From Thiohalomonas denitrificans (GTDB taxonomy: Bacteria; Pseudomonadota; Gammaproteobacteria; Thiohalomonadales; Thiohalomonadaceae), in contig NZ_JAENYR010000001.1 in the NCBI RefSeq assembly GCF_016841685.1, positions 4,591 to 68,590 on the forward strand: a DNA stretch of 64,000 nucleotides, given 5' to 3'. This document shows, piece after piece, positions 1 to 64,000 of the stretch. Every line of letters begins with the position of its first letter. Position 1 is the first letter of the stretch. Made by a program: the position numbers and the translations under genes. The notes under the pieces were generated by a model, which saw nothing but the letters and a program-made list of their open reading frames with translations, ran no database searches and had not been told where the DNA came from.

Positions 1-85
1 CCACGGACCACGGACCACGGACCACGGACCACGGACCACGGACCACGGACCACGGACCACGGCCACGGCCACGGACCACGGACCA
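1..85. repeat. 7-bp tandem repeat (CCACGGA)n, truncated by window start
   Basis: Direct reading: ccacgga repeated about 8 times, then ccacggccacggaccacggaccatg. Confidence 0.9.
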
Positions 86-312
86 TGCAAGAGCAGGGGA
101 CAGTAGTTGGGACAGACCCCAAAGGGTGAAGTGGTCTAATAAGCAGAGGGTGAACAATTCGTGATGCCGCTTCTATCTGAGTACGAATTTTCGCGGAGGA
201 GTCGGATTCTGTGAAGGACAGTGGGGCCTCTACGAGTTCGGTCCCTGTAAAAAGAACAAGCGTTAGAAAGGCATTGCGATTGGCGGGAGATCGGCCGAAA
301 GGTAATCCCCGA

Positions 313-789
313 TCACCTCTTCAAAATTTTATATTTCTTGGCGAACTCTTCCTCAAGGAAAAAAACTAGGTTTTCGGTTTCTACAGCGACTTCGTCTAAT
401 AGTTTGCCGTCGAGCTGCTGTTGCTCATGATGGGCCGTGTCAAAGTTCTTTAAGGTTATCGCCTGTCTGAATCTTACGAAACGGTGACTTTGCGTCCGCT
501 TTTCACCAAAATTCAACAACTTCAAAGAACGGCCAAGTCGCTTGAGTCGGATCTTGATTTCTCTGCCTAGCTCTCGGTTGCAAGTCAGCTCTAAGTGATA
601 GTTGGTAGCCTTACGCTCTACATCCGCTATTTCTTTGCAGACCTGATCAAGTTGCGACCGGAGTTCTTTTCTAGTTTCTCTCGTGTTGTGTTGTCGGTTG
701 ATTATCAGCCACCCGAGAACGACAAGAGACCACGTAACGACCGGGGATATTGCGTTAAGAAGGGAGGGACATTCCGCTGTCTGGCTCAT
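313..789 (-). CDS. Hypothetical protein with N-terminal TM segment and charged/coiled-coil tail
   Basis: ORF 158 aa; TM stretch SPVVTWSLVVLGWLII; overlaps the upstream DUF4325 ORF end. Confidence 0.6.
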   Translation of the reverse strand: MSQTAECPSLLNAISPVVTWSLVVLGWLIINRQHNTRETRKELRSQLDQVCKEIADVERKATNYHLELTCNRELGREIKIRLKRLGRSLKLLNFGEKRTQSHRFVRFRQAITLKNFDTAHHEQQQLDGKLLDEVAVETENLVFFLEEEFAKKYKILKR

Positions 790-1093
790 CGCCGTGTTCT
801 ATATAGTCTTCAATTTCAAAGATAAGGCTGTCGTCAGCAGTCTCGAGGGTGAAAGATTTTTTAATCCGTTCGGGACTGAAACCAGCTCGAACAAGTCCAC
901 CGAAAGCTTCCTCTAAAAAAGAGGAGCCGTATCCGCGGGCGCCGTCTAGATTGATCACGGCCTTCTCACCGCTCTCAAGTACCGGCCGGAGGTATTCGTC
1001 ACGGAACTTTTCACCACTAAACGGGCCATCGTCATTGTAACGACCCGCTGGGTAAGGCGAGAAATCTTTTGCTATATCAATCATTTTGGTCAT
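755..1093 (-). CDS. STAS-like domain (DUF4325-type) protein
   Basis: 112 aa; AVINLDGARGYGSSFLEEAFGGLVRAGF resembles DUF4325; 4-nt overlap with upstream ORF. Confidence 0.7.
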   Translation of the reverse strand: MTKMIDIAKDFSPYPAGRYNDDGPFSGEKFRDEYLRPVLESGEKAVINLDGARGYGSSFLEEAFGGLVRAGFSPERIKKSFTLETADDSLIFEIEDYIEHGDEPDSGMSLPS

Positions 1094-2175
1094 TGTGGTG
1101 GGGCCGGTAGATCGCTAATGGGCACTGTCCATTGGATCAATGTGCCGAGGATCGAGTCCCTGTAGTTAACTACTCGGGTATTCCCGTTGGCGATGTAATC
1201 ATAGCACCTTTTGTTGCTCATAATAAGCAGGCGGGCAGCCGGAAATTGCTCAATCGCGTTCACAAGCTGCTTAAGACCCTTTCCCCGGTAGTGTTTTTCG
1301 GTCCTTGAGCGACTTTCCTTTAATGCTGCTTCTATGGCCTTCCCGTCTTTGGGCCGTTTTTGCAGAGCGATCAATCTTTTCCAAAGAGCGGGGCGCTTTA
1401 CAGGCAGCGTCTCTGGGATTCCGACGCCGAGATCACAAAAAACGACTGTTAGTTTTCCGTCACGCTCCTGGGAGAACATCCACCAGTCCTTGGATTTTGG
1501 GTCGGCGTTTAGCCCGTCTTTTCGCTTCCAAATATAGGCGTGATGGTGACAGTTGCTCATCGCCTCGGTGATTCCGACGTAAAGGCCTTCTGCGAGCCGA
1601 TTCGGAATAATGCCGTCGTAGTGTCCGAGGATTTCGTCGTATTTTTTGCCTTGTGCGCCATGCCCGTGAGCATGGCGCCAGTTGACAACATCGTCATGGC
1701 TTGGCTTGATTTTGGAATCAAACCCGAGCAACTCGTAGATTCCGACCTGCTTGAGGACTTCCGACACCTTATCATCGCGAGGGGCGAGGCATGATACGGG
1801 GGTACCCGGGTACGAACGAATTAAGCGACACAGCTCCGCCTTGAATAGGAGGGTGCCTTCGGCCGCCATTCGCTGGGTCCCGGTAAAGTCGATAACGACC
1901 GGTCGCTTTCCTTTTCCGATGGCTTCCCGGAGTTCTGAGATAAATTCACAGACCCTTTTTCTCAGAGGCTTAAAAAATATCCCGAATTCTTCGGGGGCTT
2001 TTACAGTCCGCTTCTCTTTGGCCCTGGCTGGCGTGCCGCGGCCCTGAGAACCACCGTGTTGCTGTTTATGTTTCCGGCGAGCTCGTTTTCTTTCTACCCG
2101 GATAAGGTATTGGCGGCGCTCGCTATCGACCCGCTTCATCAAACTATCCCCGCTATTCCCTGCTAATTCGGTCAT
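1090..2175 (-). CDS. STAS-like + GHKL/HATPase-domain protein
   Basis: 361 aa; N-box-like EAMSNCHHHAY, G1-like DLGVGIP, G2-like RGKGLKQLV; upstream STAS-like PVVIDFTGTQRMAAEGTLLFKAEL. Confidence 0.7.
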   Translation of the reverse strand: MTELAGNSGDSLMKRVDSERRQYLIRVERKRARRKHKQQHGGSQGRGTPARAKEKRTVKAPEEFGIFFKPLRKRVCEFISELREAIGKGKRPVVIDFTGTQRMAAEGTLLFKAELCRLIRSYPGTPVSCLAPRDDKVSEVLKQVGIYELLGFDSKIKPSHDDVVNWRHAHGHGAQGKKYDEILGHYDGIIPNRLAEGLYVGITEAMSNCHHHAYIWKRKDGLNADPKSKDWWMFSQERDGKLTVVFCDLGVGIPETLPVKRPALWKRLIALQKRPKDGKAIEAALKESRSRTEKHYRGKGLKQLVNAIEQFPAARLLIMSNKRCYDYIANGNTRVVNYRDSILGTLIQWTVPISDLPAPPQ

Positions 2176-2225
2176 TTTGCCACGGCGGGCCCTCGGAGCG
2201 ACAGAGAACCTGATGCTGGAGCTGA

Positions 2226-2372
2226 TCCATTAGGGCTATCAACCGCAACGAGGCGGAGGATGTGGCGCTGCAGGAGTTTATTCGCCTAGCGCCGGAGCCG
2301 GACGCGGAGGTGCCCCCAGAGCAGGCGGATGAGCTGGAGGAGATGGAACGGGAGTATCAGGAGATGGTGTGA
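2226..2372 (+). pseudogene. Possible truncated CDS remnant, acidic C-terminal fragment without start codon
   Basis: Open frame SIRAINRNEAEDVALQEFIRLAPEPDAEVPPEQADELEEMEREYQEMV* with no start; other frames interrupted. Confidence 0.25.
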
Positions 2373-2461
2373 AGCCGGGATCACGAAGACTGGGACGAGG
2401 AGAAGTAGCCTGTCCTAATTTACGGCTCCAAGTGCCAGGCAAGCCCGGGGGAGAGTGGGGG

Positions 2462-3160
2462 TCAAAGCCCCTCAGTGTCCATCCCATGCGCTGCGAGCCA
2501 ACGCTTTCGCCGCTCGAAATCGGGGAGAGTACGCTCGACCCGCCGCCAGAACGCGGGGGTGTGGTGGGATTCATGTAGATGCTCTAGTTCATGGATCACG
2601 ACGTACTCGGCGACCGTCCGAGGCAGCAGGATGGTTTTCCAGTGGAAGTAGAGCCAGTTGCCCCTGCCGCAGGAGCCCCAGCGGTAGCCGAGGTCCTGGA
2701 CCTTTATGCCGCCGGGCTGTACCTCCATGCGGGGGGCGTGCTCGGCAACCTTATGCGATAGCCACTCGTAGCCGTGGTCGGTGTACCAGCGGATAAACTG
2801 GGAGCGGCCCTCAGAGGCGGCGAGTGCGCGGCTTAGGCGGAAGCGGCCGCCGACTAGCTTTAGCGATGCAGCGGGATCGTCCACCAGCTTGAGGCGGTAG
2901 CTGCGGCCGAGGTAAAGGAAACCCTCGCCGTCGACAAATTCCTTTTTCGGGATCGCGCGCTGGAGTTGGGCCTTCTCCGCCAGCTTGGTGTAGATCCAGT
3001 AGCGCTTCTCCCGCACGAATCTGCGCAGTTCGTCCTCATCGGTGCCACGAGGCGCCGCCAGGACCAGCTCGCCGCCGCGGTCGACGGTGATCTGCACCGT
3101 CCTTCGGCGGCGGCTCAGTCGCAGGTCAAAGGCGAGGTCGTCGACCTGGAATGCGCTCAT
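2462..3160 (-). CDS. YgjP/SprT-like zinc metalloprotease (DUF45)
   Basis: 232 aa; HELEHLHESHHTPAFW motif; RWGSCG; overlaps hsdR stop by 4 nt. Confidence 0.85.
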   Translation of the reverse strand: MSAFQVDDLAFDLRLSRRRRTVQITVDRGGELVLAAPRGTDEDELRRFVREKRYWIYTKLAEKAQLQRAIPKKEFVDGEGFLYLGRSYRLKLVDDPAASLKLVGGRFRLSRALAASEGRSQFIRWYTDHGYEWLSHKVAEHAPRMEVQPGGIKVQDLGYRWGSCGRGNWLYFHWKTILLPRTVAEYVVIHELEHLHESHHTPAFWRRVERTLPDFERRKRWLAAHGMDTEGL

Positions 3161-6100
3161 ACCTTAATCAGCTTTTCGTGGTTAGCCCGTGCCAGTTCCA
3201 TCAGCTTGTCTACGGTCGCGTCGAGCGTTTTTAGGGGAAGCAGGCGGCGATGGAACAGTTCTTCGAATAGGCGGCCTCTCAGGCGGTCCTGGTCGGGGAT
3301 ATGAGAGGGTTTCCAGAAGTCCGGGATCTTAATCTCCCCGACTATGGTGTCCACGACCTCGATTGTCGCCTCATTGAGGGCCGCCGCGGTGGTTTCGTCC
3401 GGTTGGGCCTCATCGCCGAGCTTGGCTTCGGTGAGCCGACGCAGGAAGGGCAGGTAGTGGGGCGGCAGCCCTGATGGTTCTTCGCCGGGGATCGGCTGAT
3501 CCTCCCGCAGTTCATGGATCAGCCCCTCGAAGGCCTCCACCTGGGCCTCCCACTGGTCCTCCAGGTTATGCAGCAGCTCGTTGAGGCGTTCGCTCAGCTT
3601 GCCGAACTTTACGGGGTCCTCATCCAGGTGCTTGCGAATATGAGAGCGGATGGCATGCTCCATCTCCGAGGCCTTGGCCCGGTCGCTGACCTGACGGCGT
3701 ACATGGGTGTCGAATTCGGCGTCGGTTAGCTGTACCGGCGGGATCTTCGGGTCGATACCGAGCGAGATCACGTAGTCGTCAATCAGCTTGCGGACCTTGG
3801 CGCCGACATCCTTGCCAAGCGCCGGGGTGTCCTTGTAGCGGTTGCGGGCCACGGCGTGAATATAGGCCAGCTTCCTGGCATCGGCGGTGAACTCCAGGCC
3901 CTCGGGCCGGGGTAGGACCTCGTCCAGGGACTGGGTGAACTGCTTGAGCTTGACCGTGAACTCCGCTCGCACCCGCTCATCGGCGAGGGCGGTCACCGCC
4001 TCCTCGATGTCGTCCAGGCTCTCGACCCCGTGGGCACGCAGCACATCCACCGCCCGCAGATGGCGGTCTCGCAGCAACGGGATTTCGTCTTTCAGGCTCT
4101 GGAGGGCCCCTTCCACATCTTCGGCGCTGTAGGCGGCCAGGGCGTCCTTCAGGTGGTTGGCGACACCATAGTAGTCCACCACGATGCCGTGCTGCTTGCC
4201 GTGCCCGGTACGGTTGACGCGGGCAATGGCCTGCAACAGCTCCGCCTCGCGGATGGGCCGGTCCAGGTACATGACGCCCTCGATGGGCGCGTCGAAGCCG
4301 GTGAGGAGCATGGATTTGACGATGAGAAAGGCGAGCGGGTCGGCCTTCTCCGGGTCCTTATGGGCCATCGGCCGCTTGAAGCGCTTGATATGGTCCTCCA
4401 CGGCGGCCCGGTCGCTCCACTTGGCCCAGCTCGGATCGTCATTGTTGCCGCCACTGATGACCACGGCGAACTCCAATCGCCCCAACCGTTCACGCTGGCG
4501 CCAGGCCTGGACGGCCGCCTGGACCCGTGGCGGCCGCTGCATCAGTGCTTCATCGTCCATGGCCTTATCGGCAGGGCTCAGGGTCATCGCCTCCTCCAGC
4601 AGCGCCTTGCGGGCCTGCTCGAAGTATTCCTGGTAGCGAACGGCCGCCCGGCGGCTGTAGGCCACTACTTGGGCCTTGTAGCCGTTGGGCAGGATGTGGG
4701 TGACGTAGTGGCGGAGCATGTCTGCCGCCTTCTCCTCGATGAGCTTGGGCGCCTCCAGGATCTGTCCCTTGGTAGCGTACTTCTTCTTGATCGCCTCCAG
4801 CTCCTCGCGGGTCCGCTCCCGGAACAGGTCCTCGAACAAATCATCGAGGCTGCCGCCCTCCTTGACGGCGCCGGTTGCGGTGCGGCCCTCGTAGAGGATC
4901 GGCACCGTAGAGCCATCGCGCTCCGCCTCCTTGATGGTGTAGCGGTCGATGAATTCCCCGAAGATATCGTGGGTGCGCTTTTTGTCGCCCATGATGATGG
5001 GCGTGCCGGTAAAGCCGATGCGGGCACAGTTGGGCAGGGCTTGGAGTAGGTTGGCGTGTAGGTCACCGGCCTGGGTGCGGTGGGCCTCGTCCACCATCAC
5101 CAGGATGTCCTCGCTCTCGTTGAGTACATCGAAGGGCTTGCTGACCTTGGGCGGCTTAACCGGAGCGTCCTCCGCGACCCGGCGACCCCAGCCCAGTGTC
5201 TCCTCCTTCATGGGGTAGGCCTTATCGTGCTCGCGGTACTTCTGGATGGTGGCGAACACCAGTCCTGGTCCGGGGCGCTTGACCAGCGCTTTCACCTTGC
5301 TGGTCTTCTTCGCCACCTCTACGGTCTCGCCGGCCAGGCTGGCGGTCTCCGAGAGCTGCTGTTGGAGGTCCTTGCGGTCGGTGATGACCACCACCTTGAA
5401 GCGGCGCAGGGCCGGGTCGGTGCGGAGCTTTCGTACCAGAAACACCATGGTCAGGCTCTTGCCGCTGCCTTGGGTGTGCCAGATGATGCCGCCCCGGCGG
5501 TCATGTTCGCCATCCTCCCGGCGGGTCTTGCCGCGCTTGAGGCGCTCGACGGCGCGGGTGACGGCACGGAACTGCTGGTAGCGACAGACCAGCTTCACGG
5601 TCTGGCCGCCCAGGGTCGTGAACAGGGCGTAGTGACGGATGATGTCGAGCAGGTTCGCCCGGTCCAGCATGCCGGCGATGAGCCGCTGCTGGCTGGAAAG
5701 CTGGCTCCCGCCCAGCTCGACCGCAATTTCCGCCTCGGTGCGGGGCTCCACCGTCTTCCAGTTCAAATAGTGCTCAAAGGCGGCGCTGATGGTGCCGACG
5801 CGGGCGTCGTCGAAGTTGGTGGCGATGAGAAACTGGTTGGTATGGAACAGGGCCGGGGCGCCCTCGTTCTCCTCCACCTCGAAGGCAGCTTTGCGCTGGT
5901 TGGAATAGCGGCGCAACTGGTCCACCGCCTCCGCAATGCCCTCGGGTGCGATGCGGCTCTTGCACTCGACAACCACCAGCGGAATCCCGTTCACTAGCAG
6001 GACGATGTCGGGGATGATGTGGCCCTTGGCGCTGTCGTGACCTGGCGGGCACTTCACCTTGTACTGGTTGATGACGGTGAAGCGATTATTCTCGGGGTGA

Positions 6101-6468
6101 ACCCAGTCGATGTACTGGATGGTCTGACCGCGGCCTCCGTCCCACTCGGGGAGACCTTCGACGGAGATCCCTTTTAGGAGCAGCTCGGTGGCCTGCTGGT
6201 TGGCCTCTATGAGCTTGGCGGCAGGAATACGGGTCAGGGCACCGACGGCCTGCGAGAGGTGCTCCTCGTCCAGCCAAGGCTCGCCCTTGTGGAGATTGAT
6301 GCGGCGGACCTGCTCGCGCAGCACCTCCTCCTGGATCATCTGGGCGAAGCTGTCGCGGGAGGTTACAGCCGGGTGCTCGACTGAACCCTCGATAGTCTTC
6401 CACCCCATCCCTTGCAGCTGCTGGATGAAGGGCAGTTCTACGTCCTTATATTCCGGTCCGCTCACCAC
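3157..6468 (-). CDS. hsdR: Type I restriction endonuclease subunit R
   Basis: 1103 aa; nuclease VVVECKS; Walker A TQGSGKSL; DEAH-like VDEAHRTQ; GFTGTP. Confidence 0.95.
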   Translation of the reverse strand: MVSGPEYKDVELPFIQQLQGMGWKTIEGSVEHPAVTSRDSFAQMIQEEVLREQVRRINLHKGEPWLDEEHLSQAVGALTRIPAAKLIEANQQATELLLKGISVEGLPEWDGGRGQTIQYIDWVHPENNRFTVINQYKVKCPPGHDSAKGHIIPDIVLLVNGIPLVVVECKSRIAPEGIAEAVDQLRRYSNQRKAAFEVEENEGAPALFHTNQFLIATNFDDARVGTISAAFEHYLNWKTVEPRTEAEIAVELGGSQLSSQQRLIAGMLDRANLLDIIRHYALFTTLGGQTVKLVCRYQQFRAVTRAVERLKRGKTRREDGEHDRRGGIIWHTQGSGKSLTMVFLVRKLRTDPALRRFKVVVITDRKDLQQQLSETASLAGETVEVAKKTSKVKALVKRPGPGLVFATIQKYREHDKAYPMKEETLGWGRRVAEDAPVKPPKVSKPFDVLNESEDILVMVDEAHRTQAGDLHANLLQALPNCARIGFTGTPIIMGDKKRTHDIFGEFIDRYTIKEAERDGSTVPILYEGRTATGAVKEGGSLDDLFEDLFRERTREELEAIKKKYATKGQILEAPKLIEEKAADMLRHYVTHILPNGYKAQVVAYSRRAAVRYQEYFEQARKALLEEAMTLSPADKAMDDEALMQRPPRVQAAVQAWRQRERLGRLEFAVVISGGNNDDPSWAKWSDRAAVEDHIKRFKRPMAHKDPEKADPLAFLIVKSMLLTGFDAPIEGVMYLDRPIREAELLQAIARVNRTGHGKQHGIVVDYYGVANHLKDALAAYSAEDVEGALQSLKDEIPLLRDRHLRAVDVLRAHGVESLDDIEEAVTALADERVRAEFTVKLKQFTQSLDEVLPRPEGLEFTADARKLAYIHAVARNRYKDTPALGKDVGAKVRKLIDDYVISLGIDPKIPPVQLTDAEFDTHVRRQVSDRAKASEMEHAIRSHIRKHLDEDPVKFGKLSERLNELLHNLEDQWEAQVEAFEGLIHELREDQPIPGEEPSGLPPHYLPFLRRLTEAKLGDEAQPDETTAAALNEATIEVVDTIVGEIKIPDFWKPSHIPDQDRLRGRLFEELFHRRLLPLKTLDATVDKLMELARANHEKLIKV

Positions 6469-6523
6469 GATGGCCTGCTTGTTATGTTCTATTTTGCCAA
6501 TGACCCTACCCGTGAAGAGCCGT

Positions 6524-7516
6524 TCAATCCAGCTCGCTCTCTGGCAGGTCCCACTCTAAAGGGCGCGGATCGCCGGTCTGGTAGAACTGGCGCACTACCT
6601 TGATGTAATGCAGAAAATCCTTGTTTTCGGTGGCGAGCCGGTTCGCGGTGTCCCAATCGATTTCAGTTCGCTCATGGGCCGGAACCAGGATCTGGCTTTC
6701 GGCAGGGTTTCCCGTGTTAAGGTGAATCAGGCCGACGCCATGCGCGGCGGAGAGCATGCGCAGCTCTTTCAGTGTCTCCGCCCCCTCCACTTCGGCCGCG
6801 ACCAGATAGCCGTAGTTGCCCCAGGACGAGTTGGAGACGGACTGGAAGAAGCACTCGCGCACATTAGAGCGGTTGAGCAGCAGTTTGACCTCGAACGACC
6901 AGAGCTTGGTTTGCTTGTCCGAGTACTGGTTGACGCAGCTCTTAACCTCCCGGTGCCACTCGGCACTGAGATCCTCCATGGCGACCAGGTCGGGGTAGAG
7001 CCACTTGTTGCCGTTTGGCCCCCGGCGATTGGCGGCACGCTTCTCGTCGATGCGCCGGGAGTAGATCCCGAACTCGGTCCAGAGATACTGCGAGAGCATG
7101 GGATAGAGCTCGTATTCGAGGAGCTTCTTCTTGCCCCCCTGGGTATATGAGGGCTCAACGTCGGGCGTCCCGCCGTGATCTTCCGCCGCAGCACCGGACA
7201 CTCCTAGCTGCTCGACATCCTCGACCTCCTGGGCGTCCGTCTTCGAGGTGAAATAGTATTTTCGGGGCCGCTCTTCCGTGGTCTTGACCTGCGGGGTTTT
7301 CTTCTGAATGTCAGGCCGAATGGCCCCGATCTCGGCCACGATTTGGGTCAGCAGTTCATCGTCGCTATTAAGGGTATCGCTGCGCTCCTTCTTCGCCCGG
7401 CACGCCTCGGGGTAGGTCTCGAACAGCCACGTCGCGATCTCCCTTGCGGTGAACTTCTCTTCCGGGTGCTCCTTGAGGAAGCGGGTGACCTTCTCTCTGA
7501 GTTTCAAGCCTGCCAT
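6524..7516 (-). CDS. COG2958/HrgA-like protein: N-terminal winged helix + putative PD-(D/E)xK domain
   Basis: 330 aa; N-term wHTH-like; YPDLVAME...WSFEVKLLL...FFQSVSNSSWGNYGYLVA. Confidence 0.6.
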   Translation of the reverse strand: MAGLKLREKVTRFLKEHPEEKFTAREIATWLFETYPEACRAKKERSDTLNSDDELLTQIVAEIGAIRPDIQKKTPQVKTTEERPRKYYFTSKTDAQEVEDVEQLGVSGAAAEDHGGTPDVEPSYTQGGKKKLLEYELYPMLSQYLWTEFGIYSRRIDEKRAANRRGPNGNKWLYPDLVAMEDLSAEWHREVKSCVNQYSDKQTKLWSFEVKLLLNRSNVRECFFQSVSNSSWGNYGYLVAAEVEGAETLKELRMLSAAHGVGLIHLNTGNPAESQILVPAHERTEIDWDTANRLATENKDFLHYIKVVRQFYQTGDPRPLEWDLPESELD

Positions 7517-7530
7517 TTGTTTCGCCCTGC

Positions 7531-8830
7531 TTATCCGTGTGCCAATTCGGCAGTTTCCAGTAGAGGGGTGACGCGGACGCGGCCGGTGAGGAGGTCGTCC
7601 ATGAGGCCCATTTTCTGGGTCATAAGTTTGCTCAGCGAACAGTTTTCACTTTTGAGCCTGACATTCATGCCGTAGAGGACTGAGTTGACCGTATGCTGTT
7701 CGTGTATAGGCGCCAGCGGGATCGGAAAGGCCTTCAATTGAGTGGAGTTGATGGACGCCAAATTCGTACTTTGTTTGGACGAGCGCAAAAAATAGGTCTT
7801 GCCACCTGGAGAAGCGCAGTAGGCTGCTAGGTAGTCCGATAGAAGCACGCTCGGGTCAGGCCGCACACGGAAAACGTGGTTTTGGTGGACGCAATCGGCG
7901 ATTTCGTTGCGCCAGACGGTGCCGCGCCCGAGTTTGTCGTAATCGCCCCCCTCGTTCATAAGTACATCGCCATCCTGGAGGCGGTACTTCTCGGCGTCCG
8001 AGGCAGTAACTCGGATGTACTTGATCTCGGAGAGGTCCAGGTAGCCGTCCTGTACGTTCGCCACCCGCAGGTACGGGACAAGCTTTGCCGAGAGTCCGGG
8101 AGATGCTCCGCCTAGCGTGACGCCACTGACGATTTCGGACAATCTGCCAAGGGGTGTTACCTCCCACTCCCTCGGAATCCGCCCCAAGGGCGACTCTTTG
8201 TAAAGCTGCGGGGCTTGGTCGGGGGTGGAGCGGAGTTGACCGTTTTGGTCGATGCCGCGGGTGAGCAGGTCGGTGAGCAGGCCCTGCTTGATGCGCTCCA
8301 GCTTGGCGATCAGCGCCTCGGTCTGGCGGATTTGGGTGTCCAGGGTGTCGAGGATTTGGGCGATTTTCTTTTGCTCACGCGTCGCAGGCACGGGGATAGG
8401 CAGTACCCCGAGCTGTTGTTGGTTGATCGAAGGCAACGCACCGACTTGAACGAAATCGGCGAAATCCACAGTAAGCAGCTGCCAGTACAGCCACTGGTCC
8501 GAGACATCTGCCTTGGCGGAGACAGCGACCACATTGTTGTCGAATAGGGAATCTTGGCCCAGCTCGCGACGGCGGTTCAAAAGCAAAGCTGCGCCAACCT
8601 TTGCGAACGCAATGCCGCCCTCAGGAGCAGGTTTCCAATTCAGCTTTTCTGCCAGCTGCCTACTGACATAGTTGTTGGCACTGCAAAGACGGCGCTCATT
8701 CCCCTCTCGGGACATATCGCTAACCTTGAAGAAGGGTAATTCGCCTTCTTGCTGGCCTTGGAACACTTCGGGGAAGGCGAAACCCGAATGAAAGTTGGCC
8801 ACCTCCGCTAGTGGTTTCACCGGCCAATTT

Positions 8831-8838
<8 letters not shown>
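7531..8838 (-). CDS. hsdS: Type I restriction specificity subunit S
   Basis: 435 aa, two TRD-like halves; [39 protein letters not shown] and [11 protein letters not shown]. Confidence 0.93.
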
Positions 8839-11293
<2,455 letters not shown>

Positions 11294-11450
11294 TGAGGCT
11301 GGATCGTCCTTTGTTCTTTGTCAGGTATCGCTCTCAACCGGAGCGGTCTCCGGGTGGAAATGGTTAGGGTATCACCTATCGCCGACTCTCCCATGGACCC
11401 TCTCTCTCTGGGCGCTCCCTCACTGGGAGACATGGTATATATCTAAGAAG

Positions 11451-11580
11451 CACCCCGAATAAGGGGCAGGCAAAAGGTCCAAATGGCCGTGTACTACCCC
11501 GAATAAAGGGTAACTGAAACGGTCGTTTCGAGACTACTGCCCCCTATGCGGGGTAGGTTGCCCTTTATGCGGGGCAGGGA
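11451..11580. repeat. Four short palindromic repeats, about CCCC-N2-AT-N2-GGGG-NAGG, spanning a stop codon
   Basis: caccccgaataaggggcagg, taccccgaataaagggtaac, tgccccctatgcggggtagg, tgccctttatgcggggcagg. Confidence 0.75.
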
Positions 11581-11992
11581 TTTCACGGTCTTCCGGGTTG
11601 TGCCCTAATTTCCACCACCCCAGGGGGGCATTGGTCGACGGCCGATCCAATTTGCCGCCGCACTCGTCTATAGGCAGAAAGGTCAGCGCATAGAGGCTCG
11701 GAAAATTCCGCCCGCCTTGGCGAGTTTTGATGATCCAGCCGGTTTCAAGCAGCTCCACCAAGGCGTTTTGCAAGCTGCTTTTGGACTTCCAGCCCCTTCT
11801 TTCCATAATCGAAAACGCGGCGGTGAGATCGCCGTTGTTGGTGCCCCGATATTGCGCACCCAAATCCACCAGCAGTTTCACGGCCTGACTCGATAGCCGC
11901 GCATAGTTCCAGTGGTCAGTGCAGATGCGCGGGAGGGCGAAAAACGGCGGGCCTTTCCGGCGATTCTTAACTCGTTCTCGTAATTGGGCCAT
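11534..11992 (-). CDS. Mobile-element type hypothetical protein (probable wHTH) with C-terminal P-x-P-H-[KR]-G-Q repeats
   Basis: 152 aa; C-term APHKGQPTPHRGQ encoded by the palindromic repeats. Confidence 0.6.
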   Translation of the reverse strand: MAQLRERVKNRRKGPPFFALPRICTDHWNYARLSSQAVKLLVDLGAQYRGTNNGDLTAAFSIMERRGWKSKSSLQNALVELLETGWIIKTRQGGRNFPSLYALTFLPIDECGGKLDRPSTNAPLGWWKLGHNPEDREIPAPHKGQPTPHRGQ

Positions 11993-12173
11993 TATTCATC
12001 CCATTCCAGGAGGAACAAAGAGCATCGGCCTTATCGCCGCTGATGCCCTCTCGAAAGTCGTTGGAAGGTCTGGGAGCCACAGCCTCCGCGGCTAAGGCGT
12101 CCAGTTCCTCGACCCAGTCGATTTGTTTCTTGGTGGATTCGTGCGCGGCCTTGTTTGCGGTCTCTTTCGCCAT
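11967..12173 (-). CDS. Small hypothetical protein
   Basis: 68 aa; overlaps next ORF, co-oriented. Confidence 0.4.
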   Translation of the reverse strand: MAKETANKAAHESTKKQIDWVEELDALAAEAVAPRPSNDFREGISGDKADALCSSWNGMNNGPITRTS

Positions 12174-12217
12174 ATCAGCTGTCCCCGTTTGCGGTTGGCC
12201 ATAGGGGGCAGCACCAC

Positions 12218-12424
12218 CTACTGGCGGTGCTGCCGAAGCAGCTCAAAGAATTTGTCCTCGTCGATGAGGACACGGCGACCAACACGCAAAAGGGCCGGAC
12301 CGAAACCGTTGCCGGGGATCGTGCCGCGGCTGCTGGGGCGCGGTTTGGACTCAAAGATCAGATTACGCAGCGCCGGCTCGGTGAAGGCGGGGTGGGCTTC
12401 GGCGAATTGTTTGACGCTCAGCAC
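12218..12424 (-). CDS. Excisionase/AlpA-like DNA-binding protein
   Basis: 68 aa MLSVKQFAEAHPAFTEPALRNLIFESK...RVGRRVLIDEDKFFELL. Confidence 0.7.
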   Translation of the reverse strand: MLSVKQFAEAHPAFTEPALRNLIFESKPRPSSRGTIPGNGFGPALLRVGRRVLIDEDKFFELLRQHRQ

Positions 12425-12704
12425 GCGCCCGTATGGGCTTTTTTCTTCGTTATGCGCTTACCTCTCGTGGTTCGTCTTGACTGCTCGAATGCGGTCGAGG
12501 TCGGCAGATTACGCCCATGAGCGCTGAGGTGAAGGCAAGCGCGACAAACGCGGCTAAGCACGTTAATCGCGCGCATTGCTGTGGGTTTTGTGACTTACAC
12601 GTTGGGGACGGATGATCAGGCGACGGCCCGAATCAGAGAGCAATTCGGGGGAGGAATTTCAGAGGAAGTCGATTTAGCCCCGGTGCGGGGCCACCAAAGA
12701 GAGA

Positions 12705-13301
12705 TTATTCAGTGACAGCCAAACGGTCTTTTTTCATGCGGCCGAGGCGATCCGCAACGTCCTTGCGGCTGGAGCTCTTCTCCTCGCCGGCTTCATTGAT
12801 CCACATGAGGTATTTGTCGTTGGCATCGATGACAAGGCTGGTTCGATCATCGGTTGCGAGGAGGTTGAACACTTCGGACGGCCGGGGCCAACGACCGAAG
12901 CCGGCTTCCAACCGGTCGACAGCCGCCTCCATGGCCTCCCGTAGCGAATCCCAGCGCTTTTTTCTCTTCCCTCCCCTGCCGCGGATCGGTTTATTCATAA
13001 GTGCCGAACCCGACCGCCGAGGATCTGCGTTAAGTATCCCCGCGGGGGCTTCCTCGACCGTCAGGCCAAGTCGCGTTAAGTACTTGCGAAAAAAGTAGCG
13101 ATAGACAACGAGGTCAGAGCCGTCTTCGCTTCCCAAAAGTGTGCATCGCGTAGAGGTCGGGAGAAAACCAGCCTCGGCGTCCTGCTCAAGTTTTTCCCAA
13201 TACTGTTTCCTGGCGCGCGAGTCGTGGGGGTAAGCCAAGCCAGCGAGCTCATAAAGCCTCAAGAGCGGTTTAAGGTGGGTCGGCCGGTCATCAGGTCCCA
13301 A
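12705..13301 (-). CDS. Hypothetical protein of accessory region
   Basis: 198 aa ORF; no recognised domain. Confidence 0.5.
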   Translation of the reverse strand: MGPDDRPTHLKPLLRLYELAGLAYPHDSRARKQYWEKLEQDAEAGFLPTSTRCTLLGSEDGSDLVVYRYFFRKYLTRLGLTVEEAPAGILNADPRRSGSALMNKPIRGRGGKRKKRWDSLREAMEAAVDRLEAGFGRWPRPSEVFNLLATDDRTSLVIDANDKYLMWINEAGEEKSSSRKDVADRLGRMKKDRLAVTE

Positions 13302-13582
13302 CCGTTGAAGGCGTAGAAATGTCGTTTCTGTTTCTGCTCAGGCGGGATTATTTTACTTTATGATCAATTTCAGCCCGTCCTTGTTAAACGGGCAACTCCG
13401 GCCAGAAGCGGACCTTCGCGTGGCCCGCTCCATAGCGGCCGGTGAGATTTGATCCCGGTTGCATCCGTTGGGTATCGTCTCAGCTGGCCATCGTAAGCGT
13501 CATTCTGACGGGCTGTGGCTCTGCTGGAGTAGCGCCACCCATAGTTTTCGTCAACTCACAAACTTGAGACGCTGTCCGATCC

Positions 13583-16381
13583 ATGTTTGATCCGCTGGAT
13601 TTGCGCCAAGTCGCACGAATAGAGGCAGTCCACCGCGGCTTTCTCTACCAGCACCTGTATGCGGCGGCGTGCCTGCTGGTGGCCGGCTGGCACGGCGTGC
13701 GATCAGTCACGATTGAATTCGACGAAGACATCGAGCTTGAACTCGACAACGGAGATCGCGTCTACGTCCAGGTCAAGACACGCTCGTCACCGCTGATACA
13801 CAGCGACATCGCCGGTGCGCTGGACCGATTCGAACGACTTCGCCTCGAACACCAGAAGGGACGACGTTCCGGTGGGGCATCCCTAGCGATAGTTGCCAAT
13901 GTGGCACCGGGACCCGAACTGCAGGAACGCCTGGATACCGGTGACCTTCCTGCAGGCGTAGTCCTACTCACGCCCGAAGCGAAAACAGCGCCGGCAGCGT
14001 ACTTGCCACCAGCCTGGACCAGCGTGGGCGACGCGATCAACTGGTGCTCGGATCAAGCTCGCGTGATACCCATGGCCACCCTCGAACCCGAGACGCTGGT
14101 TTGGAAGTTGGCGGGACGGGCGCTTCTGGCGGCGGCTGGTCAAGCACCCAGCCACATTTTCAATACATCCGATCTGCCCACGCTCTTTGAACAGCTCATT
14201 GTCCAGCTACAGCAGTTTCCCGTCCCGCCGGAGGTTTACCGCCCACTCGAGGATGAGCCGGCCTTGGACGGCGAGGCGCGGGTGCGCATCATCAGCGGGC
14301 ATTCCGGCGCGGGTAAGACCGCCTGGGCAGCGCAGGCGGCCCAGCACCTGGGAAGCGAGTGCGCCTACTACGACGTCGGTGACGTGCCGGGTCCCGCGAT
14401 CGCTGCAAGCCTGGTACGCGAACTTGCCGCTCAATGGGCGGCACCCTCCGTCGGTGGCTTGCGTCAGGTGCTTTTACCCGGATCTAGTGGCATCGAATCA
14501 TTGCGTGCCTTGGATAGGTTCCTTGGTGCAAACGCCACGAAGGCGCTTGTTGTGCTCGACAACGCACACCGGGTGCCCGCCAACGATCTGCGGATGCTGA
14601 TAGAGGCCACGCAACATCTGCGCATCGTGCTGTTGGCGCAACCCTCGCAATCGATCGCCGAGTTGGAAGCCACCATCGGCCTGCAGCAGGAAATCCTGCG
14701 CGGGTGGGGGTTGGACCAGGCCGCAGCAGAAGTACACGCCCAAGGTGCGCGAGCATCGGCCACAGAGCTCGGTCGGCTGTTGACCCTGACCGGTGGCCTG
14801 CCGCTGTACGTTCGGACCGCCGCTCAGCTGAGTGCAGCCCAGTACGACGGTGATGTGGCGGCGATGTGCACTGCAATCGAGGCCCACACGAACCTGGTCG
14901 AGACCGCGCAGGAATCGCTCCTTAGTCGCTCTTTCGACGCCCTGCCGGAATCGGCGCGCAACTGCGCTACAGTTCTGAGTCTCAGCGACGTGCCGCTGAG
15001 CGAAGAGGAATCCGCGAAACTGGCCAAGGCCACGTTCGGCCTCGACGCACCAGCGCTTGCCGCTGCGGTGCGGACACTGGAGCCTATTGGCATAGTGCGC
15101 GTCTACGGCGCCCGGCGGCTGCAGATCCATGACGCGTTTCGGGTGCTCGGCCTGCGCCGGTACGCCGAGATCGCACCGTCGCAAGCAACGGCAGGCCGCC
15201 ACGCGCTGAAGGAGCTGATCCTCGAGTCATTCGAGAAGGACAGCGAATACTCGCGCTTCCCTCTTTTCATTCGCACCCTCGTGGAGCTAGGCGAGCTTAA
15301 GCCATTGGTCGATATCGCGACCGAGGAGTGGTTCCATGAGCTCGGCGTGAATAGCGGTATCTGGGATGCGCTTGGGGCCGCAGCTTCGGACGAGAAGATC
15401 GACCCTGAGCAGCGGTTCTATGCGCTCGACGGGTTGGTGTTCACCGGAATGAAGTCAGGCGATGCGGCCAATATCGACGAGCAGCTGCGAGCCATGGAGG
15501 CTCTCGTTGCCAAGCATGACCTCGGCCCCCACGAGGAACTGGTGGTCTTGCTCAAGCGTATGTTGTTCGAGGCCAATCGCGGCAACGAGGCCGCAACGAG
15601 GCAAGCCATGGAGCGGGCGATGGCGTTCGCTCCTAACTCGTCTGAGCATCAGCGCATCCTGCGCTACAACATCGCATATGCCCTGTTCCAGCTTGGGCAC
15701 CATGCGGAAGCCGAAGGTATCGTTCGCGAACTGGTTGAGGAGTACTTCAACCTTCTGGGATTGACGCAGCAGGACATTTTCGGTGCCAGCAACGCTAAGA
15801 TTGCTAAGTTGCTGAGGCTAAGCCCCACACTGCATGATGACATCAAGCACCTAGCTGACTCGCTTGATGTTCTCGCTCGCGTCACCAACGCCCAAGGGCG
15901 GGATTCAGGGCTTGCTCGGGTGCATGCGGCGAAGCTCTACGGCATGGCTAACGCATTGGACTCCTTCGTGAATGTTAATCAGGACCTCGTCGACGAATTC
16001 CTCGGGCGCGGCGACTGCATCGGCGCGAGGCAGGTAATCGAGGAGCATCTGCTGCCGGTGGTTGTCGAACACAAGATGCTGGACAGGATTGTCCCTGTTC
16101 GAAGCCAATATGCCGTAGTTCTCGGCTATTGCGGTGAATACGATGCCGCCGACGCGGAGCTGGACCGGCTAGCCCCCTATCGGCCGGGACTCACCGAACA
16201 TCAGCGCGCCGAGATTGACAACCAGCGTGGGCTTGTGGCGCAACTGCGCCAGATCGGCATACGACCTGGCATGCCCGAGATTTCGAGGAAGCGTGCATTA
16301 CGCCGTATCAAGGTGGGGCGCAACGAGGCATGCCCTTGTGGGTCCGGGTTGAAATACAAGCGATGCCACGGACGGTCCTAG
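13583..16381 (+). CDS. Putative antiphage STAND NTPase: N-terminal Cap4/DUF4297-like nuclease, P-loop STAND core, helical/TPR-like repeats, C-terminal SEC-C zinc motif
   Basis: 932 aa; FDEDIELELDNGDRVYVQVKTRS; Walker A SGHSGAGKT; Walker B KALVVLDNAH; GLPL-like GGLPLYV; C-term RNEACPCGSGLKYKRCHG. Confidence 0.75.
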   Translation: MFDPLDLRQVARIEAVHRGFLYQHLYAAACLLVAGWHGVRSVTIEFDEDIELELDNGDRVYVQVKTRSSPLIHSDIAGALDRFERLRLEHQKGRRSGGASLAIVANVAPGPELQERLDTGDLPAGVVLLTPEAKTAPAAYLPPAWTSVGDAINWCSDQARVIPMATLEPETLVWKLAGRALLAAAGQAPSHIFNTSDLPTLFEQLIVQLQQFPVPPEVYRPLEDEPALDGEARVRIISGHSGAGKTAWAAQAAQHLGSECAYYDVGDVPGPAIAASLVRELAAQWAAPSVGGLRQVLLPGSSGIESLRALDRFLGANATKALVVLDNAHRVPANDLRMLIEATQHLRIVLLAQPSQSIAELEATIGLQQEILRGWGLDQAAAEVHAQGARASATELGRLLTLTGGLPLYVRTAAQLSAAQYDGDVAAMCTAIEAHTNLVETAQESLLSRSFDALPESARNCATVLSLSDVPLSEEESAKLAKATFGLDAPALAAAVRTLEPIGIVRVYGARRLQIHDAFRVLGLRRYAEIAPSQATAGRHALKELILESFEKDSEYSRFPLFIRTLVELGELKPLVDIATEEWFHELGVNSGIWDALGAAASDEKIDPEQRFYALDGLVFTGMKSGDAANIDEQLRAMEALVAKHDLGPHEELVVLLKRMLFEANRGNEAATRQAMERAMAFAPNSSEHQRILRYNIAYALFQLGHHAEAEGIVRELVEEYFNLLGLTQQDIFGASNAKIAKLLRLSPTLHDDIKHLADSLDVLARVTNAQGRDSGLARVHAAKLYGMANALDSFVNVNQDLVDEFLGRGDCIGARQVIEEHLLPVVVEHKMLDRIVPVRSQYAVVLGYCGEYDAADAELDRLAPYRPGLTEHQRAEIDNQRGLVAQLRQIGIRPGMPEISRKRALRRIKVGRNEACPCGSGLKYKRCHGRS

Positions 16382-16566
16382 GCAGCCGGAGCTGAATCGC
16401 CCGCCTTGCGCAAAGCGCTGGGCGAGCTCCTGCGCGGCATGCTTCGAAGCGTGAGAATTGACAACCGAAAGTAGGTTTGTTGCTCCGAACTGTCCCACCA
16501 GTGTCCCGTCAGGCGGCGGGAGATATTCGAGGATAGGGGCTAAGGCGCGTAACTTCTTGAAAAGGT

Positions 16567-16653
16567 TGGTGCCGAGGGTCGGAGTCGAACCGACACTGGG
16601 TTGCCCCAACCAGATTTTGAGTCTGGCGCGTCTACCAATTTCGCCACCCCGGC
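16567..16653 (-). tRNA. tRNA-Leu (anticodon CAA), CCA encoded
   Basis: Reverse complement gccggggtggcgaaattggtagacgcgccagactcaaaatctggttggggcaacccagtgtcggttcgactccgaccctcggcacca; 7-bp acceptor stem, CTCAAAA anticodon loop, long variable arm. Confidence 0.95.
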
Positions 16654-16731
16654 ATGAACCGCCACATTATAGGGATTAGTGCGGCGTAAACAAGGGCGGG
16701 TTGCTGATGAATCTGGTAATATTCGCCGCCC

Positions 16732-17790
16732 ATGCAGCGCACCGACTTCCATTTCGACCTCCCTGATGAGTTGATCGCCCAGCGTCCCGCCGAGCAGCGG
16801 ACGGGCAGTCGTCTGCTTGTGCTCGATGGTCGTGACGGGCGCCTGGAGGATAGGCGCTTCCCGGAGATCGAGGCTCTTTTGTCCCCGGGGGATCTGCTGG
16901 TGTTCAACGATACCCGGGTGATCCCGGCCCGGCTGTTTGGCCGCAAGGCCTCCGGCGGACGGGTCGAGGTGCTGGTGGAGCGCATCATCGACGAGCGGCG
17001 GGTATTTGCTCATGTGCGGGCCAGCAAGTCGCCCAGGCCCGGTTCGATGCTGCGGCTGGAGGATGCCGTGGAGGTGACGGTCGCCGGGCGCGACGGGGAG
17101 TTGTTCGAACTGAGCTTTCCCGAGCCGGTTTTTGAGGTTTTGGAGGCCTACGGCCGCATGCCTCTGCCGCCCTATATCGAGAGGGAGGCGGGCGAGACCG
17201 ATGCCGAGCGCTATCAGACGGTGTTTGCCCGGAAGAAGGGTGCGGTTGCGGCGCCGACCGCGGGGCTGCACTTTGACGAGCCCCTGCTGGAGCGCCTGCG
17301 CAGTAAAGGGATCGAATTCGCCCATGTGACGCTGCACGTGGGGGCCGGCACTTTTCAGCCGGTGCGCGTGGACAGCATCCACGAACACCACATGCACTCC
17401 GAGTACCTGGAGGTGCCTGAAAGTGTGTGCCGGGCGGTTGCCCGTACCCGGGAACGCGGCGGCCGGGTGGTTGCGGTGGGAACCACGGTGGTGCGCAGCC
17501 TGGAATCGGCCGCCCGCGAGGGTGTCCTGACACCCTTTGCGGGGGAGACGGACATTTTCATCTACCCGGGATACCGGTTCCGGGTGGTGGATGCCCTTTT
17601 GACCAATTTCCACCTGCCCGAATCAACCCTCCTGATGTTAGTCTCGGCCTTCGCCGGGCGGGAAAACGTCTTGGCCGCTTACCGGCATGCGGTGGAAGAG
17701 TGCTATCGGTTCTTCAGCTACGGCGATGCCATGTTCATCCTGCCGGGCCCTGGGGCGAAAACCACAGAGGGTGCCAGTAGTGAAGGGTAA
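16732..17790 (+). CDS. queA: S-adenosylmethionine:tRNA ribosyltransferase-isomerase
   Basis: [47 protein letters not shown]. Confidence 0.96.
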
Positions 17791-17826
17791 ACAAAAAGTG
17801 GGTGTTCTCTTGTTCTCCGTGGTTGA
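17758..17826. repeat. Weak candidate copy A of the inverted-repeat family, overlapping the queA 3' end
   Basis: aaaaccacagagg ... tgttctcttgttctccgtggttga. Confidence 0.4.
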
Positions 17827-18936
<1,110 letters not shown>

Positions 18937-18974
18937 ATGGGCAATGACGCGCGTCGGTATGTCATAATGGCAGT

Positions 18975-19360
18975 GGGCACTTCTAATAATCCAACGCGGA
19001 TTCTGTTGGCCCCAAACTCGCCGGGGCCAGGGCGCGTTGTGCAGGCAGCAGCTACGGGCATCCTGCCCTCTCGCTGCATACCGGCCATCCTGGCCATAAG
19101 GGTGATTCCCTTTTCAGGCAGCGCGCAAATCCGCCGGGAGCGGGTTTGGACGGCCGCAGGCCGGCCCGAAGGGCGTCCAGGGATGGAGTCCGCAACGCCG
19201 GGATCGGCGATTTTGGGGCCAACCCTTCGGGCTCGGGCCGTTTTGTCCGCTGGACCGCGTTGCAGCTCGCTTATGTGGAACAACCACACATCGCTCGCTG
19301 CGCCTTGCCAACGAACAAAACGGCCGCGAGCAGAACCGTCTTGGATTATTAGAAGTGCCC
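18975..19360. mobile_element. MITE-like element with 20-bp perfect terminal inverted repeats
   Basis: GGGCACTTCTAATAATCCAA (18975-18994) / TTGGATTATTAGAAGTGCCC (19341-19360); no convincing transposase ORF. Confidence 0.75.
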
Positions 19361-19409
19361 CTTAATGATTGGCGACGAATAAAACCAACCTAGAAGAAGG
19401 AAACCCTTT

Positions 19410-19739
19410 ATGAGTTTTTTCATCTCTGATGCCTTTGCTCAGGCAGCCGACGGCGCCCAGCCCAACATTTTGGAGGCGCTGTTTCCCTTTGTTATTCTCT
19501 TTGTGGTGTTTTACTTTCTGCTCATTCGGCCGCAGTCAAAACGGGCCAAAGAGCACAAGAAGTTGGTCCAGGAGCTCTCCAAGGGAGATGAGGTGGTGAC
19601 CCAGGGTGGCGTGCTCGGCAAGATCGTCGAGGTCGATGAGAACTTTCTCGTGCTTGAAGTTGCGGACAACGTGCAGATTAAGCTGCAGCGTCAGTCAGTC
19701 GCCAGCCTGATGCCCAAGGGCACCATAAAGAGCATCTAA
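19410..19739 (+). CDS. yajC: Preprotein translocase subunit YajC
   Basis: LIRPQSKRAKEHKKLVQELSKGDEVVTQGGVLGKI. Confidence 0.96.
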   Translation: MSFFISDAFAQAADGAQPNILEALFPFVILFVVFYFLLIRPQSKRAKEHKKLVQELSKGDEVVTQGGVLGKIVEVDENFLVLEVADNVQIKLQRQSVASLMPKGTIKSI

Positions 19740-19852
19740 TTCATTCCGAAAATGCCCCGATCGCGGCCCGGGCCGAGGGTCCATGAATCGCTCTGCGATT
19801 GATTGAAACCTCGGACCAGGCCGGGACCGGTGCGTTATGCCTGAGATGTCCC

Positions 19853-21703
19853 ATGAATCGATATCCGCTCTGGAAATACCTTTTGGTCGTCGCCGTGCTG
19901 GTGTTCGGGGTGATTTATGCCCTGCCCAACCTTTACGGTGACGATCCGGCCCTCCAGATTTCCGGTACCCGCATGGCGGAGGTCACCACCTCGACTTCCC
20001 GGCAGGTGGCCGCCGTCCTTAATGAAAACGGGATCGCCTATCAGGACATCGAGTACGAGGAGAAAAACCTCCTGGTCCGTCTTGCCGACACCGATGCCCA
20101 GCTCAAGGCCTATGACTTGGTTCGTGCGGAGCTGCCCGAGTATGCGGTTGCCCTTAACCTGGCTCCGGCAACCCCCGACTGGCTGAGGAGCTTCAATGCG
20201 GCGCCCATGTATCTCGGGCTGGATCTGCGTGGTGGCGTGCATTTTCTGATGCAGGTCGACATGGATGCAGCGCTCACCCAGGCGGTCGAGCGCTACGTCA
20301 GCGATATTCGCACTCTGCTGCGCGAAAATCGCGTGCGCTATCTGAGTATCAATGCCGAAGATGGTCGGGTGACGGTGAAATTCCGCGATGCCGCCGAGCG
20401 CGACAAGGCGGAGCAGGCGGTGGCCGAGGAGTATCGCACGCTGGCCCTCGATACGGCGGAGCAGGGCGGTACGCCCTATCTGTATGCCAGCCTGGACGAT
20501 GCTGAAGCTCAGGAAGTGCGCAAGTTTGCCATCAAGCAGAACATCACCACCTTGCGGAACCGGGTGAACGAACTCGGCGTTGCCGAGCCGGTGATCCAGC
20601 AGCAGGGTGAAGAGCGCATTGTGGTTCAGCTGCCGGGTATCCAGGACACGGCCCGCGCCAAGGATATCCTCGGGGCCACTGCGACCCTGGAGTATCGCAT
20701 GGTGGATGAGGAGCACGACGTCGAGGCGGCACTGCAGGGCCGCGTTCCCCCCGAGTCGCGTCTCTATAAAGAGCGCGACGGCCGGCCGATCCTGCTTCAG
20801 AAGCGGGTCATCATTACGGGTGACCAGATCATCGATGCGGCCTCGGGAATCGACTCCCAAAGCGGAAGTCCGATGGTGACTGTGACCCTTGATGGGCAGG
20901 GTGCGCGCAAGATGGCCGACAACACCCAGGCCAACGTCGGCAAGCGCATGGCGGTGGTTTTCATTGAAAACCGCCCCGAGATCCGCATCGTCGACGGCGA
21001 GCCGCAGCAGGTCACCCAACGGATCGAAGAGGTGATCAGCGTCGCCGTGATCCGCGAGCCATTCGGGAAACGCTTCCAGACCACGGGGCTGGACAGTACC
21101 GAAGAGGCCCGTAACCTGGCGCTGCTGCTACGTGCCGGCGCCCTTGCCGCCCCAATGAATATCGTGGAGGAGCGGACCGTCGGGCCAAGCCTGGGTCAGG
21201 ACAATATCGATCAGGGTTTTGCCTCAGTGTTGATTGGCTTCGTGCTGGTGCTGGCATTCATGGTGCTCTGGTACAAGGGTTTCGGCCTGGTGGCGAACCT
21301 CGCCCTGGCGGCCAACCTGGTGCTTATCGTTGCACTGCTTTCGATGTTGCAGGCCACGCTCACTCTGCCGGGCATCGCCGGTATCGTGCTGACGGTCGGC
21401 ATGGCGGTGGACGCCAACGTGCTGATCTTCGAACGGATTCGCGAGGAGCTGCGGGTGGGCAATACGCCGCACGCGAGTATCAAGGCGGGTTACGAGAAGG
21501 CCCTTTCCACCATTGCCGACGCCAACGTCACCACGCTGATTGCCGCGTTGGTGCTGTTCAGCTTCGGTACCGGGCCGATCAAGGGCTTCGCCATCACCCT
21601 GTCACTGGGCATCATCACTTCGATGTTTACCGCCATCATGGGGACCCGTGCCGTCATCAATCTGGCCGTCGGCAGCAAGCGGCTGAAGAAACTGTCGATC
21701 TGA
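19853..21703 (+). CDS. secD: Protein translocase subunit SecD
   Basis: LGLDLRGGVHFLMQVD; GMAVDANVLIFERIREE; start chosen at MNRYPLWKY. Confidence 0.95.
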   Translation: MNRYPLWKYLLVVAVLVFGVIYALPNLYGDDPALQISGTRMAEVTTSTSRQVAAVLNENGIAYQDIEYEEKNLLVRLADTDAQLKAYDLVRAELPEYAVALNLAPATPDWLRSFNAAPMYLGLDLRGGVHFLMQVDMDAALTQAVERYVSDIRTLLRENRVRYLSINAEDGRVTVKFRDAAERDKAEQAVAEEYRTLALDTAEQGGTPYLYASLDDAEAQEVRKFAIKQNITTLRNRVNELGVAEPVIQQQGEERIVVQLPGIQDTARAKDILGATATLEYRMVDEEHDVEAALQGRVPPESRLYKERDGRPILLQKRVIITGDQIIDAASGIDSQSGSPMVTVTLDGQGARKMADNTQANVGKRMAVVFIENRPEIRIVDGEPQQVTQRIEEVISVAVIREPFGKRFQTTGLDSTEEARNLALLLRAGALAAPMNIVEERTVGPSLGQDNIDQGFASVLIGFVLVLAFMVLWYKGFGLVANLALAANLVLIVALLSMLQATLTLPGIAGIVLTVGMAVDANVLIFERIREELRVGNTPHASIKAGYEKALSTIADANVTTLIAALVLFSFGTGPIKGFAITLSLGIITSMFTAIMGTRAVINLAVGSKRLKKLSI

Positions 21704-21713
21704 GGAGTGCACC

Positions 21714-22649
21714 ATGGAGATTTTTACGCAGACCAAAGTCGACTTCATGCGGTCATGGAAGGGGGCTGTCGCCCTCTCCCTCGTCCTCATTGTGGTCGCG
21801 TTGGGCTCCCTGCTGGTGCGAGGGCTGAACTTCGGGATCGACTTCACCGGCGGTACCCTGCTCGAGGTCAGCTATGAGCAGCCGGCGGAGTTGTCGTCGA
21901 TCCGTAGCACCCTGGTAGAGGCCGGTTACGAAGGGGCCGTGGTCCAGCATGTCGGCACCTCCCGTGACGTCCTCATTCGGCTGGCGCCGCGCGAGGGGGT
22001 TAGCACCGCGCAGCTCAGCGAGAGGGTCATGGCCGCGCTGCGCGCCTCCGATGATCAGCTGCAGATGCGTCGTCAGGAATTCGTTGGTCCACAGGTAGGG
22101 GACGAGCTGGTGGAGCGGGGTGGTCTGGCCCTTCTCTACGCGCTGCTCGGGATCCTCGTGTATGTGGCACTGCGGTTTGAGAAACGCTTCGCCGTCGGTT
22201 CCGTTGCGGCACTGGTGCATGATGTGATTCTGACGCTCGGCTTCTTCTCGTTGCTGCAGCTGGAGTTCGATCTGACCATCATGGCGGCCATTCTGGCGGT
22301 GATCGGCTACTCCCTGAACGATACCATCGTCGTATTCGATCGTATCCGTGAGAACTTCCGCAAGATGCGCAAGGGGAGTTCGGCCGACGTGGTGAACGCA
22401 TCGCTGAACCAGACCCTGTCGCGGACGGTACTCACCTCCGGTACCACAGCATTGGTGCTACTGGCGCTGTTTTTCCTGGGGGGTGAATTGATCCACGGAT
22501 TCGCCACCGCCCTGCTGGTCGGCGTCCTGGTCGGTACCTACTCCTCAATCTACATCGCCAGCCCCGTCCTGCTGGCCCTGGGAGTCTCTCGCGAAGATCT
22601 GCTGCCGGTGGAAAAAGAGGGAGCGGAACAGGAAGAGCCGCTGCCGTAG
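21714..22649 (+). CDS. secF: Protein translocase subunit SecF
   Basis: FGIDFTGGTLLEV; GYSLNDTIVVFDRIRENFR. Confidence 0.96.
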   Translation: MEIFTQTKVDFMRSWKGAVALSLVLIVVALGSLLVRGLNFGIDFTGGTLLEVSYEQPAELSSIRSTLVEAGYEGAVVQHVGTSRDVLIRLAPREGVSTAQLSERVMAALRASDDQLQMRRQEFVGPQVGDELVERGGLALLYALLGILVYVALRFEKRFAVGSVAALVHDVILTLGFFSLLQLEFDLTIMAAILAVIGYSLNDTIVVFDRIRENFRKMRKGSSADVVNASLNQTLSRTVLTSGTTALVLLALFFLGGELIHGFATALLVGVLVGTYSSIYIASPVLLALGVSREDLLPVEKEGAEQEEPLP

Positions 22650-22710
22650 CGGATCTGCTTTCTTTGTTACTCGGTGGGAGGGCCCCCCGGCGCGATGATC
22701 GACCTGGCGT

Positions 22711-22824
22711 CAATCGCCGCGGGGGCGCGCCTCCTACCGGGATCGGCGTTCGCTCTTTGCTTGGGTAGGAGGGCCGCCCTTGGCACGGTTAAATTGACAA
22801 TCGCCGCGGGGGCGCGCCTCCTAC
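22711..22824. repeat. REP/BIME-like cluster
   Basis: caatcgccgcgggggcgcgcctcctac at 22711-22737 and 22798-22824, inverted partial gtaggagggccgccc at 22765. Confidence 0.75.
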
Positions 22825-22827
22825 GGG

Positions 22828-23628
22828 CTATCGGCGCGCTTCTTCCGGAAGCTGGGGGCGAATCTTGCGCAGAATGACCGGATGGAGTTTGATATTGCCT
22901 GCGATCACATTACCGCTCTCCAGGTAATTGTCGCCACCGGCGAAGTCAGTGATCACGCCGCCAGCCTCCTGGATGAGCAGTGCGCCGGCAGCTATATCCC
23001 AAGGCGAAAGCCTAAACTCCCAGAACCCGTCCAGGCGGCCGGCGGCGACGTAGGCCAGGTCCAGGGCGGCAGAACCCGCTCGTCGGATATCTGCTACTTC
23101 GCCGAACAGGATTTTGAAGGTGTTCAGATAAGTTTCGAGATGATGCTTCTGGCGGAACGGGAAGCCGGTGCCAAGCAGGGCGCCGTCCAGGTGCCGGCGC
23201 TGGGCGACGCGCATGCGGCGTCCATTCAGCTGCGCACCGGAGCCCCGGCTGGCCGTGTACAACTCCTGGGAGATCGGGTTGTAGACCACCGCCTGTTCGG
23301 TGCGGCCCCTGTGCTGGACCGCGATAGAGACAGCAAATTGGGGGAAGCCGTGCAGGAAGTTGGTGGTGCCGTCCAGTGGGTCGATAATCCACTGGTACTC
23401 CGCCTTGCCTTTCTGGACACCGCTCTCCTCGGCGAGGATGGCGTGATCCGGGTAGGCCTTGCGAATGACCTGGATGATCTCCTGTTCGGCAACGCGGTCC
23501 ACCTCGGTGACGAAGTCGTTGGGTGCCTTGCTCTCGATCGTGAGCCGATCCACATGTTCGGCCGAGCGGGCGATGAAGTTGCCGGCCTGCCGTGCAGCGC
23601 GCACGGCAATGTTGAGCATGGGATGCAT
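22828..23628 (-). CDS. suhB: Inositol-1-monophosphatase family protein
   Basis: WIIDPLDGTTNFLHGFPQFAVSIAV. Confidence 0.93.
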   Translation of the reverse strand: MHPMLNIAVRAARQAGNFIARSAEHVDRLTIESKAPNDFVTEVDRVAEQEIIQVIRKAYPDHAILAEESGVQKGKAEYQWIIDPLDGTTNFLHGFPQFAVSIAVQHRGRTEQAVVYNPISQELYTASRGSGAQLNGRRMRVAQRRHLDGALLGTGFPFRQKHHLETYLNTFKILFGEVADIRRAGSAALDLAYVAAGRLDGFWEFRLSPWDIAAGALLIQEAGGVITDFAGGDNYLESGNVIAGNIKLHPVILRKIRPQLPEEARR

Positions 23629-23813
23629 GGGAAAATCTCCAGGTTTTAAAGAACGTTACGCGCGTGCCCCGTAGACGACAGCATCGTCGCATCGGGTTAG
23701 CCGGACATTTTAACAGCCACGGGCAGAGAAGTTGAGTCTTTGATGAGGGCTGTCTCCAAAAAACTTGAGTAAAAGCGTTGACTTGTTCTTGCCAAACGGT
23801 AACTTCCTCGGCC

Positions 23814-24530
23814 ATGAAATTTCCCAAACTGCGTATTGTGATGGTCGGGACCAGCCACCCCGGAAATATCGGCGCGGCCGCCCGGGCCATGAAAAACATG
23901 GGAATCGGGCGACTCTATCTGGTTGAGCCCTGCGAATTCCCCAGTCCCGAAGCGAGCGCCCGTGCCTCCGGCGCGGACGATGTCCTGGCGAGCGCGACGC
24001 TCTGCGACGCCCTGGATGAAGCCTTGACCGGTTGCTCCCTGGTGTTCGGGGCCAGCGCCCGACTGCGAAATATCCCCTGGCCCCAGTTGGACCCTCGCCA
24101 GTGCGGCGAGAAGGCGGTAGCCCATCCGGGCGAGGTGGCGATTGTGTTCGGACGGGAGCACTCGGGGTTGAGCAATGAGGAGTTGGAGCGCTGCAATTAC
24201 CTGGTCCACATCCCGACCGACAGGGCGTTCAGTTCGCTGAACGTAGCGGCCGCCATTCAGGTCGTCAGCTACGAGGTGATGATGGCATCGGGCCCGGCTC
24301 CAGCGCAGGCTGCACAGCGGGATGAAGCCGCTTCGGCGGAGGATGTGGAGCGACTTTACCTTCATCTCCAGGAGACGTTGATCGAGCTGGACTTTCTCGA
24401 TCCGGATCACCCCCGCAAGCTCATGCGCCGTCTGCGGCGCCTGTTCAACCGGAGTTCCCTGGAAGCCACTGAGGTCAATATCCTCAGGGGCATCCTTACG
24501 GCGGCCCAGAAGGCGGCTCGCTCCGACTAG
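23814..24530 (+). CDS. trmJ: tRNA (cytidine/uridine-2'-O-)-methyltransferase TrmJ
   Basis: MVGTSHPGNIGAAARAMKNMG; IVFGREHSGLSNEEL. Confidence 0.93.
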   Translation: MKFPKLRIVMVGTSHPGNIGAAARAMKNMGIGRLYLVEPCEFPSPEASARASGADDVLASATLCDALDEALTGCSLVFGASARLRNIPWPQLDPRQCGEKAVAHPGEVAIVFGREHSGLSNEELERCNYLVHIPTDRAFSSLNVAAAIQVVSYEVMMASGPAPAQAAQRDEAASAEDVERLYLHLQETLIELDFLDPDHPRKLMRRLRRLFNRSSLEATEVNILRGILTAAQKAARSD

Positions 24531-24623
24531 CAGCCTGGGACGGCTTGAATTCCCCTGTTCCGCCCTCAAGTTGTATGCCAGAATATGGCCTATCAGAAAT
24601 GTCAGGAATTAAACGGTAACTGA

Positions 24624-25436
24624 ATGTTCAAAAGGCTGCGAGAGGATATCGATTGCGTCTTTGAGCGCGATCCGGCGGCCCGAAACGTCTTCGAGATCGT
24701 CACCACCTATCCAGGCATTCACGCCATCATCCTGCATCGGATGAGTCATACGCTGTGGAATCGCGGATGGAAATGGCTGGCACGAATGGTATCGGTGTTC
24801 TCCCGCTGGCTGACCGGAATCGAGATCCATCCCGGAGCCACTATCGGTCGCCGCTTCTTCATCGACCACGGGATGGGCGTGGTGATCGGCGAGACGGCGG
24901 TTATCGGTGATGACTGCACGCTTTATCACGGCGTCACCCTGGGCGGCACGAGTTGGGACAAGGGTAAGCGCCACCCCACTCTCGGCAATGACGTAGTGGT
25001 AGGCGCGGGGGCCAAAGTGCTGGGACCGATTACGGTCAAAGACGGCGGGCGCATCGGCTCCAATGCGGTGGTCGTCAAGGATGTTCCGGCGGGGGCGACC
25101 ATGGTCGGCATCCCTGGCCGGGTGGTGCAGCGCAAGCGCAGCGACAAGGACCATCAGCGCGCCGCCATCGCTAAAAAGATCGGCTTCGATGCCTACGGCA
25201 CTGCCGAGGATATGCCCGACCCGGTGGCCAACGCTATCGATTGCATGCTCGACCATATCCATGCCATGGACAGCAAAATGGACGAGATGTGCCAGGCGAT
25301 GCGCAGTATGGGTGCGGAACTCCCTGAAAAGGAGTTGCCGGAATTGAAGAGCTGCGAGATCGGGAACGGCAAAACCCAGGAGGAGAGTTCTGATGAGCGT
25401 GCCCGGGAGTCCAAAGAGGGCGAAATCAATAGTTGA
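24624..25436 (+). CDS. cysE: Serine O-acetyltransferase
   Basis: [43 protein letters not shown]. Confidence 0.95.
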
Positions 25437-25461
25437 CTAAAATGCTAGGTATTGCTAATTT
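25429..25461 (+). promoter_or_regulatory. Predicted iscR promoter with IscR type-1-like site
   Basis: ATAGTTGACTAAAATGCTAGGTAT; TTGACT -17 nt- TAATTT; overlaps cysE stop. Confidence 0.65.
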
Positions 25462-25505
25462 AGGTGGCAATTGTCGTTAAACACGATATCTGGGGATCAA
25501 AGGTA

Positions 25506-25982
25506 ATGAGACTGACGACCAAAGGCCGCTACGCGGTGACCGCGATGCTGGATCTCGCACTGCACTACACCAACGGTCCGATTACGCTCGCGGACATTTC
25601 CAAGCGCCAGGGTATTTCGCTGTCCTACCTTGAACAGCTCTTTTCCCGACTGCGCAAAAACGGCCTCGTGGATAGTGCCCGCGGTCCAGGTGGCGGCTAT
25701 AAGCTCAGCCGTCCCGCCGGCGAAGTTTGCGTCGCCGACGTGATTACCGCCGTCGATGAAAAAGTCGACGCCATGCGCTGTGGCGGGAAGGGTGATTGTC
25801 AGGACGGCGGGTCGTGCCTTACCCATGAACTTTGGTGCGAGCTGAGTAACCAGATTTACGACTTCCTTAAAAGCATCACCCTGGGCGACCTGGTGGAGCG
25901 CAAGGAGGTCCGCAATGTGGCGGCCCGTCAGGACCGGCACTCGCAGATCATCGAAGAGAAGAAACAGCCTCAATATAACTAG
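25506..25982 (+). CDS. iscR: Fe-S cluster regulator IscR (Rrf2 family)
   Basis: [22 protein letters not shown]5-C-X5-C-like [13 protein letters not shown]. Confidence 0.94.
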
Positions 25983-25992
25983 GGATGATCCG

Positions 25993-27135
25993 GTGTCAGC
26001 CTATCTCGACCACAATGCCACGACCCCGCTGGATGAGCGGGTGCTCGAGGCGATGCTCCCGCACTTTCGGGACGGTTTTGGCAACGCTTCCAGCACGCAC
26101 GCTTTCGGGCGTTCGGCGCTCACCGCACTGGACACTGCTCGGGAGCAGTTGGCCGAGCTGGTCGGTGCGCATCCCTCCCAAGTGGTATTCACGAACGGCG
26201 GTACAGAGGCTAACAATGCGGCCCTTAAAGGAGCCGCGTTTCGCCGGGTGCCGGGTGGCATGGCCATCAGTGCGGTAGAACACGCCTCGGTGCGGGAACC
26301 GGTGGAGGCCTTGGCACGCCATGGCTGGCGGCACGAACGGCTGCCCGTGGACAGTGAGGGGCGCGTTGAAACGGAGGCGGTAAGCCGCAGCAGCGCAGCT
26401 ATCGTTTCGGTGATGTGGGCCAACAACGAGACCGGTGTCTTGCAGGACATTTCGGCGCTGGCCGAGGCTGCACGGGATCGGGGTGCATTGCTGCACACCG
26501 ATGCGGTGCAGGCCGCCGGCAAGGTGCCCATCGATTTTACCGCAGCGGGCGCACACCTGATGAGCGTGTCCGCCCACAAGCTCTACGGTCCGAAGGGTAT
26601 CGGCGCACTGATCGTGGATAAGGCGGTCGATATCGAGCCGCTCGTGCATGGTGGTGGTCAGGAACGAGGTCGTCGGGGCGGGACCGAGAATGTTGCCGCG
26701 ATTGCCGGTTTTGGGAAGGCCGCCGAATTGGCTCGCAGCGAGCTGCAGAGCCGCTCTTCCCTATTGGAACAGTTGAGAGAGCGGTTCGAGGCCGGATTGA
26801 GTGAGCGGATGCCCGAAGCGATGGTTTTCGGAGCGGGCGCGAAACGTCTGCCGAATACCAGCTTTTTTGCACTCCCCGGCATTGAGGGCGGCACGCTGGC
26901 GTTGGCGCTCGATCGCCAGGGGCTGGCGCTCTCCAGCGGTTCGGCCTGCGGCAGCCGGCATGATGAACCGAGCCCGGTGTTGGGGGCCATGGCGGTACCT
27001 TCGGATTTGGCAAGTTGCGCGGTGCGGGCGAGTTTCGGCATCGGTAATACGGAAGCGGATGTGGACGCCCTGGTGGGCGCGTTGGCAGCGGAAGCTGCGC
27101 TGTTGCGGAAGATGGCAGGCAGCGCCTGGGCATGA
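25993..27135 (+). CDS. NifS-like cysteine desulfurase, GTG start inferred
   Basis: YLDHNATTPLDERVLEAM; SAHKLYGPKGIGAL; SSGSACGSRHDEPS. Confidence 0.9.
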   Translation: MSAYLDHNATTPLDERVLEAMLPHFRDGFGNASSTHAFGRSALTALDTAREQLAELVGAHPSQVVFTNGGTEANNAALKGAAFRRVPGGMAISAVEHASVREPVEALARHGWRHERLPVDSEGRVETEAVSRSSAAIVSVMWANNETGVLQDISALAEAARDRGALLHTDAVQAAGKVPIDFTAAGAHLMSVSAHKLYGPKGIGALIVDKAVDIEPLVHGGGQERGRRGGTENVAAIAGFGKAAELARSELQSRSSLLEQLRERFEAGLSERMPEAMVFGAGAKRLPNTSFFALPGIEGGTLALALDRQGLALSSGSACGSRHDEPSPVLGAMAVPSDLASCAVRASFGIGNTEADVDALVGALAAEAALLRKMAGSAWA

Positions 27136-27149
27136 GCAAACCGTAATGA

Positions 27150-27273
27150 ACTCACCGCAAGGCGCCAAGGGTTCAGGGGCGTAGAAGGTAGGCTGCTAGC
27201 CGCGGTTTGATGGCAGAGGCTACAGATTAACGGTGTACTGGTTGCTTTGCGCTCTTTGCGTCTTAGCGGTGAA
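27150..27273. repeat. Intergenic inverted-repeat element copy B
   Basis: actcaccgcaaggcgccaaggg ... gctttgcgctctttgcgtcttagcggtgaat. Confidence 0.65.
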
Positions 27274-27303
27274 TCATCCGGTTAACTTCGGAGTCGACAG
27301 AAC

Positions 27304-28521
27304 ATGAGCAAACCGATTTATTTCGACTATTCGGCCACCACCCCGGTGGATCCGCGTGTCGCCGACCAGATGTGCAAATACCTGCGGCCCGAAGATAGCC
27401 TCTTCGGCAATCCGGCCTCCCGCTCGCACAAATACGGCTGGGATGCCGAAGAGGCCGTTGAAAAGGCTCGTCGGGATGTGGCGGCACTGCTTAACTGCGA
27501 TCCCAAGGAGATCGTCTGGACCTCCGGTGCGACGGAGTCCGACAACCTGGCGTTGAAAGGTGCGGCACACTTTTATGCCAAGAAGGGCAAGCACATCATC
27601 ACCTCCAAGACCGAGCATAAGGCGGTGCTGGACACCTGCCGGCAGCTCGAAAGGGAAGGTTTCGAGGTCACCTACCTGGATCCCCAGTCGAACGGTCTGA
27701 TCTCGTTGAAGAGTCTCGAAGAGGCCATCCGGGACGACACCATCCTGGTCTCGATCATGCACGTCAACAACGAGATCGGCGTTATTCAGGACATCGCCGC
27801 CATCGGCGAGTTGATGCGGGAACGGAAGATCCTGTTCCACGTCGACGCGGCCCAGAGCGCCGGCAAGGTGCCTATCGATCTCAAGGCCATGAAGGTCGAC
27901 CTGATGTCCTTCTCGGCCCACAAGGTTTACGGCCCCAAGGGGATGGGTGCGCTCTACGTACGCCGCAAGCCGCGTGTGCGCCTCGAGGCGCAGATGCATG
28001 GCGGCGGCCACGAGCGCGGCATGCGTTCGGGGACACTGCCCACCCACCAGATCGTCGGCATGGGCGAGGCGTTTCGCCTGGCTCGCGAGGAGATGGAGAG
28101 CGAAAACCAGCGGATCCGTGCGCTGCGCGATCGGTTGCTCAAGGGCATCGAGGATATCGAAGAGGTCTTTGTTAACGGTGACTTGGAGCACCGGGTTCCG
28201 CATAACCTGAACATCAGTTTCGCCTATGTTGAAGGCGAGTCGCTGATGATGGCGCTATCGGACCTGGCGGTCTCAAGCGGTTCGGCCTGCACCTCGTCCA
28301 GCCTGGAACCTTCCTACGTGCTGCGCGCATTGGGACGCTCCGATGAACTGGCCCACAGCTCCCTTCGGTTCAGTTTCGGCCGCTTCACCACAGAGGCTGA
28401 AATCGATCGGGCTATCGAAATGATCCACGGCAAAATCGCCAAATTGCGCGCGCTGTCGCCGTTGTGGGAGATGTACAAGGAAGGTATTGATCTCGATTCG
28501 GTGCAGTGGAGTGCTCATTGA
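27304..28521 (+). CDS. iscS: Cysteine desulfurase IscS
   Basis: [42 protein letters not shown]. Confidence 0.97.
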
Positions 28522-28558
28522 TTTACCATTACCCGCCCTCACCAGAGAGGTACAGACG

Positions 28559-28990
28559 ATGGCATATAGCGACAAGGTAATTGACCATTACGAGAATCCA
28601 CGCAACGTGGGTTCGTTCGAAAAGGACGAAACCGAAGTGGGCACCGGAATGGTAGGCGCACCCGCTTGCGGCGATGTCATGCGTCTGCAGATCAAGGTGA
28701 ACGACGAAGGCGTGATCGAAGACGCCTGTTTCAAGACCTACGGCTGCGGTTCGGCCATCGCCTCCAGCTCACTTGTGACCGAATGGGTGAAGGGTAAATC
28801 CCTGGCGGATGCCCTGACCATTAAAAACAAGGATATCGCTGAAGAGTTGGCCCTGCCACCGGTGAAAATTCACTGTTCGGTTCTGGCTGAGGATGCCATT
28901 CGGGCGGCGATCGACGATTACAAGTCGAAGCGCGGTGAAAAGCCCGGAGCGGACGCATCGAAGGCCGGCGCCGAAGCCAAGAGTGCTTAA
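28559..28990 (+). CDS. iscU: Fe-S scaffold IscU, extended C-terminus
   Basis: MAYSDKVIDHYENPRNVGSF; KTYGCGSAIASSS. Confidence 0.96.
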   Translation: MAYSDKVIDHYENPRNVGSFEKDETEVGTGMVGAPACGDVMRLQIKVNDEGVIEDACFKTYGCGSAIASSSLVTEWVKGKSLADALTIKNKDIAEELALPPVKIHCSVLAEDAIRAAIDDYKSKRGEKPGADASKAGAEAKSA

Positions 28991-29002
28991 GAGGCTATTG
29001 AG

Positions 29003-29326
29003 ATGGGAATTACCATGACCGAGGCCGCGGCGGAGCGGGTCAAGACGTTCCTCGCAAATCGTGGCAAGGGCATTGGCCTGAGGCTTGGGGTGAAAACCTC
29101 CGGCTGCTCGGGCATGGCCTATGTGATCGAATTCGCCGATGTCGTCGACGATGACGATGAGATCTTCGAAGGGTATGGGGTGAAGGTGATCGTCGACAAG
29201 AAAAGTCTTGTCTACCTCGACGGCACTGAACTCGACTTTGCCAGAGAGGGACTGAACGAAGGATTTCAGTTCAATAACCCCAATGTGAAGGACGCCTGCG
29301 GCTGCGGCGAAAGCTTCAACATCTAA
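29003..29326 (+). CDS. iscA: Iron-sulfur assembly protein IscA
   Basis: [28 protein letters not shown]. Confidence 0.96.
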
Positions 29327-29337
29327 AGTTGACTCCA

Positions 29338-29883
29338 ATGCAGACGAACCTCTCCAAAAACTACTTCGAGCTGTTCGACCTGCCCGTGAACTTTCAGGTG
29401 GATACCGAGGCGCTCGCACTTCGCTATCGGGAGCTGCAACGCACGACCCATCCGGATCGTTTCGCCAATGCCTCTGAACAGGAGCGGCGACTGGCGATAC
29501 AGCAGGCCGCTCATGTGAATGAAGCCTATCGGACGCTGAAAGACCCCATGGCTCGGGCTCGCTATCTGCTCGAGCTGCGGGGCGCCCCGATTGATGAAAC
29601 CGACACGTCGATGGACCCGGGCTTCCTCATGGAACAGATGGAGTTGCGGGAGTCACTGGAAGCTGTCCGCGGCAGTGACGAACCGTTTGACACGCTGGAA
29701 CGTATCCGTAGCGATATCGAACAAAGGGAACGGGCCCTGGTCGAAGACCTGGGGGTCGCCCTTGGCCATGGCGAAGGCGATGTCCTTGAGAGGGCCAAGG
29801 ATTCTGTCCGCAAACTCCAGTTCATGCGTCGACTCCTCAGTGAAACCGAGGAGCTCGAAGAGGCGCTGACTCACGAGCTCTGA
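29338..29883 (+). CDS. hscB: Fe-S co-chaperone HscB
   Basis: J-domain NYFELFDLPVNFQVD; RTTHPDRFANASEQERRLA. Confidence 0.95.
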   Translation: MQTNLSKNYFELFDLPVNFQVDTEALALRYRELQRTTHPDRFANASEQERRLAIQQAAHVNEAYRTLKDPMARARYLLELRGAPIDETDTSMDPGFLMEQMELRESLEAVRGSDEPFDTLERIRSDIEQRERALVEDLGVALGHGEGDVLERAKDSVRKLQFMRRLLSETEELEEALTHEL

Positions 29884-29898
29884 AACGACCGAGTACAT

Positions 29899-31779
29899 AT
29901 GGCACTACTGCAGATCAGTGAACCCGGACAATCCGACGCCCCTCACCAACACCGGTTGGCGGCGGGCATTGATCTGGGCACCACCAATTCCCTGGTGGCG
30001 ACCGTACGTTCCGGCATGGCCGAGACCCTGCCGGATGAACAGGGCAATCATCTATTGCCTTCCGTAGTACGTTACCTGGAGGGTGGCGAAACCGTAGTGG
30101 GAGAGGTCGCCAAGGGACAGGCCGCGCTCGATCCGCTCAATACCGTAGCCTCGGTAAAGCGCTTCATGGGGCGAGGCGTTGCGGATGTGAAGAGCCTGGG
30201 GTCACGTCTGCCCTATGAGTTCGTGGAGAGCGAAGCCTCTGCCATGCCACGCCTGCGAACCGCGGGTGGCGATGTGAGTCCGGTGGAGGTCTCCGCGCAG
30301 ATCCTGAAGACGCTGCGCGAACGGGCGGAAAAGTCCCTGGGGGGCGACCTGACCGGGGTGGTGATTACCGTCCCCGCCTACTTTGATGACGCCCAGCGTC
30401 AGGCCTCCAAGGATGCCGCGAAGTTGGCGGGTCTCAATGTGCTGCGGCTGCTGAGTGAGCCGACCGCCGCCGCGGTCGCGTATGGCCTGGACCGCGGCTC
30501 GGAAGGGGTTATCGGCGTCTATGACCTGGGCGGCGGCACCTTTGATATCTCCATTTTGCGGCTCAACAAAGGCGTTTTCGAAGTCCTGGCCACCGCCGGT
30601 GACTCCGCTCTGGGCGGGGACGACATGGATCGGCTGGTTGCGGAATGGATCATGAAACAGGCCGGCATTGCCGATGACGCCGATCACAAGCAGCTGCGCC
30701 GCCTGATGCGCGATGCGTGCGCCGCCAAGGAAACGCTGACCCAAAACGAAACGGCCGGGATCAGGCTGGAGCTTGCGGACGGCACCCACTGGGAAGGACA
30801 ACTGGACCGCGGGCAGTTCAACAAGATCATCGATCCGCTGGTCCGTAAGACCCTGGCCCCATGCCGTCGCGCACTGCGTGATGCAGGTGTCGGACCCGAA
30901 GAGATTAAAGGTGTGGTCATGGTCGGCGGCTCCACCCGCGTGCCGCGTGTGCGTGAAAAGGTCGGCGAATTCTTCAATACCGAGCCCTTGGTGGACATCG
31001 ACCCGGACCGGGTCGTTGCGATCGGGGCCGCAATGCAGGCCGATGTGCTCGCCGGCAACAAGCCGGATGATGAAATGCTGTTGCTCGACGTCACACCGCT
31101 TTCGCTGGGCCTGGAAACCATGGGCGGCTTGGTAGAGAAGGTCATCCCGCGGAACACCACGATTCCCGTGGCTCGCGCCCAGGACTTTACTACCTACAAG
31201 GATGGTCAGACCGCCATGGCGGTTCACGTGGTGCAGGGGGAGCGTGAACTGGTTTCCGACTGCCGTTCCCTGGCCCGCTTTGAGCTTCGGGGGATTCCGC
31301 CGCTGGCGGCGGGAGCGGCCCGTATTCGCGTCACCTTTCAGGTGGACGCCGACGGTCTGCTTTCGGTCACGGCCCGGGAGCAGACCACCGGACTGGAATC
31401 GAGCATACAGGTGAAGCCGTCGTACGGCCTGACCGACTCGGAAATCGAAGAGATGCTGCGTGATTCCATGGACCACGCCCGTGAGGATATGGATGCCCGT
31501 AACCTGCGCGAACAGCAGGTGGAGGCGGAGCGTATCCTCGAGGCGCTGGAGCACGCCCTAGAGGTGGACGGTGAACGCCTGCTCTCCAGCGGGGAGCGTG
31601 AGGCTCTGGAGCGGAGCATGGACGTCGTTCGGGAGACCATCGGTGAAAACGATTATTCTCTGCTCAAACGCCGGACCGACGAGCTTAACCGACTTTCCGT
31701 GGAGTTCGCCGCCCGCCGGATGAACGCCTCAATCCAGGAGGCGCTGTCCGGTCAGAGCGTGGACGAGTTCGAGAAGTAG
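29899..31779 (+). CDS. hscA: Fe-S chaperone HscA (Hsp70)
   Basis: [35 protein letters not shown]. Confidence 0.96.
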
Positions 31780-31793
31780 AGCCGTTTATTTTC

Positions 31794-32020
31794 TTAACCG
31801 CAAAGGCGCAAAGAGCGCAAAGGAAAGCCATAAAGTACACAGAGCGGGCGTGCACTGCCCCTCAAGCGCCTCAATGCAAATTGCGAGCCCGCCCCAGGCA
31901 CGGGAATTGCGGCGCGGGTTTATGCGCCGCATGGGGTTGTGCCGCTCTTTCAACGGCAGCACCTCTGTTTCCCGATGCTTTGTCCGCAGTTCTTGGCGTC
32001 CTTTGCGTCTTTGCGGTGAG
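31794..32020. repeat. Intergenic inverted-repeat element copy C
   Basis: aaccgcaaaggcgcaaagagcgcaaagg ... ttggcgtcctttgcgtctttgcggtgag. Confidence 0.75.
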
Positions 32021-32041
32021 ATCCTTAGTAGGAGTTTGAGA

Positions 32042-32380
32042 ATGCCCCAGATCATCGTTTTGCCCCACGAAGAACTCTGCCCCGAAGGCGCGATGTTTGA
32101 AGCCGAGCCCGGTACCGTGCTGATCGAAGCGGCTCTGGCCAACGGTATCGAGATCGAGCATGCGTGCGAGAAATCCTGCGCCTGCACCACTTGTCATATC
32201 GTCGTCCGCGAAGGATTCGAGTCGCTGAATGAGGCGGAAGAATCCGAAGAAGACATGCTCGACAAGGCCTGGGGTCTCGAACCGGAGTCGCGTCTTTCCT
32301 GTCAGGCGGTCGTGGGCGAGGAAGACCTGACCGTGGAGATCCCGAAATACACCATCAATATGGTGTCGGAAAGCAACTGA
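32042..32380 (+). CDS. fdx: ISC-system 2Fe-2S ferredoxin
   Basis: MPQIIVLPHEELCPEG; CEKSCACTTCHIVV; RLSCQAVV. Confidence 0.95.
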   Translation: MPQIIVLPHEELCPEGAMFEAEPGTVLIEAALANGIEIEHACEKSCACTTCHIVVREGFESLNEAEESEEDMLDKAWGLEPESRLSCQAVVGEEDLTVEIPKYTINMVSESN

Positions 32381-32391
32381 CCGAACAGCCG

Positions 32392-32515
32392 TAAACCACG
32401 GGGGACACGGGGGCGCTGATTTTTCAGGAAAACCGGGGGTCTTGGCGAACCGGTAATGACGTTCACGTTCCTGCAAAGCAGTCCCTGTGCTCCCCGTGTT
32501 CCCCGTGGTCAACTC
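32392..32515. repeat. Intergenic inverted-repeat element copy F
   Basis: taaaccacgggggacacggggg ... gtccctgtgctccccgtgttccccgtggtc. Confidence 0.75.
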
Positions 32516-32536
32516 ACCAAAACCAGGAGCCCGACG

Positions 32537-32737
32537 ATGGGACTGAGATGGACGGACGTGCAGGATATCGCCATTGAGCTGGATGAAACCCATCCGGACG
32601 TCGACCCCCAATACGTACGGTTTACCGATCTGCACCAGTGGGTATGTGGCATCGACGGGTTCGAGGACGATCCGGAAAGCTCCAGCGAGGGAATCCTCGA
32701 GGCCATCCAGATGGCGTGGATTGATGAACGGGACTGA
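32537..32737 (+). CDS. iscX: Fe-S assembly protein IscX
   Basis: MGLRWTDVQDIAIELDETHPDVDPQYVRFTDLHQWV. Confidence 0.95.
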   Translation: MGLRWTDVQDIAIELDETHPDVDPQYVRFTDLHQWVCGIDGFEDDPESSSEGILEAIQMAWIDERD

Positions 32738-32741
32738 CGAA

Positions 32742-32835
32742 AGAACCACGGGGAGCACAGGGAGAATGCATTCGGTATTTGCAGTTCCCCGTGCTCCCCG
32801 TGCTCCCCGTGCTCCCCGTGTTCCCCGTGGTTGAA
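32742..32835. repeat. Intergenic inverted-repeat element copy G with 9-bp unit expansion
   Basis: aagaaccacggggagcacagggag ... (ccccgtgct)n ccccgtgttccccgtggttg. Confidence 0.75.
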
Positions 32836-32955
32836 GATCTGTGCTGGAACGCCCCCCTAAGCCCGCGTATAATCGCGGGTTTAGCGTATTAGGGGACAGG
32901 TAGGAAACTTTCCCGCCTCTGGGGCCCACCAATACAAATGACGGAGATTTTCCCT

Positions 32956-33387
32956 ATGGCAGTTGAGCGCACTCTTTCCATCATCAAGCCGGATGCGGTA
33001 GCAAAAAACGTTATCGGTGATATCTACAGCCGTTTCGAAAAAGCAGGCCTGAGTATTGTGGCCGCCAAGATGCTGCAGCTGAGCCGAGAGCAGGCCGAAG
33101 GCTTTTATGCAGTCCACAAGGAGCGCCCGTTTTTCAAAGATTTGGTGGACTTCATGATGTCCGGTCCGGTGATGGTGCAGGTGCTCAAGGGTGAAAATGC
33201 CATAGCCAAAAACCGTGAAGTCATGGGTGCCACAAACCCCAAGGAAGCCGCACCGGGCACCATTCGGGCCGATTTCGCCTCCAGCATCGACGCCAATGCA
33301 GTGCATGGTTCCGATGCCCCGGAGACGGCCAAGCAGGAAATCGAATTCTTTTTCAAGCCCGAGGAAATCTGCCCGCGCAGCCGTTGA
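32956..33387 (+). CDS. ndk: Nucleoside diphosphate kinase
   Basis: [43 protein letters not shown]. Confidence 0.97.
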
Positions 33388-33424
33388 AAGCGCGTGGCCG
33401 ATTCCCTTCGTGAGGCGGAGGGTT

Positions 33425-34540
33425 ATGGCCGATAGCCGTGACAAAAAGCAGAACCTCGTCGGGATGCCGCGACCGGAGCTGGAGGCCTTCTTCACCGAAA
33501 TGGGGGAGAAGGCCTTCCGCGCTTCTCAGGTGATGAAATGGATCTACCACCGGGGGGTGGATCATTTCGATGACATGAGCAACGTGGGAAAGGCATTACG
33601 CACCCGGCTGAGGGAGCGCGCCGGGATCCGTTTGCCTGAAATCAGCCTCGATCAGCCTTCCCGCGACGGCACCCGTAAATGGGTGCTGCGTCTGGAGGAT
33701 GACAATCATGTCGAGATGGTTTTTATCCCTGAAGGGGAGCGCGGCACGCTCTGTGTCTCTTCACAGGTGGGCTGCACGCTCGCCTGCAGCTTCTGCTCGA
33801 CCGCCCGTCAGGGTTTCAACCGTAACCTGAGCTCTGCCGAGATTATTGGACAGGTGGTGGTGGCGGCCCGTGCATTGGGCTTGCCCGAAAACAAGGGTGA
33901 ACGGGTGCTGACCAACATCGTACTGATGGGCATGGGCGAGCCGCTGATGAACTTCGATGAGGTGGTGGCATCCATGGAGCTGATGCAGGACGACCTCGCA
34001 TTCGGGGTCTCCAAGCGACGGATTACCATCAGCACCGCCGGCGTGGTGCCGCGGATTGAGCGGTTGCGGGAGGTCAGCGACGTCAGCCTGGCCGTTTCCC
34101 TGCATGCTCCGGAGGACGCCCTGCGCGATGAGCTGGTGCCCATCAATCGTAAATACCCGATTGCGGAGCTGATGGCCGCCTGCCGACACTATGTAGAAGG
34201 GAAGCCCCACCGGCGCGTGACCTTTGAATATGTCATGCTGGAGGGCGTGAACGATTCCCCCGAGCATGCCCGGAAGTTGGCACGTCTGCTGCGCACGGTG
34301 CCATCGAAATTGAACCTGATTCCCTTCAATGCTTTTCCGGGGGCCCCCTATCGCTGCTCAAGCCAGGAAAGTATCGATCGGTTCCGCGACATCATTATGG
34401 CGGCGGGTATCATCACAGTGACGCGCAAGACGCGTGGCGAAGATATCGACGCCGCCTGCGGTCAGTTGGTGGGGAAGGTTCTGGATCGGACCCGCCGCAG
34501 TGAACGCCATATTAACTTTCGAGGAGATATTGCTTCATGA
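33425..34540 (+). CDS. rlmN: 23S rRNA (A2503-C2)-methyltransferase RlmN
   Basis: [38 protein letters not shown]. Confidence 0.96.
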
Positions 34541-35283
34541 GACGAGTCGCTGCCATCCTGATGCTGGGAGTAGGCCTCGCGCTGGTGGGCTGTGCCGGTA
34601 ATCCGACACGGAACGCTGAAAAAAGCGCTGATGTGAACGCCCAGATGGGGTTGCGTTACATGCAGCAGGGCAACAACGAACGCGCGATGGATAAGCTCAC
34701 GCGCGCCCTTTCTTTTGACCGTAGGCATGGTGAGGCAAACCATTATCTGGCAATCCTCTACCAGCGGCTGGATCGGCCCGATGATGCCGAGGGACATTTT
34801 CGCGATGCCATCCGCGCCTTGCCGGACGATTCGTCGCTTCTGAATAACTTCGGGGCTTTTCTGTGTGGTTCGGGCCGGTATGATGAAGGGGAAAAGTTCC
34901 TCCTGAAGGTTCTGGAGGATCCTGTTTACCCGCAGCGCGGCGCCGTTCATGAGAACCTCGGGCTATGCATGACGCGTAAGGGTGACTTGGAAAAGGCTGA
35001 AAGCCACCTGCGCAAAGCCCTTTCGCAGAACCCGAAATTGCACAAGTCCCTGTTCGGAATGGCCGATCTGAATTATCAGAGCGGCAACTACCTATCGGCA
35101 CGTGCCTATTTTCAACGCTATCTCGAGGTGGCCCGATATACTCCCAATTCGCTGTGGCTGGGCATCAGGATCGAAAGGAAGTTAGGTGACCGGGATGCCC
35201 TTTCCAGCTATGAAATGCATCTGAAGAATCGGTTTCCCGATTCCGAGCAGGCACGTCTTCTCCAAGAGTCGGAGCAAAAATGA
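34537..35283 (+). CDS. pilW: Type IV pilus biogenesis/stability TPR lipoprotein
   Basis: Lipoprotein signal with lipobox Cys (LVGCAGN); TPR repeats; rlmN-pilW-rodZ synteny. Confidence 0.9.
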
Positions 35284-36242
35284 GCGAGTCTGAAAACGAT
35301 ACCGTCGACGAACAACGAACCTCAAAGCAGAAAACGCTTCCCGAACGACCGGGCCGCCGTCTGCGTGAGGCCCGTGAGACCCGGAACCTTTCGCGCGAGG
35401 AAGTGGCATCGGAGTTGCGTCTGCAGACCCGGATAGTGGCAGCGCTTGAAGAGGACGATGACAGCTCTATGCCTCCTTCGGCGTTCGTCGTCGGGTATCT
35501 CCGTAGCTATGCACGGCGGCTTGATCTGCCAGCTGACGAGATCGTCCGGGCGCATGAACAGAATCTTGAAGGCCCTCAGCCGGAGATTGTGCCGCGGGTC
35601 AGGAAAAGTCAGGTTTCCAGCCGTGATCTCCCGGTTCGCATGGTCACCTGGCTGATCTTTATCGGTTTGGGAGCGCTCCTCGTGGTGTGGTGGCTGGCCC
35701 AACAGCCGGCACTCGAAGAGCCGGGTAACAGCTCCGAAGTCGCGACAGCGGCCCTGAAAGCCACGCCGACGACTCCGGAGGGAGAGGCGCAGACGGTTGC
35801 CGAGCGGCCCGAGTCGGCTACCGAAACCGATGCTCAACTGCCCGTTTTTGTTGCCGAGTCCGAAGGCACCGCCTCCGAGGAGCCCGACCCGGTGGAACCG
35901 ACCACACCGGAACCGGCACCCGAAGCCCAGCCGCAGGCGGCAGAGTCCGAAGCTGTTGCACAAGCGGAACCGGCCGCGACCGGTCTTCGCATGGAGTTCG
36001 AGGCGGACAGCTGGATACAGGTGACCAATGCCGACGGTCAACAACTGGTATCAAGGGTCATCAAGGCGGGTCGTACACTCCGCTTTACGGGCAAGCCGCC
36101 ATTCCGGGTGATCCTGGGTTACGCGCCGGGCGTTACGATTCACTATCAGGGGGAACGGTTCGACCACACCCCTTACATGCGAAGTGATGTCGCCCGCTTC
36201 AGCATCGGTTCGCCCGGCGACGACCAGGGCGGGGAGGGCTGA
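35280..36242 (+). CDS. rodZ: Cytoskeleton/cell-shape HTH protein RodZ
   Basis: N-term HTH, single TM ([20 protein letters not shown]), DUF4115-like C-term. Confidence 0.88.
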
Positions 36243-36244
36243 AC

Positions 36245-37333
36245 ATGTCCTTCAGCCCCATTCGGCGTCGCAAAACACGGCAGATTTACGTCGGTTCCGT
36301 GCCGGTCGGTGGCGATGCGCCGGTCTCGGTGCAGAGCATGACCAACACCGATACCAACGATGTCGCGGCCACCGTCGGCCAGGTGAAGGCACTGGAAGCG
36401 GCGGGTGCGGATATCGTGCGCGTGTCGGTGCCGACCATGGATGCCGCTGAGGCGTTCGGAAAGATCCGCCAGCAGGTGAACGCGCCGCTGATTGCGGACA
36501 TCCACTTCGACTACCGCATCGCGCTTCGCGTGCTGGAACTCGGCGTGGACTGCCTGCGCATCAACCCGGGCAATATCGGCCGCGAAGATCGGGTGAAATC
36601 GCTGGTGGAGGCGGCACGTGACCGGCAGGTCCCCATCCGTATCGGAGTGAATGCCGGCTCGCTGGAGAAGGAACTGCAGAAGAAATATGGCGAACCCACC
36701 GCCGATGCGTTGGTTGAATCGGCACTCAAGCATATCGATATTCTCGACCGGCTGGACTTTCCAGACTTCAAGGTCAGCCTCAAGGCCTCCGAGATCTTCA
36801 TGACGGTCGAGGCCTACCGCAAACTGGCCGGTCAGATCGAGCAGCCTCTGCACCTGGGAATTACCGAGGCGGGGGGGCTGCGCTCCGGCACTGTAAAATC
36901 GGCCATCGGCATGGGAATGCTGCTTTCGGAGGGGATTGGCGACACCCTGCGGGTCTCCCTCGCGGCGGATCCGGTGGAGGAGATCAAGGTCGGCTTCGAC
37001 ATGCTGAAGAGTCTGCACCTGCGCAGCAAGGGTATTAACCTTGTTGCCTGTCCCTCCTGTTCACGGCAGAACTTTGACGTCATCAGCACCGTCAATGAAC
37101 TGGAGGCGCGACTGGAAGACATTCTGGAGCCGCTCGACGTAGCAGTGATAGGCTGCGTCGTCAATGGCCCAGGTGAGGCCCGCGAGGCCAATCTGGGTAT
37201 CGTCGGTGGTGAGCCCAACCTGCTCTATGTGGGTGGGAAGCCCGACCACAAAGTAGACAACAAGACTCTGGTGGATGAGCTCGAGCGCAATATTCGCGCC
37301 GAAATCGCCCGCCGGCGTGACCAAAAGAGCTAA
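36245..37333 (+). CDS. ispG: 4-hydroxy-3-methylbut-2-enyl-diphosphate synthase
   Basis: [27 protein letters not shown] and CVVNGPGE motifs. Confidence 0.96.
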
Positions 37334-37344
37334 ACACAAAGGGG

Positions 37345-37481
37345 CTCGCCGCAGAGGCGCAGAGCTCGCAGAGTTTGAATTCACGGCCGTTGGGGGCGCT
37401 GTCATCCCGCGTCGATTCCGGATGTAAGGTTTCGACAGGTCCTGTTTTTCTCTCTGTTCCTCCGCGGCTCTGCGGTGAATT
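37345..37481. repeat. Intergenic inverted-repeat element copy D
   Basis: ctcgccgcagaggcgcagagctcgcagag ... ctctgttcctccgcggctctgcggtgaattc. Confidence 0.7.
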
Positions 37482-37501
37482 CGATTTTCAGGGGAGTTCA
37501 G

Positions 37502-38782
37502 TTGGGTAAGAATATTCAGGCGATCCGGGGGATGAATGACATCCTGCCGGACGAGACGCCGCGTTGGCAGTTTGTCGAGGAGACAGTCTATCGACTGCTG
37601 GCCCGCTACGGGTACAGCGAGATCCGTATGCCCATCGTCGAGAAGACGGAGCTTTTCAAACGCTCTATCGGCGCGGTGACCGATATCGTCGAGAAGGAGA
37701 TGTACACTTTCGAGGACCGCAATGGTGACAGTCTGACCTTGCGACCCGAGGGAACCGCCGGTTGTGTGCGCGCTGCCATCCAGAACGGACTGCTGCACAA
37801 TCAGACGCAGAAACTCTGGTATAAGGGGCCGATGTTTCGCCACGAGCGCCCACAGAAGGGGCGCTATCGGCAGTTCCATCAGTTCGGAGTGGAGGTGTTC
37901 GGTTTCACCGGGCCGGATGTCGATGCCGAGATGATCCTGATGACCGTGCGGCTATGGAGGGAATTAGGCCTGGCGGATGCGGTCAAACTACAGGTAAATT
38001 CACTGGGCAGCAGTGAAGCACGCGCGGCTTATCGTGAGCGCCTGGTGGTCTATTTCGAGCAAAACAGCCAGGACTTGGACGAGGACAGCAAGCGCCGCCT
38101 ATATAGCAATCCGTTAAGGATTCTCGATAGCAAGAATCCCGACATGGCGGAACTCATCGCTGCGGCGCCCAAACTCACCGAGCATCTGGATGAAGAGTCG
38201 CGCGTTCACTTCGATGAGCTGCTCTCGATTCTCGACCAGATCGGGATCGAGTATGAGATCAATCCCTGTCTGGTCCGGGGACTCGACTACTACGGCAAGA
38301 CGGTTTTCGAGTGGGTGACGGACAGACTGGGGGCACAGGGCACGGTCTGTGCCGGCGGACGCTTCGATGGACTGGTTGAACAGCTGGGCGGCAAACCGAC
38401 GCCAGCGGTCGGTTATGCCATGGGCATCGAACGGCTGGTTGCCCTGCTGGAAGAGATCGAGGTGCCGCTGGACCGATACCGGCCTCACGCCTATCTGGTT
38501 GTCGCCGGTGGAGTAGAGGCCCGTGTCGCGCTGGCCGTGGCCGAGCGGCTGCGCAGTGCGGTTCCTGCTCTACGTCTGGAAATGCACTGCGGCGGCGGCA
38601 GTTTCAAGAGTCAGTTCAAAAAGGCCGACAAGAGCGGTGCCCGGCTGGCGCTGGTGCTAGGAGAAGAGGAAGCCGCAAACGGCACGGTTACGGTCAAGTT
38701 CCTCCGTGAGGACGTGGAGCAGAAAACGCTTTCCCTCGATGAGATCGGGGAGTTTCTGGCGGACGGGGTCGAACACTCTTAG
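37502..38782 (+). CDS. hisS: Histidyl-tRNA synthetase (TTG start inferred; alternative GTG at 37475)
   Basis: [34 protein letters not shown]; aggggag upstream of TTG. Confidence 0.93.
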
Positions 38783-38811
38783 GCAACGAAGGCGGTTTAG
38801 AGGAGTAGCGA

Positions 38812-39450
38812 ATGGAAGTCTACGGCACAGAAGAAGAGCAGATCGAGGCGTTACGGCGCTGGTGGAAAGACAATGGTCGTCTGGTGTTGATCGCTTTGGC
38901 GCTTGTTCTGCTGGCCGTCTTTGGTTGGCGGACATGGAGCGCTAATCAGGCGAGCCGTGCTGAAGCGGCATCCCTTCAGTATGAACGGATGATGAGTGTA
39001 TTGGATACTCAGCCCGAGCAGGCGGTGGAGATTGGGCGTTCGATCGTCGGGGAGTTCCCGTCAACGAGTTACGCTGATTTCGCTTCTATGGCCTTGGCGC
39101 GTATTGCCGTCGAACAGGGCGATCCGGATCAGGCAGAAGCCCACCTGCGGCGGGTGATGGACAGCACTTCCCAGTCGGAGCTGGAGGAGTTGGCGCGGCT
39201 GCGGCTGGGGCATGTTCTGTTGAGCAGAGGCGATGTGGAAACGGCCCTCTCACTGGCGGAACAGGGTGGCTCCAGCTATCGCGCCGCTTTCGATGAGTTG
39301 CGCGGTGATGCCTATCTGGAGCAGGGGAATCATGATGCCGCCCGCACGGCTTACAGTGATGCCCTGGCCGCATACCAGGCACCGAGTAAGCAACAGATTG
39401 TTAGCATGAAGCTCCAAAGTCTGGCTGACACGAAGGAAGTAGAAGAGTGA
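38812..39450 (+). CDS. yfgM: YfgM-family tetratricopeptide protein
   Basis: TEEEQIEALRRWWKDNGRLVLIALALVLLAVFGWRTW; hisS-yfgM-bamB-der synteny. Confidence 0.92.
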   Translation: MEVYGTEEEQIEALRRWWKDNGRLVLIALALVLLAVFGWRTWSANQASRAEAASLQYERMMSVLDTQPEQAVEIGRSIVGEFPSTSYADFASMALARIAVEQGDPDQAEAHLRRVMDSTSQSELEELARLRLGHVLLSRGDVETALSLAEQGGSSYRAAFDELRGDAYLEQGNHDAARTAYSDALAAYQAPSKQQIVSMKLQSLADTKEVEE

Positions 39451-40592
39451 AGCATTTTCTCGGGCTGATGCTGGCCGCATTGGTCACTACCGGTTGCAGC
39501 AGCGGTGGTGGACTGCCGGTGACTGAATCGCCGGCGGAGCTCACCGATTTCGAAGCCAAACTCGAGGTGGAAGAGCTCTGGTCTGTCAATGCGGGTAGCG
39601 GGGTTGGCGATCACTATCTGAAAATGGGTCCGCTGGTTGCCGGTAATGCTATCTACACGGCCGATATCGAAGGGCAGATCATGGCCTTTGAACGTGAAAG
39701 CGGCAAACGGCTGTGGGCAACCTCGCTCGAAGCGGGGCTGAGCGGGGGGCCCGGTGACGGTGGCGAGATGATTCTCCTGGGCGGTGACGCCGAGGTATTC
39801 GCCGTCTCGAAGAGCGACGGCAGCCAGTTCTGGCAGGCTGATGTCAGTAGCGAAGTTCTGGCGCCTCCGATTCGAAGGGACGATGTCATCCTGGTGCGCA
39901 CCGTTGACGGCAATCTGTTCGGTCTTGATGCCGCCAGCGGTGAGCAAAGGTGGAGCTACAACCAGCCGGTCCCGACCTTAAGCCTGCGCGGCGTGGGCGC
40001 CCCGGCCTTTTTTGACGGACATGCCGTGGCCGGCTTTGCGAGCGGACGTTTGGTGGCAGTGAACTTGCAAAACGGTACTCCGGTTTGGGGGGCTACGGTA
40101 TCCGTGCCCCGCGGCCGTACGGAGCTGGAGCGCATGGTGGACATCGATGCCGCACCGATGATCCGTGAGGGCGTTGCCCACGTGGCGTCCTATCAGGGAC
40201 GCATAGCCACTGTGGCGCTGCGCAATGGACAGTTATTGTGGACGCGCGATATCCCCTCCCATGAAGCGGTCGGGGTGACTCAGGAAGCCGTTCTGGTGAC
40301 CGACGACAGCAGCGATGTCTGGGCGTTGGCGCGCTATAACGGCGGCTCACTCTGGCGCAGTGACAAGCTCCATGCACGACGTCTGACCGCACCGGTTCCT
40401 CAAGGCGACTTTCTGGTAGTCGGTGACCTGGACGGCTATCTGCATTGGCTGTCGCAGGCAGACGGAAGCATTGTCGCGCGCGACAAGGTCGGCAGCGCTC
40501 CGATCCTGGCGGCTCCTGTCGTTGATGGTGAGCAGGTCTTCGTGGTGGATACCGCAGGTCGCTTGGCCGCCTTCCGCGTTCAACCGAAGTAG
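39447..40592 (+). CDS. bamB: Outer membrane assembly lipoprotein BamB
   Basis: Lipobox TTGCSSG; PQQ/beta-propeller repeats. Confidence 0.94.
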   Translation: MKHFLGLMLAALVTTGCSSGGGLPVTESPAELTDFEAKLEVEELWSVNAGSGVGDHYLKMGPLVAGNAIYTADIEGQIMAFERESGKRLWATSLEAGLSGGPGDGGEMILLGGDAEVFAVSKSDGSQFWQADVSSEVLAPPIRRDDVILVRTVDGNLFGLDAASGEQRWSYNQPVPTLSLRGVGAPAFFDGHAVAGFASGRLVAVNLQNGTPVWGATVSVPRGRTELERMVDIDAAPMIREGVAHVASYQGRIATVALRNGQLLWTRDIPSHEAVGVTQEAVLVTDDSSDVWALARYNGGSLWRSDKLHARRLTAPVPQGDFLVVGDLDGYLHWLSQADGSIVARDKVGSAPILAAPVVDGEQVFVVDTAGRLAAFRVQPK

Positions 40593-40610
40593 CTGGGCGA
40601 ATGTTTCATC

Positions 40611-40742
40611 AACTCACCACAAAGACGCAGGGAGCGTCGTAAATACTGTGGCATAGGGGGGTGCAGTCGTAATCGGCCGTGGAGTGCGGCGAGCGCGAAA
40701 CACCTCTGACTTTCGTGCGTCCCTGGCGCTTTTGTGGTGAAG
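40611..40742. repeat. Intergenic inverted-repeat element copy E
   Basis: tcaccacaaagacgcagggagcg ... tgcgtccctggcgcttttgtggtga. Confidence 0.75.
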
Positions 40743-40758
40743 ATTTCGAGTTAGAAAC

Positions 40759-42168
40759 ATGAAACCGGTGATAGCTTTGGTGGGCCGCCCCAATGTGGGC
40801 AAATCCACCCTCTTCAATTGTCTGACCCGTTCCCGCGATGCCCTTGTGGCGGATTTCCCCGGCCTTACCCGTGATCGTAAGTACGGTACCGGGCAGTTGG
40901 GCGAACGTCCCTATCTGGTCGTGGATACCGGCGGCCTGTCCGGCGAAAAGGAGGGAATCGACAGTATTATGGCTCGTCAGGCGCGGCTCGCCATCGATGA
41001 GTCCGATGCCGTTGTATTTCTGGTCGATGGTCGGGCCGGGCTTAACGCAGCGGATCAGGTGATTGCCGATTTTCTGCGCCAGTGTGGCAAACCGGTCTAC
41101 CTTGCCGTCAACAAGGTTGACGGCATCGACCCGGATGTCGCCGCCAGCGATTTCTACTCCCTGGGGATAGGAGAACCGTTCCAGGTTGCCGCAGCTCACG
41201 GTCGCGGTGTGCGGTCGATGATGAGCCGGGTCCTGGAGATGTTTCCGACACCGGAGGAGGAGGAGGCCGATGCGGAGGAGGGGATCCGTGTCGCCATTAT
41301 CGGCCGACCCAACGTGGGTAAATCGACGCTGGTCAACCGCATCATGGGGGAGGAGCGGGTGATTGTGTTCGATATGCCCGGTACCACCCGCGACAGCATT
41401 CGGGTCCCCTTCGAACGGGACGGCCAGCGCTATATATTGATTGATACCGCCGGAGTGCGTCGTCGCGCTCGGGTTAGGGAGACTATCGAGAAGTTCAGCA
41501 TCATCAAGACCCTTCAAGCTATCGCCGATGCCCATGTGGTCATCATGGTGCTGGATGCGCGCGATGGCATTACCGACCAGGATGCGCACCTGCTCGGCTT
41601 TGCTCTGGAATCGGGGCGGGCTCTAGTGGTGGCGGTCAATAAGTGGGATGGTCTGGATCAATACCAGAAAGACAAGGTGCGCCGTGATATCGATAGGCGC
41701 CTGCCGTTTCTCGATTTCGCGCCGCTGCACTATATTTCGGCCCTGCACGGTACCGGGGTCGGTAATCTGTTCGGCTCCGTCAACCGCGCCCATCGGGCCG
41801 CCAACAGCGACATTTCCACTCCGAAGCTGACCAAACTGCTGGAAACTGCAGTTGCAAACCACCAGCCTCCGCTGGTTCAGGGTTTCCGTATCAAGTTGCG
41901 TTATGCCCATCAGGGGGGGCGCAATCCGCCTACCATTATTATTCACGGTAGCCGTACCGATTCGGTACCCGGTAGCTATAGCCGCTATCTGGAAAAATTT
42001 TTCAGGGAACAGCTGAAACTCCATGGCACTCCCGTGCGTATTGAATATCGCTCCGGTGATAATCCCTACGCCGGTCGCAAGAATGAGCTTACCGAGCGCC
42101 AGAAAGGCCGCAAGCGGCGCCTGATGCAGCACGTGAAAAAGAAAGAGAAAAAGGGCAAGCGTCGATAA
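40759..42168 (+). CDS. der: Ribosome-assembly GTPase Der
   Basis: Two [11 protein letters not shown]-domains. Confidence 0.97.
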
Positions 42169-42278
42169 AAAACAGGGCCCGGGATTCGAGGTCGGAATAG
42201 TCCTCCGATCCGGCGGTCGGTGAGCAGTGCGGACCGCGCCACTCGCCACTACTTGCCCTTCTGACCTAAGATGTCGGC

Positions 42279-44075
42279 ATGGAAAGCGATTTCTTTGCCA
42301 CGGATATCAGCCGCACGATCTGGGACGCCAAATACCGTCAGCCGGGTGAGGCTTCCGTTGCCGATACCTGGCGACGTGTCGCACGCTCACTGTCGGAATC
42401 GGAAGAGGAGCCTCTGAAGTGGGAGGAGCGCTTCTATGACCTGATCGAGGACTTCCGGTTTCTGCCCGGCGGGCGGATCCTGGCGGGCGCCGGGACCAAA
42501 AAGCAGGTCACGCTCTTCAACTGCTTTGTCATGGGGATCATCGAGGATTCGATGGACGGGATTTTCGAGGCTCTCAAGGAAGGGGCCATCACCATGCAGC
42601 AGGGCGGGGGTGTCGGCTATGACTTTTCGACCCTTCGGCCGCATGGTACCCCCGCCCATCATAGTGGCACTATTGCCTCGGGCCCGGTTTCGTTCATGCG
42701 CATCTGGGACAGCATGTGCGCGACGATCCTCTCCACCGGGGCCCGGCGCGGCGCCATGATGGCAACGCTGCGTATCGACCATCCCGATATCGAAGAATTC
42801 ATCGATGCCAAGCGCCGAAGTGGCGAGCTGACCCGTTTCAACCTTTCCATTCAGGTCTCCGATACCTTCATGGAAGCGGTGCAGGCGGATGCCGAATGGC
42901 CGCTGCTCTTTCCGGCCGAGGCGCTGAATGAGGAGACGGGCGAAGTGATGCAGCGGGAGTGGCCGGGGTATGAAAAACCGGTGCCCTGCCGGGTCCTCCG
43001 GCGTGTCCCGGCCCGCCAGCTCTGGAATCGGATCATGCGCGCCACTTTCGACAACGCCGAACCGGGTGTGCTGTTTGTGGATCGGGTGAACCGTGCCAAT
43101 AATCTCTGGTATCGCGAGCGGATCACCGCAACCAACCCCTGTGGAGAGATTCCATTACCGCCTTACGGCGCCTGTGATCTGGGTTCGATTAACCTGACAC
43201 GGTTCGTTCGCCAGCCGTTTCGGCCTACTGCACATCTGGATCTGGAAGGGATCGGCCAGGCCACTGGGGTGGCGGTGCGGCTGCTGGATAACGTCATCGA
43301 TGCCTCACGCTTCCCGCTGGCGGCACAAGCCGAACAGGTCCGCGGCAGCCGTCGCATCGGTCTGGGGATTACCGGTCTTGCCGATACCCTCATCATGCTG
43401 GGCCTCAGGTACGACTCGGAAGAGGCTCGACAACTGGCTCAAGCCGCTATGGCCGCCGTCTGCCATTCGGCCTATCGGACCTCTGTCGGACTAGCGAAAG
43501 AGAAGGGAACGTTTCCCTCATTCGAACGCGACGACTATCTGGCAGGGGAGTTTATCCGTGCCTTGCCGCCGGACATTCGCGATGATATTGCCCGGTACGG
43601 TATCCGCAATAGCCATCTCACTGCCATAGCGCCGACTGGGACCATCAGTCTGCTGGCGGATAACGTTTCCTCGGGTCTTGAGCCGGTTTTCCGGTACTGG
43701 TTCCAGCGGCATGTGCTGGAGCGGGATGGCCGTCGGGCAACCCACGCGGTCACCGATTATGCCTGGCGCATCTGGAAAGAGCAGTATGGTGATGCTCCCC
43801 TCTCCCCCGCGTTCATTCAGGTCGATGAGGTCAATCCCGAGGCGCATCTTGCGATGCAGGCCGCCTTGCAGCCCTACGTCGACAGCGCCATCTCCAAGAC
43901 CATCAATGTGCCGGAGGATTTCCCTTTCGAACGGTTCAAGCAAATCTACCGGCGCGCCCATGACCTCGACCTCAAGGGCTGCACCACCTTTCGGCCCAAT
44001 CCGGTAACCGGGGCCGTTCTCGAGGCAAGTGAGAGTGCCGCACCCTGCTGCGGGATCGAGCGGGAAAGTGATTGA
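42279..44075 (+). CDS. Adenosylcobalamin-dependent ribonucleotide reductase
   Basis: FLPGGRILAGAGT; QQGGGVGYDFSTLRP; ATNPCGEIPLPPYGACDLGSINL. Confidence 0.93.
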   Translation: MESDFFATDISRTIWDAKYRQPGEASVADTWRRVARSLSESEEEPLKWEERFYDLIEDFRFLPGGRILAGAGTKKQVTLFNCFVMGIIEDSMDGIFEALKEGAITMQQGGGVGYDFSTLRPHGTPAHHSGTIASGPVSFMRIWDSMCATILSTGARRGAMMATLRIDHPDIEEFIDAKRRSGELTRFNLSIQVSDTFMEAVQADAEWPLLFPAEALNEETGEVMQREWPGYEKPVPCRVLRRVPARQLWNRIMRATFDNAEPGVLFVDRVNRANNLWYRERITATNPCGEIPLPPYGACDLGSINLTRFVRQPFRPTAHLDLEGIGQATGVAVRLLDNVIDASRFPLAAQAEQVRGSRRIGLGITGLADTLIMLGLRYDSEEARQLAQAAMAAVCHSAYRTSVGLAKEKGTFPSFERDDYLAGEFIRALPPDIRDDIARYGIRNSHLTAIAPTGTISLLADNVSSGLEPVFRYWFQRHVLERDGRRATHAVTDYAWRIWKEQYGDAPLSPAFIQVDEVNPEAHLAMQAALQPYVDSAISKTINVPEDFPFERFKQIYRRAHDLDLKGCTTFRPNPVTGAVLEASESAAPCCGIERESD

Positions 44076-44080
44076 ATCGC

Positions 44081-44929
44081 TCAGATCCCGTCCAGCGACG
44101 CCAGAGTATCGCCCGAAAGGAATAGTGCCGGATCGACGCGGGCGTTGTTAAGGCTCACCGTCCAGTGCAGGTGCGGGCCGGTTACGCGGCCGGTCGCCCC
44201 GACCCCCCCGACAATCTGCCCCGCTTCGACGATATCGTCCACCGCGACATCGATGCTGTCCATATGGCAGAACATGGTGATCAGCCCTTGGCCGTGATCG
44301 ATAAACACCACCTTGCCGTTGAAGAAATAATCCCCGACTTCGACCACCCGGCCTCCGGCGGGTGACTGGACGGGCGTGCCCGTGGGGGCCGCAAGGTCGA
44401 GCCCACTGTGCGGCTGACGTGGCTGTTTATTGAAGAAACGTCGTTTTCCGAAAGTACCGGTGACGATGCCATTGACGGGAAGCAGAAACCGGTTTGCCGT
44501 CATGTCCTGATTGGTCCAGGTGGCAAACGCCTCGCGGGAACGGATCTGTTCGCTGCGAATGCGCTTAAGATCGTCCTTGTAAGGGTTGACCTGGCGTTTA
44601 TTCTTTAGCGTGATGTACTGCGATTCGTATTCCTTGTCGCGGACCCCAAAGCCGACCGTTGCGGTATCGCCCTTGTGCCTGATGGTGATCGCATGGCGCC
44701 CCGGTTTGGCAGAGAGGCCGATGCCGACCACCGCCGTCCAGCGACCGTTATCCGGCACCACCATTACCTTGCGATCCTTATAGGTGACTTCCGGTTTGCC
44801 GCGATCGCTGGAGGCCAGCGGAATGACCGCGATACCACCGGGAACCGGATCGGCGCGGGGCAGGGCCACTGCCGCCAGCGGTGCGGCAATGAGGGCCAGG
44901 ACGATGAACCGGACAGTAGGTTTAGTCAT
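44081..44929 (-). CDS. M23-family metallopeptidase
   Basis: HSGLDLAAPTGTPVQSPAGG; HGQGLITMFCHM; GPHLHWTVSLN; signal peptide at MTKPTVRFIVLALIAAP. Confidence 0.93.
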   Translation of the reverse strand: MTKPTVRFIVLALIAAPLAAVALPRADPVPGGIAVIPLASSDRGKPEVTYKDRKVMVVPDNGRWTAVVGIGLSAKPGRHAITIRHKGDTATVGFGVRDKEYESQYITLKNKRQVNPYKDDLKRIRSEQIRSREAFATWTNQDMTANRFLLPVNGIVTGTFGKRRFFNKQPRQPHSGLDLAAPTGTPVQSPAGGRVVEVGDYFFNGKVVFIDHGQGLITMFCHMDSIDVAVDDIVEAGQIVGGVGATGRVTGPHLHWTVSLNNARVDPALFLSGDTLASLDGI

Positions 44930-46283
44930 TGTTTTTAGCAAGGGTCTCCTCCACGCGGCAGACCAGGCGCCCCTCGTGCAAGCGGGCGGTAATCCGGTCA
45001 CCGGTTCTGACGTCGGTATTTCGGCGGACAACGGTGTCGTCCTCTCGACTTATAACGGCATAACCACGGGACAGGGTGGCTAGCGGGCTCACTGAATCCA
45101 GCGCCCGGGCAGCGGATGCCAGCCGCTGTGCCGCGCGTTCGCGACGGTGTTCGGTGGCCACGTGCAGGCGTCGTTCCAGTTCGCAGCGGTGCGCTTCCAG
45201 GTGCTGCAGTCGGTGGATCGGTGCCACCCTGGCCAGATGGGCACGGGCCCGATCCAGGCGTGCCGTCAGATGTCGCAGATGACCGCGCTGGGCGCGCCGC
45301 ATCCGCTGCTCCATCTCATCCAGCCTTTGTGCAATCTCCGTGAGTCGGCGTCCCGGGTGCTTGAGTCGCTTTTCCAGCCAGTGCAGGCGCTGGCTACTCT
45401 GCTGCAAGCGTGAATTCATGCAGCGCCGCAGCTGGGCCTTTCGGGTGCTCAGTCGCTCCAGCCAATCGATACGGTCGGGGCTGACCACCTCTGCAGCAGC
45501 AGAGGGCGTAGGGGCGCGCATGTCCGCCGCAAAATCGGCAATGGTAAAGTCGATTTCATGCCCTACCGCGCTGACCACCGGGATCGGGCTGTCGCGGATG
45601 GCTCGGGCCACCACCTCTTCGTTGAAGGCCCAGAGGTCCTCCAGGGAACCGCCGCCGCGAGCGACGATGAGTACATCGCATTCGCGGCGTGCACCCGCCT
45701 TGGCAAACATTTTGGCGATTTCCCGCCCCGCTTCGATCCCCTGGACCGGTACCGGGTAGACGATGATGGGAATGGCGGGGAAACGTCGCCGCAGAACCGT
45801 CAGGATATCGCGGACAGCGGCCCCGGTCGGAGAGGTGATGATGCCGATTTGCCGGGGCAGGACGGGCAGGGGCCGTTTTGCCGATTCGTCGAACAGCCCC
45901 TCTTTGGCCAGTCGGGCCTTGAGTTCTTCGAACCGGCGACGAAGGGCGCCGTCGCCGGCCTCCTCCATATGTTCGATAATGAGCTGGTACTCGCCACGTG
46001 CCTCGTAGAGTCCCACGCGCGCCCGTACCAGTACGTGGGTGCCATTTTCCGGACGGAAGCGGAGATGCATATTGCGCATGCGGAACATGGCGCAGCGCAC
46101 CTGGGCCTTTTCATCCTTCAGTGAGAAATACAGGTGCCCGGAGCCGGGCCGGGCCAGATTGGACAGTTCACCCTCGAGCCAGATAAGCGGTAGGCTCAGC
46201 TCGAGAAGGGAACGCACCTCCCGGTTAAGACGCGAGACGGTGAAGATTTCCCGTTCAGGACGGGATTGGGGCGGGTATATCAT
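44922..46283 (-). CDS. xseA: Exodeoxyribonuclease VII large subunit
   Basis: VSRLNREVRSLLELSLPLIWLEGELSNLARPGSGHLYFSLKD. Confidence 0.96.
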   Translation of the reverse strand: MIYPPQSRPEREIFTVSRLNREVRSLLELSLPLIWLEGELSNLARPGSGHLYFSLKDEKAQVRCAMFRMRNMHLRFRPENGTHVLVRARVGLYEARGEYQLIIEHMEEAGDGALRRRFEELKARLAKEGLFDESAKRPLPVLPRQIGIITSPTGAAVRDILTVLRRRFPAIPIIVYPVPVQGIEAGREIAKMFAKAGARRECDVLIVARGGGSLEDLWAFNEEVVARAIRDSPIPVVSAVGHEIDFTIADFAADMRAPTPSAAAEVVSPDRIDWLERLSTRKAQLRRCMNSRLQQSSQRLHWLEKRLKHPGRRLTEIAQRLDEMEQRMRRAQRGHLRHLTARLDRARAHLARVAPIHRLQHLEAHRCELERRLHVATEHRRERAAQRLASAARALDSVSPLATLSRGYAVISREDDTVVRRNTDVRTGDRITARLHEGRLVCRVEETLAKNND

Positions 46284-46411
46284 GGCGACATTCTAACGCA
46301 CACGTTCTCCCGATAGGAGCCACTTTGGTGCGACTAGCAGCAATTCCCGATCCTCCGGGCGGCAGTATGCCGGGGCCGGACGAGGCCGACCCCGGTCACC
46401 TTGACTAATGA

Positions 46412-48461
<2,050 letters not shown>

Positions 48462-48612
48462 ATCTACTGTTTGAGTCTACTCCCGGGTAGTTGGTCGACG
48501 GTAAACCATCGAAAGACGAAGGACGCCGGGGCAACCAGAGAGTGCGGGTGAGGGGGTTACCCTTGCAGCACCTTCTGTGTGCCTTCGGTGTTGTCGTTTG
48601 TGGTATCCCGGG

Positions 48613-49581
48613 TCAAAGATCGCCAATGACCACTGCCCGAATGGGTGCCGGGTACCCCTCCACGGTCCGCTTCGCGTCCCGGGGATCAAGGAAGTGGGGC
48701 AGGGAGTGGAACGTCATCCACTCGGTGGGGCGCTGCTCCTCAACCGTGGTTGGCGTGACATCGATCGTGCGGACGTCCCGAAGTCCCGCCTTGCGCATCC
48801 AGTCCTTCAGCGTGGTGACCGAAGGGATATTCCAGACATTGCGCATCTTTGCGTAACGACCCTCCGGCGCCAGTATGGCCTTCGCTTCGCCCTGGATGAC
48901 CAGGGTCTCCAGCACTACCTGCCCGCCCTCGCCCAGATGGGCCTTTAATTGCGTCAAATGCTCCAGCGGGTCGCGGCGATGATAGAGCACCCCCATAGAG
49001 AACACGGTATCGAAGCCGCCGTTGCCCTCGGGCAACTCTTCCAGCCTGAGCGGTAGAACGTAGTTCGGTACGGGTCCGATAAAGCGACTCAGGGCGGCAT
49101 ACTGCATCACGAACCGGAGGGTCGGATCGACTCCGACCACCAGGTCGGCGCCATCACCGAGCATGCGCCAGCCGTAATAGCCGTTGCCGCACCCGACATC
49201 GAGGATGCGCTTTCCCTTGAGAACCAGGGCATCCCTGAGTCGATTCCACTTCCAGTCCGAGCGCCATTCGGTGTCCAGGTGAATACCGAAAAGGCAGAAT
49301 GGGCCCTTGCGCCAGGGATGAAACGCCTTGAGTCGCTCAATGAGGAGTTCACGCTGCCCGAGTGACAGCTGCGTGGAATCGCCGATACGCAGACAGTCGG
49401 CAGTCAGCTCAACCGACGAGGGTGAAATCCGGGGGAGGGCATTCAGGGCAGCCTGCCAAAACCGGAGGTCGCCGTGGCTTGCCGGGTCGAGCGCAGCTTT
49501 CACCTTGCCACGCAACTGACTCGGCCAGTGTGACAACGGTGTATTGGCAAGGGCGTTGTATAGGCATTCGTAGTCGGGCAT
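48613..49581 (-). CDS. cmoB: tRNA U34 carboxymethyltransferase CmoB
   Basis: HPWRKGPFCLFGIHLDTEWRSDWKWNRL; DVGCGNGYYGWRMLG; start MPDYECLYN preferred. Confidence 0.94.
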   Translation of the reverse strand: MPDYECLYNALANTPLSHWPSQLRGKVKAALDPASHGDLRFWQAALNALPRISPSSVELTADCLRIGDSTQLSLGQRELLIERLKAFHPWRKGPFCLFGIHLDTEWRSDWKWNRLRDALVLKGKRILDVGCGNGYYGWRMLGDGADLVVGVDPTLRFVMQYAALSRFIGPVPNYVLPLRLEELPEGNGGFDTVFSMGVLYHRRDPLEHLTQLKAHLGEGGQVVLETLVIQGEAKAILAPEGRYAKMRNVWNIPSVTTLKDWMRKAGLRDVRTIDVTPTTVEEQRPTEWMTFHSLPHFLDPRDAKRTVEGYPAPIRAVVIGDL

Positions 49582-49668
49582 GGCGGAGATTTTACCACCC
49601 ATATCGTCCAGAGCGCGGATCACCGACAGCGGCAGGGCAACCGCATGGACCACTAGTTTCAAGCGAGT

Positions 49669-49912
49669 GATGCAAGTGCTTGATATCGGGTCGTCGGCAG
49701 CACGACTGCATGGGCGCAGGAGGTAGAACGATGCACGCCGCCATGGAAGGCGTGGTGCTAGACAATGCATGGTGCATATTGTCGAGTGAGCCGTTCTCGA
49801 GGGATGCTCCGTCACGCCTGCAGGGATGAAAGCTGATGGCTCCGCATAATCTTCACTTCCTAAATCCCTGTAGGTCGTATTCACAGCGTACCTGATATCA
49901 AGCACTTGCATC
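49669..49912. mobile_element. MITE-like element, about 23-bp terminal inverted repeats
   Basis: GATGCAAGTGCTTGATATCGGGT / ACCTGATATCAAGCACTTGCATC, one mismatch. Confidence 0.7.
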
Positions 49913-50006
49913 GTTCGCCAAGCACGAAGCCTGTAGGTATGCGCTTACCGCTGCTGACAGCGGTCAGATTAGCCTTACTTTGAGCAGGGGTTGTATATTT
50001 AAGCGC

Positions 50007-50022
50007 ATCAGCATATGCTGAT
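50007..50022. promoter_or_regulatory. Perfect 16-bp palindrome ATCAGCATATGCTGAT, candidate operator
   Basis: Direct reading. Confidence 0.45.
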
Positions 50023-50030
50023 ATTAATGC

Positions 50031-50044
50031 TTGATTTATATCAA
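50031..50044. promoter_or_regulatory. FNR/ANR/CRP-family box TTGATTTATATCAA
   Basis: Exact match to TTGAT-N4-ATCAA, next to an RBS. Confidence 0.5.
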
Positions 50045-50057
50045 AGAGGAGCTCGCC

Positions 50058-50192
50058 ATGATCACCGTCGGAATCCTTACCGCTATTCCTGCGATTCTGT
50101 TTACGCTGGTTGGCGTGGCCATTGTAGTGCTGCTCTATCCCTATGCCCGCTGCTTCCTGGTCCGCGGCACTGGCGGTGATTGCCGGACGTAA
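50058..50192 (+). CDS. Putative 44-aa small membrane protein
   Basis: MITVGILTAIPAILFTLVGVAIVVLLYPYARCFLVRGTGGDCRT*; SD agaggag upstream; below ORF-track cutoff. Confidence 0.55.
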   Translation: MITVGILTAIPAILFTLVGVAIVVLLYPYARCFLVRGTGGDCRT

Positions 50193-50274
50193 TTGGCGGG
50201 GTCTGGCCTGTCGGACTTGGGGATTCCAGACCGTCTGAGTTCGACAGGCTGCGGTCCGGCTTGATTAGGGCGAA

Positions 50275-52650
50275 TCAGGATAGCCTTCGTTCGGTGGCGG
50301 CAACCTGCTCCTTGACGCGAATGAAGCTGTCGGGATTGACCGAGATCGAATCGATCCCGGACTCCACCAGGAACTGTGCGAATTCCGGGTGATCGCTGGG
50401 CGCCTGCCCGCACAGGCCGACCTTGCAATCGTGTCGGTGGGCTCGTTCGATCACCTGGGTGATGAGCACCTTGACCGCCTCATCCTGTTCATCGAACAGG
50501 CCGGCGAGCCGGTCGGAGTCCCGGTCGACCCCGAGCGTGAGCTGGGTCAGGTCGTTGCTGCCGATGGAAAACCCGTCGAAGCGCTGGGCGAACTGTTCGG
50601 CCAGGATCACATTGGAGGGGATCTCGCACATGACGTAGATCTCGAGACCGGACTGGCTCCGCGCCAGACCGTGTTCGGCCATGGTCTCCAGCACGCGATC
50701 GGCCTCCTTCAGCGTTCGGCAGAACGGAATCATGACCCGTATATTCGATAGGCCCAGTACCTCCCGGGCCATTTTGATGGCGCGGCATTCAAGCGCGAAG
50801 CCCTTCTCATACCCTTCGTGGTAGTAGCGGCTCGCACCCCGCCAGCCGAGCATGGGATTCTCCTCCTTTGGCTCGAAGGCGCGTCCCCCCAGTAATTCTG
50901 CATACTCGTTGGTCTTGAAATCGCTCATGCGCACAATCACCGGATTCGGCCAGCGGGAAGCGGCTATCAGGCTGATCCCCCGCGCCAGTGTCTCCACGAA
51001 GTAGTCTGTAGGTTCGTCGAAGGCGCGAGTCAGTTCGGCGATCCTCTGTCGGTCGCTGTCATCAGTCACCCGGTCCGGCTCGACCAGGGCCATCGGATGG
51101 ACCTTGATCAGGTTGTTGATGATGAACTCCATGCGGGCAAGGCCGACCCCGTCGGCGGGCAGACGCCACCACTGAAGGGCCGCTGACGGATTGGCCAAAT
51201 TCAGCATGACCGCGGTTTTGGTCTCGGGAATGTCTTCCAGTGCCAGATCCCGCGTCTCGAAGTCGGCCTTGCCTTCATAGATGAAGCCTTCATCCCCTTC
51301 GGCACAGGAGACGGTCACCTCCTGACCCGACTTCAGGACCCTGGACGCATTTCCGGTCCCGACGACGGCGGGCAGGCCCAGCTCACGACTGACAATGGCG
51401 GCGTGAGAGGTCCGCCCGCCGTGATCGGTGACAATTGCCGCGGCCTTTTTCATTACCGGAACCCAGTCGGGGTCGGTCATGGGCGTGACGAGAATCGCCC
51501 CGTCTTCGAACTGGCCGATCTCGTCGGGACTGGCGAGCTGGCAAACCTTTCCCGTGGCAATCGCCTCACCGACCGAAAGTCCGCGTACCAGCTCTTTACC
51601 CTTGTCTTTCAGGGTATAGCTCTTGAGCATTTGGCTGCCGCGCTGCGACTGGACGGTTTCGGGACGTGCCTGAACCACCCAGAGCTTCCTTGTCTCCCCA
51701 TCTTTGGCCCATTCGATGTCCATGGGACGGTCGTAATGGCGCTCGATGATCACCGCCCAGCGCGCGAGCTGCATGGTTTCGGTATCAGTGAGCACGAATG
51801 CGTTACGCTCACTCTCGTCGGTGGGTACCTTTCGGGTGGGCTCATCTCCGCCGCCGGCATAGATCATCTTGTTACCCTTGTTGCCGAGCCGCCGTTCGAG
51901 GACCGGCCGGAATTGCGGGTTGTCCAGCAAAGGTTTAAAGACGCGGTACTCATCAGGGTCGACCGAGCCCTGTACCACCAGCTCGCCCAGCCCCCAGGAG
52001 GCATTGATCAGCACCGCTTCGGAGAAGCCGGTTTCAGTGTCGATGGAGAACATGACGCCGGCGCCTCCGAGGTCGGAACGAACCATGTGCTGAATGCCGA
52101 TCGAGAGGGCGACCTGGAGGTGGTCGAAGCCCTGGTTTTCGCGATAGCTGATGGCCCGATCGGTGAACAATGAGGCGTAGCACTTTCGGCAGGCATCGAG
52201 CAGTGCCTCTTCACCACGGATATTCAAAAAGCTCTCCTGCTGGCCGGCGAATGAGGCGGCAGGGAGATCTTCGGCCGTGGCACTCGATCGCACCGCGACC
52301 GATATCTCCTCACCATTGCCCAGCTGCCGATATCCCTTGCGGATCTCCTGCTCCAGTGGCGGGGGGAACTCCGCCTTGTCGAACATGTGCCGGATTTTTT
52401 TTCCGGATTCGGACAGGTTGTTGCTGTTCCTGGCGCCGACCACTCTTGCGATCGCACCATTCAGATCATTGCGTCGAAGAAATTCGCGATAGGCGTGGGC
52501 GGTTGTTGCGAAACCGTCGGGGACGGCAATGCCGGTTTCCTTGAGAGTGGCGATCATCTCTCCGAGTGAAGCATTCTTACCGCCGACAAGGGCAGTGTCG
52601 GTGGAGCGCAGCGCGGTAAAAGGCAGCGTCAGGGCATTTTCGTCGGCCAT
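50275..52650 (-). CDS. ppsA: Phosphoenolpyruvate synthase
   Basis: VGGKNASLGEMI; TDHGGRTSHAAIVSRELGLPAVVG. Confidence 0.97.
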   Translation of the reverse strand: MADENALTLPFTALRSTDTALVGGKNASLGEMIATLKETGIAVPDGFATTAHAYREFLRRNDLNGAIARVVGARNSNNLSESGKKIRHMFDKAEFPPPLEQEIRKGYRQLGNGEEISVAVRSSATAEDLPAASFAGQQESFLNIRGEEALLDACRKCYASLFTDRAISYRENQGFDHLQVALSIGIQHMVRSDLGGAGVMFSIDTETGFSEAVLINASWGLGELVVQGSVDPDEYRVFKPLLDNPQFRPVLERRLGNKGNKMIYAGGGDEPTRKVPTDESERNAFVLTDTETMQLARWAVIIERHYDRPMDIEWAKDGETRKLWVVQARPETVQSQRGSQMLKSYTLKDKGKELVRGLSVGEAIATGKVCQLASPDEIGQFEDGAILVTPMTDPDWVPVMKKAAAIVTDHGGRTSHAAIVSRELGLPAVVGTGNASRVLKSGQEVTVSCAEGDEGFIYEGKADFETRDLALEDIPETKTAVMLNLANPSAALQWWRLPADGVGLARMEFIINNLIKVHPMALVEPDRVTDDSDRQRIAELTRAFDEPTDYFVETLARGISLIAASRWPNPVIVRMSDFKTNEYAELLGGRAFEPKEENPMLGWRGASRYYHEGYEKGFALECRAIKMAREVLGLSNIRVMIPFCRTLKEADRVLETMAEHGLARSQSGLEIYVMCEIPSNVILAEQFAQRFDGFSIGSNDLTQLTLGVDRDSDRLAGLFDEQDEAVKVLITQVIERAHRHDCKVGLCGQAPSDHPEFAQFLVESGIDSISVNPDSFIRVKEQVAATERRLS

Positions 52651-52779
52651 TTTGATCTCCTTGGTTCCTGTTCATGAGCGGCACCATCGCGACGGTATTC
52701 GAATCCAATAATGGGTTCCGCAAGATGGTGCGATATTCTCATTCCATCTCAAGCGCGCTCACGGCAGATGCAGGGCTAC

Positions 52780-53922
52780 TCAGGCTCGCCAGTGTTGCTC
52801 GTTACCATCGGAATCCAGGGTCACCCGGCGCCGCAGGTCGGCAAGCGAAAGTGTGCCGCGCAGGATGCCGTGTTCGACGATCATCAGCAGTTGATCGCCA
52901 CGGCGGCTCATCGCCGACAGTGCGCTTTCGGCATCGGAATCCGGCGTCAGCGATTCCTCCACCGGACAGCCGTGGGCGTAGTCCATTACCGTTCGCTCAT
53001 TCCATTCCGCACGCGGGACACGCTTGGGAAGATTTGCGTCGATGCAACCGACCAGGCGATCCTCTTCGACCACCGGAAACATCGTGTGTGGATACCCCTG
53101 CGAAAAACGGTTAGCGAGATCGGAAAGGGAGGTATCAGCCGGAACCCGGACCGGATAGCGATCCATCAGGGACTGCACCGGTACCCCTTTCAGTCGCTCA
53201 CGGACTTTCATCTGTCGATAGGAGCCATGAGCTGCCATTCGCAAAAATAACCCGATAAGAATCCACCAGACTCCCCCCACCGGATTGCCGCTCAATATCG
53301 CCCAAATTCCCAACACCACCAGTACCCATCCAAAGCCCGCTCCAATCTGCACCGCGATACGGGTAGCCCAGTCCAGATCCTTGCGTACACCCCATAAGAT
53401 CGAACGCAGGATCCTTCCTCCGTCCAGGGGGAAGGCGGGTATGACGTTGAATACGGCCAACAACAGGTTGAGATAGGCGAGATAGAGGATCACGCCCGCG
53501 ACGGTCGGCGGCAAGCCGAGGGCGCCGCTGAGCGCAGAGAGCTGGAAAAAGCCCCAAGCCAAAACGGCACTGGCAATCGGGCCGGCCGCCGCCATCATGA
53601 ATTCCGCCTTGGCACTCGGTGGTTCATCCTCCATCTCCGCGACACCGCCGAAGATGAATAGGGTGATGCCGTCGATGGGCATCCCGTAACGGCGCGCCAC
53701 GATGGAGTGACAGAACTCGTGCAGAACGATGGAGACCAGCAGTCCGATAACCCCGGCGACCGCCATGGTCCAGTACTGCGCCAGGGTCAGGTCGGGAACA
53801 AAGAAAGGAAATAGACCGTGGGCAAGAGACCATGCAACGAGCAGGCCCAAAAACAGCCAACTCAGGTCGATGCGTACCTCGAAACCGAGCAGGCGAAACA
53901 GCTTGATGCGTTTCCCGAACAT
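52780..53922 (-). CDS. Site-2 protease (M50) with C-terminal CBS domains
   Basis: VSIVLHEFCHSIVARRYG; FPLDGGRILRS; two CBS-like segments. Confidence 0.92.
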   Translation of the reverse strand: MFGKRIKLFRLLGFEVRIDLSWLFLGLLVAWSLAHGLFPFFVPDLTLAQYWTMAVAGVIGLLVSIVLHEFCHSIVARRYGMPIDGITLFIFGGVAEMEDEPPSAKAEFMMAAAGPIASAVLAWGFFQLSALSGALGLPPTVAGVILYLAYLNLLLAVFNVIPAFPLDGGRILRSILWGVRKDLDWATRIAVQIGAGFGWVLVVLGIWAILSGNPVGGVWWILIGLFLRMAAHGSYRQMKVRERLKGVPVQSLMDRYPVRVPADTSLSDLANRFSQGYPHTMFPVVEEDRLVGCIDANLPKRVPRAEWNERTVMDYAHGCPVEESLTPDSDAESALSAMSRRGDQLLMIVEHGILRGTLSLADLRRRVTLDSDGNEQHWRA

Positions 53923-54044
53923 GGCCTCATCCTGTGACGGCTATGAGCCCTCGGCTCTTACCGCAGAGTGTAGTGGAGTCCTCGAACCGGCAAGTTCCGG
54001 TTTTACTGATATCTTTGGAGTAGGAGCATCAACGGAGCAGGGCC

Positions 54045-54506
54045 GTGGACCCCATCGGTGAAGGCATTAACGGGTTCGCTGTTGCGTATCTGGCCTTCTG
54101 GTTGATTGTGGCGTGGTTTAGTGCCTACGCGAAGCATACTCGGGAGACGACGCAGATGCTGAATGACAAGCTGGCTCCCGAGTTGCCGAAAGGCGTAAGT
54201 GTGCAACTGTCGCCGCCCTGGTATGCTCGCTTGGGTGTCGTCGAAAATATCCTCACCCTGAGCGTCCTCGGCTATGGGCTGGTGATTCTCGAGTGGCAGT
54301 GGACTCTGGGTGGCTTCGGGCTGTTCCTGCTGGTTTTACTACCACTGGCCACACAGTTTCTGACCCCACATCCAGGCTCCTGGCATTACGTCAAAATCCT
54401 GCGGCGGCGACTGCAGATCCGAATGGCGGAGAGCGCTCAGGAGAATGATCGGGAGCAGGCACAGATCTACCGTATCGCTTTGCAGCGTATCGACCAGGGG
54501 CTTTGA
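54045..54506 (+). CDS. Hypothetical membrane protein
   Basis: 153 aa with TM segments; overlaps next ORF. Confidence 0.6.
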   Translation: MDPIGEGINGFAVAYLAFWLIVAWFSAYAKHTRETTQMLNDKLAPELPKGVSVQLSPPWYARLGVVENILTLSVLGYGLVILEWQWTLGGFGLFLLVLLPLATQFLTPHPGSWHYVKILRRRLQIRMAESAQENDREQAQIYRIALQRIDQGL

Positions 54507-54523
54507 TAAGCCGGGAGGAGTCC

Positions 54524-54853
54524 ATGCGAAGGCAAGATCCCGAAAACCGGGTTTTCTGGGGTGGACAGGGATCGCTGGATCCGGCGGTCGAACTGTTCAA
54601 GGAAAAAGGTAGTGTCGAGATAGAGATGCCAGCGGAACTGCACCATGCGGTATTTTCCCACCTCTGTTCCGGGGCTCGGGAGAGTCAGGTGGAGCAGATT
54701 GACCAGGAGGGTGATGCGGACCTGCTGGAACGGATCGCGGAAATCGGACAACTGGCCGACTTGCGGGTCTTCCTGCCTCTTGCGCGCGAGCGCCATGCCA
54801 GGGTCTCGATCCGGAGTCCGGCTCCGCATCTGACGATTCAGGCAGAGGACTAG
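54524..54853 (+). CDS. Hypothetical protein
   Basis: 109 aa MRRQDPENRVFWGGQG...; SD-like gggaggag upstream. Confidence 0.6.
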   Translation: MRRQDPENRVFWGGQGSLDPAVELFKEKGSVEIEMPAELHHAVFSHLCSGARESQVEQIDQEGDADLLERIAEIGQLADLRVFLPLARERHARVSIRSPAPHLTIQAED

Positions 54854-54885
54854 CAGGTTGCGCCGGGCGTCGGCTTGAAGGCCGA

Positions 54886-55101
54886 CCTGGGAGCCTGTCC
54901 GAGAACAGACTGACCGACTCGGCTCGGGCATCCTGCTTCGCTCTGACTCCTCCACCATGGAGTCGTGCGGCCAAGCCTGATTGGCCAGATTTCCCGCTCA
55001 TTTTCGTTAAATAGAACCACTATTCGCCTCAAATGACCGAAAAATCCGACTCAATCCGTCTTGCCCTCGTGACGGTCGCTATTCTCGGACAGGCTCCCAG
55101 G
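54886..55101. mobile_element. MITE-like element with 20-bp perfect terminal inverted repeats
   Basis: CCTGGGAGCCTGTCCGAGAA (54886-54905) / TTCTCGGACAGGCTCCCAGG (55082-55101). Confidence 0.75.
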
Positions 55102-55180
55102 GTGAAGCAGATGGAGCTCTATCATCCACTTCTATCGTTCGGCCTCTGCCAGCTATCCAAGACAGGTCCGGTGATTGCTG

Positions 55181-56896
55181 ATGCGTGAGAACCGGGAAAT
55201 CGCCCATACGTTTGACACGCTGGCTGACCTGCTGGAGATCGAAGGCGCCAATCCGTTCCGGGTACGGGCCTATCGCAATGCCGCCCGCGTACTCGACGGT
55301 ATTTCCCAGAATGTGGCGTCGATGATCCGGGAGGGGCGCGATCTTTCACAGTATCCCGGTATCGGCAAGGACCTGGCCGAAAAAATCCGTACGGTGAGCG
55401 AAACGGGGACCCTGCCTCTGCTTGAAGAGGTGGAGAAGCGGGTTCCTCTGGCGTTGAGTCAAATCACTCAAATCGAGGGCCTCGGCCCGCGTCGGGTCAA
55501 GGCGCTCCATGAGTCACTCCAGATCAATAGTCTCGATGATTTGGAGAAAGCTATCGAGCAAGGGAGAGTGCGTGAACTTCCAGGTTTCGGTGCGCGTACG
55601 GAAGAGCTTATCCGCAATGGTCTGGCGCGACTTCGAGCCAGCCAGGGGCGAACCCTGATCGCGGATGCCGAAGAGACCGCGGTACATCTGGAGCAGTATC
55701 TGTCTGAGCTGGAAGGCGTGAAGCAGGTGACGGTCGCCGGTAGTTACCGGCGCCGCCGGGAAACGGTCGGTGACCTGGATGTACTGGTGACTTGCCGCCG
55801 GGGAGTACCGGTAGGAAAACAGTTTACCCGTTTCGAGCCGGTCGAGACGATTCTCTCTCAAGGGGAAACCCGCTCATCGGTGCGTCTGCGCAGCGGGCTG
55901 CAGGTGGATCTGCGTGTGGTTCCCGAGATCAGTTACGGTGCTGCACTGCACTACTTTACGGGTTCCAAGGCACACAATATCGCGATAAGAAAGTTGGGTG
56001 TGGCGCGCGGCCTCAAGATTAACGAATACGGCGTATTCAGGGGTGATCGACGAATCGCCGGCCGAACCGAGAAAGAGGTGTTCGCATCGGTCGGCCTGCC
56101 ATTCATCGAACCGGAACTGAGGGAGGACCGGGGCGAAATCGAAGCCGCCAGGAACGGAGGCCTTCCAAACCTGATTCGAACGCAGGACATCCGCGGCGAT
56201 TTGCACGCCCATACCACTGCCAGCGACGGGCGCAGTAGCCTCGAGTCGATGGTCCAGGCGGCCCGGGAGCGAGGATACGAATATCTGGCGATCACCGATC
56301 ATTCCCAAGCGGTGACCGTCGCCAGAGGTCTGGATGTCGAACGGCTACGGCAGCAGATTCAGGCCATCGATCGGCTTCAGCGGCAGTATGACGATATCCG
56401 GATCCTCAAGGGGAGCGAAGTGGATATTCTCGAGGATGGCCGCCTCGACCTGCCGGATGACATCCTTCGCGAATTGGACATCACTGTCTGCTCGGTACAC
56501 TCCCGCTTCAATCTCTCTGAGGCGAAACAGACGGAGCGCATCCTGCGTGCGATGGACAATCCGCACTTCCGCATCCTGGGCCATCCCAGTGGGCGCATCC
56601 TCAACAAACGCGACCCTTATCAAGTTGACCTGGCGCGGATTATCGCAGGCGCTGCCGAACGTGGGCGTTTTCTGGAAGTGAATGCCCAGCCCGACCGGTT
56701 GGACCTGACCGACACGGCCTGCCGGTTGGCAAAGGCGCAGGGCGCGAAGGTGGCTATTTCCACCGATGCTCACTCCGATATGGGACTTGCAAAACTTCGT
56801 TTTGGAATCGGTCAGGCGCGCCGCGGCTGGCTGGAAAGGGACGACGTGATCAATACCCGGCCGCTTGCAGGTTTGTTGAAGTTACTCCAGTCGTAA
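55181..56896 (+). CDS. polX: DNA polymerase/3'-5' exonuclease PolX (PHP domain)
   Basis: N-terminal PolX-like HhH; nucleotidyltransferase AGSYRRRRETVGDLDVLV; PHP DLHAHTTASDG. Confidence 0.93.
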   Translation: MRENREIAHTFDTLADLLEIEGANPFRVRAYRNAARVLDGISQNVASMIREGRDLSQYPGIGKDLAEKIRTVSETGTLPLLEEVEKRVPLALSQITQIEGLGPRRVKALHESLQINSLDDLEKAIEQGRVRELPGFGARTEELIRNGLARLRASQGRTLIADAEETAVHLEQYLSELEGVKQVTVAGSYRRRRETVGDLDVLVTCRRGVPVGKQFTRFEPVETILSQGETRSSVRLRSGLQVDLRVVPEISYGAALHYFTGSKAHNIAIRKLGVARGLKINEYGVFRGDRRIAGRTEKEVFASVGLPFIEPELREDRGEIEAARNGGLPNLIRTQDIRGDLHAHTTASDGRSSLESMVQAARERGYEYLAITDHSQAVTVARGLDVERLRQQIQAIDRLQRQYDDIRILKGSEVDILEDGRLDLPDDILRELDITVCSVHSRFNLSEAKQTERILRAMDNPHFRILGHPSGRILNKRDPYQVDLARIIAGAAERGRFLEVNAQPDRLDLTDTACRLAKAQGAKVAISTDAHSDMGLAKLRFGIGQARRGWLERDDVINTRPLAGLLKLLQS

Positions 56897-56922
56897 GCTC
56901 CTTCCTCTCCTTTTGGCTTCAT

Positions 56923-57411
56923 TCACTTGTCGAGCTGATCGAGTAGCTCTGTCGTTACCTGGTCGAAGCGCACAACGGCATCACCGCCGTGGTCGGCCAT
57001 AAAGTCCCTCGCATCGGCCTCGCTGGGGTGTGGGACAAGTTCGTGTCCCATCGGCCCAAGCACGTCGGAGCCGATGACGTAGTAGGCGCTGCGGGCATCG
57101 ATCCTGGCAAGATCGTAGTAGTCGGTCACCGCAATGGCGCTGATATCTGCAGCGGTATGGCCAGGTGCGTATTTGGGAAGGTCCAGGAGGTACTTGAACA
57201 GGTCCTTGGCACCATCGAAGTGGTGGGCATGCTCGTCCTGGTAAACCACAGTGGCCGCCCATTCGGGGTACTTGGCCACGAACATACCGCACACCGGGCA
57301 GGTGTCGGTCGGCTCGGGATCAGGTACTTCCAGTGTCCCGGCGAGCAGGAGTGGAGTGGTGAGGCAGAGTGCCAGGAAAACGCCTGCCAAAGTTACAGGA
57401 TGTCTATGCAC
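56923..57411 (-). CDS. NosL-family copper-binding protein
   Basis: CPVCGMFVAKYPEWAATVVYQDEHAHHFDGAKDLFKYL. Confidence 0.88.
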   Translation of the reverse strand: MHRHPVTLAGVFLALCLTTPLLLAGTLEVPDPEPTDTCPVCGMFVAKYPEWAATVVYQDEHAHHFDGAKDLFKYLLDLPKYAPGHTAADISAIAVTDYYDLARIDARSAYYVIGSDVLGPMGHELVPHPSEADARDFMADHGGDAVVRFDQVTTELLDQLDK

Positions 57412-57426
57412 GTACAGGTCTCCTTG

Positions 57427-57450
57427 GGAGCGAAGCCGTGGCTTCGCTCC
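57427..57450. repeat. Near-perfect short hairpin/REP-like palindrome
   Basis: GGAGCGAAGCC-GT-GGCTTCGCTCC. Confidence 0.6.
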
Positions 57451-57456
57451 TGATAG

Positions 57457-58074
57457 CTACTTGTTTTTCATTTTTGCCCGCCGTTCGGCACGGCGTTTTC
57501 GAATCATCATGGTGTCCTTGGCCATGTCCAGGTAGGCTGCGGTCAACGCTGTGTCGAAGTCACCCAGTTCACCGCCATGCTCCTTTTGGGCCGCTTCGGC
57601 CTGCCGGCGTTGGCCGTAGGCCAGCTTGCTGCGTCCGCTCATCGTCCCCTTCTGACTGCTGCCGATGAGGTAGGTAGCCTCTTCCACGTTTACCAACGGT
57701 TTAATCTCATCGCTGCCAGCGTAGTCACCCGCATATATCGCCTTTGGGCCCCTGTCGATGTTGAGGCTCAAACTGATCGCGGCACAGTGAAGTGAGCAAG
57801 TGCCATCCACGAGGTCATCTTCATAGTGGACCAGGTGGCGCGTGTGGCTGAACATGGTTCGGTCCATTCCGCAATAGGGGCACTTGGGATATTTCTGCAG
57901 TTCGTTTTCCCGGGGGTTGGGATCCTTGGGCGTTTTCGGAGTGAACTGCAGAGGCGTTCCGTCCGTTGGGGCAGCCGTAGACGTGGCGGGGATGCCGATC
58001 GCCAGCAGGGCGCCGACACCAGCCATACTCTGCAACAGGTTACGTCGTTTCATCTTCGCTCTCCTCGAGTGCAT
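57457..58074 (-). CDS. Second NosL-family protein, exported
   Basis: MKRRNLLQSMAGVGALLAIG signal; CPYCGMDRTMFSHTRHLVHYEDD; CSLHC. Confidence 0.8.
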   Translation of the reverse strand: MHSRRAKMKRRNLLQSMAGVGALLAIGIPATSTAAPTDGTPLQFTPKTPKDPNPRENELQKYPKCPYCGMDRTMFSHTRHLVHYEDDLVDGTCSLHCAAISLSLNIDRGPKAIYAGDYAGSDEIKPLVNVEEATYLIGSSQKGTMSGRSKLAYGQRRQAEAAQKEHGGELGDFDTALTAAYLDMAKDTMMIRKRRAERRAKMKNK

Positions 58075-58139
58075 GACCTCTCTGTAATGAGAGGATTAGA
58101 AAAAAGGTAGTCGTATGGGGCTGCGGATAACCTTTTCCT

Positions 58140-58637
58140 CTACAGCAGCGGCTCTACCATCTGAGAAAACGTGACCGCATCCGACTCGCCGATGATCTTT
58201 CCGCGCACCAGGCCTTTCCTGTCGACCAGGAACGTCACCGGTAGGGCAATTACTCCGTAGTCGCGGGATACCACACCGTCGCTGTCGAGCAGAGTGTCAT
58301 ACGAGTACCCGATCTGCTCGGCGGTACGTGCAACCCGGTCGCGTTCCTGCTCCACATTGATCGCCAGCAGGCGCAAGCCGCGTGGCGCCAGGCGCTGGTA
58401 TTCAGGTTCGAGTTCGCGCATCTCCTTTTTGCAGAAGCGGCACCAATCGGCCCAGAAGCGAATAGCGACTACCTCCCCGCGCAGGTCCGCCAGACGCACT
58501 CGTCCACCATCCAGATGTGCCAACTCAAAGCCGGGGGCCGGCTTGCCATTGGGCACCAGCGGACGCTCACCGTTGCAGCCCGCGATGAGGAGCGCGACGG
58601 CAACCATCGACAGAAGGATCCAGAATCGTCTCACCAT
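58140..58637 (-). CDS. TlpA-family thiol-disulfide lipoprotein
   Basis: LIAGCNG lipobox; FWADWCRFCKKEMRELEPEYQRL. Confidence 0.88.
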   Translation of the reverse strand: MVRRFWILLSMVAVALLIAGCNGERPLVPNGKPAPGFELAHLDGGRVRLADLRGEVVAIRFWADWCRFCKKEMRELEPEYQRLAPRGLRLLAINVEQERDRVARTAEQIGYSYDTLLDSDGVVSRDYGVIALPVTFLVDRKGLVRGKIIGESDAVTFSQMVEPLL

Positions 58638-59638
58638 TATTCCCCCAGCAGGATCAGGTTGGAGCGCCAGGTGAACCATATCGCCTGGAGCATGAAGAGG
58701 GTGAACAGAAGAGTTGCTGTCCAGGCGAGCCGTGGCGCTACCCCGGCCAGCACTGCACGCACGCTGGCGGCCTTCGCAAAGGCGCTGGTAATGCCGAGTC
58801 CGACTGCCAGCGTAGTGGCGGTGAACAGCGGCAGATAGAGCCCGTACCCGAGATAGCCATACTCGGATTTCAACAGACAGAAGGGGCAGTGATGATGCGG
58901 GTGTTCATAGACGTAGAGCGAGATGAAGGCGATCACCGCCGCAATGGAGACGGGAAATGCGATCGCGCTCAGTCCGGCGAACAGCAGGGCGCCACGGCCT
59001 CGCAGGGCGTACCAGGCACCCGCCAAAATCGTCAGACCGAGCACTGTATAGAAGGTGCCCATGGCAGGTAGTGGCGGCAGTCCGGCCAGGTCGGCGGTTA
59101 CCGCCGGTTCCCCCGCACTGAACAGGCTGCCGCAGCAGGAAGTGATCACATCGGCGTCAAGGCCGGTGAAGAAGGCGAGCTGTGCCCCGGCCGCAGCCAG
59201 AGCCAACGGCACGATCAGCAGCACCAGTGCGTACTTCACCCGAATCAGCGGATAGTCGTAGGCGCGGCTGTCGATGTAGTTCATCACCAGCCAGGTCCCG
59301 GCAAGGAGAAACAGTCCCATGCGCAGCAGGAGCGCAGAAAAACCCCAGGCGTTGGCATTGAGCGTGCCGACTGCGCACATCGCTCCGACGAACTGCACGG
59401 CAAGGTGATCGGTGGTGAAGACGAATAGCAGCAGTGTCAGGATTTGCGCAATGAACACCAGGGCGAGCCCGGTGGTCACCAGATAGGTGTGCTCTTCCAA
59501 CCGGATCTGCTGCGCGCTGCCACTTTGAAGGTCCCAGCGGCGCAGTATCCGAATAGCGAAGAGACCTGCAGGCACCAGAAGCAGCAGGCTCAGACCATCG
59601 GCCAACAGCAGTGCGATAATCGCCGGTTGAAACAGCAC
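58637..59638 (-). CDS. Polytopic membrane protein with HPHHHCPFC motif
   Basis: 333 aa, many TM segments; YEHPHHHCPFCLLK and SCCGSL; abuts tlpA. Confidence 0.75.
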   Translation of the reverse strand: MLFQPAIIALLLADGLSLLLLVPAGLFAIRILRRWDLQSGSAQQIRLEEHTYLVTTGLALVFIAQILTLLLFVFTTDHLAVQFVGAMCAVGTLNANAWGFSALLLRMGLFLLAGTWLVMNYIDSRAYDYPLIRVKYALVLLIVPLALAAAGAQLAFFTGLDADVITSCCGSLFSAGEPAVTADLAGLPPLPAMGTFYTVLGLTILAGAWYALRGRGALLFAGLSAIAFPVSIAAVIAFISLYVYEHPHHHCPFCLLKSEYGYLGYGLYLPLFTATTLAVGLGITSAFAKAASVRAVLAGVAPRLAWTATLLFTLFMLQAIWFTWRSNLILLGE

Positions 59639-59639
59639 G

Positions 59640-60314
59640 TCAGACCACCCGGCCGTCGCGCATGGCTACCACCCGGTCGACCACTCCAGCTCCGGTGATC
59701 AGAGGGTCGTGGCTGGTCAGCAGTACCGTACGGCCCTGGCTCCGTAACTCGGCGACAATATCGAGGAAGGCGGCGGAGAGATGAGAGTCGAGGTTGGCGG
59801 TGGGCTCGTCGGCAATCACCACGGATGGGTCATTGATCAGGGCACGCGCAATGGCGGCGCGCTGGGCCTCACCCCCCGAGAGCCACTCCACCCGTGCCTC
59901 CGCCCGGTGTCCAAGGCGCAGGTGCGTAAGCAGTTCCATGGCGCGCCCGTGCAGGGTGGAATAGTGCGGCCCGAGCGGATAGGCCGGGAGCATCACGTTC
60001 TCCAGCACGGAGAGTCCACGGATCAGGTTGAACTGCTGAAAAACGAAACCGAAGGTGCGTCGGCGCAGCTCGGTCAGGAACCGCTCCGGCAGACCCGATA
60101 CACTCTCCCCCCCCAGGTGTACCCGCCCCTCGGTAGGGCGTGCCAGGCAGCCGATGAGGGTCAGTAAAGTGGTTTTTCCGGAGCCGCTCGGTCCGGTCAG
60201 CACCGTGATTCGCCCCGGTTCGATCTCCAGGTCCACCCCGTCCACCGCGAGAAATTCGTTGGGCCGCCCCTCGTTGAAGGCCTTGCGCACCGCATAAAGC
60301 TCAATGGCACTCAT
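59640..60314 (-). CDS. ABC transporter ATPase (MacB/LolD type)
   Basis: TGPSGSGKTTLL; LSGGEAQRAAIARAL; VVIADEPTANLD. Confidence 0.94.
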   Translation of the reverse strand: MSAIELYAVRKAFNEGRPNEFLAVDGVDLEIEPGRITVLTGPSGSGKTTLLTLIGCLARPTEGRVHLGGESVSGLPERFLTELRRRTFGFVFQQFNLIRGLSVLENVMLPAYPLGPHYSTLHGRAMELLTHLRLGHRAEARVEWLSGGEAQRAAIARALINDPSVVIADEPTANLDSHLSAAFLDIVAELRSQGRTVLLTSHDPLITGAGVVDRVVAMRDGRVV

Positions 60315-61441
60315 CGCATCACCACGTCCGGATGGGTCACCGCCGCTCGCCAGACGGGCACCAGGGTGGAGGCGGTATAGGGAAACACCGTAATCACGAA
60401 CAGGCTGGTGAGCTGAAGTCCGTCTACCGCAGGGGTCAGTTCAAAGTTCGGGTAGAGCACCGCCCAACCTTTCAGGGCCGGGGCCAGGAGCGCGGCCGAG
60501 GTTCCGAATACGTGCCAGTAGGCGAGGGTGAAGCCGAGCAGGAACGCCAGCATGGAGAGCAGCCCCCCCTCCCACAATTTCATCTTGAGCACGTCACCCG
60601 TCCCCCAACCCACGGCTTTCAGAATACCGATCTCCCGGCGTTCGTCCGCCGAAAGGCCCGAGGCCTTCTCCCAGGCGAGAATGGCGAAGGCAAGCAGTGC
60701 CCCGGCCAGCAACACCAAAACCATCCCCTCGCGCCAGTCGAACAGCGATGCATAGGTACGCTGCATCTCTTCACGCAGGATTGGCCGCGTATCGGGCAGT
60801 GCGCTGACCACCTTCTCTGCTACGGTCCGCACCTCTTTGGGATTAGCCACGGTGAGCGTAATGTCCGTAAATTTTCCGGGTGGGATTCCGAAGAAACCAC
60901 GGAAATCGGCTTCCGAGAGCAGCACAAGGTCTGCAGCGACAATAGCGGATTCGTGTGGCAGCACCTCCGCTACGCGGAAGGGATAGAGAGTTTCGCCGGC
61001 ACCGCGGAAAGCGAGCACATCGCCTGTCTCGGAGCCGCGGGCGCGGGCGATCGCGTCACCTATGACAATGGATCCGGGATCAATATCCCGCTCGGGCGGC
61101 ACCATGAAGGTGTAGTTGGCGTTGACGGTCGAATCATAGAAGTAGCCCCAAAGCCGCCCCTCCAGCCGGCGTACGCCACGGATCCCGCGCAGCGGCTCCA
61201 AATAGTCGGCAGGGATGAGGTCATGACGACCAGCCACCATCCGCTGCACCACCAGCTCCGGTGCCTCCTTGAGCAGCACTGAGGCTTCCTGCTTCAGGGC
61301 GTTGCTGTAGAGCATCACCGAAGCAAGCAGGAATACAATGGTGGTATAGACCGCGAGCAGGCCCACGTTCTTGGCCCGACGCCGCAGCATCGCAGCGACG
61401 GTGTAGTCAATCAGGTAACGTTGTTTAGCGAACCAGTGCAT
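60311..61441 (-). CDS. ABC transporter permease (FtsX/MacB type)
   Basis: 376 aa; FtsX-like domain EIGILKAVGWGTGDVLKMKLWEG; 4-nt overlap with ATPase. Confidence 0.88.
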   Translation of the reverse strand: MHWFAKQRYLIDYTVAAMLRRRAKNVGLLAVYTTIVFLLASVMLYSNALKQEASVLLKEAPELVVQRMVAGRHDLIPADYLEPLRGIRGVRRLEGRLWGYFYDSTVNANYTFMVPPERDIDPGSIVIGDAIARARGSETGDVLAFRGAGETLYPFRVAEVLPHESAIVAADLVLLSEADFRGFFGIPPGKFTDITLTVANPKEVRTVAEKVVSALPDTRPILREEMQRTYASLFDWREGMVLVLLAGALLAFAILAWEKASGLSADERREIGILKAVGWGTGDVLKMKLWEGGLLSMLAFLLGFTLAYWHVFGTSAALLAPALKGWAVLYPNFELTPAVDGLQLTSLFVITVFPYTASTLVPVWRAAVTHPDVVMR

Positions 61442-61799
61442 GATCAGTCAGGTGCCTGGGTGGCCCGACCAGTGAGCCGGAGGGAAAATGTTCCAGAGCG
61501 AGAGGGTGGTCCTGAAACGGCGTGTGCAGATCGGCCTGCGAGGGATGGCGGGTGTAGCGCGCCTCGGTGAACAGGCACAGGTCGGTAAGGCGGAGCTCCC
61601 GTACCAGTTCGACTGCGGCTTGGGGTGCGGCTGCTTCCTGCCACAAATGGCAGCCAGCATGGAGCATGCTGCCAATGAAGACAGCAATTACCAACGCCAG
61701 CAGTGCCAGAACCGGTTCGCTCGGACGAACCGGGCGACCCCTGATGTGGTTGAGCTTTGACAGCAAGTGGGGGACTCCAATCCATTTGCGCCCGAACAT
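61425..61799 (-). CDS. Hypothetical membrane-anchored protein at operon head
   Basis: 124 aa with TM (VLALLALVIAVFIGSMLHA); overlaps permease start. Confidence 0.5.
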   Translation of the reverse strand: MFGRKWIGVPHLLSKLNHIRGRPVRPSEPVLALLALVIAVFIGSMLHAGCHLWQEAAAPQAAVELVRELRLTDLCLFTEARYTRHPSQADLHTPFQDHPLALEHFPSGSLVGPPRHLTDHALVR

Positions 61800-62072
61800 C
61801 CAGTAGGTATACGGATATCGCGGGGGAAGGCAAGCTTTTGGACGCTGTACTCAATCAAAAGTTCGTGACCCGCATCGGTATCTGCCAACCAAGGCAGGTC
61901 CAAATGGACAGAGCATTTTTCGTGCCAAAGTGGAACTGACCACGAAGGGCGTGCGCTTCGTACGTTCCCCCCGTAATGACGGTGAGCTCGGGGGGATCAG
62001 CTTTCACGACGACGTTACGAGGTTTGCATCCTTGGCGCCTCTGCGAGAGAAAATCGTTCTCGCGTGGCCCTG

Positions 62073-63986
62073 TCAGGCCGCTTTCTCTGCGTCTTTGAAT
62101 AGTTGGTTTACTTGAGGTGCTCCAAGGGTTTCATGTTCGAGTAACGCCTGGGCAAGGACGTCGAGCTTGTGGCGGTTTTTCTTCAGCGTATCCAATGCAT
62201 AATTCTCGAATGCTTCCAGGGTCTTGCGGATTTCCTTGTCGATGATCTGCGCGGTCTGTTCCGAGAAGTCGGGTGGCTGTGCCATCTCGCGTCCGAGAAA
62301 GACGTGCTCCTCGCCTCTCGGAAACGAAGCCGGGCCGATGACCTCGCTCATGCCCCACTGGGAGATCATGCGGCGCACCAGACGGGTGGCCTGGGCGAGG
62401 TCCGCTTCGGCGCCTGAAGTCACCTCCCCGAAGACGGTTTTTTCTGCCACCCGGCCTCCCAGCATTACGGCGACACGGTCCTTCAGGTAACTGAACTTGA
62501 CGTTGTGGCGCTCTTCCTCGGGTAGCTGTTCCGTGGCGCCCAGCGCCCGTCCGCGGGGAATGATGGTCACCTTGTCCAGCGGGTCGGCTTGGGGTAACTC
62601 CCAAGCGAGCACCGCGTGGCCGGCCTCGTGATAGGCGACCAGTTTGCGCTCATCCTCGTTGAGCAACCCTTCGCGCTCCTCGCCCAGTATGATCTTGTCG
62701 CGAGCACGATTGATATGGGCCATCGACACGGTGTCATTTCCGTCACGCCCGGCGAGCAGGGCGGCTTCATTGACCAGGTTCTCAAGGTCGGCCCCGGAAA
62801 AACCCACCGTGCGCTGTGCAATCAATTCGAGGTCGACATCCTCATCGAGCGGCATTTTTCGGGTGTGCACGCTGAGGACCTGCTTTCGCGCCTCTTTGCG
62901 TGGCAGATCGAGGACTACCTTGCGATCGAAACGGCCGGGGCGCAGCAGAGCCCGGTCCAGGACATCGGGGCGATTGGTGGCTGCCAGCACCACCACCTGT
63001 TCATGGGGCTGAAAGCCATCCATCTCGGCCAGGATTTGGTTCAGGGTCTGTTCGCGCTCATCATGCCCGCCGCCTACACCGGTGCCACGGGAACGGCCCA
63101 CGGAATCGAGTTCGTCGATGAAAATGATGGAGGGTGCTTCCTGTTTGGCATCCTTGAACATGTCACGCACGCGGGCGGCACCGACCCCGACGAACATCTC
63201 GATGAATTCCGAGGCGCTTATACTGTAAAATGGTGCCCCAGCCTCACCGGCAACGGCTTTGGCCAACAGGGTCTTGCCGGTACCTGGGGGACCCATCAAC
63301 AGAATCCCTTTGGGGATCTTTGCCCCAAGGCGACGATAGCGCGTGGGATCCCGCAGATACTCGATGATTTCACGTAGATCCATCTTGGCGTTTTCGAGTC
63401 CCGCCACATCGTTGAAGCGCACGTTCGTCGTGCCTTCGCGGAACCGGCGGGCCTTGGACTTGCCGAAGCTGAACATGCCGTCGCGGCCACCGGCCCCTCC
63501 CATGCGTTCCTGCATTCGGCTCCAGGCCCACCAGAAAAGGGCGATGATCAGGATCCAGGGCAGTATTCCGATGAGGGCCGACGCCCACCAGGGGGTCTCG
63601 GCGCTCTCGGCGTGAACGGTTACGTTGTTTTGTTCCAGAAGCGGGATCAGATCGGGATCTTCGATCGAAGGTAGGGTGGTGGTAAACCCCTGAGGCTCCT
63701 CCGGCCGGGGCGCCGGTTCCAGATCCTGGTCCGTCGGCTGTTCGGGCTGCACATAGCGGCCACGGATTTCCTGGCCTTCGATGGTGACTTCGGCGACGCG
63801 CCCTTCACGCACTGCCTGCTTGAATTCGGTATAGGCCAGGGACTCGGTGACCAAGGGTCCGGTGGTGGTGTTCGCCCAGTAGAGAAACAGTCCGGAAACC
63901 ACCAGGATCCAGAGGAGATAGCGCCAGTAGAAATTGCGCCTCCCGTCGGCACCGGGTCCGCGCTGCGGCCTGTTCGGCTTTTCCAT
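62073..63986 (-). CDS. ftsH: FtsH-family ATP-dependent zinc metalloprotease
   Basis: [54 protein letters not shown]. Confidence 0.95.
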
Positions 63987-64000
63987 GATGAAGTCTGTTC

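Follow-up and report, generated by a model that had tools for sequence, protein, structure and literature searches.

A compact nuclease-STAND NTPase family with an optional SEC-C tail and a predicted role in defence

The nuclease effectors of Avs1-4 cut phage and host DNA upon sensing packaging proteins (PMC12931631). Avs3 carries a Cap4 domain, and DUF4297-HerA defence consists of DNA degradation and abortive infection (PMC11291478). Here we analysed a gene of similar layout in a 64,000-nucleotide stretch of Thiohalomonas denitrificans DNA (the window). Judged from its open reading frame, Pfam matches and an AF2 model, the gene (13583..16381, + strand) encodes a 932-aa protein made up of a Cap4-like nuclease, a STAND NTPase, TPR-like repeats and a SEC-C motif, and it is present as a single copy within its genome. 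The reading frame originally predicted is intact, with an ATG start, 932 codons and a stop at exactly the expected positions. Every motif quoted for it was found: FDEDIELELDNGDRVYVQVK (residues 46-65), SGHSGAGKT (238-246), VVLDNAH (323-329), GGLPLYV (404-410) and the SEC-C motif RNEACPCGSGLKYKRCHG (913-930). Since the motif residues are invariant across our conservation set, 64 full-length homologues from seven phyla, these motifs are not chance occurrences.

A full-length AF2 model built on the 64-row family alignment had a mean pLDDT of 90.1 and a pTM of 0.76, and the only segments with a pLDDT below 50 were residues 1-3 and 899-910. When this model was compared with the PDB using Foldseek, the best match was the Avs3-terminase (PhiV-1) complex 8dgc (1.5e-14), with a second Avs3 match at 5.6e-12; PH0952 (6.6e-12), plant NLRs and resistosomes, NB-ARC, CED-4 and Avs5 (2.2e-4) were also matched. 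The Avs-like overall fold proposed for the protein, in which an N-terminal effector and a central STAND NTPase precede C-terminal repeats, is borne out by this top match. TM-scores to Avs3 were low (0.17-0.19), and we therefore take the likeness to be one of architecture and not of relative domain placement. An unlikely alternative is that the protein is a short form within the Avs3 group and, as Avs1-4 do, detects large terminase or portal. In its favour, the top fold match along the whole chain is to Avs3, and both proteins combine a Cap4-type nuclease, a STAND core and a TPR-like C-terminus. However, no sequence match to Avs3 was found in the PDB set, where 8dgc gave no phmmer or profile match at E<=1, and no Avs model was matched in PADLOC or NCBIfam, which we take to include such models. 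The protein also has 932 residues against about 2000 in Avs3, and PH0952 follows so closely in Foldseek that Avs3 may owe its rank only to being the largest PDB entry of the nuclease-STAND-repeat type.

Other libraries gave partial or generic matches. The NCBIfam search of the 932-aa protein returned no match above cut-offs; those below were confined to the SEC-C tails that other families carry and to a weak MalT-like one. PADLOC matched LmuA and PDC-M46A at the N-terminus and CBASS E2 proteins at SEC-C, in each case partially, and a BFVD fold search yielded generic AAA/TPR matches only. Close homology to a characterised defence protein, which would speak against the original prediction, was found in none of the PADLOC, NCBIfam and PDB sequence and profile searches.

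The N-terminal PD-(D/E)xK nuclease domain spans residues 1-166 (13583..14080, +), as delimited by AF2, Foldseek and profile alignment. Modelled in isolation, it reached a pLDDT of 93.5 and showed the alpha-beta3-alpha-beta order of PD-(D/E)xK nucleases with a D ... QxK site. Foldseek with this domain alone matched HamA (2.9e-4), MspJI (2.5e-3), Avs3 (1.1e-2, probability 1.00), Cap4 (0.04) and also LmuA, and the domain profile aligned to LmuA (9ux7) and to 8zue across the GFxYQ helix and the ED-x-E...QxK site. The modelled topology and the Foldseek matches thus agree on a nuclease fold at the N-terminus, as had been predicted. Pfam Cap4_nuclease fell below its cut-off on the window protein (residues 17-81, E 7e-4) and was detected at E<=0.01 in 14 of 21 homologues, with a best E of 2.1e-8. 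Twelve residues of the domain are invariant in the 64 rows (H17, G19, Q23, E45, D47, E48, D49, E51, Y61, Q63, K65 and R95); they include the acidic part of the site, D47-E-D49-x-E51 (13721..13735, +) with E45 just before it, and Q63-x-K65 (13769..13777, +).

The STAND NTPase and its following helical subdomain occupy residues 225-450 (14255..14932, +). Pfam AAA_22 matched residues 232-355 above its cut-off (E 3.7e-8), and a profile match to the TPR-STAND protein PH0952 (6mfv) covered positions 239-548 (E 1e-4), with Foldseek supporting the same assignment. In the 64-row alignment, S241, G242, G244 and K245 of Walker A (GHSGAGKT, residues 239-246; 14297..14320, +) are invariant, as are W248 and P407 of the GLPL-like TGGLPLYV (403-410; 14789..14812, +). 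Walker B (VVLDNAH, 323-329; 14549..14569, +) retains D326 in 64/64 rows and N327 and H329 in 63/64 each. To these we add a feature absent from the original prediction, a winged-helix region visible in the AF2 model (451-530; 14933..15172, +) with an invariant MHD-like H516-D517. The P-loop, Walker B, GxP motif and HD-bearing winged helix of STAND proteins are therefore all present, NB-ARC and CED-4 are among the fold matches, and sequence profile, fold and conserved motifs converge on the STAND core that had been claimed. An acidic second Walker B residue is usual in STAND NTPases, though not strictly defining. Here the motif reads D-N-x-H in 63 of the 64 homologues, which places Asn327 at the usual catalytic-acid position and suggests that ATP binding and exchange may be more important than hydrolysis in the switch.

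The matches to PH0952, together with weak ones to MalT/LuxR, might instead point to a MalT-like STAND regulator or a housekeeping factor with no part in defence. We regard this as highly improbable, given that no DNA-binding effector was seen in the protein, that the nuclease site is strictly conserved, and that the family is patchily distributed (3 of 398 genomes of the phylum) and found in mobile contexts.

The C-terminal half of the protein is a TPR-like helical array and the presumed sensor (residues 531-891; 15173..16255, +), as indicated by Pfam, AF2 and conservation. The helical repeats that had been predicted appear in the AF2 model as an all-helical region over exactly these residues. 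Across the 64 rows, the nuclease and the NTPase have mean pairwise identities of 46% and 44%, against 34% for the winged helix and 36% for the repeats, where 10% of columns are at least 90% conserved; within the array, R691 and Y695 are invariant and K755-x-L757-A758-D759 nearly so. By this measure, the half appears rather less variable than would be expected of a fast-evolving recogniser. Used alone as a query for effector swapping, the STAND-TPR half gave the count of 3 of 398 genomes of the phylum and retrieved already-known prophages, with no sign of other effectors joined to this core.

The chain ends in a SEC-C motif (residues 912-931; 16316..16375, +), identified by Pfam (residues 913-931, E 2.4e-9, 37.3 bits against a cut-off of 20.4) and carrying CxC(x8)C[HC]. 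Because the linker at 899-910 has a pLDDT below 50, the motif is tethered flexibly. By pattern, SEC-C is present in 45 of 64 homologues and missing in 19, with at least eight gains or losses on the tree. The original prediction had treated this end as a defining or sensing part of the protein, and that is not supported: as a core sensor SEC-C is ruled out by its absence from 19 of 64 homologues and its disordered linker, and the sensor should therefore be the TPR-like half. Each of the three motif cysteines is kept in 45 rows, nearly all other rows being gapped, so the tail seems to be under selection where it is present. Homologues without SEC-C include a Streptomyces group and a clade made up of the loci L048, L049, L051 and L056 and the plasmid homologue L035. 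In this clade, a short convergent gene of unknown family lies about 20 bp downstream (L048:8896-9396, L049:12734-13189, L051:12760-13215, L056:12735-13190 and L035:10759-11214). Literature searches yielded no paper joining DUF4297 with SEC-C and, in full text on SEC-C in defence, nothing relevant; the Gifsy paper they returned has a ParA-like protein as its subject.

A first class-wide search was swamped by SecA-type matches through SEC-C, and later profiles were therefore built without it. Such a profile gave 80 loci kept from GTDB genomes, in Pseudomonadota, Actinomycetota, Bacteroidota, Acidobacteriota, Planctomycetota, Myxococcota and Thermodesulfobacteriota, and eight loci in IMG/VR. With tblastn, full-length homologues (33-47% identity) were found on 24 plasmid records, whose hosts were Escherichia, Klebsiella, Pseudomonas, Rhizobiaceae, Salipiger, Bosea and Streptomyces. 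In E. coli, 64 of 5426 genomes had a match, 51 of them with at least 80% coverage; outside E. coli the family is rare, as the count for the phylum shows. The family tree mixes phyla, with Desulfobacula, for example, placed within gammaproteobacteria; the family is spread horizontally. RefSeq in 2026 names the homologues 'SEC-C metal-binding domain-containing protein', 'ATP-binding protein' or 'dsDNA nuclease domain-containing protein', and a literature search by their accessions found no paper naming them. The family is apparently unnamed; an existing catalogue may possibly name it, given that the Avs models were without a positive control.

Two further observations concern decayed copies. Many Klebsiella/Raoultella plasmids (hits H29-H40) carry an unannotated relic of residues 3-119 only, the start of the nuclease, at 51% identity. 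Frameshifted or truncated homologues occur at the genome loci L098, L099, L100, L113 and L115 and in E. coli 214-4 (L138:12001-14798). Broken copies might be expected of a costly or toxic defence gene.

The mobile, defence-rich contexts claimed for the family were found. Homologues adjoin Tn7-like genes and Gabija-like pairs of an ATP-dependent nuclease with a UvrD helicase, lie inside a lambdoid prophage or beside a double-integrase element near hipAB, and are found near type IIG-like methylases (nine loci), type IIG R-M genes, GajA/B, DUF3732, AbiH and the Lamassu genes LmuA/B. In a PADLOC count of flanking genes against random regions, control helicases and one R-M locus also scored. Cap4/DUF4297-type nucleases also serve anti-plasmid systems, members of the family are often found on large conjugative plasmids, where competitor exclusion is possible, and the sensor half is fairly conserved. 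Instead of phage, the target might accordingly be foreign DNA such as invading plasmids, or a signal from damaged cells, but we hold this to be quite unlikely, as phage defence explains the prophage and Tn7-associated copies beside a Gabija-like pair no less readily.

In T. denitrificans, the gene is the last one on an island of about 17 kb between direct repeats of 158 bp (90% identical), which are likely the island ends. The right copy (16467..16624) holds the 3' part of tRNA-Leu(CAA) (16567..16653, -), the likely integration target, and the left copy lies on contig C152 at 4240-4395, about 195-350 bp before the window start. No integrase was recognised in the island, which therefore looks immobile. 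In a genome of the same genus (G369), this tRNA and the queA flank are likewise found, and another gene takes the place next to them on the side of the island. Within the T. denitrificans island lies a type I restriction-modification set, hsdR, hsdS and hsdM (3157..11293, -). A gene for a 330-aa protein with no significant family match lies between hsdR and hsdS (6524-7516, -), and a YgjP-like metallopeptidase gene (2462-3160, -) overlaps the hsdR end, positioned as if in the type I R-M operon. The same island contains an unnamed pair (755-2175, -), in which a DUF4325 STAS-like gene sits directly beside a 361-aa gene whose product, by eye, resembles a STAS/HATPase protein.

An obligatory partner gene across the family was rejected, because clustering of 1248 neighbour ORFs gave no gene common to all loci. 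The gene had been described as a single-gene system, and this stands for most loci, where it is stand-alone; for the family as a whole it may not be true, since a C92-family permuted papain-like peptidase gene is adjacent in a subset. This gene was found at ten genome loci (nine without one duplicate). It lies upstream on the same strand, within about 50 bp or overlapping, at seven non-redundant alphaproteobacterial loci (L083:8635-9915, L084, L080, L090, L091, L093 and L113, with L092 a copy of L091), and downstream in L052 and L124; it is also present on the R. etli plasmid L042 (6645-7913). Among the copies of this peptidase, His39, Cys124 and four Cys near the C-terminus do not vary, and it may act as a second component for some members of the family. 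That the window protein itself works with a partner such as this peptidase seems doubtful, however, because the C92 gene is absent from the window and from most of the family.

A different and similarly doubtful proposal is that these proteins are a STAND immune family in their own right, with an origin outside Avs, that would fire once while barely hydrolysing ATP, the SEC-C tail (and, in some lineages, C92) tying sensing to Sec- or ribosome-linked phage protein production. The single firing in this proposal comes from the D-N-x-H Walker B in 63/64 homologues, which would mean binding with little hydrolysis.

The reading we favour, with a probability of roughly 0.7, is that the gene encodes a largely self-contained innate immune sensor, in which ligand-triggered STAND oligomerisation would lead a Cap4-like nuclease to cut DNA and stop phage. 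In this mechanism, the TPR-like C-terminal half would keep the protein monomeric and inactive until a foreign protein of infection, by analogy a conserved phage protein, bound the repeat array and released it. ATP binding would then allow the STAND domains to oligomerise, bringing together the N-terminal Cap4-like PD-(D/E)xK domains so that DNA is cut, and this DNA destruction would stop the phage and probably kill the cell (abortive infection). SEC-C would serve as an optional metal-binding accessory tail and not as the switch. We infer the ligand class, the oligomerisation, DNA as the substrate and the abortive outcome because Avs and DUF4297-HerA serve as precedents.

If active, the family would offer a nuclease-STAND sensor of about 930 residues that occurs in E. 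coli on the chromosome, on plasmids and in a prophage, and, because homologues occur in that host, one easily tested against standard coliphages. It would also be a compact model of STAND switching of a Cap4-type nuclease, and its conserved D-N Walker B allows a direct test of whether STAND immunity depends on binding or on hydrolysis. None of the defence libraries searched appears to include the family, and surveys of defence genes would therefore under-count it.

Compared with described systems, the protein is closest in design to Avs3 (8dgc), with which it shares the order of nuclease, STAND NTPase and helical repeat sensor, a Cap4-type PD-(D/E)xK effector and the best fold match; it differs in being about half as long and in having a D-N Walker B and an optional SEC-C tail. 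Its mode of action is expected to resemble that of an Avs, but no sequence homology to a known Avs type was detected. HamA (Hachiman), LmuA (Lamassu), Cap4 (CBASS) and DUF4297-HerA have the same nuclease fold, GFxYQ helix and ED-x-E ... QxK site, but these are separate subunits or SAVED fusions, whereas in the window protein one chain carries both the nuclease and its STAND switch; neither LmuB nor HamB was found beside the window gene, and no neighbour is conserved across the family. PH0952 (6mfv) likewise has a STAND core followed by a TPR array, and no other structure showed a relationship to the NTPase half that could be detected by sequence, but at 641-653 residues in the PDB it is too short for a nuclease-STAND-TPR chain, and the sequence match is limited to the NTPase region. 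Avs5 (SIR2-STAND) is of similar size (833 residues in 9jap) with a compact repeat sensor, but its effector is a SIR2 NADase and not a nuclease. The SEC-C motif has the same CxC(x8)C[HC] as those of SecA (E 2.7e-6 to a SecA peptide structure), YchJ and CBASS E2 and, unlike them, forms a tail that is optional in a STAND protein of immune type. We place the family among the nuclease-STAND (Avs-type) proteins, as a variant of its own with a predicted defence function.
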